Shown: piece after piece, positions 1-47,623 of the stretch
Numbering within the stretch: position 1 is the first letter of the stretch
Layout: every line of letters starts with the position of its first letter
DNA from: Acidimicrobiales bacterium
GTDB lineage: Bacteria; Actinomycetota; Acidimicrobiia; Acidimicrobiales; SHLQ01
DNA: 47,623 nucleotides
Assembly: GCA_004282895.1 (NCBI GenBank)
Contig: SHLQ01000005.1
Location: 1-47,623 of the forward strand
Direction: 5' to 3'
The notes under the pieces: generated by a model
What the model was told of the DNA's origin: nothing
Seen by the model: the letters and a program-made list of their open reading frames with translations, nothing else
Database searches by the model: none
Position numbers and translations under genes: made by a program

Positions 1-89
1 CTGAGGCGCAGGGCTCGGGTGACCCGCCCCCGAACCCAGAAATGAGCACAGCAGAACAATGGTCATTCGTTCCACCGCCTCGTGTTGGG

Positions 90-1298
90 TCACGATTGAT
101 CGAGCTGCTGGATCTTTGGCACTTGGCGTCGGCGGGCTCGTAGGGGAACGAGGGTCTTGAGGATTTCGAGGTTGCCGAAGCAGAGAAGGCGGTCGTCGGC
201 TTGAATTGGACGGGAATCCTTCGGATTCGGAATGACGGTCAGGTCGCGGTGAAGCGTGAGAACGGTGATGTCGAGTTCTCGAAGGTCGCCGACGGTGGGA
301 GCGTCGTTGAGCACCGCAGCACCCTCGTTGATGTGCAGTTCGGCAACGCCATAGTTTGCTGAGACCGACAGACGTTGGCGCATGTCGATATCGGGGAATG
401 ACACCTGATTCACGGTGTAGTCGATGATCGCGCCGGCGATGTCGAGTCCGGTGGCGCCCTCGATTCCCTCCAACCCGGGCGAGGAGTTGACTTCCATCAC
501 CAGTGGCCCGTCGGCCGATTCCAGCATGTCGACTCCAGCGACGCGCAGCCCCATGATCTGCGCTGACTGAATGGCGACCCGCCGGTATTCATCTGGCAGT
601 TCGACCGCTTCGGCGGACCCTCCTCGATGTACATTCGACCGGAACTCGTCACCCTGGGCCGTTCGCCGCATGGCGGCCACGACCTGGTCGCCGATCACGA
701 ATGCCCGCAGGTCGCGACCCTTACTCTCCGAGATGAACCGCTGGAGCAGCACGTTCTGACGGGTGCTCTGGAGGGTTTCGATCACGGCTTCGGCGACCTT
801 GACGTCCGGGGCAAGGATCACGCCGATGCCCTGGGTGCCTTCGAGCAACTTGATCACGACCGGAGCGCCGCCCACGCGTTCGATTGCCGGTAAAACGTCA
901 GCCCGATCCCGAACGAACGCCGTCGCGGGTAGTCCGACGTCGTGCCGAGCAAGTATCTGGTTTGCACGCAGCTTGTCACGAGAGTTGGCAATGGCGTTCG
1001 ACGTAATAGGTGTGTACACGTCCATCTGTTCGAACTGGCGGACCACCGCGAGCCCGAAGAAGGTGATCGACGCGCCGATTCTCGGAATCACCGCATCGAG
1101 CTCCGGTAGGGGTTTCCCTCGGTACTGCATGTCCGGAGCCCGGGAGGACAGATCGATCGCGAACCGCAACGTGTCGAGCACCCTCACCGAGTGTCCTCGT
1201 GTTTTGGCCGCTTCGACCAGCCGCCGCGTGCTGTAGCTCTTGGGGGCGCGCGACAGGATTCCCAGTGACAGAGCCGTCGACGAGGATGAAGCGTTCAC
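90..1298 (-). CDS. rimK: RimK-family ATP-grasp ligase with C-terminal TrkA-C-like domain
   Basis: ATP-grasp ligase of the RimK family, whose studied members add glutamate to the C terminus of ribosomal protein S6. The 402-residue product has a RimK-type N-terminal region (about 10-95), an ATP-grasp core (about 100-295) with a glycine-rich loop at 154-160 and the metal-binding stretch VMEVNSSPG at 267-275 (Glu and Asn ligands visible). Residues about 308-386 form an extra regulatory-looking domain resembling TrkA-C/RCK-C, absent from the short E. coli enzyme. The start codon overlaps the stop of the upstream protease gene by 4 bp (ATGA), so the two are translationally coupled. The S6 substrate is inferred from family; some RimK relatives ligate other acceptors. 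Confidence 0.9.
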   Translation of the reverse strand: MNASSSSTALSLGILSRAPKSYSTRRLVEAAKTRGHSVRVLDTLRFAIDLSSRAPDMQYRGKPLPELDAVIPRIGASITFFGLAVVRQFEQMDVYTPITSNAIANSRDKLRANQILARHDVGLPATAFVRDRADVLPAIERVGGAPVVIKLLEGTQGIGVILAPDVKVAEAVIETLQSTRQNVLLQRFISESKGRDLRAFVIGDQVVAAMRRTAQGDEFRSNVHRGGSAEAVELPDEYRRVAIQSAQIMGLRVAGVDMLESADGPLVMEVNSSPGLEGIEGATGLDIAGAIIDYTVNQVSFPDIDMRQRLSVSANYGVAELHINEGAAVLNDAPTVGDLRELDITVLTLHRDLTVIPNPKDSRPIQADDRLLCFGNLEILKTLVPLRARRRQVPKIQQLDQS

Positions 1299-1786
1299 GA
1301 GTTCGCCTCGGCCAGGAACGAGGCATCTGCATCGATGAGAAACCGTCGGCGAATCGCTTCTCGACCGACCAGGAGCCGAAATCCCATGAGGTCGCGGTCC
1401 GTGAGCGTGAGCTCGATCGGAAAGGTGGATCCCCCCAAAGTGAGGTCAGTGATGACGGCCGGACGTATCTCGATGACTCCGTTCGAGGAGCGGACCTCTC
1501 GATATCCGCACAGGTCGACTTCGACGAGGGTGCTGCCGGCAGCGGTGTCCTGCTCCGGATGGACTTCGAACCGGGCCGATGCCGGTGATCCGTTTCGGCG
1601 ACCCGCTGAGATCTCGAGTCCGAACGCGTGGATCGACGACGTCTTGGCCCCGGTGTCGAGTTTCGCTTTGATCGGTGTATCGCACCACGCGTCGAGCCGG
1701 GCCCATTCACGCCATCCGAGCACGCGGCGAGTCGAGTTGGTCGGAACCATTGGGTCAGTCTGACGAATCCCATTTGATTGCTCCAT
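1295..1786 (-). CDS. rimB: RimB-type retropepsin-like protease (DUF785/PF05618)
   Basis: Small retropepsin-like aspartic protease often encoded next to rimK and sometimes annotated as an ATP-dependent zinc protease. In Pseudomonas, RimB acts with RimK to control S6 glutamylation. The 163-residue product carries the aspartyl-protease signature LDTGAKTSS with the catalytic Asp at residue 44 and the family motif LLVGREAI near 138-145. It is first in a two-gene operon with rimK (4-bp overlap). An in-frame Met at residue 13 is an alternative start. The first start codon lies inside a perfect 18-bp palindrome (1785-1802), which suggests repressor control. Family is secure; the role in S6 modification is inferred from context. 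Confidence 0.85.
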   Translation of the reverse strand: MEQSNGIRQTDPMVPTNSTRRVLGWREWARLDAWCDTPIKAKLDTGAKTSSIHAFGLEISAGRRNGSPASARFEVHPEQDTAAGSTLVEVDLCGYREVRSSNGVIEIRPAVITDLTLGGSTFPIELTLTDRDLMGFRLLVGREAIRRRFLIDADASFLAEANS

Positions 1787-1802
1787 GACACGACCGTGTC
1801 AT
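1785..1802. promoter_or_regulatory. Perfect 18-bp palindrome at the rimB start
   Basis: ATGACACG-AC-CGTGTCAT has perfect 8-bp arms around a 2-nt centre. It overlaps the first rimB start codon and lies in the 110-bp gap shared with the divergent corA gene. The dyad symmetry and position suit a dimeric regulator site. No regulator is identified. Confidence 0.45.
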
Positions 1803-1896
1803 CGTGGCATCACGTCGTGGGGGGCCGGAAGGGATGCCCGCTCTCGGTTGCGGCCCGGGCAAGAATGGAAGTTGCAGTCCATCGAGAGGGGACATC

Positions 1897-3036
1897 ATGA
1901 CGATGCGGACTCGGGTTCTTCACTTCAGAGCGGAGGGACTGGCGCAGGTGACGGACCTATCGACCACACTGCTGACCAAGCCTGCGTCTACGGACTGGCT
2001 GTGGATAGACATCGAGGCGGGTGTAGATGACTTCGATGAACTCCTTCCCTTTGTCGAAGATCTCGGACTCGATTCGCTTGGCGTCCGTGATGCGGTCGAG
2101 GACGTCGACCTGCCGAAAGTCGACGACTTCGGCACTTCTGTTCTCGTGGTCCTGCATGGCCTCGGTGAAGATCGGATCGAAACGTACGAGGTCGATTGTT
2201 TTCTGACGCAGCGTCATCTCGTCACGATCCGCCGCCAGTCCTCGCCGTCGGTTGACGTGCTCTGGGATGCGGTCCAGCGTCGAGCCGAACTCGGCGGCGG
2301 CGGCGCCGACACCCTCCTCGCTCGGCTCGCCGACGTCTTGACCCGGCGGCTTCTCTCCGTGCTCGACGTGTTCGACAATCGAGCCGACGATCTCGTCGAG
2401 CTCGCTCTCTCCGCCGACAAGACGTTCCTCGGCGAGATAACTGCCGTTCGTTCGGACCTGGCCACTCTGCGTCGCGCGATCCACCCGCAGCGAGAGGTTC
2501 TCGACGAACTGCGGTACACGTCCTCACCGATGCTGTCCGACACGGCCCGCCGTCGCTTCTCCGACGTGTTCGATACCGCAACCCGCGCGGCCCAAGGTGC
2601 CGATGGCGCCCGGGCCGCCTTGGCCGAGACCCTCGACGCCTATCGGGGAGCCGAAGCCCGCGACGCCACCGAGGTGAGCAAAGTGCTCACCGTGTACGCA
2701 GCCATCATGCTGCCGCTGACGCTCGTAGTGGGCTTCTTCGGCATGAACTTCTCAGAACTCCCGTTGATTGAGCGGGATGCCGGCTGGCTCATCGTCACCG
2801 TGTTCATGGGGCTCATCGCCGCAGTCTCGCTCGGCGTATTCATCTCGCTGGGGTGGATGCGGCGGCCGTCCGGCCGCGCCGCCGGGGCTGCTTTGGGTCA
2901 TGGACTGGTCGAGGCCGCTCGGGCTCCGGCGCAGCTGGTCGGCGCGGTATACGAGATCTCAGCCATGCCGCTCCGGTCGGTGGCCGCTGTGCGCCGCCCA
3001 CGACTCCGAGCTGAGCCTCCAGAGGGCCCTGCATGA
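1897..3036 (+). CDS. corA: CorA-family divalent cation transporter
   Basis: Membrane channel of the CorA Mg2+/Co2+ family, 379 residues. A long soluble N-terminal domain, probably helical in its second half, is followed by two closely spaced membrane segments near residues 266-282 and 298-319. The selectivity signature Gly-Met-Asn is at 282-284, at the end of the first membrane helix (FFGMNF). The start is placed at the ATG preceded by GAGAGG at 1884-1889; an in-frame extension to 1804 has no supporting signal. About 60 residues follow the second membrane helix, whereas classical CorA proteins stop soon after it; this Arg/Ala/Pro-rich tail is unusual. Ion preference cannot be read from sequence. 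Confidence 0.88.
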   Translation: MTMRTRVLHFRAEGLAQVTDLSTTLLTKPASTDWLWIDIEAGVDDFDELLPFVEDLGLDSLGVRDAVEDVDLPKVDDFGTSVLVVLHGLGEDRIETYEVDCFLTQRHLVTIRRQSSPSVDVLWDAVQRRAELGGGGADTLLARLADVLTRRLLSVLDVFDNRADDLVELALSADKTFLGEITAVRSDLATLRRAIHPQREVLDELRYTSSPMLSDTARRRFSDVFDTATRAAQGADGARAALAETLDAYRGAEARDATEVSKVLTVYAAIMLPLTLVVGFFGMNFSELPLIERDAGWLIVTVFMGLIAAVSLGVFISLGWMRRPSGRAAGAALGHGLVEAARAPAQLVGAVYEISAMPLRSVAAVRRPRLRAEPPEGPA

Positions 3037-3065
3037 AGGACTTCGTCAGCCCGAACGCCTGACCT

Positions 3066-4031
3066 TCACTGCTCGGTTTTGCGCCGGCCGGGTCGTCGAA
3101 GCTGAGCTCCGCGTCGTCTCCGGCCTGCCCGCCCCGGGGCGTCGAGGCCCGGATACGGCATCTCGACGCTGCCGGGCGGCGAGATATAGGGGCCTGGTCC
3201 GGCCACGCCGCTCCAGACGACCACTTGGGGGAACGCGATCGTGATCGCCTCGGCGCCAAGGGCCTGGTGAACTGCCACGGTGAGATCGCTTCGGCACGCG
3301 AGCTCAGACGGGACGTCGCTTGCGTGCCAGTAGAGGATGCGAAATCCGATGCTCGAGTCATCGAAGCCCGTGACGTTGATGGTGGCGGGCGGATCATCGA
3401 GAACCCTTGGCACCCGTCCGATCGCTGATTCGAGCGTGGCGCGGGCCAGTTCGAGGTCGGTGTCGTAGGCGACCCCCACGTCGAGTGCGCTGCGGCGGAT
3501 CGGCTCGCGCGTAATGTTGACAATCGTCGACGCCACGACCGTGCCGTTGGGGATGCGGACGTGGGTCCCGTCCAGCGCCCGAAGGAGTGTCGTCCGGGAG
3601 TCGATGTCCTCCACGATGCCGACACTTCCATCGAGCTCGACGGTGTCGCCGATCGTGAATGGCCGGCGCGCTTGCAGGATGATCGAACCGACGAAGCTCT
3701 CGACGAGGCCTTGGAGGGCGAGGGCGAGCACGAGGCCACCGAGGCCGAGTGCGCCGAGGAGCGGGCCCACACGTACGCCGACAGTCGTCAGCGTGTAGAA
3801 CAGGCCGACGAGAACAACGATGTAGCTCACAAGGCGTGCCATCACGATCGATGCGAAGCCGGGGCCGATCCCGTGTGCGATCAGTCGCCGCAGAAGCTTG
3901 GCAACAACAAATGCCACGACAATCGAGATGAGAAGGATCGCCGCGGCCTGTATCCAATCACTCCGCGTGATCGCGTCGTCCACGAAGATATCTGACTGGC
4001 TTTGGGCGAACTGCCCCGCCGGATCCATCAT
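3066..4031 (-). CDS. mscS: MscS-family small-conductance mechanosensitive channel
   Basis: Predicted small MscS-type channel that releases solutes on hypo-osmotic shock. With the start at 4031 it has 321 residues: a short N terminus, three hydrophobic segments, a Gly/Ala-rich pore helix around LGALGLGGLVLALALQ, the beta domain with the typical RRPFTIGD and PNGTVV stretches, and the alpha/beta domain. The C terminus is a Gly/Arg-rich tail. The start is supported by a TGATG junction with a small upstream ORF; a TTG start at 4079 would add 16 residues with no hydrophobic or conserved content. It converges on corA with a 29-bp gap. Confidence 0.85.
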   Translation of the reverse strand: MMDPAGQFAQSQSDIFVDDAITRSDWIQAAAILLISIVVAFVVAKLLRRLIAHGIGPGFASIVMARLVSYIVVLVGLFYTLTTVGVRVGPLLGALGLGGLVLALALQGLVESFVGSIILQARRPFTIGDTVELDGSVGIVEDIDSRTTLLRALDGTHVRIPNGTVVASTIVNITREPIRRSALDVGVAYDTDLELARATLESAIGRVPRVLDDPPATINVTGFDDSSIGFRILYWHASDVPSELACRSDLTVAVHQALGAEAITIAFPQVVVWSGVAGPGPYISPPGSVEMPYPGLDAPGRAGRRRRGAQLRRPGRRKTEQ

Positions 4032-4228
4032 CACGAACACAAGTCCGGCACGACACGGGAGGGTGCGGCTGGTCCCCAATTCGCGGTCGCCTTGGGATTT
4101 GACGCGTTAGCGTTCGGTGCCCGCAATGTCCTTGTGATGACGATCCGATCCCAAAAGGCCTGCGCGCGCTCGTCGGGTGTCATGGTGTCGAGCTGATCGA
4201 CAGTCATGATCTCACGCTCGTCGGCCAT
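4031..4228 (-). CDS. Small ORF upstream of mscS, unknown function
   Basis: A 65-codon ORF whose stop overlaps the mscS start in a TGATG junction. Residues 8-30 (MTVDQLDTMTPDERAQAF and after) resemble the N terminus of small hydrophilic actinobacterial proteins; the second half is low-complexity Ala/Asn/Pro and looks unconserved. TATAAA at 4237-4242 on the same strand lies 8 nt before the ATG, as expected for a leaderless promoter. It may be a real leader gene coupled to mscS or a decayed remnant. No function is proposed. Confidence 0.35.
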   Translation of the reverse strand: MADEREIMTVDQLDTMTPDERAQAFWDRIVITRTLRAPNANASNPKATANWGPAAPSRVVPDLCS

Positions 4229-4331
4229 CTCATGACTTTATATGGGGTGTACGACGCCCATCGGCCAATCCGATTCGCCGAGATCGTCGAACGGCGGTCA
4301 TCAGCGGTCGTCATCTACTTTGAGAATCAAC

Positions 4332-4427
4332 AGAAAAGCGACCAAGATTCACGACATCTTCGAAGGGACCGAGCAGATCCAGCAGCTCGTGATCAGCCGG
4401 GCGATCTCCGGCATGCGAATCCAGTAG
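4332..4427 (+). pseudogene. C-terminal remnant of an acyl-CoA dehydrogenase
   Basis: About 31 codons ending in a natural TAG match the C-terminal end of acyl-CoA dehydrogenases: KIHDIFEGTEQIQQLVISRA is the family hallmark (IFEGT.QIQ..VIAR, where the Glu-Gly-Thr loop contacts FAD). Upstream sequence in all three plus frames shows no further dehydrogenase similarity, so roughly 350 residues are missing. This is the fossil 3' end of a deleted fadE-type gene. It is the only clear coding trace in the otherwise empty interval 4232-4530. Confidence 0.72.
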
Positions 4428-4530
4428 AAAACCACTGCCTCTTATGCCCCTCCGGTAACAGGCGTCAACAGCGGTCAGGAGTGCGATACTTCTAGTAGAC
4501 GATCTACGTCGCTCGAAAGGAGACCGACCG

Positions 4531-4902
4531 ATGAAGGCCCTCGGGAATATCACACAGACAGCAGCCGCACTCTGGATCCTGAACGTATGGTTCCTCCGGT
4601 TCAACAAGGACACCGGCTACCGAGGCGGTGACGCCACCAACATGAAAGAGGAGTTCGCCGAGTACGGGATGTCGGAGAAGGCGATGTACGCAGTTGGCGC
4701 GGCGAAGGTCAGTCTCGCCGTCATGATGCTCGTCGGTCTTCGGGAGCCCAAGCTCGCGCGGCCAGCGTCTGCAGGACTGGCGGCGATGATGCTGGGCGCG
4801 ATCGGAATGCACGTCAAGGTGAAAGATCCAATCAAGCGCTCACTTCCGGCAATCAGTGTCTTCACCCTGTCCACCGTGTCCGCCCTGATCGATCGTGACT
4901 GA
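4531..4902 (+). CDS. DoxX-like small membrane protein
   Basis: A 123-residue protein with several hydrophobic segments (about 5-22, 55-75, 80-95 and 105-120) and a charged loop between the first two. Size and pattern fit the DoxX-like family (PF13564) of four-helix membrane proteins. A strong ribosome binding site AAAGGAG at 4516-4522 sets the ATG. The 3' end overlaps the next gene by 8 bp (GTGACTGA), which implies co-expression with the SRPBCC protein. Biochemical role unknown; family assignment moderate. Confidence 0.6.
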   Translation: MKALGNITQTAAALWILNVWFLRFNKDTGYRGGDATNMKEEFAEYGMSEKAMYAVGAAKVSLAVMMLVGLREPKLARPASAGLAAMMLGAIGMHVKVKDPIKRSLPAISVFTLSTVSALIDRD

Positions 4903-5383
4903 ACCCGCCAACGTGGAATCGTCGTCGCTGACTTCCGTGCAGTTCACCGTGACCGTTGACTTCGACGCTGCGCCCCGGCAGGTTTGGGAAGCACTGGTCG
5001 ACTGGAAGGGCCACGAAGCGTGGATTCCTGCAACCAGGGTTGAGGTGCACGGCGACGTTCCGACTGCCCCGGGCTCGAGCTTTACAGCATGGACTGGGGT
5101 CGGCCCGCTCACCCTTGAGGATCGAATGCAGGTGAGCGAAGCCAGCTGGTCATCCGACGACCGGACGGGAAGGTGTGTAATCGACAAGGTGGGACCAGTT
5201 CTCGAGGGTCGGGCCGGCTTCGTCGTCGCGCCGTACGAAGGCCGCACGAGGGTTGAATGGTTCGAGGACGTCACCGTGCCCCGATTGCCGCGCGTTCTCT
5301 CTCCCGTAGCGGCTCGCATTGGCGCGACCGGGTTTCGCTTCGCCATGCGCCGTCTGAACCGACGTCTCGCCCGGATCGAGTGA
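4895..5383 (+). CDS. SRPBCC (START/Bet v1-like) family protein
   Basis: A 162-residue single-domain protein of the polyketide cyclase/SRPBCC fold, which forms a deep hydrophobic ligand pocket. Typical pieces are FDAAPRQVWEALVDWKGHEAW at the N terminus, a WFEDVTVPRL strand, and a long basic C-terminal helix ending RFAMRRLNRRLARIE. It starts at a GTG overlapping the DoxX-like stop and is followed 9 bp later by the flavoprotein gene, so the three form an operon. The ligand is unknown; members act as lipid carriers, cyclases or hydratases. Confidence 0.75.
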   Translation: MTEPANVESSSLTSVQFTVTVDFDAAPRQVWEALVDWKGHEAWIPATRVEVHGDVPTAPGSSFTAWTGVGPLTLEDRMQVSEASWSSDDRTGRCVIDKVGPVLEGRAGFVVAPYEGRTRVEWFEDVTVPRLPRVLSPVAARIGATGFRFAMRRLNRRLARIE

Positions 5384-5392
5384 AACGCGGCT

Positions 5393-6364
5393 ATGTCCGA
5401 TTCGAGGGTGCTGATCGTGGGCGCCGGCATGGCCGGTCTGACTGCGGCCCGGCGCCTGCAGGCGCAAGGCATCGACTCCGTCGTGGTCGACAAGGGTCGG
5501 GTCGTTGGCGGCCGGATTGCGAGCCGACGTGCCGGCGAGGCTCGCTTCGACCATGGTGCGCAGCACTTCAGCGCTCGTTCTGCGGAGTTTGCGGCCGCGG
5601 TCGAGACCTGGGCTCAACAAGGGTTGGTCCGAGAGTGGTTCCGCTCGGCGAGCATCACCGATCCCAAGCGAGGAGTCGAACCTCGGTACGTCGGCACCGA
5701 CGGCATGCGCCGGATCATCGAGCGATTGGCTGATGGTCTCGACGTTCGGACATCGGTGGCCATCGACCGACTCGAGGCCGCCGGAGGTGGAGTGGGTGCG
5801 GTGGCGGGCGATGATGTTGTCGCCAACGCAGCGGTCGCGATACTCACTCCGCCGGTACCACAGACTCGTCACCTTCTCGAGGCCAGCGGTATCCGCTGTC
5901 CCGATGATGTCCGTGTCATGCTCGAGGAGGTGGAGTACAGCGCCTGCCTCGCCGTGATGGCGCAACTCGATGGACCGTCCGGCTTGACCGACGGGCACCA
6001 ATCGCTGTCCGAAGGTCCCGTCGCCTGGATCGCCGACAATCATCAAAAGGGCGTGTCGGCCAGCCCCGCCGTAACGGTCCATTCGACCCCAGAGTTCGCC
6101 GCGGCCCATCTCGACGCGGACCCGGAGCGTTGGGCACCACTACTGAGCGAGGCGGCCGGGCTTCACCTGGAAAGCGAGATCATCGAGGCGACCACCCACC
6201 GCTGGAGATACGCACAACCGCTGAACACCTTTGATGTCGGGGCGATCGGCTTTCACGCCAGCTTCCCCGTCGTGCTTGCTGGCGAGGTCTTCTCGGGAGC
6301 AAGAGTCGAGGGCGCCTACACATCCGGTGTAGCCGCCGCTTCGGCTGCGCTCGGCTTTCTGTGA
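5393..6364 (+). CDS. Renalase-like FAD-dependent oxidoreductase
   Basis: A 323-residue flavoprotein with an N-terminal dinucleotide-binding motif (VLIVGAGMAGLTAARRL at 6-22), an FAD-contacting GGRIASRR motif near 46-53 and a FDHGAQHF motif, all typical of the amine-oxidase/renalase-like branch that includes bacterial renalases. Renalases oxidise off-pathway dihydro-NAD(P) isomers. The C-terminal FAD motif appears as LAGEVFSGARVEGAYTSG. It is the third gene of the DoxX-like/SRPBCC operon. Substrate is not determined by sequence. Confidence 0.75.
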   Translation: MSDSRVLIVGAGMAGLTAARRLQAQGIDSVVVDKGRVVGGRIASRRAGEARFDHGAQHFSARSAEFAAAVETWAQQGLVREWFRSASITDPKRGVEPRYVGTDGMRRIIERLADGLDVRTSVAIDRLEAAGGGVGAVAGDDVVANAAVAILTPPVPQTRHLLEASGIRCPDDVRVMLEEVEYSACLAVMAQLDGPSGLTDGHQSLSEGPVAWIADNHQKGVSASPAVTVHSTPEFAAAHLDADPERWAPLLSEAAGLHLESEIIEATTHRWRYAQPLNTFDVGAIGFHASFPVVLAGEVFSGARVEGAYTSGVAAASAALGFL

Positions 6365-6379
6365 GAGTCAGCTGAGACA

Positions 6380-6402
6380 GTGCTCCGCGGAACGCTCCGG
6401 AC
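6380..6402. repeat. Copy 1 of a 23-bp repeat flanking the HNH gene
   Basis: This copy is 22/23 identical to 7878-7900, differing at one A/G position. The core GTGCTCCGCGGAACGC is an imperfect palindrome centred on CCGCGG. It lies between the flavoprotein stop and the HNH gene, 78 bp before the chosen HNH start. Confidence 0.75.
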
Positions 6403-6480
6403 GTGACTCGGTCACCGGATTGACTGTCACACCTCACCACTAGTTTTGCTTTCAGAATCAACGATTTCTGGAGGGTGAAC

Positions 6481-7860
6481 ATGGCTGTAGGGGACGAGTT
6501 GGAGATGATGTGGTCGGTCGATGACGGGGAGCTCGAGGCGATGCCATTGGGAGCTCTCGAAGATCAGATCACGTCCTTTGCCGGGCGGATCGCAGCGGCG
6601 ATGGGGATGTGGCTGGTGTGGGTCGCCGCCTTCGATCGCCGGGAGGGCTGGACTCGCTGGGAGCAGAGGTCGTGTGCGGGCTGGCTGAACTGGAAGTGCG
6701 GCGTGAACATGCGCACCGCTCACGAGCACGTCCGCGTGGCGCGAAGTCTCGAATCGTTGCCCATTCTGCGTCGCTTGATGATGGCGGGCGAGATCTCCTA
6801 CTCGAAGGCGCGGGCGATTTCACGAGTGGCGACAGAACTGAACGAGGCGGAGCTGTGTGATCTGGCGTTGGATATGACGGCGTCGCAGCTCGAGTCGGTG
6901 TGTGCGGGTTTGGCCGATCGTGTTCCGAAGGAACCGTTCACGCCGACGGTCTCGTTCGAGTCCCATGGCGAGTGGGGGCGCATGGTCATCACCATGCCGA
7001 TCGACGACATGCACCGAGCCCGCAACTGCGTATACGGCGCTGCCGAGGCGGTCGTGGCCGACGCGCACCGGCCAACCGATGACGACGTAGCGATCGAGGA
7101 CACGGTGGCGGCGCTCGGCGGGCTGGGCGCCGTTCGTTCTGAGGTGACGGTCGGGCTGTTGGACGGATCGGTCGATGCGATCGAAGGCCCGTTCGAGGAC
7201 GCGGTTCTTGTCGTGGACAACGACGTGCTTTCATCCGATGACGCCTGCGGCACCTGCACGTTGGGCAACGAGGCGGTGCCACCTTTGATTGCGAAGCGGA
7301 TCGCGTGCGACGCCCGGCTGCAGGTGGGCGTCGAGGATGCGGTCGGGCGTGCGCTCGGAGACGGCCGGGAGGAGCGGATCCTGGGCCGCAAGCTTCGCCG
7401 CCAGTTGCACCGCCGCGACCGTGGCATGTGCCGCTTCCCGGGTTGCAGCACTCGTCGGCGTCTGCATGCACATCATGTGATCCATTGGGCGAACGGCGGG
7501 CCGACCGAGCTCGACAACTTGATCCTGTTGTGTCACCGACATCACCGCTTGGTGCATGAGGGCGGCTGGAACATCATCGACAAGAACGGCGTCTTCGTCT
7601 TCTACGACCCGGCCGGAAGCGAGCGCCACGTGCCCCGGCTCACCGATCCTACGCCCGAAGTTCCGATCGCCGAGACCGTGCCAATCTCCAGTCGACCCGC
7701 CACCAGTGCTCCGCTCGCTGGCCTCGGGGAGCGCGCCTCCATCAGGTCGATCGTCAATGACATCGCTCAAGCGACTCGACTCAAGCAACGCCGCCGAGCG
7801 GAACAGGAGCGTTCCGCGGAACACTCCAGGAAGTCGACGCCGGAAGGCGCGCTGCGCTGA
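6481..7860 (+). CDS. DUF222 / 13E12-repeat-family HNH nuclease-like protein
   Basis: A 459-residue protein of the actinobacterial 13E12 repeat family: an all-helical DUF222 domain (about 40-290) followed by an HNH nuclease module (about 300-360). The HNH core is visible as CRFPGCSTRRRLHAHHVIHW, then ELDNLILLCHRHHRLVHEGGW, with the paired Cys, the HH dyad, Asn and the final His all present, so it should be catalytically competent. GGAGG at 6470-6474 fits the ATG at 6481 and not the GTG at 6475. The Arg-rich tail coding sequence contains a third, diverged copy of the repeat that brackets the gene. These proteins are repetitive in mycobacterial genomes; the DNA target is unknown. Confidence 0.88.
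   Translation: MAVGDELEMMWSVDDGELEAMPLGALEDQITSFAGRIAAAMGMWLVWVAAFDRREGWTRWEQRSCAGWLNWKCGVNMRTAHEHVRVARSLESLPILRRLMMAGEISYSKARAISRVATELNEAELCDLALDMTASQLESVCAGLADRVPKEPFTPTVSFESHGEWGRMVITMPIDDMHRARNCVYGAAEAVVADAHRPTDDDVAIEDTVAALGGLGAVRSEVTVGLLDGSVDAIEGPFEDAVLVVDNDVLSSDDACGTCTLGNEAVPPLIAKRIACDARLQVGVEDAVGRALGDGREERILGRKLRRQLHRRDRGMCRFPGCSTRRRLHAHHVIHWANGGPTELDNLILLCHRHHRLVHEGGWNIIDKNGVFVFYDPAGSERHVPRLTDPTPEVPIAETVPISSRPATSAPLAGLGERASIRSIVNDIAQATRLKQRRRAEQERSAEHSRKSTPEGALR
7809..7831. repeat. Copy 3 (diverged) of the 23-bp repeat, inside the HNH gene
   Basis: It shares 18 of 23 positions with 7878-7900, including an unbroken 15-base run TCCGCGGAACACTCC. It contains the perfect 12-bp palindrome GTTCCGCGGAAC and is translated as part of the basic C-terminal tail of the HNH protein. 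Confidence 0.6.
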
Positions 7861-7877
7861 GGATTGTGGGCAGAAAA

Positions 7878-7900
7878 GTGCTCCGCGGAACACTCCGGAC
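7878..7900. repeat. Copy 2 of the 23-bp repeat, directly after the HNH gene
   Basis: GTGCTCCGCGGAACACTCC plus GGAC, starting 17 bp after the HNH stop and ending on the last base of the quinone oxidoreductase stop codon. It is in the same orientation as copy 1, so the two full copies are direct repeats about 1.5 kb apart that enclose the HNH gene. Confidence 0.75.
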
Positions 7901-8862
7901 TACCTCGTCAGGATGACCTTGCCGGTGGTCTGACGGCCTTCGAGCATTTCGTGAGCTCGGGTGGCCTCGCTGATGGGTACGCGGGCGCCGATCCTGACAT
8001 CCAGCTTGCCCTCGGCGATCCATGCAAACAGGTCGGCGGTGCGACGAAGCAAATCCTCGCGAGTGGCGATGTGATGGAACAGGGTGGGGCGAGTGACGAA
8101 CAGCGACGGAGCGAATTCGAGCGGACTGATCGGTTCGACCGGGCCGGACGCGTTGCCGAAGGTGGCCATCGTGCCGCGAGGGCGCAACAGATCCAGGCTC
8201 CGGCGGAAAACGGATTGGCCCACGCCGTCGTAGACAACGTCGAGCGCCCGCTCGCCAGCGATCCGTTCAACCTCGTCGCCGAAGTCGACATCGCGATAGC
8301 GAATGATGTGGTCTGCGCCCGCTCCCGCAGCCAAGTCCGCCTTCTCCGCGGTGCCGACCGTGGTGAACACTTCGGCTCCGACCATTTTGGCCATCTGGAT
8401 CAACAGCAGGCCTACGCCGCCGGCGCCGGCGTGCACCAGGCACTTGTCTCCGGCCTTCAGCGGGAAGGTATCCGTTGCGAGATAGTGAGCGGTCATACCC
8501 TGCAGCATCACGGCCGCGGCGTTCTCCGGACTCACCGTGTCGGGGACCGGCACGGCCATGGCCGCCGGAACTGCCACCCGCTCGGCGTAGCTACCGATAG
8601 CGCTTGACCAGGCGACCGTGTCGCCCTCGTTGATGTCGGTGACGTTGGCGCCGATCGCGATCACGGTTCCGGCCCCTTCGAGCCCCGGGGTGAACGGCAG
8701 GGGTTGGGGGTAGAGGCCGGTGCGATGGTAGGTGTCGATGTAGTTCAAGCCAGCGGCGGCAACCTCGACCACCACCTGATCGGCATCTGGCGCCGGATCG
8801 TCGACGTCGGTCCACACCAGGACCTCGGGACCCCCGGTCTCACTCACCCGTATCGCCTTCAT
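7900..8862 (-). CDS. qor: Quinone oxidoreductase, zinc-free MDR family
   Basis: A 320-residue medium-chain dehydrogenase/reductase of the NADPH:quinone oxidoreductase type. It lacks the catalytic-zinc cysteine and has the QOR signature region around LNYIDTYHRTGLY near residue 40. The NADPH-binding motif is HAGAGGVGLLLIQMAK near 150-165, and the domain ends GKVILTR. GGGAGG upstream leaves proper spacing only for the ATG at 8862; the GTG at 8868 abuts it. It reduces quinones or other conjugated carbonyls with NADPH by family precedent. It is convergent with the HNH gene, and its stop codon touches a repeat copy. Confidence 0.88.
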   Translation of the reverse strand: MKAIRVSETGGPEVLVWTDVDDPAPDADQVVVEVAAAGLNYIDTYHRTGLYPQPLPFTPGLEGAGTVIAIGANVTDINEGDTVAWSSAIGSYAERVAVPAAMAVPVPDTVSPENAAAVMLQGMTAHYLATDTFPLKAGDKCLVHAGAGGVGLLLIQMAKMVGAEVFTTVGTAEKADLAAGAGADHIIRYRDVDFGDEVERIAGERALDVVYDGVGQSVFRRSLDLLRPRGTMATFGNASGPVEPISPLEFAPSLFVTRPTLFHHIATREDLLRRTADLFAWIAEGKLDVRIGARVPISEATRAHEMLEGRQTTGKVILTR

Positions 8863-8946
8863 GAACACCCTCCCAAACGCCGAGACGTTCCTCGACAGAG
8901 CCTGCCGTCACAGTATCTCCCTATCGAGCCTGGGTACGCCTCCAAC

Positions 8947-10509
8947 TCAGCCGACGTTGAAGGGCGCTACATCGATGTCGAGTTCAGCCATAGCTCGCAC
9001 GCGTGCATCGTGCGCGTCTCGGGCAGCGGCCACGTCTCCGGCCTCAACTAGACACGAGACGAGCAGTTCATGGGCGAGGTCGTCGTAACGGTCCATGGTG
9101 ACAATCTGGCGAAGAAGATCGGCAGCGTCGCCATGGCGCCCGTCGGAGCGAAATGTGGCTGCGGTCGAGCGCACAAGGTCAGCTGTCTGGGCCCGCGCTG
9201 CGACTCGCACGGTTTCGGCCCAGGGCTCGTCGGGGTCGTCCGGGAGGAACTCGCCACCGTAGAGCCCCGCAGCGACGACGCCGTCCTCCGCCTTGAAGAG
9301 GGCCTCGAGGTCGGTGCTGACCTCCGAGAGGTCAAGGGCAACAGCCTCGCGCGTCGCGTTTATCCCGCCGCCCAGAACCCGACGCACAGTCGACAGCTGA
9401 ACCGAGAGTCGGGAGCCGAGTTTGCTCATGTCGGTCTCGTCGGGCCAGAGGAGTTCGAACAGCTGCTCGCGAGGTACGGGCCAGCCCCGAGCGGCAAGGA
9501 GTCGCTTGCACAGTTGGCGGGCTCGTCGAGAACCCCAACTCGAGGTGGGTACATCCGCTCCGTCGACGGACACGGTGAAGCGGCCGAGCGTCGTGATGTG
9601 GACCGACCGGGCTCGTACTGGCGGTCGGTTGGGAGCCACGGTCCCCGTCACGAATCGTTCGAGGTGGTCGAGCCATTCTCGATTGCCGGCCCAGCCAGCG
9701 TGGTTGTCCGATTCGTACTCGATCATCGTGGCGCCCGGAATGCCATCGGCAGTCTCGCGGCCCCATTCCACTGGCACCAGTCGGTCGCCGGTTGCGTGCA
9801 GAAGGAGTGTGGGCAAAGTGATCTGCGAGAGAATGGGTCGCACATCGACGGAGAGCGAAATGTCCATGAGCTCGTAGAGCGAATCGCTATCGGCGGAAAC
9901 GCGCTCGTAGCGCTCTTGCCAGAGCATGAAGTCGGGGTCGTCGATCAGCGTTGGCGCCAACGCGGCGGGTAACCGCGATTCTGCGGTTCCCCAAAGGTCG
10001 GCAGACAACCGCATTCGCTCCCTGAGCTCTGCTCGTTGCTCCGGGGTGATGTCGACGGGTGCGGTGTGTGCGCCTGAGCCGTGCAAAATGATGCCCTCGA
10101 CTCGCTCCGGGTAGGTCACGGCGAACAGTAGCGCCATGGGGCCACCCTCGGAGGCGCCATAGACGAACGCCCGGTCGATCTCGGCGGCATCCATGACGGC
10201 CCGGAAGTCATCCACGCGCTCGTCGATGCCGGGGATACGAACTCGTCGATCTGAGGCACCCGTGCCGCGCTTGTCGAAGTGGACCCAGCGCGAGAAGGAG
10301 GCGAACCGCTCGTGCATCGAGCGAATCGCCGGCCACTCCCACGCTGCCTCGATGTTCTGCGCCAGCGGCGGCACCGCCACCACCGTCGCCGGGCCGTTGC
10401 CGAAATCCTGGTACGCCAGGCGCGCGCCACGAGCTTGGGCGAAACGGATCGGTGGAACGGTGGTGTCGGCTGTGCCGTCAGCGGTGGGCACAAAGAGAAG
10501 TGTACTCAC
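8947..10509 (-). CDS. Alpha/beta-hydrolase fused to SARP-type regulator (winged helix + BTAD)
   Basis: A 520-residue two-part protein. Residues about 20-290 are an alpha/beta-hydrolase with a complete triad: nucleophile elbow GASEGG with Ser120, Asp242 in HATGDRLVP, and His270 in SDNHAGW. Residues about 302-395 form an OmpR/SARP-like winged helix (LGRFTVSVDG, then WGSRRARQL and LFELLWPDE), and about 398-510 form the bacterial transcriptional activator (BTAD) TPR-like domain. No ATPase domain is present. The architecture suggests a regulator whose activity depends on binding or hydrolysing a small ester or lactone. The start is GTG with no clear ribosome binding site. A catalytic versus purely sensory role for the hydrolase part is open. 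Confidence 0.87.
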   Translation of the reverse strand: MSTLLFVPTADGTADTTVPPIRFAQARGARLAYQDFGNGPATVVAVPPLAQNIEAAWEWPAIRSMHERFASFSRWVHFDKRGTGASDRRVRIPGIDERVDDFRAVMDAAEIDRAFVYGASEGGPMALLFAVTYPERVEGIILHGSGAHTAPVDITPEQRAELRERMRLSADLWGTAESRLPAALAPTLIDDPDFMLWQERYERVSADSDSLYELMDISLSVDVRPILSQITLPTLLLHATGDRLVPVEWGRETADGIPGATMIEYESDNHAGWAGNREWLDHLERFVTGTVAPNRPPVRARSVHITTLGRFTVSVDGADVPTSSWGSRRARQLCKRLLAARGWPVPREQLFELLWPDETDMSKLGSRLSVQLSTVRRVLGGGINATREAVALDLSEVSTDLEALFKAEDGVVAAGLYGGEFLPDDPDEPWAETVRVAARAQTADLVRSTAATFRSDGRHGDAADLLRQIVTMDRYDDLAHELLVSCLVEAGDVAAARDAHDARVRAMAELDIDVAPFNVG

Positions 10510-10539
10510 CGCTGACGTCGGCGGCGGAAGGTACGCCGG

Positions 10540-10893
10540 TTACGGCTGATGGTGACACACGTAGACATCTGGAATTACTTCCCACCACGTGCCGTCAGGT
10601 GAGCCCGGATCGTGTGGACACGGCCGATTGTCGGCACGAACGCCGGACACGCCTTCTGCGGGGCCCCGATCATCGGGTGGGAAGACGAGGATGACGCCGG
10701 TCTGGCCGCGCGAGCGAATGTTCTCGCAGTGTGACGGCGCCGGGAAGCCGTCTTCGTAACACAGCCACGTCTGGTCGTTGCCCTGAAAGATCTCTTCCCT
10801 GGGTTCGGCGCCAGCAGCATCTGCCCCGAGCGTGAGCGTTCCCGCAGCGAGCAGTACTGCGACGAGCGCCTTCATTGTGAATCTTGACGTCAT
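10540..10893 (-). CDS. Small secreted protein, unknown function
   Basis: A 117-residue protein with a classical Sec signal peptide: basic start, hydrophobic run ALVAVLLAAGTLTLG, and an Ala-X-Ala cleavage site near residue 29 (AAGAEP). The mature part is about 88 residues with four cysteines (45, 56, 92, 113), enough for two disulfides, and several Trp/Tyr. No membrane anchor follows. It is divergent from the cupin gene across a 131-bp region containing inverted repeats. No family is recognised. Confidence 0.6.
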   Translation of the reverse strand: MTSRFTMKALVAVLLAAGTLTLGADAAGAEPREEIFQGNDQTWLCYEDGFPAPSHCENIRSRGQTGVILVFPPDDRGPAEGVSGVRADNRPCPHDPGSPDGTWWEVIPDVYVCHHQP

Positions 10894-10920
10894 GATTTCC
10901 CTCTTCCCTTGTTGATTGAT

Positions 10921-11003
10921 GTCGTCGCCGACACCTTCCGCCGTGGTCTTTCGAAAACCTTCCGATGGGCGGCGACGACCGGGCGTCGAAAGGTTTTCCG
11001 AAG
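10921..11003. promoter_or_regulatory. Nested inverted repeats between two divergent genes
   Basis: GTCGTCGCC at 10921-10929 is the exact reverse complement of GGCGACGAC at 10971-10979. A second pair, TTCGAAAACCTTCCGA (10949-10964) and TCGAAAGGTTTTCCGAA (10986-11002), matches in inverted orientation with one indel and one mismatch. Both pairs lie between the secreted-protein gene and the cupin gene. They could be operator sites or RNA structure. Confidence 0.4.
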
Positions 11004-11024
11004 GGGAGTCCGTTCCATGGTGCT

Positions 11025-11558
11025 ATGACATTCGATACGACAAATCCATATGTGCTTGCTCGCGACGAGGGTGAGCATCATCACTTCCTGAACCACCTGG
11101 CAACGATCAAGGTCGCACCGGGATCTACGGGTTCGATGACTGCGATCGAGTTCGTGGCGCCGCGCGGGTTCGGACCGCCCGTGCACTCACATCATTTTGA
11201 AGATGAACTGTTGATCATCCTCGAGGGCGAGGTGGAGGTCCACATTCGCGACGAGGAGAGGATCGCGAGTTGCGGGCAGACTGCGTGGTTTCCACATGGT
11301 GTGGCCCACACGTTTCAAGTGCTCTCCAACACCGCTCGCTTCATGGCCGTCACGGCGTCACGAACAGGGCATCCGCAGTTCGATCAGATGGTTACTGAGC
11401 TCGGCACACCGGCGAGCGTGCCCGAGTTGCCGGAACCGACCGAAATCGATCCGGGCCGTGTCGCTGAGGTTTGTAGCGCGCATGGTATCGACGTGCTGGG
11501 ACCGCCGCCCGCGCCGCGACCCGAGACCGATGTCATGGGTGAACACAGCACCAGCTGA
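11025..11558 (+). CDS. Cupin-domain protein
   Basis: A 177-residue single-cupin protein. The first cupin motif is PPVHSHHFEDELLIILEGEV, with two His and a Glu available as metal ligands; the second is WFPHGVAHTFQV, which supplies the last His. The C-terminal 60 residues are outside the barrel and rich in Pro/Glu. The ATG at 11025 is preferred over a GTG at 10965 because the extension runs through the inverted repeats and is not protein-like. Typical members are metal-dependent dioxygenases or isomerases; the substrate is unknown. Confidence 0.78.
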   Translation: MTFDTTNPYVLARDEGEHHHFLNHLATIKVAPGSTGSMTAIEFVAPRGFGPPVHSHHFEDELLIILEGEVEVHIRDEERIASCGQTAWFPHGVAHTFQVLSNTARFMAVTASRTGHPQFDQMVTELGTPASVPELPEPTEIDPGRVAEVCSAHGIDVLGPPPAPRPETDVMGEHSTS

Positions 11559-11616
11559 CAACCGGGACGATCGGTTGGGGCGCTCGTCCTCGGGTGGAAT
11601 CGGCAAGACTGTGGGC

Positions 11617-12423
11617 ATGAAACATGCCTTGACGATTCCTCCGTACGGTGAGCTGTCCGATCCGGCTGCACTTGTTGAGCTGGCCGTCGCGGCTGAGCAG
11701 TCCGGTTGGGACGCGGTCTTTGTCTGGGATCACGTGCTCCGACGCCCCGATGATCCGCAGGAGGCTGCTGACGCATGGGTCGCCATGGCGGCGATGGCCG
11801 TCGCGACCGAACGGGTTCGGCTCGGTCCAATGGTCACGCCGATCACCCGCCGGCGACCGATCAAGCTCGCACGCGAATGCACCACACTCGACCACCTATC
11901 CGGTGGGCGACTCACCCTTGGCCTTGGTCTTGGGGTCGACACGACCCGAGAGCTGAGTGCGTTCGGTGAGGTCGTCGATGCCCGCGAGCGAGGAGCGCGT
12001 CTCGACGAGGGAGTCGAACTCCTGTGTCAGATGTGGTCGGGGGAGGAGGTCGACTTCCACGGAGAGCACTTCATGGCTGACCGAGTGACCGTGTTACCGC
12101 GACCGGTGCAGCAACCTCGAATCCCGATGTGGTTCGCCGCCCGCGGGAAGGCGCGCAAGCCGGTGCGGCGAGCCGCTCGGTACGACGGCCTCTATCCCAT
12201 CGAAGTGGAAGAAGCCGATCTTCGGTCGATGTTGGACGTCGTCGTCGAGGAGCGAGGCTCCCTGGACGGATTCGATGTGATCGTGGAGCCTACCGACGAG
12301 TTGCCGTATCGGTTGCTCGAAGAGCTCGGTATCACCTGGGCGATCATGGGGCCGGCGCCGGGCGACCCTGCCGCGTTCGACATGGCGAACACCGCACCGG
12401 CTGAGGTGTTCGGGATCGACTGA
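11617..12423 (+). CDS. LLM-class (luciferase-like) F420/flavin-dependent oxidoreductase
   Basis: A 268-residue TIM-barrel protein of the bacterial luciferase-like monooxygenase family. Visible landmarks are GWDAVFVWDHVLRR near the N terminus, RVRLGPMVTPITRRRP with the cofactor-contacting segment, LDHLSGGRLTLGLGLG, and PRIPMWFAARG. In actinobacteria many such proteins use F420H2. The downstream gene, 11 bp away, is a Ddn-type protein, another F420-associated family, which favours F420 here. The ATG at 11617 begins the conserved barrel; longer in-frame extensions overlap the cupin gene. Substrate unknown. Confidence 0.83.
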   Translation: MKHALTIPPYGELSDPAALVELAVAAEQSGWDAVFVWDHVLRRPDDPQEAADAWVAMAAMAVATERVRLGPMVTPITRRRPIKLARECTTLDHLSGGRLTLGLGLGVDTTRELSAFGEVVDARERGARLDEGVELLCQMWSGEEVDFHGEHFMADRVTVLPRPVQQPRIPMWFAARGKARKPVRRAARYDGLYPIEVEEADLRSMLDVVVEERGSLDGFDVIVEPTDELPYRLLEELGITWAIMGPAPGDPAAFDMANTAPAEVFGID

Positions 12424-12434
12424 GCGGACAGGCA

Positions 12435-12905
12435 ATGGCCACCGAACCGAATGCACTCAAACTTCCGGGCACGCCGAAACCGTGGATGAACGCCGCGGTC
12501 TCGCTCATGTTGAAAACACCGGGCATCCGCTCGATGCTCGGGCGATCCATGATCCTCCTCGCAGTGACCGGTGCCAAGACCGGAGCTCGCTACCAAACGC
12601 CGGTGCAATACGTCCGTGACGGCGACCGCCTGCTGGTGCTTTCGCAGCGCCATCGAATCTGGTGGCGAAACATTGCGGCCGAACCGCACGTCGAGCTCGT
12701 TCTCAAGGGAAAGACGATTTCGACCACGGCCCACGTGGCGCAGGACGACGAAGCTCGAGCGCTGATCCAGATGTTCCTTCAGCTCAATCCTCGCATCGCC
12801 AAGTTCTATGGGGTCGCGACCGACGAGCAGGGGCAGGCTATGGAGGCCGGCGTGCGACAGCTCGATGAAGCCTTCGTCGTCCTCGTCATAGCCGACGTGA
12901 GCTGA
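12435..12905 (+). CDS. Ddn-like deazaflavin (F420)-dependent nitroreductase family protein
   Basis: A 156-residue split-barrel protein of the DUF385/Ddn family (PF04075), known for F420-dependent reductases such as mycobacterial Ddn. The core LLAVTGAKTGARYQTPVQYV and LLVLSQRHRIWWRNI match the family's cofactor-binding strands. An amphipathic, basic N terminus, also seen in Ddn homologues, may contact the membrane. It is encoded 11 bp after the LLM oxidoreductase, so the two are probably co-transcribed. The natural substrate, possibly a quinone, is not evident. Confidence 0.82.
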   Translation: MATEPNALKLPGTPKPWMNAAVSLMLKTPGIRSMLGRSMILLAVTGAKTGARYQTPVQYVRDGDRLLVLSQRHRIWWRNIAAEPHVELVLKGKTISTTAHVAQDDEARALIQMFLQLNPRIAKFYGVATDEQGQAMEAGVRQLDEAFVVLVIADVS

Positions 12906-12937
12906 TTCAGCCGACGGTAGTGGCAGAATGGTCAGCC

Positions 12938-14095
12938 GTGACTGCCTTGCTTGCTCCCTTCACCGGTTTCGTACCGGTCGCCGAATTCGCGTCGCGCGTC
13001 GTCGGTCCGTCAAGGTCGATGTTGTCCGCCGAACAGCAGCAGTCTTCGCGAGACGATGAACTGAGCTTTCGCAGCTCGGTCGGCCGCGGCGCAGGCGCCG
13101 ATCACACCAACGCCATGGAATGGATGCGTCGGTGCCACGACGCGGGTGCGCTCGCTGCGGTTGAGTCCGTCGTACTTGTGCATCGTTTGGAACGGGTTGA
13201 TTATCGGGCGACCGGCCTTATCGCCGAGGTCTCCGTTGCCGCCTATGACACCGGCTTGATCAAGCGCCACGAGACCACCATCGCCAAAACCGAGCGCAAG
13301 ATGGTCGACTACATGCAATCGACCCGGCTCTACGGCAATCCGGTCGCGCTCGCTCACCACGAACACCCCGAGGTGGCGGTGGCTCTTTCGGCCCACACGC
13401 AACGACCGCCGGATGTGGAGTTCGACGCCATCGACGGAACCCACCACTCGATGTGGATCGTGGAGGGCGCTGACGCCGAGGCATTGTGCTCGTCCTTCAG
13501 CGACGTGCTCTACATCACCGACGGGCATCACCGGCTCGCCGCAGCATCAACGCTGGCCGCGGTGGAGGGTCGAAGCGACCCACATCTGCCGGTTGGTCTC
13601 TTCGCCGAGAACGAGCTCGAGCTGTGGGCATACGCCCGCGGTGTTCGCGACGCATCGATCGACACGGGTGAAGTGCTCAAGGTTCTGCCACGCCACTTCA
13701 GCCTCGAAGACTCCGAGCTCGCTGTTCCTCGCCCGACTCGCCCGCACGAACTCGGTGTTCGCATCGACGGACGCAGCTACATCCTGACCGTTCCCGACGA
13801 TCGGATTCCCGTCGATACCTACGACAAGCTCGACGTGAACCTCCTGCAAGACCTCATCCTCGAACCCGTCCTCGGCGTCACGAACCCGCGAACCGACGCC
13901 CGACTGTCGTTCATTGCTGATACCTCCGATGCTGCCCACGACCCGGACGAATTCGACGTCTGGTTTCTGCCCTATCCAACCGCGGTGCGCGACGTGATGG
14001 CGGTAGCGGACATGGGTCGGGCAATGCCACCGAAGTCGACGTTCTTCCTGCCCAAGTTGCCGAGCGGGCTGATCGTTCGAACGATCGACCAATAG
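12938..14095 (+). CDS. DUF1015 family protein
   Basis: A 385-residue member of DUF1015 (PF06245). Hallmarks are YITDGHHRLAAA near the centre, the DVNLLQDLILEPVLG segment, and the C-terminal MPPKSTFFLPKLPSGLIVRT, which closely matches the family ending. Biochemical function is unproven for most members, and the DGHHR motif suggests nucleotide or phosphate chemistry. Starts are GTG at 12938 or GTG at 12920; 12938 begins nearest the conserved region. A strong hairpin lies just after the stop. Confidence 0.82.
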   Translation: MTALLAPFTGFVPVAEFASRVVGPSRSMLSAEQQQSSRDDELSFRSSVGRGAGADHTNAMEWMRRCHDAGALAAVESVVLVHRLERVDYRATGLIAEVSVAAYDTGLIKRHETTIAKTERKMVDYMQSTRLYGNPVALAHHEHPEVAVALSAHTQRPPDVEFDAIDGTHHSMWIVEGADAEALCSSFSDVLYITDGHHRLAAASTLAAVEGRSDPHLPVGLFAENELELWAYARGVRDASIDTGEVLKVLPRHFSLEDSELAVPRPTRPHELGVRIDGRSYILTVPDDRIPVDTYDKLDVNLLQDLILEPVLGVTNPRTDARLSFIADTSDAAHDPDEFDVWFLPYPTAVRDVMAVADMGRAMPPKSTFFLPKLPSGLIVRTIDQ

Positions 14096-14099
14096 TTGC

Positions 14100-14127
14100 C
14101 GAAACCGGGCAGATCTGCCCGGGTTCG
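14100..14127. terminator. Bidirectional terminator-like hairpin
   Basis: A 28-nt near-perfect palindrome: CGAA, one mismatch, then CCGGGCAGA facing TCTGCCCGG and TTCG. It sits 5 bp after the DUF1015 stop and 4 bp before the convergent YjbR-type gene ends, so it can serve both strands. There is no long T-run. Confidence 0.65.
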
Positions 14128-14131
14128 GGCG

Positions 14132-14548
14132 TTATTCAGATTCGTCGAGCTGCTTCACGAGTCGAGCTGTCGCGGTGAGACGGTACGACTCCTCCAGGAG
14201 CTCAGCGACCTCGGTCCAATCGGTGTCGGCGGTGAGATCGAATCCGATCCAGCCGTTGGGGCCAAGATAGGCCGGGATGAAGACCCGGTCGTCCTGAAGC
14301 AGGGCCTCGCGATCGTCATCATCGGGTACGACCATGATCGACTGCGGATGCTGAATCCACTCATCGTCGATTTTGAGCGAGCCGCCGTAGTAGCAGAAGA
14401 CCTTCTTTGTGAAGAACGCCGGACGCCCATGTGAGACCTTCTCGGCGGTCGCCGGAAACGCGCTCGCCAGCTCTCGGACTCGCGCCAGGTAGGGGTCGTC
14501 GTCATCGAACATTTGGGCGTGGGCCACAGGTCGAGCGTAGGCCGTCAA
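14132..14548 (-). CDS. MmcQ/YjbR family protein
   Basis: A 138-residue protein of the YjbR/MmcQ family (PF04237), a small CyaY-like fold often labelled DNA-binding. Conserved stretches are VSHGRPAFFTKKVFCYYGG, GPNGWIGFDL and WTEVAELLEESYRLTA. An alternative start is Met12, which would trim a poorly conserved leader. It converges with DUF1015 on a shared hairpin. Physiological role unknown. Confidence 0.8.
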   Translation of the reverse strand: MTAYARPVAHAQMFDDDDPYLARVRELASAFPATAEKVSHGRPAFFTKKVFCYYGGSLKIDDEWIQHPQSIMVVPDDDDREALLQDDRVFIPAYLGPNGWIGFDLTADTDWTEVAELLEESYRLTATARLVKQLDESE

Positions 14549-14634
14549 ATGGGCCGTTGTGACCTAGTCCTCTAGGGTCCGCTGAAGTGCAGTCGTAGGT
14601 TCTTCTCAAAAGAGACCGCACAGGAGGGAACCCC

Positions 14635-15279
14635 ATGAACACCACCACCGAGCCGTATGCCGCTCGACTCGAGATCGACTATCCCGAGGAGCCACTCGAC
14701 CGTCTGAGTAGCGCGCTACGAATCTTTTACATCATCCCCATCGGCATCGTCCTCGCCGCCCTCTCCGGCGGAAGCTCGAGCACCTGGGTCGACGAGACTG
14801 GGGAGAAGGTGACCTCGAGCGGCGGGGGGATCACCGCCGGTTTGTTCTTCGCGACCTTGCTGATGATCGTCTTTCGCCAGCGATATCCACGCTGGTGGTT
14901 CGATTTTGCGAAAGAGCTCACGAGATTCAGTAGCCGAGTCGGCAGCTATCTGGTGCTCCTCACTGACCAGTACCCGTCCACGGAGGACGAACAGACCGTC
15001 CATCTCGACATCGACTATCCGGACGCAAAGGAGGACCTGAACCGGTGGCTCCCATTGGTGAAGTGGCTGCTCGCCATTCCGCACTACATCGTGCTCTTCT
15101 TCCTCGCCATCGGCGCGGTCTTTGCCGTCATTGGCGCCTGGTTCGCGATTCTGTTCACTGGCCAATACCCGCGTGCGCTGTTCGACTATGTGGTCGGCGT
15201 CGGCCGGTGGGGCCTCCGCGTGAACGCCTATGCGTTCCTGTTGGTGACCGACGAATATCCGCCATTCTCGCTGAGCTAG
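14635..15279 (+). CDS. DUF4389 membrane protein
   Basis: A 214-residue integral membrane protein with duplicated DUF4389-like units (PF14333). Each unit begins with an IDYPE/IDYPD motif (14-18 and about 125-129), followed by RLSSALRIFYIIPIGIVLA-type and WLPLVKWLLAIPHYIVLFFL-type hydrophobic segments, a QRYPRWWFDF or GQYPRALFDY motif, and a closing VGSYLVLLTDQYP or VNAYAFLLVTDEYP motif. AGGAGGGAAC just before the ATG is a strong ribosome binding site. Function unknown. The gene converges with ppdK and leaves a single base between stops. Confidence 0.8.
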   Translation: MNTTTEPYAARLEIDYPEEPLDRLSSALRIFYIIPIGIVLAALSGGSSSTWVDETGEKVTSSGGGITAGLFFATLLMIVFRQRYPRWWFDFAKELTRFSSRVGSYLVLLTDQYPSTEDEQTVHLDIDYPDAKEDLNRWLPLVKWLLAIPHYIVLFFLAIGAVFAVIGAWFAILFTGQYPRALFDYVVGVGRWGLRVNAYAFLLVTDEYPPFSLS

Positions 15280-15280
15280 C

Positions 15281-18010
<2,730 letters not shown>

Positions 18011-18163
18011 AACCCGAATCGTCGCACCGTCTGCGTCAATCGCACAGGGACGTTCGTCCGCTTATTTGAGCGAGCTTTCGTCACGTCGGACGGGTGCTGG
18101 TTGCCCGCGGATTGTACGTTGGGCCGATGTTCGCTATCGATCTTCGTCGACGGGGCTAAACGG

Positions 18164-19768
18164 GTGACGCTCGAGCAGATCTTCACGGGTGGTCCGATCC
18201 GGCCGGTCGTCGGTGCCCCGCGGGTTGAAGCTGTACTGACGCGAGGAGACCGCATCGTTGCTGTCGGCTCGTTGGCCGACTGTGAGGCGCAGAGCACCGG
18301 TCACGAGTTGGTCGACCTTGCAGGGCACACGATGTTGCCAGGTTTCGTCGATGCACACACCCACCCGCTCATGTTGGGCCAGTGCGCGTCATGGGCTGAC
18401 CTGACCGGCGCGGCAAGCGTGGATGAGGTTGTGAAGATCCTGCGCGAACACGGCAACGACGTGCCGGACGGTGAGAGCATTCGGGGCTTTGGATACGACC
18501 ATCACAAGCTCGGATCCAACGACTCCCATCCGACAGCGGCCGATCTCGATCGAGTGTCCGAGACCGACCCGGTCGAGATCATGCATGCGAGTGGTCACGG
18601 ATACGTGGTCAACAGCGTCTCGTTGTCCAACGCGGGTATCACGGCGGCCACTCCAACCCCCGACGGTGGACGTATCGACCGGGGCGACGACGGCGAGCCC
18701 ACCGGAGTGATCTTCGACTCGGCCTGTGATCTACTGACCGGCCCCGACGGTGTGAAGATCGAGAACCACGGTCCCAACCTGCATCTGCCGGAGGAGGCGG
18801 AGACGCTCGACCGCATGCTCCTGCTCGGACAACAGATGCTCAACGAAGCCGGAATCACCTCCGTGGGGGATTGCCAGGTGACCGAGCGCGAGATGACCAA
18901 CTGGTTGCGCTGTCGCGACCACGGTCGGCTCAGTCTGCGGGTGTCGATGATGATCCTGTCGAGCCACCTGCCTCACCTTCGACGACTCGGGCTCAGCGCA
19001 ACACTGGGAGACGATCTGCTGCGAATCGCCGGTGTGAAGCTCTACACCGACGGCGCGCTGACTGCCGGAATGGCATACGTCCCGTGCGGCTGCCCAACGA
19101 ACCACCGGCCCGGACGGCTCTATCACGACGAGGCGGAATTCACCGAGCTCCTGGGAGCCGCCCACGAGCTCGGCTTTCAGACCGGGACGCACGCACAGGG
19201 TCCCGAAGCGATCCAAATGGTGATCGACGCCATCGCCGCCGCGCAGCGCCGGAGCCCACGACGTGATGTCCGCCATCGAATCGAACACTGCGGTTTCCCG
19301 TCCGAGGATCAGATCGCGGAGATGGCCCGGCACGAGATCCTGCCGGTGCCACAGCCCACCCACGTGTACCAATACGGAGAGGGCGCTCGACGCGACTACG
19401 GCGAGATCACGGAAGGGATGTACCCGAGCGGCCGCTTCGCGGCGGCGGGGATCCCCGTGGTTCTGTCGTCGGACGTGCCCGTGTCGATGCCGGATGTGTT
19501 CCTGGCCATGTGGGCTGCGGTCACCCGTCGGACCGCCAGCGGCAAGGTCATCGGGCCAGAGTGTGCTGTCGACCGGCTCACCGCTCTTGCTGGTTACACG
19601 ATCGAAGGTGCCAGGGCGTTACATCGCGAACACGTCGTCGGATCGATCGAACCGGGCAAGCTAGCCGACTTCGCCATCGTGGACCGTGATCCGATCACCT
19701 GCGATCTGGATGATGTCCCCGACATTGGGGTCGTGCAAACATGGTTGGCCGGAGCACCGGTCGGCTGA
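18164..19768 (+). CDS. YtcJ-like metal-dependent amidohydrolase
   Basis: A 534-residue amidohydrolase-superfamily enzyme of the YtcJ/Amidohydro_3 group. Metal-binding elements are GFVDAHTHP near the N terminus, KLYTDGAL in the middle, THAQG, RHRIEHCGF, and LSSDVPVSMPDVFLAMW with the final Asp. The protein ends with the usual composite beta-sandwich motif GKLADFAIVDRDP. GTG at 18164 is chosen because the reading frame upstream runs through ppdK antisense and is not protein-like. Related enzymes hydrolyse N-acyl or formamide substrates; the specificity here is unknown. Confidence 0.85.
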   Translation: MTLEQIFTGGPIRPVVGAPRVEAVLTRGDRIVAVGSLADCEAQSTGHELVDLAGHTMLPGFVDAHTHPLMLGQCASWADLTGAASVDEVVKILREHGNDVPDGESIRGFGYDHHKLGSNDSHPTAADLDRVSETDPVEIMHASGHGYVVNSVSLSNAGITAATPTPDGGRIDRGDDGEPTGVIFDSACDLLTGPDGVKIENHGPNLHLPEEAETLDRMLLLGQQMLNEAGITSVGDCQVTEREMTNWLRCRDHGRLSLRVSMMILSSHLPHLRRLGLSATLGDDLLRIAGVKLYTDGALTAGMAYVPCGCPTNHRPGRLYHDEAEFTELLGAAHELGFQTGTHAQGPEAIQMVIDAIAAAQRRSPRRDVRHRIEHCGFPSEDQIAEMARHEILPVPQPTHVYQYGEGARRDYGEITEGMYPSGRFAAAGIPVVLSSDVPVSMPDVFLAMWAAVTRRTASGKVIGPECAVDRLTALAGYTIEGARALHREHVVGSIEPGKLADFAIVDRDPITCDLDDVPDIGVVQTWLAGAPVG

Positions 19769-19778
19769 AGAACGACGC

Positions 19779-20216
19779 TTACGACTTGGTGAGCAGCCAG
19801 CGATAGCGGGCGAGGCCAGTAACCAGTAGTGCCAACCCAAGGAGTGTGACCAGCACCGCTGCCCATGTCGGCCACACGTACCATGCGCTCGCAATCGCGA
19901 CCACCAGGAGGAACATCTCGATCAGGATGCGGATGGGGCCCGGCGTCGGAACTCCGGTCGTGTGTTAGTCGCCAGGGGTGTTGAAGATGGCCGGCAACCC
20001 CACGAGAACCACGAGCGCGATCGGGACCGCCCACCAGGCGCCCACGATTTCGGCGGCCGCCCACGGGCCGGCCACCCAGGCAACGAGTTCGATGCCGAAA
20101 CGGGTCGCAGACGACGCCGCGGTGTCGAACGGGCTGACCGTAACCTCGTTGGCGTCCATTAGCCGAGGGTAGTCGTCAGCGGCGTTCGTCTCGTCCTCGA
20201 ATGGATCGAGCGCCAT
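19779..20216 (-). pseudogene. DUF2568/YrdB-like membrane protein interrupted by an in-frame TAA
   Basis: One continuous frame of 145 sense codons (ATG at 20216, final TAA at 19779) is broken by a single TAA at 19965-19967. The part before it ends FNTPGD; the part after begins HTTGVPTPGPIRILIE and adds two hydrophobic stretches ending RYRWLLTKS. Joined, the pieces resemble small DUF2568-type membrane proteins, in which a PGDK-like motif precedes a conserved PGP.R segment. A Lys codon changed to TAA is the simplest explanation. It may be a real pseudogene or a base-call error. Start could be Met20. Confidence 0.6.
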
Positions 20217-20252
20217 CCCCAGCGACTTCGCCCCAGCGGGTACATTCGCCGC

Positions 20253-21098
20253 ATGCGACGACCCGGCGCCTCCGTAAAGCGCGAGCTTCTGTGGACCGCG
20301 ACGAGCGTGCGATCCGGGATCATGCGGGCGGCGTTGGCCAACCGAACCCGGGCCGACTTGCAGTACAGCTTCCGGGTCTCCGAACAGCACACGTATCTGA
20401 GTGTCGAGAACCCGAAGACGGGCTCGACCTCCGTACAGGCTGCTCTGACGGCGCTCGATCGCGGCGAGCTGGAGTTCGATCCGGAGGAATCACCACACGT
20501 CGAGTTCCGCAAACGCACCGAGGCGCTGGTCAGCGGTCGACGTACAGGTGGGGTGGAGGCGCTGGCCCGCGCCGGCTACCGCATCTTCACCTTCATTCGG
20601 AATCCATACACCCGGCTTTTGTCCAACTTCCATGGCATCGTCGTCGACGGCGCACCGCAGAAGGCCCTGGTCCTCGAGGGCCTGGGACGACCCACCGCGG
20701 ACTTGTCCGTGCCGGTCAGCTTCGAGGAGTTCATCTCACTGGTGGTCTCACAATCGGACGAGGAGACCGACCCACATTGGCGCTCTCAAACCGCCCAGAT
20801 TCTTCCGGGCGTAATCCCATACACGTTCGTGGGTCGATTCGAGTCGCTGGCTGACGACTACGAGGCTCTTCTCGATCACGTGGACGCGGGCATCCGGCCG
20901 ACACTGCCCCGCTTCAATCGTTCACGACCGGGAGATGGTCCAGCCGCGGACGCCCACTTCACCCCGGAGCTCATCAAGGCGGTGAACACGCGGTATGAGG
21001 CCGACTTCCACAACCTGGGATATGCGATGGCGTCGGACTCGGTCGGCGAGGAGGCGCGTCGAGCGTTCCCGACCGGGCTGTTTCCGTTTCCGTCCTGA
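20253..21098 (+). CDS. Sulfotransferase (carbohydrate sulfotransferase-like, family 2)
   Basis: Predicted PAPS-dependent sulfotransferase, 281 residues. The 5'-phosphosulfate loop is NPKTGSTS at 53-60, and the 3'-phosphate motif FIRNPYTRLLS is at 114-124. This arrangement is like eukaryotic HNK-1-type and chondroitin sulfotransferases (PF03567). It would transfer sulfate to a sugar hydroxyl. No membrane anchor is obvious, and Met24 is an alternative start. It is separate from the sulfotransferase pair 16 kb downstream, but together they point to sulfated glycans in this organism. Confidence 0.8.
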   Translation: MRRPGASVKRELLWTATSVRSGIMRAALANRTRADLQYSFRVSEQHTYLSVENPKTGSTSVQAALTALDRGELEFDPEESPHVEFRKRTEALVSGRRTGGVEALARAGYRIFTFIRNPYTRLLSNFHGIVVDGAPQKALVLEGLGRPTADLSVPVSFEEFISLVVSQSDEETDPHWRSQTAQILPGVIPYTFVGRFESLADDYEALLDHVDAGIRPTLPRFNRSRPGDGPAADAHFTPELIKAVNTRYEADFHNLGYAMASDSVGEEARRAFPTGLFPFPS

Positions 21099-21100
21099 AG

Positions 21101-22417
21101 TCAGCTCAACACGAAGTTGATCGTGTCGAATCGACGGCGAAACTTCGTGACCTCGTCTCGCATCGATTTCGGGTCCTCGTGAACCAAGGCGAGGGAAACC
21201 AGCTCGGCCAACTCGCCCATGTCGTCGGCGCGGGCTCCCCAGCGGACGATCTCGTTGGTGCCGATCCGCACGCCATCATCGAGTCCAGTGGGTAGACCGA
21301 TGGCGGAGGTCAGGATGTTCGCCTGTCGAAGGTGCCCCGCCGTGTTGTGACCGCCCCAGCTGCCAGCACGGAGTGCAAAGGCATGCGATCGAGTGAATCC
21401 CGACGGCGTTCGGTGGACGTCAACCGACCGCTCGGCCAGCTCGTCAGCCAGGGCATGCGCCGCTTCGACCATGGCCCGGCCGTAGTCGGTTCCGTGGGCG
21501 AGCCAGTCGGCGAGGGTGACACCGAGCGCCGCCGTGTTCGCCGCGTCGAAGTTGGCGGTCATGCCGGGGAAGGCAATCTGTTCCACCCGCTCTGCGATCT
21601 CGGCACTGGTCGTCACCAGCAGGCCTGCGGGCGGCCCACCGAGACTCTTGTAGGTGCTCATGGTCATGATGTGGGCACCCTCGTGCAGCGGATTCGGCCA
21701 CGCGCCCCCAGCGATGAGCCCTGACAGGTGAGCGGCGTCGAAGAGCACGGTTGCGCCGACCTCGTCCGCCACGGCGCGAACGCCAGCAACATCGTGGTGG
21801 TCGAGGTTCAAGCTGCCACCGACGGAGATCAGTTTCGGCTTCACCTCTCGGGCCATGGTTGCGAGCCGGGCAACGTCGATCGTGTAGTCCCGGGGGTCGA
21901 TCGGTGCTTCGTGCACCTCGAGGCCATACAGTCCGGCACACCCCGGTTCATGATGGGTCACGTGGCCCGCGATTGATGCAGGAGGAGCGATCATCGAATC
22001 ACCCGGCTGCGCGCACGCCATGAATGCGTAGAGGTTGGCCATGGCGCCAGAGGGAACTCGGAGCTCGACGTACGGAGCGTCAAACACCTCGGCCGCAAGC
22101 TCGGCGACGGTGATCTCGATGTGTTCGATGGCTTCCAGCCCCATCTCATATTTTGCGCCCGGGTACCCGAGCGATGGACGAGTACCGAGACCGGTCGACA
22201 GAAGTGCCTCCGCCCGCGGATTCATCGTGTTCGTCGCCGGGTTCAGGTTCACGCAGGCCATGTCGTGAATCTCGCTGTTGGTCGATGCCAGTGCTTCGAG
22301 GCCGAGAACAACACCCGCCGGTGAGGCGGATCGCACGCTGCTGGCGACCCGTTGGATCAGCGCCTCGGACTGCTCAGGAATCCATGGCCGCGGAGCGAGA
22401 GCGGGGGAATCGGTCAT
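21101..22417 (-). CDS. Serine hydroxymethyltransferase-like PLP enzyme
   Basis: A 438-residue fold-type I PLP enzyme resembling serine hydroxymethyltransferase but divergent. The PLP lysine is in MSTYKSLGGPPAG (Lys257), where housekeeping GlyA has a THK-type motif. The Asp and His that contact the cofactor ring are in FDAAHLSGLIAGG (Asp227, His230). NEIVRWG near the C terminus resembles the GlyA carboxylate-binding region. ATG at 22417 is preferred to an extension to 22492 that overlaps the divergent nitrobindin gene. It may be a specialised hydroxymethyltransferase or an aldolase acting on 3-hydroxy amino acids. Confidence 0.75.
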   Translation of the reverse strand: MTDSPALAPRPWIPEQSEALIQRVASSVRSASPAGVVLGLEALASTNSEIHDMACVNLNPATNTMNPRAEALLSTGLGTRPSLGYPGAKYEMGLEAIEHIEITVAELAAEVFDAPYVELRVPSGAMANLYAFMACAQPGDSMIAPPASIAGHVTHHEPGCAGLYGLEVHEAPIDPRDYTIDVARLATMAREVKPKLISVGGSLNLDHHDVAGVRAVADEVGATVLFDAAHLSGLIAGGAWPNPLHEGAHIMTMSTYKSLGGPPAGLLVTTSAEIAERVEQIAFPGMTANFDAANTAALGVTLADWLAHGTDYGRAMVEAAHALADELAERSVDVHRTPSGFTRSHAFALRAGSWGGHNTAGHLRQANILTSAIGLPTGLDDGVRIGTNEIVRWGARADDMGELAELVSLALVHEDPKSMRDEVTKFRRRFDTINFVLS

Positions 22418-22484
22418 CGTATGAGTGTGAGGCAGCAGAATGCGTCGATCAAACCGACTACGGTCCGCTTTCGGAGGAATGTAG

Positions 22485-22967
22485 ATGACCACACCCGAGA
22501 TTCACCCAGAGATAGCGCACCTCGCCTGGTTGCTGGGTACATGGGCCGGGGAAGGTGCGGGGGAGTATCCAACGATCGAGGACTTCCGCTACTCCGAACA
22601 CGTCACGTTCGCCCACGTCGGCAAACCCTTCTTCGCATACAACCAGAAGACGAAGCATGAGGAGACGGGCCTGCCGCTCCATGCTGAGGCGGGTTACCTT
22701 CGACCGGTCGGTCTCGATCGCGTCGAACTGCTCAACGTGCAGCCGAGCGGGATCATGGAGATCTACGAAGGGACCGTCGACGGGACGACGCTCGATCTCG
22801 TCGCCGTACAGGTCGCCACCTCTGCGACCGCGAAGGATGTCACCGAGGTGACGCGCCGAATCACCGTCGATCCAGAGGGCGAGACACTGTCCTATCGCAT
22901 GCAGATGGCGGCCGTTGGGGAGCCGCTGCAGCACCATCTCGCGGCCACGCTGCACAAACAGCAGTAA
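22485..22967 (+). CDS. Nitrobindin-like heme-binding beta-barrel protein
   Basis: A 160-residue member of the THAP4/nitrobindin family (PF08768), a small beta-barrel that binds ferric heme and can isomerise peroxynitrite to nitrate. The signature GTWAGEG lies at 18-24 (GxWxGxG), and the C-terminal HHLAATL segment supplies the expected proximal heme His. It ends 54 bp upstream of paaA in the same direction, but a separate promoter lies between them, so co-regulation is not required. Confidence 0.85.
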   Translation: MTTPEIHPEIAHLAWLLGTWAGEGAGEYPTIEDFRYSEHVTFAHVGKPFFAYNQKTKHEETGLPLHAEAGYLRPVGLDRVELLNVQPSGIMEIYEGTVDGTTLDLVAVQVATSATAKDVTEVTRRITVDPEGETLSYRMQMAAVGEPLQHHLAATLHKQQ

Positions 22968-22974
22968 GAAAACG

Positions 22975-23014
22975 TGATACACGCTTGACACCAAATGAGG
23001 ACATAGCTGTATCA
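22975..23014. promoter_or_regulatory. 7-bp inverted repeat framing the paaA promoter
   Basis: TGATACA at 22975-22981 and its exact reverse complement TGTATCA at 23008-23014 are separated by 26 bp. The left arm lies just upstream of the -35 hexamer and the right arm overlaps the -10. The geometry suits repression by a phenylacetyl-CoA-responsive regulator (PaaR or PaaX type), but no regulator gene is in the window. Confidence 0.45.
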
Positions 23015-23015
23015 T
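22985..23015 (+). promoter_or_regulatory. paaA promoter, apparently leaderless
   Basis: TTGACA at 22985-22990 is a perfect -35 hexamer. TATCAT at 23010-23015 is a good -10, with a 19-bp spacer (slightly long). The paaA ATG is at 23022, six bases after the -10, so transcription should begin at or next to the start codon. No Shine-Dalgarno sequence is present. Confidence 0.6.
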
Positions 23016-23021
23016 GTTCGA

Positions 23022-23951
23022 ATGACATCGAGGTTTGAACAGCTCATCGCGGCCAACGAGAAGATCGAGCCGCGCGACGAGATGCCGGACGAATACCGAA
23101 AGACGATGATTCGTCAGATCGCCCAACACGCACACTCCGAAGTGATCGGACAACAACCCGAGGGCAACTGGATCACGCGGGCGCCGAGTCTTCGCCGCAA
23201 AGCGATTCTCATCGCGAAGGTGCAGGACGAAGCTGGCCACGGCCTCTATCTGTACTCGGCGGCGGAAACCCTCGGGATCTCCCGGGACGAACTGAACGAG
23301 TTGCTGCATTCGGGCAAGCAGAAGTACTCGTCGATCTTCAACTATCCGACCCTCAGCTGGGCCGACATCGGTGCGATCGGTTGGTTGGTGGATGGTGCGG
23401 CCATCACCAATCAGGTCATGCTCACCCGCACCAGCTACGGCCCGTACTCCCGAGCAATGATCCGGATCTGCAAGGAGGAGTCCTTCCACCAGCGACAGGG
23501 CTACGAGATCATGATGACGCTCTGCGACGGCACCGAAGAGCAGAAGGCAATGGCCCAGGACGCGCTCGACCGCTGGTGGTGGCCCTCGATCATGATGTTC
23601 GGACCACCGGACGCTGACTCCACGCACACCGAGCAGTCGATGGCGTGGGGGATCAAGCTCGAGACCAATGATCAGCTGCGTCAGAAGTTCATCGACATGA
23701 CCGTGCCGCAAACGGAGTTCCTCGGGCTGAAGATCCCCGATCCGGACCTCAGTTGGAACGAGGAACGGGGCCACTACGACTTCGGTGACATCGACTGGGA
23801 TGAGTTCTGGACCGTCGTGAAGGGCAATGGCCCCTGCAATCGCGAACGTATCGCCCACAAACGCAAAGCCTGGGATGACGGCGCCTGGGTCCGCGAAGCC
23901 GCACTGGCCCACGCTGCGAAACAACACGCCCGACAGAAAGAGGTGGCCTGA
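23022..23951 (+). CDS. paaA: Phenylacetyl-CoA epoxidase catalytic subunit PaaA
   Basis: Catalytic subunit of the 1,2-phenylacetyl-CoA epoxidase, a bacterial multicomponent di-iron monooxygenase that epoxidises the aromatic ring of phenylacetyl-CoA. The 309 residues match the family length. Two ExxH di-iron motifs are visible: DEAGH in [20 protein letters not shown], and EESFH in [13 protein letters not shown]. It is the first gene of paaABCDE and is joined to paaB by a TGATG overlap. The mRNA appears leaderless. Genes for ring opening and beta-oxidation (paaG, Z, J, H) are not in this window. Confidence 0.97.
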
Positions 23952-24283
23952 TGAGTTACGACGTGCCGATCATCGAAGGTGAAGCCGAGATCACATTCGG
24001 AGGCGGTGCCGGCGCCTTCCCGTTGTGGGAGGTGTTCGTCCGGGCGTCGAGAGGACTGAACCACGTTCACGTTGGCAGCGTGCATGCCGCAGATGCAGAC
24101 GCGGCGATGCAGTCGGCTCGAGATGTGTACACCCGCCGCAACGAAGGCGTCAGTGTGTGGGTGGTTCCTTCCGCACAGATCCACGCGTCCGATCCACATC
24201 AAAAGGACGCATGGTTCGACGGCGATCACCCGTACCGTCACCCGACGTTTTATGACATCCCCGACGAAGTGGGGCACATGTGA
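23951..24283 (+). CDS. paaB: Phenylacetyl-CoA epoxidase subunit PaaB
   Basis: Small subunit of the phenylacetyl-CoA epoxidase that bridges PaaAC dimers. The 110-residue protein has FPLWEVFVRASRGLNHVHVGSVHA near the N terminus and RDVYTRRNEGVSVWVVP, both hallmarks of PaaB. It is coupled to paaA by a one-base TGATG overlap and to paaC by a four-base GTGA overlap. Confidence 0.96.
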   Translation: MSYDVPIIEGEAEITFGGGAGAFPLWEVFVRASRGLNHVHVGSVHAADADAAMQSARDVYTRRNEGVSVWVVPSAQIHASDPHQKDAWFDGDHPYRHPTFYDIPDEVGHM

Positions 24284-25038
24284 GTGCGAACCTGAACCTT
24301 TTCACGTATCTGTTGCGACTCGCAGACGACAACATGGTGCTCTCCCAACGGTTGGGTGAGCTCGTCAGCTGGATGCCTGAGCTCGAGGAAGACATCGCGA
24401 TCGCGAACCTGAGCCTCGATCACCTCGGACAGGCAACCAGTCTCTACGCCTACGCCGGGACAATCGAAGCGGCCGGGCGCAACGAGGATGCGCTCGCCCT
24501 GACCCGAAGCGAACGCGAGTTCATGAACGCGGTGCTCGTCGAACAACCGAACGGAAACTTCGCCGACACCATCGCCCGCCAGTTCCTTGTTGATGCGTAT
24601 CAGGTACCGCTGTACCAGGCGCTGTCATCGAGCACCGACCAGACGCTCGGGGGTATCGCCCAGAAGGCCGAGAAGGAGGCGCGTTATCACCTCGAATATT
24701 CGTCCACCTGGCTGGTTCGTCTGGGCGACGGAACGGACCTGAGCCACGATCGGGCCCAATCGGCGCTCGACCGCATGTGGCCATTTGCGGCCGACCTGTT
24801 TGCGACAGACGACGTCGAGGCTGCAGTCGCGGCCGCGGGCATGGGTGTCGATCCAACCACCCTTCGGGACTCGTTCGATTCAACGGTGGCTCGCGTGGTC
24901 GAGCTGGCCACGTTGAGAATGCCGACGGATACCTATGAGCGGACCGGCGGACGCACCGGTATGCACACCGAACACCTGGGACACCTACTGGCGGAGATGC
25001 AGTCCCTGCACCAGGCCCACCTCGGAGCAACATGGTGA
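24280..25038 (+). CDS. paaC: Phenylacetyl-CoA epoxidase structural subunit PaaC
   Basis: Structural ferritin-like partner of PaaA in the epoxidase. The 252-residue all-helical protein has LADDNMVLSQRLGELVSW at the N terminus and LSLDHLGQATSLYAYAG and EKEARYHLEYSSTWLVRLGDG further on, as in known PaaC. The start is GTG overlapping the paaB stop, and the end overlaps paaD by 7 bp. Known PaaC lacks a functional metal site; it supports PaaA and helps shape the substrate pocket. Confidence 0.95.
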   Translation: MSANLNLFTYLLRLADDNMVLSQRLGELVSWMPELEEDIAIANLSLDHLGQATSLYAYAGTIEAAGRNEDALALTRSEREFMNAVLVEQPNGNFADTIARQFLVDAYQVPLYQALSSSTDQTLGGIAQKAEKEARYHLEYSSTWLVRLGDGTDLSHDRAQSALDRMWPFAADLFATDDVEAAVAAAGMGVDPTTLRDSFDSTVARVVELATLRMPTDTYERTGGRTGMHTEHLGHLLAEMQSLHQAHLGATW

Positions 25039-25520
25039 CCATGTCGACGATGGATCTCGACGCACTGCGGGCGAAGATCGCGGAGATCCCCGATCCCGAA
25101 GTGCCGGTTCTCACGATCGAGGACCTTGGGGTGTTGCGACGCGTCGAGGAACGTAATGGCAATGTCGTTGTCACGATCACTCCCACGTACTCGGGGTGCC
25201 CCGCCATGCATCACATCGAGCAGAGCATTCGCACCGCACTGAACGATGCGGGAGTCGAAGGTGACGTCGAAACGGTCTTCAGTCCAGCATGGACGACCGA
25301 GTGGATGAGCGACGAGGGCAAAGCCAAACTCCGTGACTACGGCATCGCCCCACCCCGACACATCGAATCTGCCGTATCGATCACGAACGTGCCCGTGCGA
25401 TGTCCACAGTGCAACTCGGCTCGGACCGAGGTCATCAGCACGTTCGGATCGACCGCGTGCAAATCGCTGTGGCGCTGTCTCGACTGTCTCGAACCGTTCG
25501 ACCATTTCAAGGAGTTGTGA
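25032..25520 (+). CDS. paaD: PaaD, DUF59/MIP18-type maturation factor
   Basis: PaaD is thought to help assemble the iron-sulfur or metal centres of the epoxidase system. The 162-residue protein has an N-terminal MIP18/DUF59 domain (IPDPEVPVLTIEDLGVLR, TYSGCPAMHHIE) and a C-terminal zinc-ribbon-like segment with two Cys pairs (CPQC and CLDC). GGAG at 25024-25027 supports ATG 25032; ATG 25041 is an alternative. It is coupled to paaE through TGATG. Confidence 0.93.
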   Translation: MVTMSTMDLDALRAKIAEIPDPEVPVLTIEDLGVLRRVEERNGNVVVTITPTYSGCPAMHHIEQSIRTALNDAGVEGDVETVFSPAWTTEWMSDEGKAKLRDYGIAPPRHIESAVSITNVPVRCPQCNSARTEVISTFGSTACKSLWRCLDCLEPFDHFKEL

Positions 25521-26599
25521 TGGCCGTCGAATTCCATACCGTGCCGGTCACGGTGAAACCCCTGACCGTCGATGCCGTCGGCATCACCCTGGACCTCCCC
25601 CACGAACTGCGCGAAGAATTCCGCCACCGGCCCGGACAACACCTTGTGTTGCGAGCGATGATCGACGGAGAGGATGTGCGGCGTTCGTATTCGATCTGCA
25701 CGAGCGCCAATGACGACTCCATCAGCGTGGGGATCAAACGAATCCCCGACGGCGTGTTCTCGACCTACGCCACGCAACAACTCGCGAGCGGCGACACGAT
25801 TGATGTGATGACGCCGATCGGCGAATTTGGTCATTCGCCGGATCCGGTCACCCACGCCAGCTATGTCGCGCTGGCGGCGGGCTCGGGAATCACCCCGGTG
25901 CTGTCGATCCTCACCACGACCCTCGAGGTCGAACCGGCAAGCCGCTGCACGCTCATCTACGGGAACCGAACCAGTTCATCCATCATGTTCCTGGAGGAGA
26001 TCGAGGCGCTGAAGAATCGGTTCCCCGATCGATTTCAGGTCGTACACATCCTCAGTCGTGAGCCCCACGAAATCCCACTCTTCGAAGGGCGTATTGACGC
26101 GGCCAAGATCCAGGCGCTCGCATCGTCGCTCATCGACGCCAACTCGGTGGCCGCATGGTTCCTGTGCGGGCCACTCGACATGGTCGAGACCGCGCAGCAC
26201 ACCCTCGCCGACTTGGGCGTTCCGAGCCATCGGGTCCATGCCGAGCTCTTCTTCGACGAGCGAATCGAAACCATTCCCGAACCCGATGCGACGGCGGAAG
26301 GGATGGTCACGCTTGAGCTGACCATCGACGGCCGAACCTCGGTGGTCGACGTGGATCCCGAAGGACCGGCGATCCTCGACTACGCCCGATCGGTGCGCAG
26401 CGAAGTCCCGTTCGCCTGCAAGGGAGGTATGTGTGCCACCTGCAAGGCGAAGGTCATCGAGGGAAACGTTCGACTCGAGAAGAACTACGCGCTCACGGCC
26501 GAAGAAGTTGATGCCGGATTCGTGCTGACCTGTCAGGCGCACCCCGTGGATGGCGATGTCACCATCACCTATGACGTACACGGTGGCGTCGGTCGCTGA
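25520..26599 (+). CDS. paaE: Phenylacetyl-CoA epoxidase reductase subunit PaaE
   Basis: NADPH-dependent reductase that feeds electrons to PaaA. The 359-residue protein has an FAD domain with RRSYSICTS, an NAD(P) domain starting AAGSGITPVLSIL, and a C-terminal plant-type 2Fe-2S ferredoxin domain with CKGGMCATCKAKV and the last ligand in LTCQAHP. The ATG at 25520 shares its first base with the paaD stop. It closes the paaABCDE operon; the next gene starts 80 bp later. Confidence 0.96.
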   Translation: MAVEFHTVPVTVKPLTVDAVGITLDLPHELREEFRHRPGQHLVLRAMIDGEDVRRSYSICTSANDDSISVGIKRIPDGVFSTYATQQLASGDTIDVMTPIGEFGHSPDPVTHASYVALAAGSGITPVLSILTTTLEVEPASRCTLIYGNRTSSSIMFLEEIEALKNRFPDRFQVVHILSREPHEIPLFEGRIDAAKIQALASSLIDANSVAAWFLCGPLDMVETAQHTLADLGVPSHRVHAELFFDERIETIPEPDATAEGMVTLELTIDGRTSVVDVDPEGPAILDYARSVRSEVPFACKGGMCATCKAKVIEGNVRLEKNYALTAEEVDAGFVLTCQAHPVDGDVTITYDVHGGVGR

Positions 26600-26679
26600 T
26601 CCGGGTGCCCGACGTCACGAGTCGAGTAGGGACGTAGGTCCGTGGTCACCCATCGACCCCCTTTCATACGGTGAGGGGT

Positions 26680-27927
26680 ATGGAACATCCAAAGAATTTT
26701 GTGATCCTCGGTGCGGGCACCGGTGGCACGCTCGCCGCCAACCGATTGCGAAAGATGTATCCCGAATCGGACCTGCAGATCGATGTCGTCGATCAGGACA
26801 ACGACCACGTCTACCAACCTGGTTTGTTGTTCGTCCCGTTCGGACTGGCCTTCCCTGACGAGATTGTCCGACCCCGCGATCGCCAGCTTCACGACGGCAT
26901 CAATTACCACGAGAACCCGGTCGAGAAGGTCGATATCGAGGACAACAAGGTGACCCTCGAAAACGGCACCGAACTCGCCTATGACGCGTTGTTGATCGCA
27001 ACCGGAAGTGTCCTCGAACCCGGAGAAACCGAAGGGCTGACGGACACCGGATGGATGGAGAGTGTCTTCTCGTTCTACGATCTGCCGGGAGCGACCGCGC
27101 TCGCCGAAAAACTCTCCACATTCCGCTCTGGTCGGCTCGTGATCAACATCATCGACATGCCGATCAAGTGCCCGGTCGCTCCGCTCGAGTTCGCGTTTCT
27201 CGCGGACTGGTTTTTCACGGAAAACGGCGTACGCGAGGACATCTCCATCACGTATGTGACACCGCTGGACGGCGCATTCACCAAACCGACGGCGTCGGCC
27301 ACGCTGGCCGAGCTGCTCGTAAAGAAGAACATTGAGCTCGTCACCGAGTTCAACACCGGCGAGGTCGATGGAGAGGCGAAGAAACTGATCGGCTACGACG
27401 GCACGGAGGTCGAATTCGACCTCGCAGTGGTTATACCCCTGCATGGTGGCGCCGCCTACGTCCACGACTCACCAGGGCTGGGCGACGAACTTGGCTTCAT
27501 CCCCACCGACAACCAGACCCTCCAGTCGACGGTGGCCGACAACGTGTTTGTCCTTGGCGACGCCGCCGACATTCCGGCCTCGAAAGCCGGATCCGTCACC
27601 CATTTCGAGGGTGAGGTTCTGATGGAGAACATCGAAGCCTTCCTCGAAGGCAAACCCCTCGAGGCGAGCTACGACGGCCACGCCAACTGCTTCATCGAGA
27701 CCGGATTTTCGAAGGCGCTATTGATCGACTTCAACTACGAGACCGAACCGCTTCCGGGTCATTATCCGGGTCCGGTTGGGCTCCCGTTGCTCAAGGAATC
27801 GCGGCTGAACCACATCGGCAAGCTGATGTTCCAATCGTTCTACTGGCACGGTCTGCTCCAGGGACGCGACGTCCCCGGGTTGGGACCGAACATGCCCACC
27901 TCTGGCAAACACACCGCCGACGCGTAA
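26680..27927 (+). CDS. Sulfide:quinone oxidoreductase-like flavoprotein
   Basis: A 415-residue two-dinucleotide-binding-domain flavoprotein of the SQR/NDH-2 superfamily. The FAD motif is FVILGAGTGGTLAANRL at 7-23, with DALLIATGS at 102-110 and VFVLGDAAD at 289-297. Two cysteines, Cys164 (PIKCPVAP) and Cys337 (HANCFIE), sit where SQRs carry the redox pair beside FAD. The third cysteine of type I SQR near 124 is absent. The following TusE- and DsrE-like genes support sulfide oxidation to a persulfide. ATG 26680 follows GAGGGG; a GTG at 26671 is less likely. Confidence 0.82.
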   Translation: MEHPKNFVILGAGTGGTLAANRLRKMYPESDLQIDVVDQDNDHVYQPGLLFVPFGLAFPDEIVRPRDRQLHDGINYHENPVEKVDIEDNKVTLENGTELAYDALLIATGSVLEPGETEGLTDTGWMESVFSFYDLPGATALAEKLSTFRSGRLVINIIDMPIKCPVAPLEFAFLADWFFTENGVREDISITYVTPLDGAFTKPTASATLAELLVKKNIELVTEFNTGEVDGEAKKLIGYDGTEVEFDLAVVIPLHGGAAYVHDSPGLGDELGFIPTDNQTLQSTVADNVFVLGDAADIPASKAGSVTHFEGEVLMENIEAFLEGKPLEASYDGHANCFIETGFSKALLIDFNYETEPLPGHYPGPVGLPLLKESRLNHIGKLMFQSFYWHGLLQGRDVPGLGPNMPTSGKHTADA

Positions 27928-27952
27928 CCATCACCACCCGAAAGGAAACATC

Positions 27953-28273
27953 ATGCCCAACGCCGTATTGGCCGGTATCGAAGTTGAGGTCAACGACGAA
28001 GGGTTCTTCGAAGACCCAACGCAGTGGACCGAAGAAATGGCGACCGAGCTCGCCGATATCTACGGAGTGCCGACCCCGCTGACCGATCAGCACTGGACCG
28101 TGCTGCATTTCATGCGCCAGGAGTTCTTCGAGAAGGGCACCGGACCCACGGTGCGCAAACTCGGAAAGACCTCCGGCGTCACGGTCAAGGAGCTGTATCA
28201 GCTCTTTCCGAAGGGCCCCGCAAAGCTCGCCGCCCGCGTCGCGGGTATCCCCAAACCGAGAGGCTGCATCTAA
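27953..28273 (+). CDS. TusE/DsrC-family sulfur carrier protein
   Basis: A 106-residue DsrC/TusE-like sulfur-transfer protein. The C-terminal arm ends KPRGCI with the penultimate cysteine (Cys105) that carries persulfide. The second cysteine that dissimilatory DsrC has 11 residues earlier is Ala94 here, so it cannot form the DsrC trisulfide in the usual way and is closer to TusE. GAAAGGAAA precedes the ATG. It lies 25 bp after the SQR-like gene and overlaps the DsrE-like gene (TAATG). No dsrAB or tusBCD is in the window, so the sulfur partners are inferred. Confidence 0.85.
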   Translation: MPNAVLAGIEVEVNDEGFFEDPTQWTEEMATELADIYGVPTPLTDQHWTVLHFMRQEFFEKGTGPTVRKLGKTSGVTVKELYQLFPKGPAKLAARVAGIPKPRGCI

Positions 28274-28776
28274 TGACTGACACCGCTGTATTTCCCGAGA
28301 CCAAGGAAACAGAAGACGCGATCAAGAAGGTATCGATCATCGTCTCGAAAGGATCTCTGGAGGAGATCTATCCAGGGCTCATCATGGCCAACGGCGCCCG
28401 CGCCGAAGGCATCGAGGCGAACCTGTTCTTCACCTTCTTTGGCCTGGACGCGATCCACAAGGAGCGCCAAGACCACGTGAAGGTCGCCACCGTCGGCAAC
28501 CCCGGACTCCACATCCCCACGTGGGCTGGTGGCCTTCCCGGTGTTTCCGCGTTGATGACCAAGTACATGGAGCACCAGATCGAGGAGCTCGACTTCCCCG
28601 GAATTGCGGAGTTCGTCGAGATGATCTCCGATACGGGCGCCGGCGTCTACGCCTGCCTCGCCTCGGTCGACCTCTTTGGCATCGAGGAAGGCGAAATGGT
28701 CGACTTCCTGGACGGCGTCATCACCGTGGGCGAGTTCTACGAGATGGCTGCGGGCGGTCAGATCATCTTCACCTAG
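28273..28776 (+). CDS. DsrE/DsrF-like family protein (DsrE2 type)
   Basis: A 167-residue DsrE-like protein. It begins with the VSIIVSKGSLEEIYPGLIMANGA strand-helix unit and has NLFFTFFGLDAIHK, typical of the DsrE2 subgroup found beside TusA, rhodanese or SQR genes. The candidate sulfur-binding Cys128 is in GVYACLASVDLFG. It is translationally coupled to the TusE-like gene. Proteins of this class pass persulfide sulfur in sulfur-oxidising bacteria and archaea. The acceptor here is unknown. Confidence 0.83.
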   Translation: MTDTAVFPETKETEDAIKKVSIIVSKGSLEEIYPGLIMANGARAEGIEANLFFTFFGLDAIHKERQDHVKVATVGNPGLHIPTWAGGLPGVSALMTKYMEHQIEELDFPGIAEFVEMISDTGAGVYACLASVDLFGIEEGEMVDFLDGVITVGEFYEMAAGGQIIFT

Positions 28777-28804
28777 CGTCAACTGACGCCACATAGACTC
28801 GGGC

Positions 28805-29959
28805 GTGGCCAGAACCTCAGCGTTTCGTCCCGAGGTTCGCCGCGTGCTTCCTGCACTGCTCGGGTTGCGGTTCGTATCCAACACCGGCGGGCGCATGGTG
28901 TTTTCGTTCCTGCCGGCGATTACGCGGGGCACCGGCCTGAGCGTGGAAGAGATGGGCCAGATTCTCTTCCTGCGCGACCTCACAGGTCTCGCAGCCGGAC
29001 GGATCGGCCGCGTCATTGATCGCTGGGGCCAGCGCAAGGCAATGGTGGGTGGTGGCCTACTTCTGGGCATTGGCCTGCTGTTGGCCATGTTGGGCCCCGT
29101 CGGGGTGCTGGTTGGCTTCGTGCTGTTCGGGTTCGGTCGGTTGAGCCTCGGCATTTCCATGACCGCCTGGATCGGCGACGAAGTGGCGTATGCACAGCGG
29201 GGGAGAGCGACCGGCCTGGTGGAGCTCACCTGGGCGGGTGCAGCGCTGATCGGCGTTCCGATCTGTGGGGTTCTCATCGACGTCTTCGACTGGTGGACGC
29301 CGTTCCTCGTCCTCGGCGTAGCCACCATCGGGTTCTCGCTGGCGCAGGGCGAGATTGCCGATCATCGCGCATCGAGCACGATCGACGGGCGACCGAACCG
29401 GCTTCACCTGAGCCGATCCACCATCGCCGCACTGTCGGCGCCGGCGCTGCTCCTGAGCGGCGCCACGATGTTGTTCTTCGGACACGGAACGTGGCTCGAG
29501 GAGGTGTACGACTTCAACGCGACCCGGATCGGGTTCGCGGTGATCACCGTTGGTCTGGCCGAGTTCGGCGGCTCCTACGGATCGTCGTGGTTGACCGATC
29601 GGCTGGGCAAACGCCAATCGATCCTCGGCGGCAGTGCGCTGATGCTCGTAGCGGTGATCGGGCTGGCGATCGCTCCCGAGGCCCACATCGTCGTTGGGCT
29701 CGGGCTACTCCTGACCGCGTTTCTCGGATTCGAGTTCGCCATCGTGAGTTCGATTCCGCTCATGTCCGAGCTCGACACGGACGCCCGGGCACGAATGGTC
29801 GGATTGTCGATCGGCGTGAAGTCCGTCGCCAGAGCAACGGCAGCGCTGCTCGCCGGCTGGGTCGATCAGAACTACGGGTTCGAGGTCTTGGCGGCCATCA
29901 GCGCCGTGTTGGTGGCGACATCGATGGTCGTGATGCTGGCGGTCAGCGCCGAGTACTGA
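28805..29959 (+). CDS. MFS transporter
   Basis: A 384-residue major facilitator with about 12 hydrophobic segments and the family loop IGRVIDRWGQRKAMVGGG between helices 2 and 3. A second loop of the same type, SSWLTDRLGKRQSILGGS, lies in the second half, reflecting the internal duplication. The start is a GTG with no strong ribosome binding site. Substrate unknown. It lies 28 bp after the sulfur-transfer unit, so it could export or import a sulfur compound, but that is context only. Confidence 0.82.
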   Translation: MARTSAFRPEVRRVLPALLGLRFVSNTGGRMVFSFLPAITRGTGLSVEEMGQILFLRDLTGLAAGRIGRVIDRWGQRKAMVGGGLLLGIGLLLAMLGPVGVLVGFVLFGFGRLSLGISMTAWIGDEVAYAQRGRATGLVELTWAGAALIGVPICGVLIDVFDWWTPFLVLGVATIGFSLAQGEIADHRASSTIDGRPNRLHLSRSTIAALSAPALLLSGATMLFFGHGTWLEEVYDFNATRIGFAVITVGLAEFGGSYGSSWLTDRLGKRQSILGGSALMLVAVIGLAIAPEAHIVVGLGLLLTAFLGFEFAIVSSIPLMSELDTDARARMVGLSIGVKSVARATAALLAGWVDQNYGFEVLAAISAVLVATSMVVMLAVSAEY

Positions 29960-29974
29960 CGCTGGGCGACCGGG

Positions 29975-30331
29975 TCAGACTGGCTGGGGTGCCGGTGCCG
30001 GAGCGGGTGCCTCCACTGCCGCTTCGACAGGATCCTCAGCTTCGGCCGGGACGTCCGTCTCTTCCTCTGACCCGTCCGATGGCATCGGCGGATCGATCGG
30101 AATGTCCATCTGATGCGTCGAGTGAATCTGCACGCCGACGAGGTCGTGGATACCACCCGTAAACGACATCTGCTCGCGGGCGTCGGCGATCGCCAAATCA
30201 CCGTTCATCAGCGTCTTCACCAGTTCCACCCGGAACCAGCCCTTGGCGGACTCGGGGTCCTTGGTGACGATGTCACCGAGGTGTACGTCGATCATGCGCA
30301 TCTGAGCGACGTGAACAATTGTGCGTTCCAT
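29975..30331 (-). CDS. Small protein with Ala/Pro/Glu-rich tail, unknown function
   Basis: A 118-residue protein with a compact N-terminal part of about 80 residues (MERTIVHVAQMRMIDVHLGDIV, then KGWFRVELVKTLMNGDLAIAD) and an acidic, Pro/Ala-rich tail ending APAPAPAPQPV. GGAGGAAACC precedes the ATG at 30331; a GTG at 30343 overlaps that site and is rejected. No signal peptide or membrane segment is seen. It converges with the MFS gene (15-bp gap). Not recognised. Confidence 0.6.
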   Translation of the reverse strand: MERTIVHVAQMRMIDVHLGDIVTKDPESAKGWFRVELVKTLMNGDLAIADAREQMSFTGGIHDLVGVQIHSTHQMDIPIDPPMPSDGSEEETDVPAEAEDPVEAAVEAPAPAPAPQPV

Positions 30332-30400
30332 GGTTTCCTCCACGTGCTCGGCACGTTGTTGCTTCCTGCAAGTGATCGGACGCCAGGATGGTCGCCTGTA

Positions 30401-30429
30401 GCGGAAAGGGGCAAACGCCCCAGTTCCGC
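30401..30429 (-). terminator. Terminator-like hairpin after the lipoprotein gene
   Basis: The 29-nt hairpin has arms GCGGAA and GGGGC pairing with GCCCC and TTCCGC around an AAAC loop, with a small internal bulge. It lies 22 bp past the lipoprotein stop in its direction of transcription. No clear U-run follows. Confidence 0.55.
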
Positions 30430-30451
30430 CTGGTTCTGTGATTTCGTCTCG

Positions 30452-31288
30452 TCAAGAATCGCTGCTTTGAACGAACAATGTCGTTGTTGGCGTGTCATCG
30501 TTTGCGGGGGTGTCCACCGTCGCTGACGATCCGCCGACACTTGGTGAGCCCCCATCGACGTCGGGTTGCACTTCGACCACTTCGCGGATCGCATTCGACC
30601 GCACCCAGCCCTTTACCTGCCCGCTCGTGGACGCTACCTCGATCCATACGTCGTCGTCTTCGAGGAGAGCCCATCCGCCGGTGTCGACGAGCTGTTCGCC
30701 GACGCCAAGCGTGCCAACGGTGTCGCCGGCAGGAGATGCGTGGATCGTGAGCCACTCGGCCGGCTCAGCGGCGGTCTCGAGCTTGGTGCCTTGGCGGACC
30801 GTGTTGCTCAGTTGCACCGTTCGGGTGGTCGGGGTGAGGGCACTGTCGAGCACCCAACCAAGCGAATCCGAATCGGGCGCGACGGCGACGATCTTCACCC
30901 ACATGCCGTCGGTCCGCAAACGTGCGCGCGCGGCCCGAACGACCTGTCCGGGTGTGAGCGCAACGCCGGCCTCGGCGTCGGCACTCGGAGCCGCGTTGGA
31001 GATCATCGCTTGTCCGATTTCGAAGACTCGGCCGAGGTCACGGCTGGCGACAAATGCCATCGTGTCGGGCGCATCGTCGACAATCGGGGCAGTCGTCGTC
31101 GAACGTGGTGGCTCGGTTGTAGGTGCGGTAGTGGGTGCTGCGGTGCTTTCAAGCGACACGGTCGACAGTGTGACAACGGTGGTCGATGCTGCCGTGGGTT
31201 CGGCATCGCCTGTACAGGCGGTGCCGAGAATGCTGAGCGACAAGGCCGCAATGAGCCATCGCGAGGCGCGCCGTTGCAGGTTGGGCAT
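30452..31288 (-). CDS. Lipoprotein with two bacterial SH3-like modules
   Basis: A 278-residue predicted lipoprotein. A basic N terminus and hydrophobic run end in the lipobox LGTAC, with the lipidated Cys at 25. A Thr/Ser/Pro-rich linker spans about 32-70. Two segments resemble bacterial SH3 domains, about 90-165 (GQVVRAARARLRTDGMWVKIV, GWVLDSAL) and about 170-240 (LTIHASPAGDTVGTLGVGEQ, VWIEVAS, KGWVRSNAI). It should sit on the outer face of the membrane and may bind cell-wall material. The C terminus is again Thr/Ser-rich. Role unknown. Confidence 0.75.
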   Translation of the reverse strand: MPNLQRRASRWLIAALSLSILGTACTGDAEPTAASTTVVTLSTVSLESTAAPTTAPTTEPPRSTTTAPIVDDAPDTMAFVASRDLGRVFEIGQAMISNAAPSADAEAGVALTPGQVVRAARARLRTDGMWVKIVAVAPDSDSLGWVLDSALTPTTRTVQLSNTVRQGTKLETAAEPAEWLTIHASPAGDTVGTLGVGEQLVDTGGWALLEDDDVWIEVASTSGQVKGWVRSNAIREVVEVQPDVDGGSPSVGGSSATVDTPANDDTPTTTLFVQSSDS

Positions 31289-31434
31289 GCGACTTCACCT
31301 CTTCGTCCAAGGAGTAATTCTGTGAGTCACGTACCTCTTCGGCCGTTACGAGCCGGTCATGAACAAATTCTCGTGTGGACAACGCGTGACCGTGACGGGG
31401 AGGATGGCGGTTCGGCCGGCCAACGGGAGATCAC

Positions 31435-33000
31435 GTGCAGTACGACTACATCATCGTCGGAGCGGGAGCGGCCGGTTGTGTGTTGGCCAACGAGTTGTCG
31501 AAAGGTACTGCGACCGTTCTTCTGCTTGAGGCGGGTGGCCCCGATCGCAACCCCAACATCAAGATCCCGGCCGCGTTCAGCAAGCTCTTTGAATCGGCAG
31601 AGGACTGGAACTACCGCACTGTCCCGCAGGAGGAGCTTGGTGGCCGCGAGCTCTATTGGCCGCGCGGCAAGGTGCTCGGCGGCTCAACCTCCATGAACGC
31701 CATGATCTATCAGCGGGGTCATCGCGCCACGTTTGACATGTGGGCGGCAGACGGGTGCGAAGGCTGGTCGTATCAGGACATGTTGTCGATCTTCATCCGG
31801 CAGGAGGATCAACAGCGAGGAGCGTCGTCACACCATGGTGCGGGCGGACCGCTCAGCGTGTCCGACCTTCGCGACGTGAACCCGCTCACCAGCGCCTTTG
31901 TGGATTCGGCCGTCGCCGCCGGATTCCCGCACAACGCGGACTTCAACGGTGAGAGTCAGGACGGATTTGGCCTGTATCAGGTCACACAAAAACGCGGCGT
32001 ACGAAACAGTGCAGCCACCGCGTTCCTCAAACCCGTCCTCAGGCGAAAGAACCTCACGGCCGTCACGCGGGCCCACGTCACCCGAGTCGTGATCGAGGGT
32101 GATCGTGCGGTGGCGGTGGAGTACATCGACAAATCCGGGGAACAGACCGCATCTGCAACGTCGGAGATCATCCTCAGCGGGGGAGCGGTGAACTCGCCGC
32201 AGCTCCTGATGCTCTCCGGCGTCGGCCCGGCCTCCCATCTGCGCGATCACGGCATCGACGTCGTCGCGGATTCGCCCGCAGTCGGTCAGAATCTGCAGGA
32301 CCACGCCGCGATCGCACTGGCAGCAGAGGTGAACCGGCCGGTTTCACTGGCCCACGCGGAGACGCCGAAGCAGTTCCTGAAGTATTTGACCAAACGTGAG
32401 GGCATGTTGTCCTCGAACGTCGGTGAAGCCGGTGGATTCGTAACCCTTGGGGGAGGACCGATTCCGGACACGCAGTTCCACTTCGCCCCCGCGTACTTCA
32501 TCAATCACGGTTTCGACTCGCCCGAGTCCGATGGCCTGACCATTGCGCCGGTTCTTGTCGACGTGAAGAGTCGCGGCGAGATCCGGCTGCAGAGCGCGAA
32601 GCCGACCGACGCCCCGCTCATCGACCCCCGTTATCTGAGCGACCCTGAGGACCTGCGCATCATGGTGGAAGGTATCAAGTTGGCGCGACAGATCGCGGCG
32701 AGGCCACCCATCGCCGAGTTCATCACAAGCGAATTTCTGCCCGGGGCCCACGCGACGTCCGAGGCAGACCTCCAAGACTTCGTTCGGGAGTACATGGAGT
32801 CGCTGTACCACCCGGTGGGGACGTGTGCGATGGGTGCAGGTTACGAGAGCGTCGTCGACCCCCAGTTGCGCGTCCGTGGCGTGCAGGGACTTCGAGTGGC
32901 CGACGCATCGATCATGCCGACCATCGTCAACGCGAACACCCAGGCCGCGTCGATGGCGATCGGTGGCAGAGCTGCCGAGTGGATTCGGGCCGGGGCCTGA
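31435..33000 (+). CDS. GMC-family oxidoreductase (choline dehydrogenase-like)
   Basis: A 521-residue flavoenzyme of the glucose-methanol-choline family. The FAD motif is DYIIVGAGAAGCVLANELS at the N terminus. The signature PRGKVLGGSTSMNAMIYQRG covers a covalent or close-contact FAD site. The C-terminal LYHPVGTCAMG and VNANTQA bring in the catalytic His and second active-site residue. GGGAG sits just before the GTG start at 31435. It oxidises an alcohol, and choline is only one candidate. It is followed 10 bp later by the molybdenum hydroxylase gene, suggesting sequential oxidation of alcohol and aldehyde. Confidence 0.9.
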   Translation: MQYDYIIVGAGAAGCVLANELSKGTATVLLLEAGGPDRNPNIKIPAAFSKLFESAEDWNYRTVPQEELGGRELYWPRGKVLGGSTSMNAMIYQRGHRATFDMWAADGCEGWSYQDMLSIFIRQEDQQRGASSHHGAGGPLSVSDLRDVNPLTSAFVDSAVAAGFPHNADFNGESQDGFGLYQVTQKRGVRNSAATAFLKPVLRRKNLTAVTRAHVTRVVIEGDRAVAVEYIDKSGEQTASATSEIILSGGAVNSPQLLMLSGVGPASHLRDHGIDVVADSPAVGQNLQDHAAIALAAEVNRPVSLAHAETPKQFLKYLTKREGMLSSNVGEAGGFVTLGGGPIPDTQFHFAPAYFINHGFDSPESDGLTIAPVLVDVKSRGEIRLQSAKPTDAPLIDPRYLSDPEDLRIMVEGIKLARQIAARPPIAEFITSEFLPGAHATSEADLQDFVREYMESLYHPVGTCAMGAGYESVVDPQLRVRGVQGLRVADASIMPTIVNANTQAASMAIGGRAAEWIRAGA

Positions 33001-33010
33001 TGACAAAGAC

Positions 33011-35371
33011 GTGACCGCGGATCGTTGGGTCGGCCAGCGACTGACACGAGCGGAGGATGTTGGCTACCTTCGCGGCGAGACACCGTTCATCGCCGACCTT
33101 CGTCATCCATTGCTCGAGGACGTGGCCCACGTCTCCTTCGTCCGGTCGCCGTTCGCGCACGCCCACATCACGAACATCGATGTGAGCGAGGCGATGGCGG
33201 CGCCCGGCGTGCTCGACGTGGTCACGGCGTCCGATCACGAGATCATCCCGACTCATTCCGTGTTCCCGGAGTACTTCGACGCGATCTTTGCGATGCCGCT
33301 GCTCGCGGAGGGTCGGGCGCGGTACGTCGGACAGCCAGTGGTCGCCATCGTGGCGGACTCCGAAGCCGCCGCCGTGGATGCAGCGGAGCTGGTCATCGTC
33401 GACTACGAGCCACTTCCGGCGGTCATGGACCTACGGGAGGCGGCGAGTAACGCCACGTTGATCTACCCGGTCGGATCCGGCGCACGCGCCCGGACACCCA
33501 GCTCGATCGAAGCGCCGGGGACGAATGTTGCGATGGAACACCTGCACCCGCACACCCCGGCCGCGTTCGAGGCCCCGGTGGTGTTGTCTCAAAACTTTGT
33601 GAATCCTCGACAGTTGCCCACGCCGATCGAGCCGTATGGCGAAGCGTGCGCATGGGACTCCGACGGCTCGTTGCACGTGTGGGCCGCAACACAACGCCCA
33701 CACGGCTTCCGGACGCAACTCGCCGACTACTACGGAGTGGCCGAGTCGAAGATCCATGTCACCGCACCGGAGGGTGTCGGCGGAGGATTCGGGGGCAAGG
33801 TGAGCCGGACCCCCGAAGAACATGTGCTGCCGCTGTTGGCCCAACGTACGGGACGTCCAGTCCGCTGGGTGCAGAATCGGGAGGAGTACTTCCTGGGTGG
33901 AACGCAAGGCCGGGGTGAGGAGATCTTGCTGACACTCGCGGGCGGCCACGATGGCCGCATCGTCGCCTTGCGCAGCGAAATGCTCAAGGACTCGGGATCG
34001 TGCCCGGGTGTTGGGGCGAACCTCCCGAGCCGGTTCAACTCGCTCGGCGCAGGTGGTCCCTACGACATCGCCCACGTGGAATTCGAAGCGACGTCCGTGG
34101 TGACGAACGCCCCGCAGGTCTCGGCGTTTCGCGGTGCCGGTCGTGGCCCGTACCTCGCGGCGCTCGAGATGATGGTCGATCGCTACGCCCACCACATCGG
34201 CGTTGATCCAGTGGAGGTGCGAAGGCGCAACCTGGTGCGGGCCGAACAGATGCCCTTCACCTCCGGGACGGGGGTGGTCTTCGATCCTGCGGACTACGTC
34301 GGCGATCTCGAGACCGCACTGGACGCCATCGACTACCCGCGGTGCCGCCGCGACCAGGACGACCGACTGGCGCGAGGCGATCGGGTCGTAATGGGTATCG
34401 GCGTTGCCACGTATCACCTCATGACCGTGGGTGGTGGTGGTGAGGACGCCGAGGTCACGGTGGAAGCCGACGGCACCGCAGTCGTGCGAACGGGAACCAC
34501 CAGTCAAGGACACGGGCACATGGCGACGTGGGCCCAGATCGCTGCGGACGAGCTGGGAATCGATCCGGCGGACATTCGAGTCGAGGAAGGCTCGACGCAG
34601 TACACGGCCGATGGGGTCGGCGCCGTCGGCTCGCGGTCGATGCAGACCGCGGGTGTTGCCGTACAAACCGCAGCGAGAGGGGTGATCGAACAAACGAAGC
34701 GGATTGCCGCCGACCTTCTCGAAGCATCGCCAACCGACATCGTCTTTGATCCGAACGGGCCCGACGGCGAGCGATTTCACGTCGCCGGTGTGCCGTCGAA
34801 GGCGCTGTCCTGGGCCGCGCTGGTGCACAGCGACGCCGCGACACCCCAAGACTTCACCTGTGGCGACCACCACGACGTCGGCTCGGACAACTCGTTTCCT
34901 TCCGGGTGTCACATTGCGGTGGTGGAGGTGGACACCGAAACCGGGGCCGTGAAACTCGTTCGGTACGTTGCTGTCGACGACGCCGGTGTTCGGGTCAACC
35001 CGTTGATCGTCGAAGGTCAACTGCATGGTGGAATTGCGGCGGGTGTGGGCCAGGTGCTGGGTGAAGTGATGCGATACGACCCCGACGGCAACCCGCTGAC
35101 CACGTCGTTCCTCGACTACGGCATTGCCACGATCGACGAGTTTCCTCCGCTCGAACTTGTCGAGTCCGAAACTGCCACCACGTTCAACGAGCTGGGTGCC
35201 AAAGGTGTGGGCGAGTCCGGCGTCATCGGTGCCGTCCCCGCCATGCACGGCGCCGTACTGGACGCCCTCCGACGCTGCGGGGTCGATCATCTCGACCTGC
35301 CGTGTACGCCCCAGCGCGTCTGGAGTGCCCTTCGTGACGCGGAGTTCCGTCCCACGAGAAGCGAGGGCTAG
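33011..35371 (+). CDS. Xanthine dehydrogenase-family molybdopterin-binding large subunit (CoxL form II-like)
   Basis: A 786-residue large subunit of the molybdenum hydroxylase family. Molybdopterin contacts include GVGGGFGGK and FRGAGRGPYLAALE, and the catalytic Glu lies in KGVGESGVIGAVPAMHG near the C terminus. The active-site loop reads AFRGAGR, not the AYxCSFR of true CO dehydrogenase, so it belongs to the form II or aldehyde-oxidase-like branch. Genes for the FAD and 2Fe-2S subunits normally adjoin this gene and are missing here. It starts at GTG 33011, 10 bp after the GMC gene. Substrate unknown; an aldehyde is plausible. Confidence 0.87.
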   Translation: MTADRWVGQRLTRAEDVGYLRGETPFIADLRHPLLEDVAHVSFVRSPFAHAHITNIDVSEAMAAPGVLDVVTASDHEIIPTHSVFPEYFDAIFAMPLLAEGRARYVGQPVVAIVADSEAAAVDAAELVIVDYEPLPAVMDLREAASNATLIYPVGSGARARTPSSIEAPGTNVAMEHLHPHTPAAFEAPVVLSQNFVNPRQLPTPIEPYGEACAWDSDGSLHVWAATQRPHGFRTQLADYYGVAESKIHVTAPEGVGGGFGGKVSRTPEEHVLPLLAQRTGRPVRWVQNREEYFLGGTQGRGEEILLTLAGGHDGRIVALRSEMLKDSGSCPGVGANLPSRFNSLGAGGPYDIAHVEFEATSVVTNAPQVSAFRGAGRGPYLAALEMMVDRYAHHIGVDPVEVRRRNLVRAEQMPFTSGTGVVFDPADYVGDLETALDAIDYPRCRRDQDDRLARGDRVVMGIGVATYHLMTVGGGGEDAEVTVEADGTAVVRTGTTSQGHGHMATWAQIAADELGIDPADIRVEEGSTQYTADGVGAVGSRSMQTAGVAVQTAARGVIEQTKRIAADLLEASPTDIVFDPNGPDGERFHVAGVPSKALSWAALVHSDAATPQDFTCGDHHDVGSDNSFPSGCHIAVVEVDTETGAVKLVRYVAVDDAGVRVNPLIVEGQLHGGIAAGVGQVLGEVMRYDPDGNPLTTSFLDYGIATIDEFPPLELVESETATTFNELGAKGVGESGVIGAVPAMHGAVLDALRRCGVDHLDLPCTPQRVWSALRDAEFRPTRSEG

Positions 35372-35418
35372 GGTCGACCCGACGGCGCTTCGGGCCCGGG
35401 ACGGTTGGGAGAAATACG

Positions 35419-35832
35419 ATGACGACAATTTCGGAGAAACAACTGATGGAGCGGCTGGGGCGGGTTCCGCTGTTCTCGCAGGCATCCCGCAGTCACCTTC
35501 GGGCTCTCGCACGAGCCGGCAAGATCCTTACCTGGCCCGAGGGCAAGGAGGGGGTTGTCCAGGGAGCGACGGCCAGCGCCTTCTACCTGATCCTCGATGG
35601 CGGCGTTGTGGTGACGAGGGATGAGAAGCCAGTGGCGAGGCTCAATCAGGACGACTTCTTCGGCGAGGCGGCCATGATCTCGGGGAAACCTCGCAACGCC
35701 GCGGTTACCGCCACCACGGGCACGACGCTGTTCGCGCTGAGCCGGTTCGCCTTTCGGGGCGCCATCAAGGCAAACCCGGAGCTGGCGATGAAGGTTATGG
35801 CCGCGCTCGCCGAACGTCAGGCGCCGATCTAG
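35419..35832 (+). CDS. Stand-alone cyclic nucleotide-binding domain protein
   Basis: A 137-residue protein consisting only of a Crp/Fnr-type cyclic nucleotide-binding domain. The N-terminal helix LGRVPLFSQASRSHLRALAR, the FYLILDGGVVV strand and the phosphate-binding cassette DDFFGEAAMISGKPRNAAVTA (Gly-Glu present, Arg in KPRNA) are all visible. There is no DNA-binding helix-turn-helix. GGGAGAAA precedes the ATG. It is likely a small cAMP- or cGMP-binding effector, but no partner is evident. Its stop overlaps the convergent gene by 4 bp. Confidence 0.85.
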   Translation: MTTISEKQLMERLGRVPLFSQASRSHLRALARAGKILTWPEGKEGVVQGATASAFYLILDGGVVVTRDEKPVARLNQDDFFGEAAMISGKPRNAAVTATTGTTLFALSRFAFRGAIKANPELAMKVMAALAERQAPI

Positions 35833-36482
35833 GGCGTCTGGCTTTCGCGCAGGCTCGTTTGCAACTTACGCAGCTCACTGTGGGATGAGAGCGCCACGAC
35901 GGATACCCGCTGGGCGGTTTGTCGAGCCTGATCGGGAGTTCGAGCATCAAACTCCCACAACTCGTCCAGCATCTCGGCCAGTGATGCTCGAACACCTCCC
36001 GGCAGTGTGCCTTCCTCCCGGGTGAAGAGGCCAGCGGATTCCAAGGGGAAGTGCACGCCGTTGACGACGAGTTCTCGAAGCTCGCGACCGGAGTGGCTGA
36101 GCTCTTCGCTTTGGTCCTGAGAAAGGAACTCGGCCCGCACGCCGCGCGCATCGACGAGATCGTCGGTAGCCGCGTGGCGGAAATGACTGACCGCTGGTTG
36201 GACGTGCGACACCCAGTAGTTCGTGACATCTCGAACGACCGCAAGGTCCTGCTCGAGGCTCAGCATCTGGCGCTGCGCTGCGGCCGCCTCGTCGCGACGG
36301 GAGCGATCCACAATCTCCAGATAGAACACCAGAAGCAGACCCATCAGACCCGCGGCCAACGCCGAAGCACCAGCGAGTGCCCAGGCCTCAGCGCTGGTGT
36401 CCGTGTTGGTCCATAGCAGCCAAAGACCGACAACCGAGATGAGTAGTGCGCCACCAGCGAGCGACAACGCCTTCATATTCAT
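35829..36482 (-). CDS. Membrane protein with cytosolic helical domain, unknown
   Basis: A 217-residue protein with two N-terminal membrane helices (about 5-24 and 35-57) and a basic stop-transfer stretch DRSRRDE. About 155 mostly helical soluble residues follow, with heptad-like spacing around AAAAQRQMLSLEQDLAVVRD. No catalytic motif is seen. Met3 is an alternative start. It diverges from the PilZ gene. Function is not recognised. Confidence 0.6.
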   Translation of the reverse strand: MNMKALSLAGGALLISVVGLWLLWTNTDTSAEAWALAGASALAAGLMGLLLVFYLEIVDRSRRDEAAAAQRQMLSLEQDLAVVRDVTNYWVSHVQPAVSHFRHAATDDLVDARGVRAEFLSQDQSEELSHSGRELRELVVNGVHFPLESAGLFTREEGTLPGGVRASLAEMLDELWEFDARTPDQARQTAQRVSVVALSSHSELRKLQTSLRESQTP

Positions 36483-36607
36483 GCGAATCAGTGTCGCATA
36501 ACCGGGGTGCGAAACTGGGCTTCCTCCTGGATTTCGAGCGTTCCTGGTCGCTCGAATTCTCCACTCACAGTGCTCAGGATTTTTTGAAACCTGCCGATCA
36601 CATGGGT

Positions 36608-36976
36608 ATGGAAAGGCGTTTCTTCGAGCGGGTTGATACCAGCGTGAACGGTGAGCTGATTTGGGCGACCAAGGGGTCGTTCGGTCGGGTCACGACCCAT
36701 CGCGTCTACATCACGTCAGAGAATCTGTCGATCGACGGCATCAAGGTGCTGATCGACGACAGCTACGACTTCCCGATGCACTCCCGTGCCCGACTCAAGC
36801 TCGGTCTCGAGTTCTGTGATGTTGAGGTGCTGGGTATCGATCCGGCTCCCGCCGGTCAACAGGGGCTTCGACTGACCTTCCTCGCCCCCCACCAACGATT
36901 CCTCGAGGTCGTGGAGAAGTGGTTGCCAAAAGACCACGAGATCGGCGAGAACGTGAAACCTCTGTGGGCCGGCTAG
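36608..36976 (+). CDS. PilZ-domain protein (putative c-di-GMP receptor)
   Basis: A 122-residue protein that fits a minimal PilZ domain. The N-terminal RRFFERV matches the arginine motif and NLSIDG matches the (D/N)xSxxG motif that wrap c-di-GMP. ATG 36608 is placed right before the arginine motif; ATG 36602 is two codons earlier, and the long upstream extension is not protein-like. It lies directly before (9 bp, convergent) the sulfated-glycan operon, where c-di-GMP control of surface polymer synthesis would make sense; that link is inference. Confidence 0.75.
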   Translation: MERRFFERVDTSVNGELIWATKGSFGRVTTHRVYITSENLSIDGIKVLIDDSYDFPMHSRARLKLGLEFCDVEVLGIDPAPAGQQGLRLTFLAPHQRFLEVVEKWLPKDHEIGENVKPLWAG

Positions 36977-36985
36977 ACGTGTCTC

Positions 36986-37909
36986 CTACAGCCGCACGCT
37001 GCTGAGTTCCACACGGTCGGCCACACCTTCTGGGGGTGCAAGCGGATACGGAAGATCCGGCCCAGCCTCGATCGACCGCAGGTGCTCGGCGTTCGCCACC
37101 CATGCCGCGACGGGGCCGTTCAGCACCGCCAGGAGCTGCTCCGTTGGGTCGTACAACCGCTGAGCCAATATCCGGGCGTACTCGCGCGGGATCGTTTCGA
37201 TGTTGCCTGCATTCGGTCGGCCTGCGGGGAGCGTTACGTCGGTTGCGGAAACCTCGAGGAAGCCGAGAATGTCGCGGAGCAAGGCTTCGGGTCGTTCCTG
37301 TAGGTCTTCGTAGAAGCCGATGTAGAGGTTGCCTGGAGCCAAGGCCCGCTTCCACCGCGTGAGGTTGCGAAGATAACGGCTCTGCAGGTGCCTGCCCTTC
37401 AGTACGGAATCCGCGCTCCGACGCCCACTACGCATCGCCATCTGCGCCGCCGACCACTCCCGGTCGACCGGATTGCGCAGCAGATAGATCACCCGCAGAT
37501 GCGGGCACATCTCGACTGCGCGAGCGATCTGTTCATCGTTGAGCGTGGCGTAGTCCGGCGTTATCTCGCCGCTCATGATGCCCTCTGGAAAAAGCGAGCC
37601 GTACCAAGCGGGGGATGGTTCGCCGAAGAAGTACCGCCCGCACCACTCCCGGCGGGCGGTGTCGACACGCACGAGCGAGTCCGCGCGAAAGCGACGCTCC
37701 GTTGCCAGTTGGCGTCGCCATCGAACCGCGGGGGCGTCGGTCGCATGCCGCAATACGAACCAGGGACGGGTCTCCTCGATCTTTTCATCGAAGAAGTGGA
37801 GCTCCTTTACGGGTGGCAGCCACACGTCCTCCCGGAGTTCGAGCGCACGGTGAAGCCAGGTCGTTCCGGCCTTCTGGGCACCGATACAGAGAAACTGCGG
37901 ACCGGTCAT
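36986..37909 (-). CDS. Sulfotransferase (PF00685-type), last gene of glycan operon
   Basis: A 307-residue PAPS-dependent sulfotransferase. The 5'-phosphosulfate motif IGAQKAGTTWLHRAL begins at residue 8, and the 3'-phosphate motif YLLRNPVDREWSAAQMAMR lies in the middle, both well conserved. It ends an operon of six minus-strand genes and overlaps the preceding sulfotransferase gene by 4 bp (ATGA). It probably adds sulfate to sugars assembled by the operon's glycosyltransferases; the acceptor is unknown. Confidence 0.87.
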   Translation of the reverse strand: MTGPQFLCIGAQKAGTTWLHRALELREDVWLPPVKELHFFDEKIEETRPWFVLRHATDAPAVRWRRQLATERRFRADSLVRVDTARREWCGRYFFGEPSPAWYGSLFPEGIMSGEITPDYATLNDEQIARAVEMCPHLRVIYLLRNPVDREWSAAQMAMRSGRRSADSVLKGRHLQSRYLRNLTRWKRALAPGNLYIGFYEDLQERPEALLRDILGFLEVSATDVTLPAGRPNAGNIETIPREYARILAQRLYDPTEQLLAVLNGPVAAWVANAEHLRSIEAGPDLPYPLAPPEGVADRVELSSVRL

Positions 37910-38700
37910 GCGGAGGCCACCAGCTCGGCCGATGAGGAGGCCAACGCCTGCAATTGGCGCCAGATCGAGGTCGCCTCCGCGATGAGTGTCGCGTCGATCA
38001 CCCGGATCGGATCGACTCGGCTACCACCGAGTGAGGGATCCAATGCCGTCTCGTGCGCCGGGTCGAGGCCGAGGTCCCATCGATCGTTCACCGTGGACAC
38101 GATTCCACCGACGGCCGCCCGGTCGCTGAAGTCGACCGCATGGACGTGGGCCTGATCGGGGAGGGACGAGAGCAGCACCCGGTGATAGTTGATCCACATC
38201 CGTACGCCGAGGTCCGTGATCGACCAGAAATCCCGGTGGACGAGCCCTGGCCCCCGTTGCGCAGCCAGCTGTCGTGAATGACGCATGTGCAACGAGCGCA
38301 CACACTCCGACGGATTGCGAAAGACGATCAGAATCTCCGCCTCCGGCACCAGGTGCAGCCATATGGGGAGCAGTAGGCACACCCGAGGGTCCTTGAATCC
38401 CCACGGCTCGCCGGTCGATTCATGTCGAGCGTTTCTCGAGGCCACGAACTGCCGCATCGAATCCCAGATCCGACCGGGAACGTATGTGTCGAAAGGCTCA
38501 CGCGACTTCCAATCGGTGCCGCTGAGTTCGAGAATCTCCTGGTGAATCGAGATCACCTCATTGTCCTCGAAGTGACCATAGGGATTCGACGGTTCGCTCC
38601 CAAGGAGGTCGTCCCCGAGAAAGAGGCCTGCAAGGTGAAGCGAACGGGCGATCGCCGACGTGCCACTCCGGTGAAACCCGGCAACGATCAGCGGGTTCAT
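37906..38700 (-). CDS. Sulfotransferase-family protein
   Basis: A 264-residue protein of the sulfotransferase P-loop fold, distinct from its downstream neighbour. The PAPS loop is VAGFHRSGTSAIARSLHLAG at 6-25, and the second motif is ILIVFRNPSECVRSLHMRH. FKDPRVCLLLPIW contains a conserved Lys-Asp-Pro seen in bacterial glycan sulfotransferases. Its start codon shares one base with the preceding stop, and its end overlaps the next gene by 4 bp. Acceptor unknown; two different sulfotransferases in one operon suggest two sulfation positions. Confidence 0.83.
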   Translation of the reverse strand: MNPLIVAGFHRSGTSAIARSLHLAGLFLGDDLLGSEPSNPYGHFEDNEVISIHQEILELSGTDWKSREPFDTYVPGRIWDSMRQFVASRNARHESTGEPWGFKDPRVCLLLPIWLHLVPEAEILIVFRNPSECVRSLHMRHSRQLAAQRGPGLVHRDFWSITDLGVRMWINYHRVLLSSLPDQAHVHAVDFSDRAAVGGIVSTVNDRWDLGLDPAHETALDPSLGGSRVDPIRVIDATLIAEATSIWRQLQALASSSAELVASA

Positions 38701-39524
38701 CAGCCGACGGTGCGAAGCGGTCGAATCGCGATCACCGCTCCGCCCGGTGGGGTACCGGGACGGCCGCGCAACCCCCAGACCAGCTCGACTACATGATGCT
38801 GGCCAAAGGTGTCATCGATGGTGGACAGAAGGTCCCGCACGTTCGCCCGCGCGGACGCGGAGGCTACGTCGGCCGCGTCGAGCACGAAGACGAGCAGTCC
38901 GTCGGCGCGAAGTGATCGTTGTGCGCGCCGAAGGAGCGCAACGTCGCTCGAGGCACCCCACTGGACGAGCACGTCGGCCGAACCCTCGTCGACCTGTTCA
39001 AGCTCGAGCGTCGAGACGTACTCGTGTCCTCGCGGGATCATGGCCGACAACCACCGGTGGGGAGGAGCGCAGTCGACAACACAACCATCGGTGTCGACGT
39101 TCCGCAGGCCTTCGACGATTGCCCGCCCCACACCCTCACGCAAAAGCACCTGTGAGGCCTTGTCGGCATTGCGCAGTGCGTCGATATCGGCCGGGATCTC
39201 CGCAAGTGCCACGGAGTCAGGCAAACGAAGTCGGCCCAGCACCTCGTCGCGCTGGTCGTCACGAAGAACGAGTTTGTCGCTGGGTGTCAGAAGCGGAAGC
39301 ACTTCGTAGAGCGCGATCAGGTTCTCCTCGGAGCAATGCCGGAGGTCGACGGCCACCCCGGTGAACCAGTCGTCGTCGGATGCGAGACCCCACGGAAACG
39401 ACAGCGGATCCTCGATGATCAACACGTCACTGGAGAACGCAAGCTGAATCGTTTCCGGACCGGACAGGGAGTCATCGATGCCGTCACCGCCGAGCCGGCC
39501 GACGTATCGGGCGCACGCGGTCAT
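38700..39524 (-). CDS. Methyltransferase-like protein in glycan operon
   Basis: A 274-residue protein. The C-terminal half looks like a Rossmann-type methyltransferase core: a strand with acidic residues before PPHRWLSAMI, the DVLVQWGASSDVALLRRA helix, and LRADGLLVFVLDAADV, which resembles the strand after motif III. A clear glycine-rich SAM loop is not visible, so it may be degenerate or another fold. ATG 39524 is chosen because it overlaps the upstream stop (ATGA). A methylation role in the glycan pathway is suggested only weakly. Confidence 0.5.
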   Translation of the reverse strand: MTACARYVGRLGGDGIDDSLSGPETIQLAFSSDVLIIEDPLSFPWGLASDDDWFTGVAVDLRHCSEENLIALYEVLPLLTPSDKLVLRDDQRDEVLGRLRLPDSVALAEIPADIDALRNADKASQVLLREGVGRAIVEGLRNVDTDGCVVDCAPPHRWLSAMIPRGHEYVSTLELEQVDEGSADVLVQWGASSDVALLRRAQRSLRADGLLVFVLDAADVASASARANVRDLLSTIDDTFGQHHVVELVWGLRGRPGTPPGGAVIAIRPLRTVG

Positions 39525-39868
39525 AAGGCGTCGGGAGCCCACTTGTCGAGCAGGGTGCGGAAGCCCTCCATGCGCTTCAGCGCCGGTCCGGCCGGAGAGG
39601 AGGCCAGTCGATTCAATGTCCAGCGGAAGTCCTGGGCCATCAGGTTCCGTTCGTGTTGGATCGTGTCGCGTTCGCGAACCGCGTCCTTCAGTTGGTCTTC
39701 GAGGTCGCGGACTCGGGCCTGCAGGTGGGCTGATTCGTATCGAAGGAAGTCGAGCTCGACCACTTCGTGTTCCGAAATCGGTCCCGCGGGTATCAAGCCG
39801 AGGTCTTCGCCGTTCTCACTATCGGTCGGGAGTGAGCCGACAGCCTGATCTTCGGGGTCCTGATCCAT
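39521..39868 (-). CDS. Small coiled-coil protein in glycan operon
   Basis: A 115-residue hydrophilic protein. An acidic N terminus of about 35 residues precedes a predicted coiled coil from about 42 to 90 (heptads through YESAHLQARVRDLEDQLKDA). A basic C-terminal end follows, resembling the segment after coiled coils in some glycosyltransferase-associated proteins. There is no membrane helix. It is coupled to the next gene by ATGA and lies 30 bp after the glycosyltransferase. It may act as a scaffold or length-control element. Confidence 0.6.
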   Translation of the reverse strand: MDQDPEDQAVGSLPTDSENGEDLGLIPAGPISEHEVVELDFLRYESAHLQARVRDLEDQLKDAVRERDTIQHERNLMAQDFRWTLNRLASSPAGPALKRMEGFRTLLDKWAPDAL

Positions 39869-39898
39869 GATTCCTCTGGCGTTAGGGTACGCGACCGC

Positions 39899-40900
39899 TC
39901 AATCGGAGTGGTTCAGGGTCGCAATGAAGGCCGCGAACTCGTTCCGTTCCCGTTCGAGTGTGTGCCGTTCGGTTGCGGCGTGGCCCCCGGTTAGCAGCCG
40001 GTCCCAGAGGTCGGGCTCGTCCCGCAGTCGATGAAGCGCAGCGACGTGAGAGTCGACGTCCTCGAACTCGGCCCGCAGACAGTTCTCGTCCTCTCGGAGG
40101 TATGCCTTGTTGCCGCCGACGAACGCGCTGACCACGACATTGCTGGCGGCCATCGCCTCGAGTCCGGGAAGGTAGAAGCCCTCCTCTGGTCCGGGGGCGC
40201 AGAGAAGTACATCGGTCGAGTGGTACAGCTCGCGCAACTCGACCCACGTCGCCGGTTTGCGAATGGCGCGGAACGTGTAGTTCATATCCGCCGCCATGCG
40301 ATCGGCCACGCGATCCCCGATGGTCGACTTCCAGGTCATGTACCCAACCCGGATCGGGCCCTCAGCATCCCGGGGAGACGTCATGGAGAAGAACGGCCAG
40401 TCATGGCCCTCCACGATGGTGATGGCCGGGAATCTCTTGTTGGCCACCGGCTCGACCGCTTCCGCGACTTCGTTGGTGACAAAGATTCGCGTGACCGGGC
40501 GGTGGAGCAGCAGATAGGGAAAGCCGAGGTGCCAGGAGGGATTTGCGTGGCGGGTGTTCTGCACCAGGTGAATGACGTGGTGGCGGTCGGACCCGGGTGG
40601 GAGCGCACGCTCGATGTCAGGGTGTTGCGAAGGCTCGGAGAAGAGCACCCATGCGTCCTTCGGCAACGTCAGGTCCTTCAACAGCCCGAAGGAGATCCGA
40701 GGATCTTCCTGGGCCTTGCGGTACGCGGCGTGTTCGCGAATCGGCGCCTTGTCGCCCGGGAGTGGTGGGCCCCAGGCCACGGCGCGTTCGAAGCCGACGT
40801 CCACGGTGTGGTGAAGGTAATCGAGGATCTTGACGACGCCGCCAACGGGTCCCCAAAGGGGAAACACCACGTGAAACTCGGGAGCGATCGACGTCGTCAT
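39899..40900 (-). CDS. Glycosyltransferase (GT4-like, GT-B fold)
   Basis: A 333-residue predicted glycosyltransferase. The C-terminal donor domain contains ELYHSTDVLLCAPGPEEGFYLPGLEAMAAS, with the GPEEGFYLPGLEA stretch giving the E-x7-E nucleotide-sugar signature. The N-terminal domain starts FHVVFPLWGPVGGVVKILDYL, a typical GT-B glycine loop. ATG 40900 overlaps the stop of the upstream glycosyltransferase (ATGA). Donor and acceptor are unknown. It sits in the sulfated-glycan operon. Confidence 0.8.
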   Translation of the reverse strand: MTTSIAPEFHVVFPLWGPVGGVVKILDYLHHTVDVGFERAVAWGPPLPGDKAPIREHAAYRKAQEDPRISFGLLKDLTLPKDAWVLFSEPSQHPDIERALPPGSDRHHVIHLVQNTRHANPSWHLGFPYLLLHRPVTRIFVTNEVAEAVEPVANKRFPAITIVEGHDWPFFSMTSPRDAEGPIRVGYMTWKSTIGDRVADRMAADMNYTFRAIRKPATWVELRELYHSTDVLLCAPGPEEGFYLPGLEAMAASNVVVSAFVGGNKAYLREDENCLRAEFEDVDSHVAALHRLRDEPDLWDRLLTGGHAATERHTLERERNEFAAFIATLNHSD

Positions 40901-42063
40901 GTCGGGAGGCCCAGCTTCTTCGCCGCCTCCGCCAACGCGGAATCCGGCGCGAACCGTTCCGCCGACACACGAATGGCGCCCCGTTGCTTGCGGGCCAACA
41001 CCTCGGCGTCGGCGCACTCCGCATACGCGCGACTCCACGCATCATCGTCATCTGCTTCGACGACCCAGCCGGCGTCGTAGGCACGAATCAGGTCACTGAT
41101 CTCGCTATCGACCCCGTGAATCACCGGTACGCCGAAACGAAGTGCGACGGCCGAACGGGTGATCATCGCCATGTGACGCTCTGCGCTTTGGGCGAACACG
41201 TCAACCATCACGTCCATCGACTGGATCCACGCCGCGAAGTCGGAATACCCGAGCGGCCCGTCATGGCGATGTACTCCAGCCGGATCCGCGACGGGCTCGG
41301 CGTCGGGTGCAGACCCGCCCCAGTGCTCCGGTTGCAGCACATGCAACTCGTGCCCGGCGGCAGTCGCCGCGTGGTATGCGGCTGGCACATCGTCGAGTGC
41401 ACTCCAGCGTTGGACATACCCAGCGACGCCGACGCGAAGCGCGCCGGCGGCCGGCCTTTGGCTGCGAACCTCCGTGCCTGCCGGCAGCGGAACCGGCATC
41501 TCGACCGTGGTTACGTACTGCATCGGATCTCCGGTGACGAGGCGGGCCAGCCCGAGTTCCTCCGTGCGGATGCGATCGACAGATGGGCGTAGAAGCCACC
41601 CAAGCGCGTACCCCAACTTGCGATGCCCGTTGACCCACACGTGGTCGGCCAACGCGAGGGCGCGCTCCTTGCGACGCGCCTCACGGGCCCAATCCCGGTC
41701 GGTGCGGCCGCTCGACAGCAGCTCCAGGATCTTCGGCGCGAACATGTCGAACACGAACCTCGTGCCCGGCACGGGATGCAGGTGCGGCGCCATGTTTGCA
41801 TTGGTGAAGACGACGGTCTCGAACGAATTTGCCACGATGAACTCGTGCAGATCGGTCGGATTCACCACGGTCACGGCCGGCGGTGGGATGACGGGTTGCG
41901 CCGGATCCGTGACGATCTCGATGATGGTCTCGGGCACGGTGGTTTCCACTTCGAAGCCATGGGCCCGTAGTCCCGCCACCAAACCGGCCGCTCGGATGCC
42001 GGGGGCGGCGACCGGAACCCCAAAGCCGGGGATCACGTCGTTGGCGATGACGAGGATCGACAT
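40897..42063 (-). CDS. Glycosyltransferase-like protein, first gene of the glycan operon
   Basis: A 388-residue protein with a GT-B-like layout. The N-terminal MSILVIANDVIPGFGVPVAAPGIRAAGLVAGL is a glycine-rich start seen in GT4 enzymes. The donor half includes LRVGVAGYVQRWSAL, and SMDVMVDVFAQSAERHMAMITRSAVALRFGVPVIHG occupies the donor-binding area where related enzymes have a Glu-rich loop. ATG 42063 is the start; longer extensions run into the divergent gene. The divergent partner lies 57 bp away, so the promoter region is shared. Confidence 0.75.
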   Translation of the reverse strand: MSILVIANDVIPGFGVPVAAPGIRAAGLVAGLRAHGFEVETTVPETIIEIVTDPAQPVIPPPAVTVVNPTDLHEFIVANSFETVVFTNANMAPHLHPVPGTRFVFDMFAPKILELLSSGRTDRDWAREARRKERALALADHVWVNGHRKLGYALGWLLRPSVDRIRTEELGLARLVTGDPMQYVTTVEMPVPLPAGTEVRSQRPAAGALRVGVAGYVQRWSALDDVPAAYHAATAAGHELHVLQPEHWGGSAPDAEPVADPAGVHRHDGPLGYSDFAAWIQSMDVMVDVFAQSAERHMAMITRSAVALRFGVPVIHGVDSEISDLIRAYDAGWVVEADDDDAWSRAYAECADAEVLARKQRGAIRVSAERFAPDSALAEAAKKLGLPT

Positions 42064-42120
42064 GGCGCACACGCTACGCGGTGCGAAGCAGGTCGTGACC
42101 CATGTGCGAAACTGACTCGC

Positions 42121-44100
42121 GTGTCGACCACACCCCCGAACGTGCTGCTGATCATCGCCGACACCGTGCGCGCCGATCATCTCGACCTGTTCGGCTACAA
42201 CCGCATCACCACCCACCATCTGACGCGCCGGTTGCAGGCGCGTCCGGGGTGGACGCTGTTCGACCGCTGCTACTCGACCGCAGGGTGGACCCTTCCCGCG
42301 TGTGCGTCGATTATCACGGGACAGAACCCGGATCGACATGGGCTCATCGACCACAGTCGGAAGTTCACCACCGAGAAAATTGCGGGAGCGCTGCGGGCCA
42401 CACATCGAACCGTCGGGATCGGGAACAACGGCAACCTGGTGTCCGACGCAATCAGTGTCGAAACGCTGGAGGGTCTCGGGCTCAAGCGCCGTCCCAAAAA
42501 GTGGAATCACTTCGGCTGGAACGAAGGCTTCGACCGGTACGAGTGGTACCCCCACGACCAGCATTGGAAGGCACTCAACAAGGCTCGCCGGTTGCTGAAC
42601 CGGTGGCAGTCAGACCCCACACCGTGGTTCATGATGCTGCACACGAACCTGGCCCATGACTACAACCTCGACCGGCCCTACTACCGAGCGACCGAGCACT
42701 TCCTCGATGGGCCGCTCGACGAACGACTTCACGATTTCCGGGATGGGCCGGAGGTCTGGAACGAGCTGGCCGACGACGTGCCCAACCTCACCGAGCAGAT
42801 CATCGCAAAATATGACAGCGGTTTGCGACGGCTCGACCGGTCACTCGACCAGGTGCTCGACGTTGTTGACCTCGACAACACGATCGTGGCCATCGTCTCC
42901 GACCACGGTGAGGGTTTCGATCCCGAGCTCGGTCGCGTACATCATTGCGGTCGCATGCACGAAGACCTGTTGCATGTCCCGCTGATCTTCTTCACACCGC
43001 CGTCGGTGTACGGCAGCTCGCCGCCACCACCACGGCAGCGATTCGTCCGCAGCGTCACGGACATCGTGCCGACGATCCTGCGTATGACCAACGCTGCCAC
43101 GGGTGCGAAACATGACGGAGCCGATCTGTTCGGGCCGGAGCGTCATCGGTCGATCTTCGCCATGGACTCCGCCTATGTCTACCGTCCCGATGAACGCCCG
43201 ATTCGGCGCCTCTCATCGGATCAGGGTCCGCTGAGCGTGCAGAGCGTCATCAACTACCCGCTGAAGTCCACGAGCTACAGCTGGGAACCCGATGTGGCTG
43301 TTTCCGGACAGCACCACCTGGTCTACGACCCACTGGAGGTTCGGGAGCCGTTCGAGGCCGACACACCGCTGGCCGCGGTCACCGTTGTTGTCGACTTCGA
43401 CGAGTATGCCCACAATCTTGGAGCCAGCCCCGATGTCCGAAGCGGCGCGCTCGAACTCGAGGTGATCAACAACACGGACAATGCGGCCGGCGATGGGATC
43501 GGCCCTCTGTATGCGAACGCAACGACCTCGCAACAATCAGGGCCGATCGTGTACCTGCACCCCGACGTGTACCTCCCCGAAGGGTGGGTGACCCGAACCC
43601 AACACGCCCTCGCCCAGCTCGATGAGCTCGATCCGTTCTGGGCGGTTGCCGGTATCGCCGGGCGCGCCCGCGGTTCGATCGATCGAGGGGAGACCGGCAT
43701 CGGGCACTGGTCCGACCCGCACGGGTACCGAGCGTTCGGGATTCTGCCCCATCAGGTTGACGTCGTCGATGAGCTGATCATCATCGTGCGCGACCGCTCG
43801 GTCGACTTCGATGCCTCCATGCCGGGTTTCCACTGTTATGGCACCGACATCTGCGCCACGGCCCAGGCGGCCGGCCGCACGGTCTGGGTCATCGATTCGT
43901 TTGCATGGCACAAGATGCGCAAGTCCAACCGCGAACTCGTGACCCACGCCGATCGAAGCGGCAAGATCACCAACCGGGCCGAGGAGGGTTTCTCCGACGA
44001 GTTCACGCTGAGCGCCACCTATGTCAAGGACAAGTGGGATGGTGTGCAGCCGCTGCAGGGAATGACGGAATACTGGCGCGACTTCTACGGCGTCGGCTGA
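42121..44100 (+). CDS. Alkaline-phosphatase-superfamily (sulfatase-like) domain fused to a GT2-like glycosyltransferase
   Basis: A 659-residue fusion. Residues about 1-350 form a sulfatase-fold domain with metal ligands in LLIIADTVRADH (Asp14) and VSDHGEGF (Asp261, His262). At the nucleophile site the sequence is GWTLPACASIITGQ: Thr57 stands where sulfatases have the formylglycine Cys of CxPxR, as in lipoteichoic-acid synthases and phosphoethanolamine transferases. Residues about 415-645 look like a StrF-type glycosyltransferase (PF13712), with VYLHPDVYLPEGW and GFHCYGTDICATAQAAGRTVWV. No membrane helix is present. It probably modifies a surface glycan; reaction unknown. It begins at GTG. Confidence 0.8.
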   Translation: MSTTPPNVLLIIADTVRADHLDLFGYNRITTHHLTRRLQARPGWTLFDRCYSTAGWTLPACASIITGQNPDRHGLIDHSRKFTTEKIAGALRATHRTVGIGNNGNLVSDAISVETLEGLGLKRRPKKWNHFGWNEGFDRYEWYPHDQHWKALNKARRLLNRWQSDPTPWFMMLHTNLAHDYNLDRPYYRATEHFLDGPLDERLHDFRDGPEVWNELADDVPNLTEQIIAKYDSGLRRLDRSLDQVLDVVDLDNTIVAIVSDHGEGFDPELGRVHHCGRMHEDLLHVPLIFFTPPSVYGSSPPPPRQRFVRSVTDIVPTILRMTNAATGAKHDGADLFGPERHRSIFAMDSAYVYRPDERPIRRLSSDQGPLSVQSVINYPLKSTSYSWEPDVAVSGQHHLVYDPLEVREPFEADTPLAAVTVVVDFDEYAHNLGASPDVRSGALELEVINNTDNAAGDGIGPLYANATTSQQSGPIVYLHPDVYLPEGWVTRTQHALAQLDELDPFWAVAGIAGRARGSIDRGETGIGHWSDPHGYRAFGILPHQVDVVDELIIIVRDRSVDFDASMPGFHCYGTDICATAQAAGRTVWVIDSFAWHKMRKSNRELVTHADRSGKITNRAEEGFSDEFTLSATYVKDKWDGVQPLQGMTEYWRDFYGVG

Positions 44101-44681
44101 AAGTCGCTGGGCGCCCGCTCCTGGCGAAGCCACGTGAGTGTTCCCAATGCAAGCACAACCGCCAACATCACCAGCATGGTGATTCCACTCGACACCTCGA
44201 ACAACGAGCAGGCCGCCGCCGCTATCGCTGCCCCGATCGCGAGCAACACGATGCGGATCGGCAACGGTGACCGTCCCGGTTCCGATTGTGCTCGCACCGC
44301 TTCGAGCATGCCGCCAAGGCCAATCACGAAGATGCTGAAACCGATGGCCAGCGTGGACAGGTGGTCGCGTTCGAGAATGCCGAAGGTGTCATCGTCGATC
44401 CACGGCTGAAGCCGGTCAACGACTGCGAACCGGTAACCGAACCATGCCGCCGCGCCACCGGCTGCTGCACCGATCATCATCCGAACGCTGCGAGTGGTGC
44501 TCAGAGTCATGGCGAGGAGGCCACCAGCGAGCAAGGTGATCCCAACCCCAACCCAGAATCGGCTCGGCACGGGGGCTTCGGCAAGTACACCGATAATTCC
44601 GAGCATCCAGCCGAGTGCCATCGACCGCAACGGCACGGAGGAGTCCTGGCGAATGAACTGTGGTTGAAAGGTGATACTCAT
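44085..44681 (-). CDS. Polytopic membrane protein, unknown function
   Basis: A 198-residue protein with about five hydrophobic segments (about 22-35, 43-60, 68-85, 108-125, 140-182) separated by short loops, and a short polar tail. No motif is recognised. Its 3' end overlaps the convergent fusion gene by 16 bp. It could be a membrane component of the adjacent glycan locus, but nothing in the sequence shows this. Confidence 0.6.
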   Translation of the reverse strand: MSITFQPQFIRQDSSVPLRSMALGWMLGIIGVLAEAPVPSRFWVGVGITLLAGGLLAMTLSTTRSVRMMIGAAAGGAAAWFGYRFAVVDRLQPWIDDDTFGILERDHLSTLAIGFSIFVIGLGGMLEAVRAQSEPGRSPLPIRIVLLAIGAAIAAAACSLFEVSSGITMLVMLAVVLALGTLTWLRQERAPSDFQPTP

Positions 44682-44755
44682 CCCAGAGCGATCAATTCGC
44701 GACGCCGTTGCACGTGGCAGACCCTAGCGAATCCGTGCGAAGTGTCCCAGACAAC

Positions 44756-45373
44756 TCAGGACTGACGCGACTCGATCGCATCAAGAATGCGGTCGTAGGT
44801 TTCGACGGGCTGCGCGCCCGGGACGGCGAATGCATCGGCGAACACGACCGTTGGTGCCGCAGTAACACTGTTCTCCATCGCCATGTTGTGATCTTCGATG
44901 ACCTTCTGCGTCATCTCGTCAGCATGAGCACGCGCATATTCCTCGAACTCCTCCCGATCGATCCCCACTTCGACCGCCAGATTGACGAGCTCGTCGCTAT
45001 CGGCGATGTTGCGATTCTCGGAGAAATAGGCCTCGAGCAGACGGTGGTGAAAGGCCATCGCCAGATCGGGCCAACCAGCCTCAACGGTCTTGAATGCGAC
45101 CTGCGCGGGGACACTCGAGGACGGTTGATCGGCCTTGGACGCCCACACCTGGAACCTCGCACGCGGTTCGGATTCGGCCGGGCGAAGCCAGCTTTGGGTG
45201 TACTCGATGAACTTGTCGCGATCACCGGTCTTGGGCTCCACCCGGAGCAGGAACGACCGCCAGTCGATCTCGATGCGGTCTCCCGCTGATTCCGCGAAAT
45301 CGTCGAGGCGCACGGCCGCGACGTAACACCATGGTCAAAGAAAGTCGGACCACACGCTGATCGAGGTTGCCAT
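44756..45373 (-). CDS. DsbA-family thiol oxidoreductase, predicted selenoprotein (Sec-Pro-Trp-Cys)
   Basis: Read through one in-frame UGA (45335-45337), this gene encodes 205 residues of the DsbA/FrnE-like thioredoxin fold. The N terminus reads VWSDFL-Sec-PWCYVAAVRLDDF, with UGA at codon 13 exactly at the first position of the CPWC active site, while the second Cys (residue 16) and the cis-Pro loop VTAAPTVVF are intact. A candidate SECIS hairpin follows. Without readthrough, translation could start only at Val or later Met-like codons (for example 45313) and would lose the active site. It starts at the ATG 38 bp after the YceH-fusion stop, with no clear ribosome binding site. Related proteins are disulfide oxidoreductases or 2-hydroxychromene-2-carboxylate isomerase-like. 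Confidence 0.82.
45301..45323 (-). promoter_or_regulatory. Candidate bacterial SECIS hairpin
   Basis: The mRNA directly after the UGA can form stem CGTCG (45323-45319) with CGACG (45305-45301), plus CG with CG, a 3-nt bulge and the 6-nt loop GCCGUG. Eighteen nucleotides separate the UGA from the loop, and the loop begins with G, both within the usual range for bacterial SECIS elements bound by SelB. Confidence 0.55.
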
Positions 45374-45411
45374 GATGCGAGCGTACGAGGCGATTGGTTC
45401 AACCGCGCCGT

Positions 45412-46716
45412 TCAGCGGGCGGCGTAGGTCGACGTTCCCGAAGACAACAGCTCGTCGGCCGCGGCGCGGAGTGTGGCTGCGGTGGCGTTGAACATGGCGC
45501 CGCCGATGGACACCCGGCGAACCCCAACCGCTCGCATCGACTCCACCGACGGTCCGTTGGGTCGCGCCAGGACGTTGATGGGTTGGTCCACCGAATCGAC
45601 GACCAGTTCGATCAGATCGATATCCGCCAGGCCAGGTGCATAGAGAACCTCGGCCCCGGCGGCGCCGTAGGCGGCCAGCCGTTCCACCGTGTCGTCGAGA
45701 TCGTCGACGCCGTACAGCAGGTTCTCTGCGCGTGCGGTGAGCACGATGTCATGGGCCGCGCCGGCTTCGACGGCCTCGGCTACCGCTTCTGTTGCTGCGC
45801 CGATCGGGTCAATGGACGACGTCTGCGGGTTGTAGTCCTCAATCGACAGCCCCGATGCGCCGGCCGCTGCGAGCAGACGAACCGTCTCGGTGATCCCGCC
45901 GGGTTCGTCCGGGAAGAGCCGTTCACTGTCCACGTTGAGCGGAACGGTGATGAACGATGTGAGATCGGCGACATGGGCGACCAGTTCGTCGCGGGTGACC
46001 TCCTGATCGTCTTTGCCGATCGCTCGTCCGAACCCGGAGCTGGTGGTCGCCAGGGCAGGGAAACCCTTCTCCTGAAGGAGCCGGGCTGAGCCGCGATCCC
46101 AGGGATTGGGCATGATGAAGAGGTCGGCGGCGTGGAGCTGGCGGAAAACGTCGGTGCGCTGTCGCCCGCCGTGCAAGGGCGCATGGGACGTGGGCGGCGA
46201 GGCAGGCTCGAGCGTGTGGCCGGTCTCGCCCAGCAGTTGCACCCAACGGTCCTGACTTTGGCCGGGACTGCGCCCCACGTTCATGGCCAGGGACGGCTCG
46301 CGTTGCGCCAGTCGCGTCAACGTCTCGTCGACCTCCTCCACCGACTCGAAGGGGTGCAGACGCTCGGTTCGAGTGCGGAGCTCACCGCTCGTCTGGGCGC
46401 CACGAAGGGAAAGTACGGCTACAACGGCCAGTTCGTCGTCACCGAGTGGGATCGCCTCCGGCACGACATGACGATGTTTCCACGCTCGTGAGCCGGTGGG
46501 ACGGAGGCTCCGGGCCAGGCCGCGGTCCCGAAGCGACAGCATCGCCGCATCGATGTCGGACTCCGAGAGTGAGGTTACCGGGTCGCGGCTGGTCTTCTGG
46601 TTGCAGGCGCTGACGAGACTGTTGGTGGTGAGCGGATAGTTGTCCGGTGTCGCCCGTTCCTTCTCGATCAGCGACGCCAGGACTCGCAGTTCCGATTCGG
46701 TGAGATCCAGATCCAT
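45412..46716 (-). CDS. YceH (DUF480) fused to isocitrate lyase/PEP mutase-family domain
   Basis: A 434-residue fusion. Residues 1 to about 170 match DUF480/YceH, a tandem winged-helix protein: LTESELRVLASLIEKERATPDNYPLTTNSLVSACNQKTSRDPV is its hallmark. Residues about 185-434 are a PEP mutase/isocitrate lyase-type barrel (DLFIMPNPWDRGSARLLQEKGFPALATTSS, VPLNVDSERLF, LSIEDYNPQT, VLTARAENLL). Its Asp and Glu metal-site residues are kept, but the lyase KKCGH loop is absent. The domain join is in one frame with no stop. It is probably in one transcript with the downstream selenoprotein. Function of the fusion is unknown. Confidence 0.82.
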   Translation of the reverse strand: MDLDLTESELRVLASLIEKERATPDNYPLTTNSLVSACNQKTSRDPVTSLSESDIDAAMLSLRDRGLARSLRPTGSRAWKHRHVVPEAIPLGDDELAVVAVLSLRGAQTSGELRTRTERLHPFESVEEVDETLTRLAQREPSLAMNVGRSPGQSQDRWVQLLGETGHTLEPASPPTSHAPLHGGRQRTDVFRQLHAADLFIMPNPWDRGSARLLQEKGFPALATTSSGFGRAIGKDDQEVTRDELVAHVADLTSFITVPLNVDSERLFPDEPGGITETVRLLAAAGASGLSIEDYNPQTSSIDPIGAATEAVAEAVEAGAAHDIVLTARAENLLYGVDDLDDTVERLAAYGAAGAEVLYAPGLADIDLIELVVDSVDQPINVLARPNGPSVESMRAVGVRRVSIGGAMFNATAATLRAAADELLSSGTSTYAAR

Positions 46717-46746
46717 GAGGGGATCGTAGATCGAATGGGCGGCGCG

Positions 46747-47607
46747 CTATCGGAGCGTCAGATCCACACAGCGATCATCGAGGCGACCCTGGGTCCAGTA
46801 GGGCCAGATGCCACCGACCATCCGTCGGGTTTGTTCGGTCCACTCCACCACGTCCGGACGAGCAATTCGGCGCACGGTCTGACGAATCGTGGTGTCCGAT
46901 ACCTCATAACCGGCCCACACGCCGGGGTAGTCCGATGTTGCCGACACCTCGGTGTAGAGAACCGAACGTTTCGGCCCAATGTGGTGGCGACGGTTTCGGT
47001 GGCTGTGCCCTGAACTGATGAAGACATTGGAGTTCAGGTCGGCGAGCTGCCCCACGAAAGGTCGAGCTTCGATGGAACTGATACCAGCCGGAATGAACCA
47101 GGGGAGGGGCGAGCGCTGGAGGTTGTGGTGTATCGCAAGGAAAACGGGGGAGTCCACCGAGGACGCGGCGTCCAGAATGTGGTCGCGGCTGGACCGCAGC
47201 GTTCCTCGACCCTTGGCGTCGATGTGGGTGTGGGCCGTGATGATTCGAACGCCGACGAGGTCGTGTACACCAACTTCGTCCGATGCCAGCCCGAGTTCGG
47301 CGATCGCCTCGGTGGGTGGCTGGTCCGCTTCCGCGAACGCATCATGGTTTCCGGGCACGACGGCAACGGGTATGTCGACCTCGTCGAGCAGTGCGGCCGC
47401 AGCATGCCAGTGGTCATGGCGGCCCTTGTCGGTGATGTCGCCCTTGATCACGAGAAGTTCCGCTCCCCACGCTTGCGCCTCATGAGCCGCGGCGACGGCG
47501 GCACGAAACAGGCTCGACGGTGTTGCCGTATCCGGGGTGGTGCGGGCGACGCCGTAGCCGGGCAGCCCAAGATGGAGGTCGGAGATGGTTGCGAAGCGGG
47601 ACGTCAC
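46747..47607 (-). CDS. Metallophosphoesterase (calcineurin-like)
   Basis: A 286-residue metallophosphoesterase with the full set of motifs: ISDLHLG at the N terminus, KGDITDKG, VPGNHD, IHHN, and SSGHSHRNRR near the C terminus, giving the binuclear metal site. It may hydrolyse a cyclic nucleotide, phosphodiester or phosphomonoester; no close substrate clue is seen. The start used here is GTG at 47607. The frame remains open to the window edge (16 bp), so the true start may lie outside. Confidence 0.85.
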   Translation of the reverse strand: MTSRFATISDLHLGLPGYGVARTTPDTATPSSLFRAAVAAAHEAQAWGAELLVIKGDITDKGRHDHWHAAAALLDEVDIPVAVVPGNHDAFAEADQPPTEAIAELGLASDEVGVHDLVGVRIITAHTHIDAKGRGTLRSSRDHILDAASSVDSPVFLAIHHNLQRSPLPWFIPAGISSIEARPFVGQLADLNSNVFISSGHSHRNRRHHIGPKRSVLYTEVSATSDYPGVWAGYEVSDTTIRQTVRRIARPDVVEWTEQTRRMVGGIWPYWTQGRLDDRCVDLTLR

Positions 47608-47623
47608 CGGGCCGATGTCGGGT

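Follow-up and report, generated by a model that had tools for sequence, protein, structure and literature searches.

What does a compact actinobacterial operon make when it places two glycosyltransferases beside two sulfotransferases? Sulfated-glycan surface chemistry is familiar from animals and algae and has barely been described in actinobacteria; among bacteria as a whole, only a few groups are known to have sulfated polysaccharides. One recent paper regards them as unique to cyanobacteria (PMC13390465). The locus considered here lies in a window (the whole stretch of DNA analysed) of 47,623 nucleotides from an Acidimicrobiales bacterium and comprises the following genes:

36986..37909, minus strand: ST1, predicted heparan-sulfate 3-O-/N-sulfotransferase-like PAPS sulfotransferase, 307 aa (PF13469, PF00685, family profile)
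37906..38700, minus strand: ST2, second, divergent protein with a predicted PAPS-sulfotransferase fold, 264 aa, core module gene (PF13469, structure model)
38700..39524, minus strand: MT, N-terminal DPLSFPWE domain and C-terminal methyltransferase-like domain, 274 aa (orthologues, model)
39521..39868, minus strand: CC, small coiled-coil protein, 115 aa (alignments)
39899..40900, minus strand: GTB1, GT-B (GT4-like) glycosyltransferase, 333 aa (PF13692, profile matches)
40897..42063, minus strand: GTB2, putative divergent GT-B glycosyltransferase, 388 aa (sub-threshold GT1/4 Pfam match, weak PDB match)
42121..44100, plus strand: FUS, divergently oriented accessory fusion, 659 aa (PF00884, majastridin match)

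Organization of the locus

All seven ORFs at 36986-44100 were confirmed, and a codon-usage caller picks every one. The layout given in the original prediction holds in full: minus-strand neighbours overlap by 4, 1, 4 and 4 bp, a single 30-bp gap interrupts the series, and 57 bp separates the operon from FUS. A GTG at 39542 is a possible start for MT further upstream, and the ATG at 39524 yields the usual 4-bp overlap. None of the seven proteins carries a strong transmembrane segment, consistent with cytosolic, PAPS-accessible work. The locus had also been proposed as a possible polymer locus, a label that lacks support: the search of 36986-44100 and of the scanned flanking genes found no flippase or polymerase, no initiating transferase and no ABC exporter. 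Only certain relatives have genes of the export or polymerisation type in the vicinity of the module.

Two different predicted sulfotransferases

ST1 is a predicted PAPS-dependent sulfotransferase. It matches PF13469 (1.4e-16) and PF00685 (9.8e-13) above cut-off, and its family profile matches 3-OST-3A1 (4e-17) and NDST (8e-10); by homology it is assigned to the heparan sulfate 3-O-sulfotransferase/NDST group. It possesses the 5'-phosphosulfate-binding loop and the 3'-phosphate-binding arginine and serine of PAPS-dependent sulfotransferases, and in an alignment of nine sequences the GAQKAGT loop, R145 and S153 are invariant. The KExHxFD segment is likewise invariant, with the catalytic glutamate and histidine of KExHFFD retained as in the heparan sulfate enzymes, from which ST1 differs in being soluble and bacterial. 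Within the window's genus, ST1 is confined to one subclade, made up of the window's genome (G000) and two relatives (G154 and G158) in which its orthologues occupy the same position. Its identity to other module ST1 proteins is 28-40%.

ST2 is more divergent. Its Pfam match is to PF13469 (9.8e-7), and a structure model was needed because its profile found no match among PDB sequences. The protein is confidently modelled as a PAPS-sulfotransferase fold (pLDDT 91.3): the top 26 structural matches are all sulfotransferases (Z 16.1-11.7), led by TPST1 (Z 16.1 over 212 residues, rmsd 4.1) and TPST2 (Z 15.6). The mycobacterial enzymes STF9, STF1 and Stf0 follow at Z 14.9, 13.9 and 10.4, with identities of 11-15% in the structural alignments. 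The GFHRSGTS loop, R128 and S136 are conserved. The resemblance of ST2 to tyrosylprotein sulfotransferase is no weaker than that to carbohydrate sulfotransferases. NCBIfam contains no family for ST1, ST2, MT or CC.

Glycosyltransferases and partner proteins

GTB1 shows family-level similarity to the GT1/GT4 C-terminal domain, matching PF13692, a group-1 glycosyltransferase family (4.4e-7; 30.7 bits against a cut-off of 27), and its profile matches the C-terminal domains of PimA, PglH and MshA. GTB2 scores 16 bits against the GT1/4 Pfam models, under the cut-off, with a weak PDB profile match (0.006) to a GT-B glucosyltransferase. GTB2 is the most diagnostic gene of the module.

MT in the window has no Pfam match. 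Methyltransferases, at Z up to 11.1, are the only structures aligned with its model (pLDDT 74.6, with a weak central part), over residues ~78-273, and no fold was assigned to the N-terminal domain outside this range. In distant orthologues a Methyltransf_11/25 or FkbM domain is still intact, and motif I reads VLEVGCGTGRW in Rubrobacteraceae, whereas the window's protein reads VVDCAPPHRW and has no glycine-rich SAM motif I of class I SAM methyltransferases. The C-terminal fold may be methyltransferase-like, as earlier described, but the SAM motif is lost in the window's lineage. There MT has probably become a partner without catalytic function, acting by way of the conserved N-terminal domain. 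CC has nothing above cut-off in Pfam and is highly conserved within the genus, where alignments define the motif DLxWLLRRLxxSPxGPxLRRxxGFRxL.

Conservation across distant lineages

A GTB2 profile search across genomes, several of them incomplete MAGs, recovered 25 loci. The set of two GT-B glycosyltransferases, CC, MT and two differing sulfotransferases, mostly in the order ST2-CC-MT-GTB2-GTB1-(ST1), is carried by Rubrobacteraceae, Nitriliruptorales, Nocardioides, Sediminihabitans, other Acidimicrobiia and the alphaproteobacterium Palleronia, whose module lacks ST1. Cultured carriers include Sediminihabitans luteus DSM 25478, Nocardioides litoris DSM 103718, in which no GTB1 was called, and Palleronia aestuarii DSM 22009. 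Genomic surroundings differ between lineages: Sediminihabitans has an ABC exporter, a UDP-GlcNAc 2-epimerase and a UDP-sugar dehydrogenase as neighbours, and Rubrobacteraceae have a WecA-type enzyme nearby. Module genes are also found fused to one another (MT-GTB2, GTB2-GTB1 and, in Palleronia, ST2-CC), and their pairwise distances correlate at 0.81-0.95, a range to which common ancestry contributes.

The recurrence of this set in conserved order in distant genomes is more than chance, and the six genes form a conserved module; chance clustering is ruled out by the order kept in distant lineages. Spread on plasmids is unsupported, as a PLSDB search found GTB2 on no plasmid. Within the order, a search with MT reached relatives in just two further genomes, since this gene evolves fast; GTB1 and GTB2 are useful probes. 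No description of the six-gene module was found in the literature searched.

Supply of PAPS

The window's own genome encodes cysD-cysN-cysC, so the PAPS synthesis that the original prediction asked about is present. Two matches to PF01507 (PAPS_reduct) in this genome were considered as a reductase and set aside, one being CysD beside cysN-cysC and the other GMP synthase-like. In Sediminihabitans, cysN, cysD and a cysQ-like gene adjoin the module, and the Nitriliruptorales locus contains an APS kinase and a UDP-sugar dehydrogenase. APS kinase is found in 10 of the 11 genomes of the window's genus, whereas assimilatory APS reductase is found in none of the 11 and in all nine genomes outside the genus. 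With the kinase kept and no such reductase found, PAPS in this genus probably serves sulfation.

Proposed pathway and alternative explanations

Taken together, the conserved order, the gene fusions, the sulfotransferase matches, the PAPS genes nearby and the lack of transmembrane segments argue for a co-inherited cytosolic module whose probable task is to assemble a short glycan and sulfate it, with export or polymerisation taking place elsewhere. Firstly, GTB2 and then GTB1 would add two sugars to an acceptor, which might be the end of a chain or a saccharide linked to a lipid. ST1 and ST2 would then move sulfo groups from PAPS onto the glycan, the presumed substrate of enzymes whose fold, cofactor loops and PAPS supply are in evidence. 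The fusion of CC to ST2 and its constant place suggest a coiled-coil adaptor that joins the enzymes or holds them at the membrane. Where its SAM domain is intact, MT may methylate the glycan; in the window's lineage it probably serves as a non-catalytic partner. Finally, export and any polymerisation would fall to machinery encoded elsewhere. The expectation that sugar assembly and PAPS-dependent sulfation form a coherent combination is borne out, as is that of conserved gene order, here in distant actinobacteria and one alphaproteobacterium; homologues acting on unrelated metabolites, a lack of PAPS synthesis and a lack of conserved order, which would speak against it, did not appear.

A more ambitious version is tentative: a dedicated sulfated-glycan pathway across Actinomycetota and beyond, with heparan-sulfate-like chemistry, in which the CC family and the MT DPLSFPWE domain, as a new two-part scaffold, might join glycosyltransferases and sulfotransferases in one complex and persist after loss of the methyltransferase.

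Alternatively, the product could be a sulfated glycolipid or small glycoconjugate, similar to mycobacterial sulfolipid or Nod factor and outside any polysaccharide, which we consider possible if somewhat doubtful. The small number of glycosyltransferases (two or three), the missing polymerase, flippase and ABC exporter, and the membership of NodH, a glycolipid sulfotransferase, in PF13469 (PMC11625862) are consistent with this, but no lipid-making genes accompany the module, and its neighbours in Sediminihabitans and Rubrobacteraceae are a typical surface-polysaccharide setting. It is improbable that the module instead glycosylates and sulfates a protein, with ST2 as a bacterial tyrosylprotein-sulfotransferase-like enzyme: TPST1 and TPST2 are the best matches of the ST2 model, but polyketide sulfotransferase domains and STF9 lie within ~1 Z unit of them, ST1 matches heparan-sulfate enzymes, and the module has no conserved candidate substrate protein, with alignments of CC showing no conserved acidic tyrosine motif. 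Similarly, we give little credence to sulfotransferase-fold proteins that do not use PAPS, in a locus making an ordinary unsulfated (methylated) envelope glycan; many PF13469 proteins have predicted functions only, and the cofactor loop is lost in Nocardioides litoris ST2 and in small ST2-like ORFs of genus g2, but nearly all ST1 and ST2 proteins keep it, two lineages have PAPS genes next to the module, and the window's genus makes PAPS without an assimilatory reductase.

Comparison with known sulfation systems

By gene description, the synechan (xss) cluster of Synechocystis shares with the module glycosyltransferases, two sulfotransferases (XssA and XssE) and PAPS sulfation, but has eight glycosyltransferases, polymerisation and export genes and regulators, with no CC or MT partner described (PMC13125312); synechan-type export genes are absent from the present module. 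The earlier remark that sulfated surface polysaccharides are rarely described in actinobacteria outside mycobacterial sulfolipids is tempered by wps-1 of Actinoplanes missouriensis, now reported and predicted to produce a sulfated EPS (PMC13390465). Like the module, wps-1 contains two sulfotransferases from separate families (one of heparan-sulfate type), glycosyltransferases and a methyltransferase. Its composition differs, with GT2 and GT26 enzymes rather than two GT-B enzymes, together with Wzx/Wzy/Wzz, GH26 and a kinase-like gene, and it is absent among the GTB2 matches of the genome scan. Mycobacterial Stf0 (sulfolipid), STF1 and STF9 are actinobacterial PAPS sulfotransferases to which the ST2 model aligns, at the low identity given above; unlike the sulfolipid pathway, the module has no polyketide or acyltransferase genes in its neighbourhood.

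The module thus provides a concrete genetic marker with which to screen actinobacteria from soils and the sea for sulfated glycans, a source of predicted soluble heparan-type sulfotransferases, and a proposed purpose for sulfate activation in a genus seemingly without assimilatory reductase. It is a transferable set of genes with two kinds of sulfotransferase and is present in cultured strains.

The accessory fusion

The proposed sulfatase-fold/glycosyltransferase fusion is matched in both halves. The N-terminal half belongs to the alkaline-phosphatase superfamily (PF00884, 6e-30; PF01663, 3.5e-5), with a sulfatase/phosphodiesterase fold and metal-site motifs (D..., SDHG; SDHGE in the sequence), and the C-terminal half, a GT-A-type domain, matches majastridin (PDB 2qgi/2nxv, 5e-12). 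Formylglycine (type I) sulfatases carry the signature Cys/Ser-x-Pro-x-Arg, whose cysteine or serine becomes formylglycine. T-L-P-A-C of FUS aligns with S-T-P-A-R of choline-sulfatase, and the threonine at the formylglycine position rules out a classical enzyme of this type. Within the genus, FUS was recovered from the window's genome and the same two relatives alone, and in both relatives the sulfatase half is degenerate; FUS is therefore accessory, and was rejected as a core module gene. It might conceivably attach a third sugar in this subclade, with its Thr-type half acting on a phosphate or sulfate ester, either to trim it or to transfer it.

Organization of the module and its glycosyltransferases

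The window is one entire contig of an Acidimicrobiales metagenome-assembled genome (completeness 85%). ORF and gene calling bore out the original prediction of a minus-strand operon separated by 57 bp from a divergent fusion, with every gene positioned as claimed (operon genes in transcription order, first to sixth and last):

42063-40897, minus strand: GTB2, candidate GT-B glycosyltransferase
40900-39899, minus strand: GTB1, GT-B glycosyltransferase
39868-39521, minus strand: CC, small coiled-coil protein
39524-38700, minus strand: MT, methyltransferase-derived protein
38700-37906, minus strand: ST2, sulfotransferase-fold protein
37909-36986, minus strand: ST1, a different sulfotransferase-fold protein
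42121-44100, plus strand: FUS, sulfatase-fold/majastridin-like fusion, divergent from the operon

GTB1 is, judged by sequence, a GT4-like enzyme, and for GTB2 the direct evidence points weakly to a divergent GT-B candidate. The small CC protein shows 57-63% identity within the window's genus and shares the motif DLxWLLRRLxxSPxGPxLRRxxGFRxL with distant versions; in Rubrobacteraceae the motif occurs twice. MT proteins have in common an N-terminal domain with a DPLSFPWE-like motif, followed by a class I methyltransferase domain in Rubrobacteraceae and Palleronia or an FkbM methyltransferase domain in Nitriliruptorales and one Nocardioides. In the window's genus, this C-terminal domain lacks motif I and is shortened in most relatives, while the window MT model is still similar to methyltransferases; catalysis has therefore probably been lost and the protein kept.

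Two distinct sulfotransferases

A profile search matched ST1 to heparan-sulfate 3-O-sulfotransferases (4e-17) and N-sulfotransferases (8e-10), the enzymes with which its sequence places it, and both the cofactor loop GAQKAGT and a catalytic-type segment, KExHxFD, are retained. ST2 is more distant. The top structural match of its model (pLDDT 91) is a tyrosylprotein sulfotransferase (Z 16.1 over 212 residues, rmsd 4.1), further best matches being polyketide sulfotransferase domains and mycobacterial STF9. The GFHRSGTS cofactor loop of ST2 is conserved, as are R128 and S136. Upstream of MT, loci of genus g2 carry a small ST2-like ORF that lacks the PAPS loop and seems to be a vestige of ST2 or a remnant without catalytic function:

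L048, 2339-2650
L049, 6383-6775
L050, 7011-7361
L051, 11955-12446

Conservation and distribution

In a protein search within the family, most members of the window's genus proved to have a GTB1 orthologue at one shared chromosomal site. This locus is flanked by four common genes on one side (window 44085-47607) and a PilZ-like gene on the other (window 36491-36976), and relatives carry GTB2-GTB1-CC-MT-ST2 between them, the same genes as at distant loci with two blocks swapped. The PilZ-like gene (plus strand) lies opposite to the module here; in relatives it comes after the module with the same orientation and is preceded by an NYN/LabA-like gene missing from the window, a small local rearrangement. 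Two genus relatives, G158 and G154, have a UDP-sugar epimerase-like gene and two others inserted between GTB2 and GTB1 (L041 8812-12369, L052 11177-14022).

A GTB2 profile scan of 84,980 species genomes yielded 25 loci, whose gene content was then read by gene calling and profile searches; some of the loci are close relatives and thus not all independent. The order ST2-CC-MT-GTB2-GTB1 recurs in Rubrobacteraceae, one Acidimicrobiia MAG and Sediminihabitans, in many cases with one to three ST1 genes behind it, and in Nocardioides without ST1; no GTB1 was called at the Nocardioides litoris locus. Nitriliruptorales place ST1 before ST2 and an extra gene ahead of GTB2, and at L116, from another family of the order, ST2, MT, GTB2 and GTB1 are present and CC was not called. 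Members are fused in three cases: MT-GTB2 (g2), GTB2-GTB1 (G156) and ST2-CC (Palleronia, Pseudomonadota). Gene-to-gene distance correlations of 0.81-0.95 among members are as expected under co-inheritance. The GTB2 profile matched 13 of 396 sampled genomes of the phylum, 11 of them in Rubrobacteraceae. Because Acidimicrobiia sequences fall in four separate places of the GTB2 tree and module neighbourhoods vary between lineages, the distribution is patchy, and the module has probably moved as a block between genomes.

FUS joins an alkaline-phosphatase-superfamily domain to a majastridin-like domain. Its nucleophile position is threonine, so formylglycine maturation is impossible; threonine is known at the equivalent position in nucleotide pyrophosphatases/phosphodiesterases. 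Related FUS genes were found only in G154 and G158, with a degenerate first domain in both. Since the same two relatives alone among other genomes of the genus carry an ST1 orthologue (~52% identity), FUS and ST1 go together in one subclade; in G154, CC-MT-ST2-ST1 stands at a contig start in the window's order. A single protein at L022 (838-2448), encoded beside a GT2 gene, contains a methyltransferase, a majastridin-like domain related to the C-terminal half of FUS and, at its end, a coiled coil.

Sulfate activation

Two lineages tie sulfate activation to the module: Sediminihabitans has cysN, cysD and a CysQ-like phosphatase gene after it, and Nitriliruptorales have APS kinase and UDP-sugar dehydrogenase genes ahead of it. 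The window's own genome encodes cysD-cysN-cysC with an adjoining inositol-phosphatase-like gene, CysQ-like as read from sequence, and APS kinase occurs in 10 of 11 genomes of the genus. No assimilatory APS/PAPS reductase scored above the CysD cross-hit in any of these 11, versus nine of nine sampled outside the genus; in the window's genus PAPS is therefore without evident reductive use, an argument resting on absence in draft genomes, several of them 90-96% complete. Members of the genus may need a supply of reduced sulfur.

Known systems and proposed mechanism

Clusters for sulfated bacterial polysaccharides include that for synechan of Synechocystis (PMC13125312) and the predicted wps-1 cluster of Actinoplanes missouriensis (PMC13390465); others are reported for capsules of Vibrio and Cobetia and for exopolymers of Pontiella. 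No cluster with the module's gene set was found described in the open-access literature searched; the module is thus a variant within a known category.

Sequence or structure comparison shows the enzyme classes, with GTB2 as a candidate, the conserved order and the PAPS supply. Two sugars would be joined in the cytosol onto a carrier or chain end, and the two sulfotransferases would sulfate different positions. CC could serve as an adaptor and MT as a methylating partner, turned structural in the window's lineage, with export through other loci. Contigs C263 and C135 of the same genome (L079, L082, L084) carry additional sulfotransferase genes adjacent to genes that read as Wzz-like and O-antigen-polymerase-like, which suggests further sulfated exopolysaccharide loci; because of this pairing, export machinery for sulfated EPS may be encoded elsewhere in the genome.

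Follow-up and report, generated by a model that had tools for sequence, protein, structure and literature searches.

A FrnE/DsbA-type selenoprotein with a predicted UPWC active site, encoded through an in-frame UGA and shared across an actinobacterial class

Introduction

The DsbA superfamily includes some redox-inactive members. Among the families relevant here is COG2761, which we take to be FrnE. FrnE proteins are thiol oxidoreductases, predicted to be cytoplasmic, that act as disulfide isomerases and reduce insulin, and in many of them, although not in all, a C-terminal CXXXXC serves in regeneration (PMC8945050). Selenoproteins have also been described under this heading, beginning with the DsbA-like UxxC selenoproteins, accompanied by a bSECIS, that were reported under COG2761 from the Sargasso Sea in 2005 (PMC1088965). 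The GOS marine samples of 2008 gave 63 'DsbA 1' sequences (PMC2398784), 45 DsbA-like selenoproteins have been counted in 41 organisms (PMC5029168), and a 2026 review lists the 'DsbA-like protein form 1, PF01323, UxxC' (PMC13188914).

Here, we describe a locus that an earlier note, working from the letters alone, had read as a DsbA-family selenoprotein. This reading is correct, but the kind of protein is not new, as the UxxC selenoproteins of COG2761/PF01323 have been in the literature from 2005 onwards. Going by the descriptions of form 1 (e.g., NIP15863.1), the protein shares with it the Pfam domain, the position of the selenocysteine (Sec), the UxxC motif and the in-frame kind of bSECIS. It differs in that the evidence for this branch comes from genomes spread over an actinobacterial class, together with Cys counterparts, and the main added value lies in this conservation across the class.

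Materials and methods

The window, i.e., the whole stretch of DNA analysed (47,623 nt), belongs to an incomplete assembly of 316 contigs. Homologues came from a class sample (296 genomes), a family sample (19 genomes) and a phylum-wide sample. The detailed alignment holds 24 of the 25 TGA forms plus five TGC forms; L065 was omitted from the protein alignment because of stops in the chosen frame. A search for related loci returned six, two of them identical to genes L022 and L023. Published bSECIS criteria were applied by hand, namely a loop of 3-9 nt, a stem of 4-16 bp, a spacing of 16-37 nt between UGA and loop, a G within the first two loop positions and an MFE <= -7.5 (PMC13188914). Shuffled controls were synonymous recodings drawn with the codon usage of the family.

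Results and discussion

The reading frame and its recoded codon

On the minus strand the codons from ATG 45373 read MATSISVWSDFL, then TGA (45337-45335), then PWCYVAAVRLDDF (Table 1). This TGA is the single internal one in the frame and replaces the first Cys of CPWC, with 192 open codons between it and the stop at 44758-44756, which bears out the earlier reading of the codons. Residues 5-196 of the read-through protein match PF01323 (DSBA) at 9e-25, above the gathering cut-off (88 bits vs 25.6). The sole match among the NCBIfam models was NF041057, at 34.8 against a cut-off of 190, and none of these models covers the selenoprotein. Apart from Sec13 and Cys16 the protein has no Cys. When the in-frame TGAs of the window were scanned for UxxC-like/UP contexts, only 45337 read, by eye, as a credible active site.

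Table 1. Positions of the selenoprotein gene, its predicted functional elements and its upstream neighbour in the window
Feature	Position	Strand	Remarks
FrnE/DsbA-type selenoprotein gene (predicted)	44756..45373	-	205 aa, Sec13 (UPWC)
Sec codon TGA within the frame, at the first residue of the CPWC redox motif	45335..45337	-	
Predicted bSECIS hairpin GUCG-C-GGC[CGUGC]GCC-U-CGAC	45302..45322	-	begins 12 nt 3' of UGA
Cys16, putative resolving cysteine of UPWC	45326..45328	-	present in 29/29 aligned homologues
Pro174 of the presumed cis-Pro loop (TAAPTVV)	44852..44854	-	invariant in alignment A2
Stop codon TGA of the selenoprotein gene	44756-44758	-	
DUF480 + PEP_mutase two-domain protein, upstream neighbour	45412..46716	-	

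The same note had expected standard gene calling to truncate the gene, and the ORF listed under table 11 in this frame is indeed a protein of 185 aa that starts at GTG 45313 and lacks the active site. Taken at face value, this listing would make the GTG the true start of a shortened protein, comparable with the redox-inactive members known from the superfamily. We give this reading practically no credence, as every Sec orthologue keeps both the UPWC motif and the SDFL/SDYL codons directly before the UGA, the Cys homologues read uninterrupted across the codon, and the first thioredoxin-fold strand of the predicted structure (residues 3-9) lies upstream of the UGA. Gene callers that take every TGA for a stop cut the protein short, so a redox enzyme conserved in this environmental actinobacterial group is likely to be missing from annotations or wrongly given there.

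Conservation of the UGA codon among relatives

Close homologues with exactly one in-frame TGA were found in 10 of the 296 genomes of the class sample, and close homologues without an in-frame TGA in three; in the family sample, homologues with a single TGA occur in 15 of 19 genomes (own genome included in the TGA counts of both samples). The phylum-wide sample contributed a 25th TGA form from outside this set. In each of these 25 genomes, again including our own, the matched frame contains one stop only, a TGA that falls at UPWC (25/25). Across the 29 aligned homologues U occurs solely in the first column of xPWC, where 24 have U (TGA) and five have C (TGC; three from the same class and two from Myxococcota). 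Nothing other than TGA or TGC thus stands at the codon, and the frame is intact afterwards, as would be expected of Sec/Cys homologues; disrupted frames in close homologues, named beforehand as evidence against a selenoprotein, were not seen among the aligned orthologues, none of which is interrupted by a second stop. With TGA at one alignment column in 24 genomes, plus the 25th elsewhere in the phylum, a chance TGA is excluded.

These counts also bear on two simpler accounts of the codon. In an incomplete assembly, and with one base separating TGA from TGC, a sequencing or assembly error might have turned the TGC or TGT of an ordinary FrnE into a stop. The probability of this is vanishingly small, however, since the TGA recurs in independently assembled relatives from several families and is accompanied by a SECIS-like hairpin that the TGC forms are missing (see below). 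Alternatively, as TGA is the normal stop in the code, the gene could be a pseudogene with a nonsense mutation. This we regard as negligible, given that pairwise comparison of the part after the UGA gives a dN/dS of about 0.05-0.28, that the 24 orthologues have no other frame breaks, and that the TGA has been kept over deep divergence. To judge from these ratios, the region 3' of the UGA is under purifying selection, as a translated selenoprotein would be.

A search for SelB found it in each of the 24 genomes whose TGA form was aligned, compared with 201 of the 296 genomes of the class sample. The three class genomes with a Cys form carry it as well (3/3), so loss of the machinery does not account for the Cys form, and Sec is not strictly required. 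In two places of the tree a Sec form and a Cys form are sisters (L019/L023 and L021/L022), which we read as repeated Sec/Cys exchange; lying in Sec-competent genomes, these pairs would provide a natural system for the benefit of Sec over Cys. No copy of the selenoprotein was detected in the incomplete assemblies of three family genomes (G297, G301 and G306), in which SelB is present. Class members bearing SelB include genomes of about 1 Mb (f30/g66), and by this gene content strongly streamlined members of the class also keep the use of Sec.

A predicted SECIS hairpin downstream of the UGA

The hairpin downstream of the UGA has a 5-nt loop (CGUGC), a 7-bp stem and a 1x1 internal loop, with 20 nt between the UGA and the apical loop, a G at the second loop position followed by U, and a folding energy of -12.6 kcal/mol for the region. 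Judged by hand, it falls within the published bSECIS limits in every respect (PMC13188914), in agreement with the SECIS element that the earlier interpretation called for. The 24 Sec forms average 6.50 of 7 pairs against 4.50 +/- 0.19 in synonymous shuffles, with 0 of 300 shuffles reaching this value in a test that counts related sequences as independent, whereas the five Cys forms have no excess (3.40 pairs vs 3.56 +/- 0.39 shuffled). For our own sequence alone the excess over synonymous shuffles is modest (p 0.034). Two stem positions vary yet remain paired (GC/CG at one, GC/AT/GT at the next), and the GU of the loop coincides with a conserved Val codon. The hairpin is retained in the Sec forms and absent from the Cys forms.

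Selenocysteine machinery

If selB or selC had been lacking, the UGA could hardly have been defended as a Sec codon, but both are present, and the search of the genome recovered all four genes (4/4). The tRNA-Sec, with anticodon tca, scores 66.7 against an Rfam gathering cut-off of 47; SelB reaches 300.9 bits and SelA 380.5 bits (NCBIfam cut-offs 242.25 and 267.9, respectively), their genes being neighbours, and SelD 368.8 bits (cut-off 125). On this gene content, the genome can make selenocysteine.

The selD active site holds an in-frame TGA of its own, at GAGUGCK (L040, G000:C152, about 1528-1545), and SelD itself is therefore a predicted selenoprotein. A formate dehydrogenase fragment has an in-frame TGA at SCNRTUHAPS (G000:C232, L066), a position that we take to be the known Sec site of FdhA, with a strong hairpin downstream (-22.3 kcal/mol). 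A second formate dehydrogenase alpha fragment with an in-frame TGA was found on C298 (L072), and the formate dehydrogenase gene appears to be divided among contigs.

Decoding of the UGA as Trp or Cys, by a change of the code or by leaky suppression, would likewise leave the frame open, since it is open whichever residue is inserted. This is highly improbable: the gene itself and many of its orthologues terminate with TGA, the Sec machinery and the bSECIS hairpin are both in place, the residue is exchanged solely with Cys, and further in-frame TGAs stand at the known Sec sites of SelD and FdhA. On the evidence set out for each, an error, a pseudogene, an alternative start and a code change were all rejected. 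The original claim of selenocysteine at the catalytic Cys is supported by the machinery, the TGA/TGC exchange, the purifying selection and the hairpin.

Fold, subfamily and proposed mechanism

With U13 modelled as Cys, the structure is predicted with confidence (pLDDT 94.3, pTM 0.91). There is no evident signal peptide, the first strand starting already at residue 3. The best PDB match in a Foldseek search was D. radiodurans FrnE (E 1.3e-12), in agreement with phmmer against the same protein (7.6e-16), and cytosolic DsbM was matched at E 2.3e-10; the putative protein disulfide isomerase 2in3 and Streptomyces SCO1869 are further among the best solved relatives. D. radiodurans FrnE (DR_0659; PDB 5co3, 5cnw, 5xwh) has the same fold, its CPWC aligns to UPWC, and both proteins are predicted to be cytoplasmic. 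However, it has Cys in place of Sec and a regenerating C-terminal CXXXXC, a motif that was sought in the selenoprotein sequence and is missing. Pseudomonas aeruginosa DsbM (PDB 5hfi/5hfg), a cytosolic disulfide reductase solved with GSH, resembles the selenoprotein in fold and size (about 205 aa) but has no Sec, and the two are about 20% identical in a structural alignment. In the tree the 29 Sec/Cys orthologues are set apart from 16 FrnE-like Cys proteins with support of 100/100; given this split from the canonical proteins, we place the branch as an FrnE-like sister subfamily and not as FrnE proper.

Taken together, the locus almost certainly encodes a genuine selenoprotein of the DsbA superfamily, a cytoplasmic thiol-disulfide oxidoreductase akin to FrnE and DsbM whose nucleophilic Sec is inserted at a UGA read by SelB. 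The recoding signal, the machinery, the conservation and the predicted fold are established by computation. Catalysis, its reductase or isomerase direction and the reducing partner are inferred from the family, the cytoplasmic location from the lack of an evident signal peptide; the substrate is an inference too. In the mechanism that we propose, SelA, with selenophosphate from SelD, would form Sec-tRNA(Sec), and SelB, bound to the hairpin downstream of the UGA, would deliver Sec at codon 13, after which translation would run on to the stop at 44756. Sec13 would most likely act as nucleophile on the disulfide of a substrate, or it would form a selenenylsulfide with Cys16; Cys16 would resolve the Sec13 intermediate, and turnover would proceed through thioredoxin or a low-molecular thiol.

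A bolder reading, which we consider rather unlikely, is that the UPWC branch, with its Sec and Cys members and repeated exchanges inside a single family of genomes, is a functionally distinct subfamily of cytoplasmic reductases in which Sec makes the regenerating C-terminal Cys pair, as found in D. radiodurans FrnE, unnecessary. If this were true, Sec would do more in the branch than substitute for one Cys.

Neighbouring genes

The gene upstream of the selenoprotein gene, on the same strand and separated from it by 38 nt, is a single ORF of 434 aa with DUF480 (residues 5-153) and PEP_mutase (191-423) domains, and the two genes are possibly co-transcribed. A homologue with both domains lies immediately upstream of the selenoprotein in eight of nine genus relatives, which suggests a conserved gene pair. 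Elsewhere in the window, two sulfotransferase-family genes (PF13469) lie side by side at 36989-38700 on the minus strand, near a sulfatase (42124-44097, plus strand) and a glycosyltransferase (39902-41038, minus strand).
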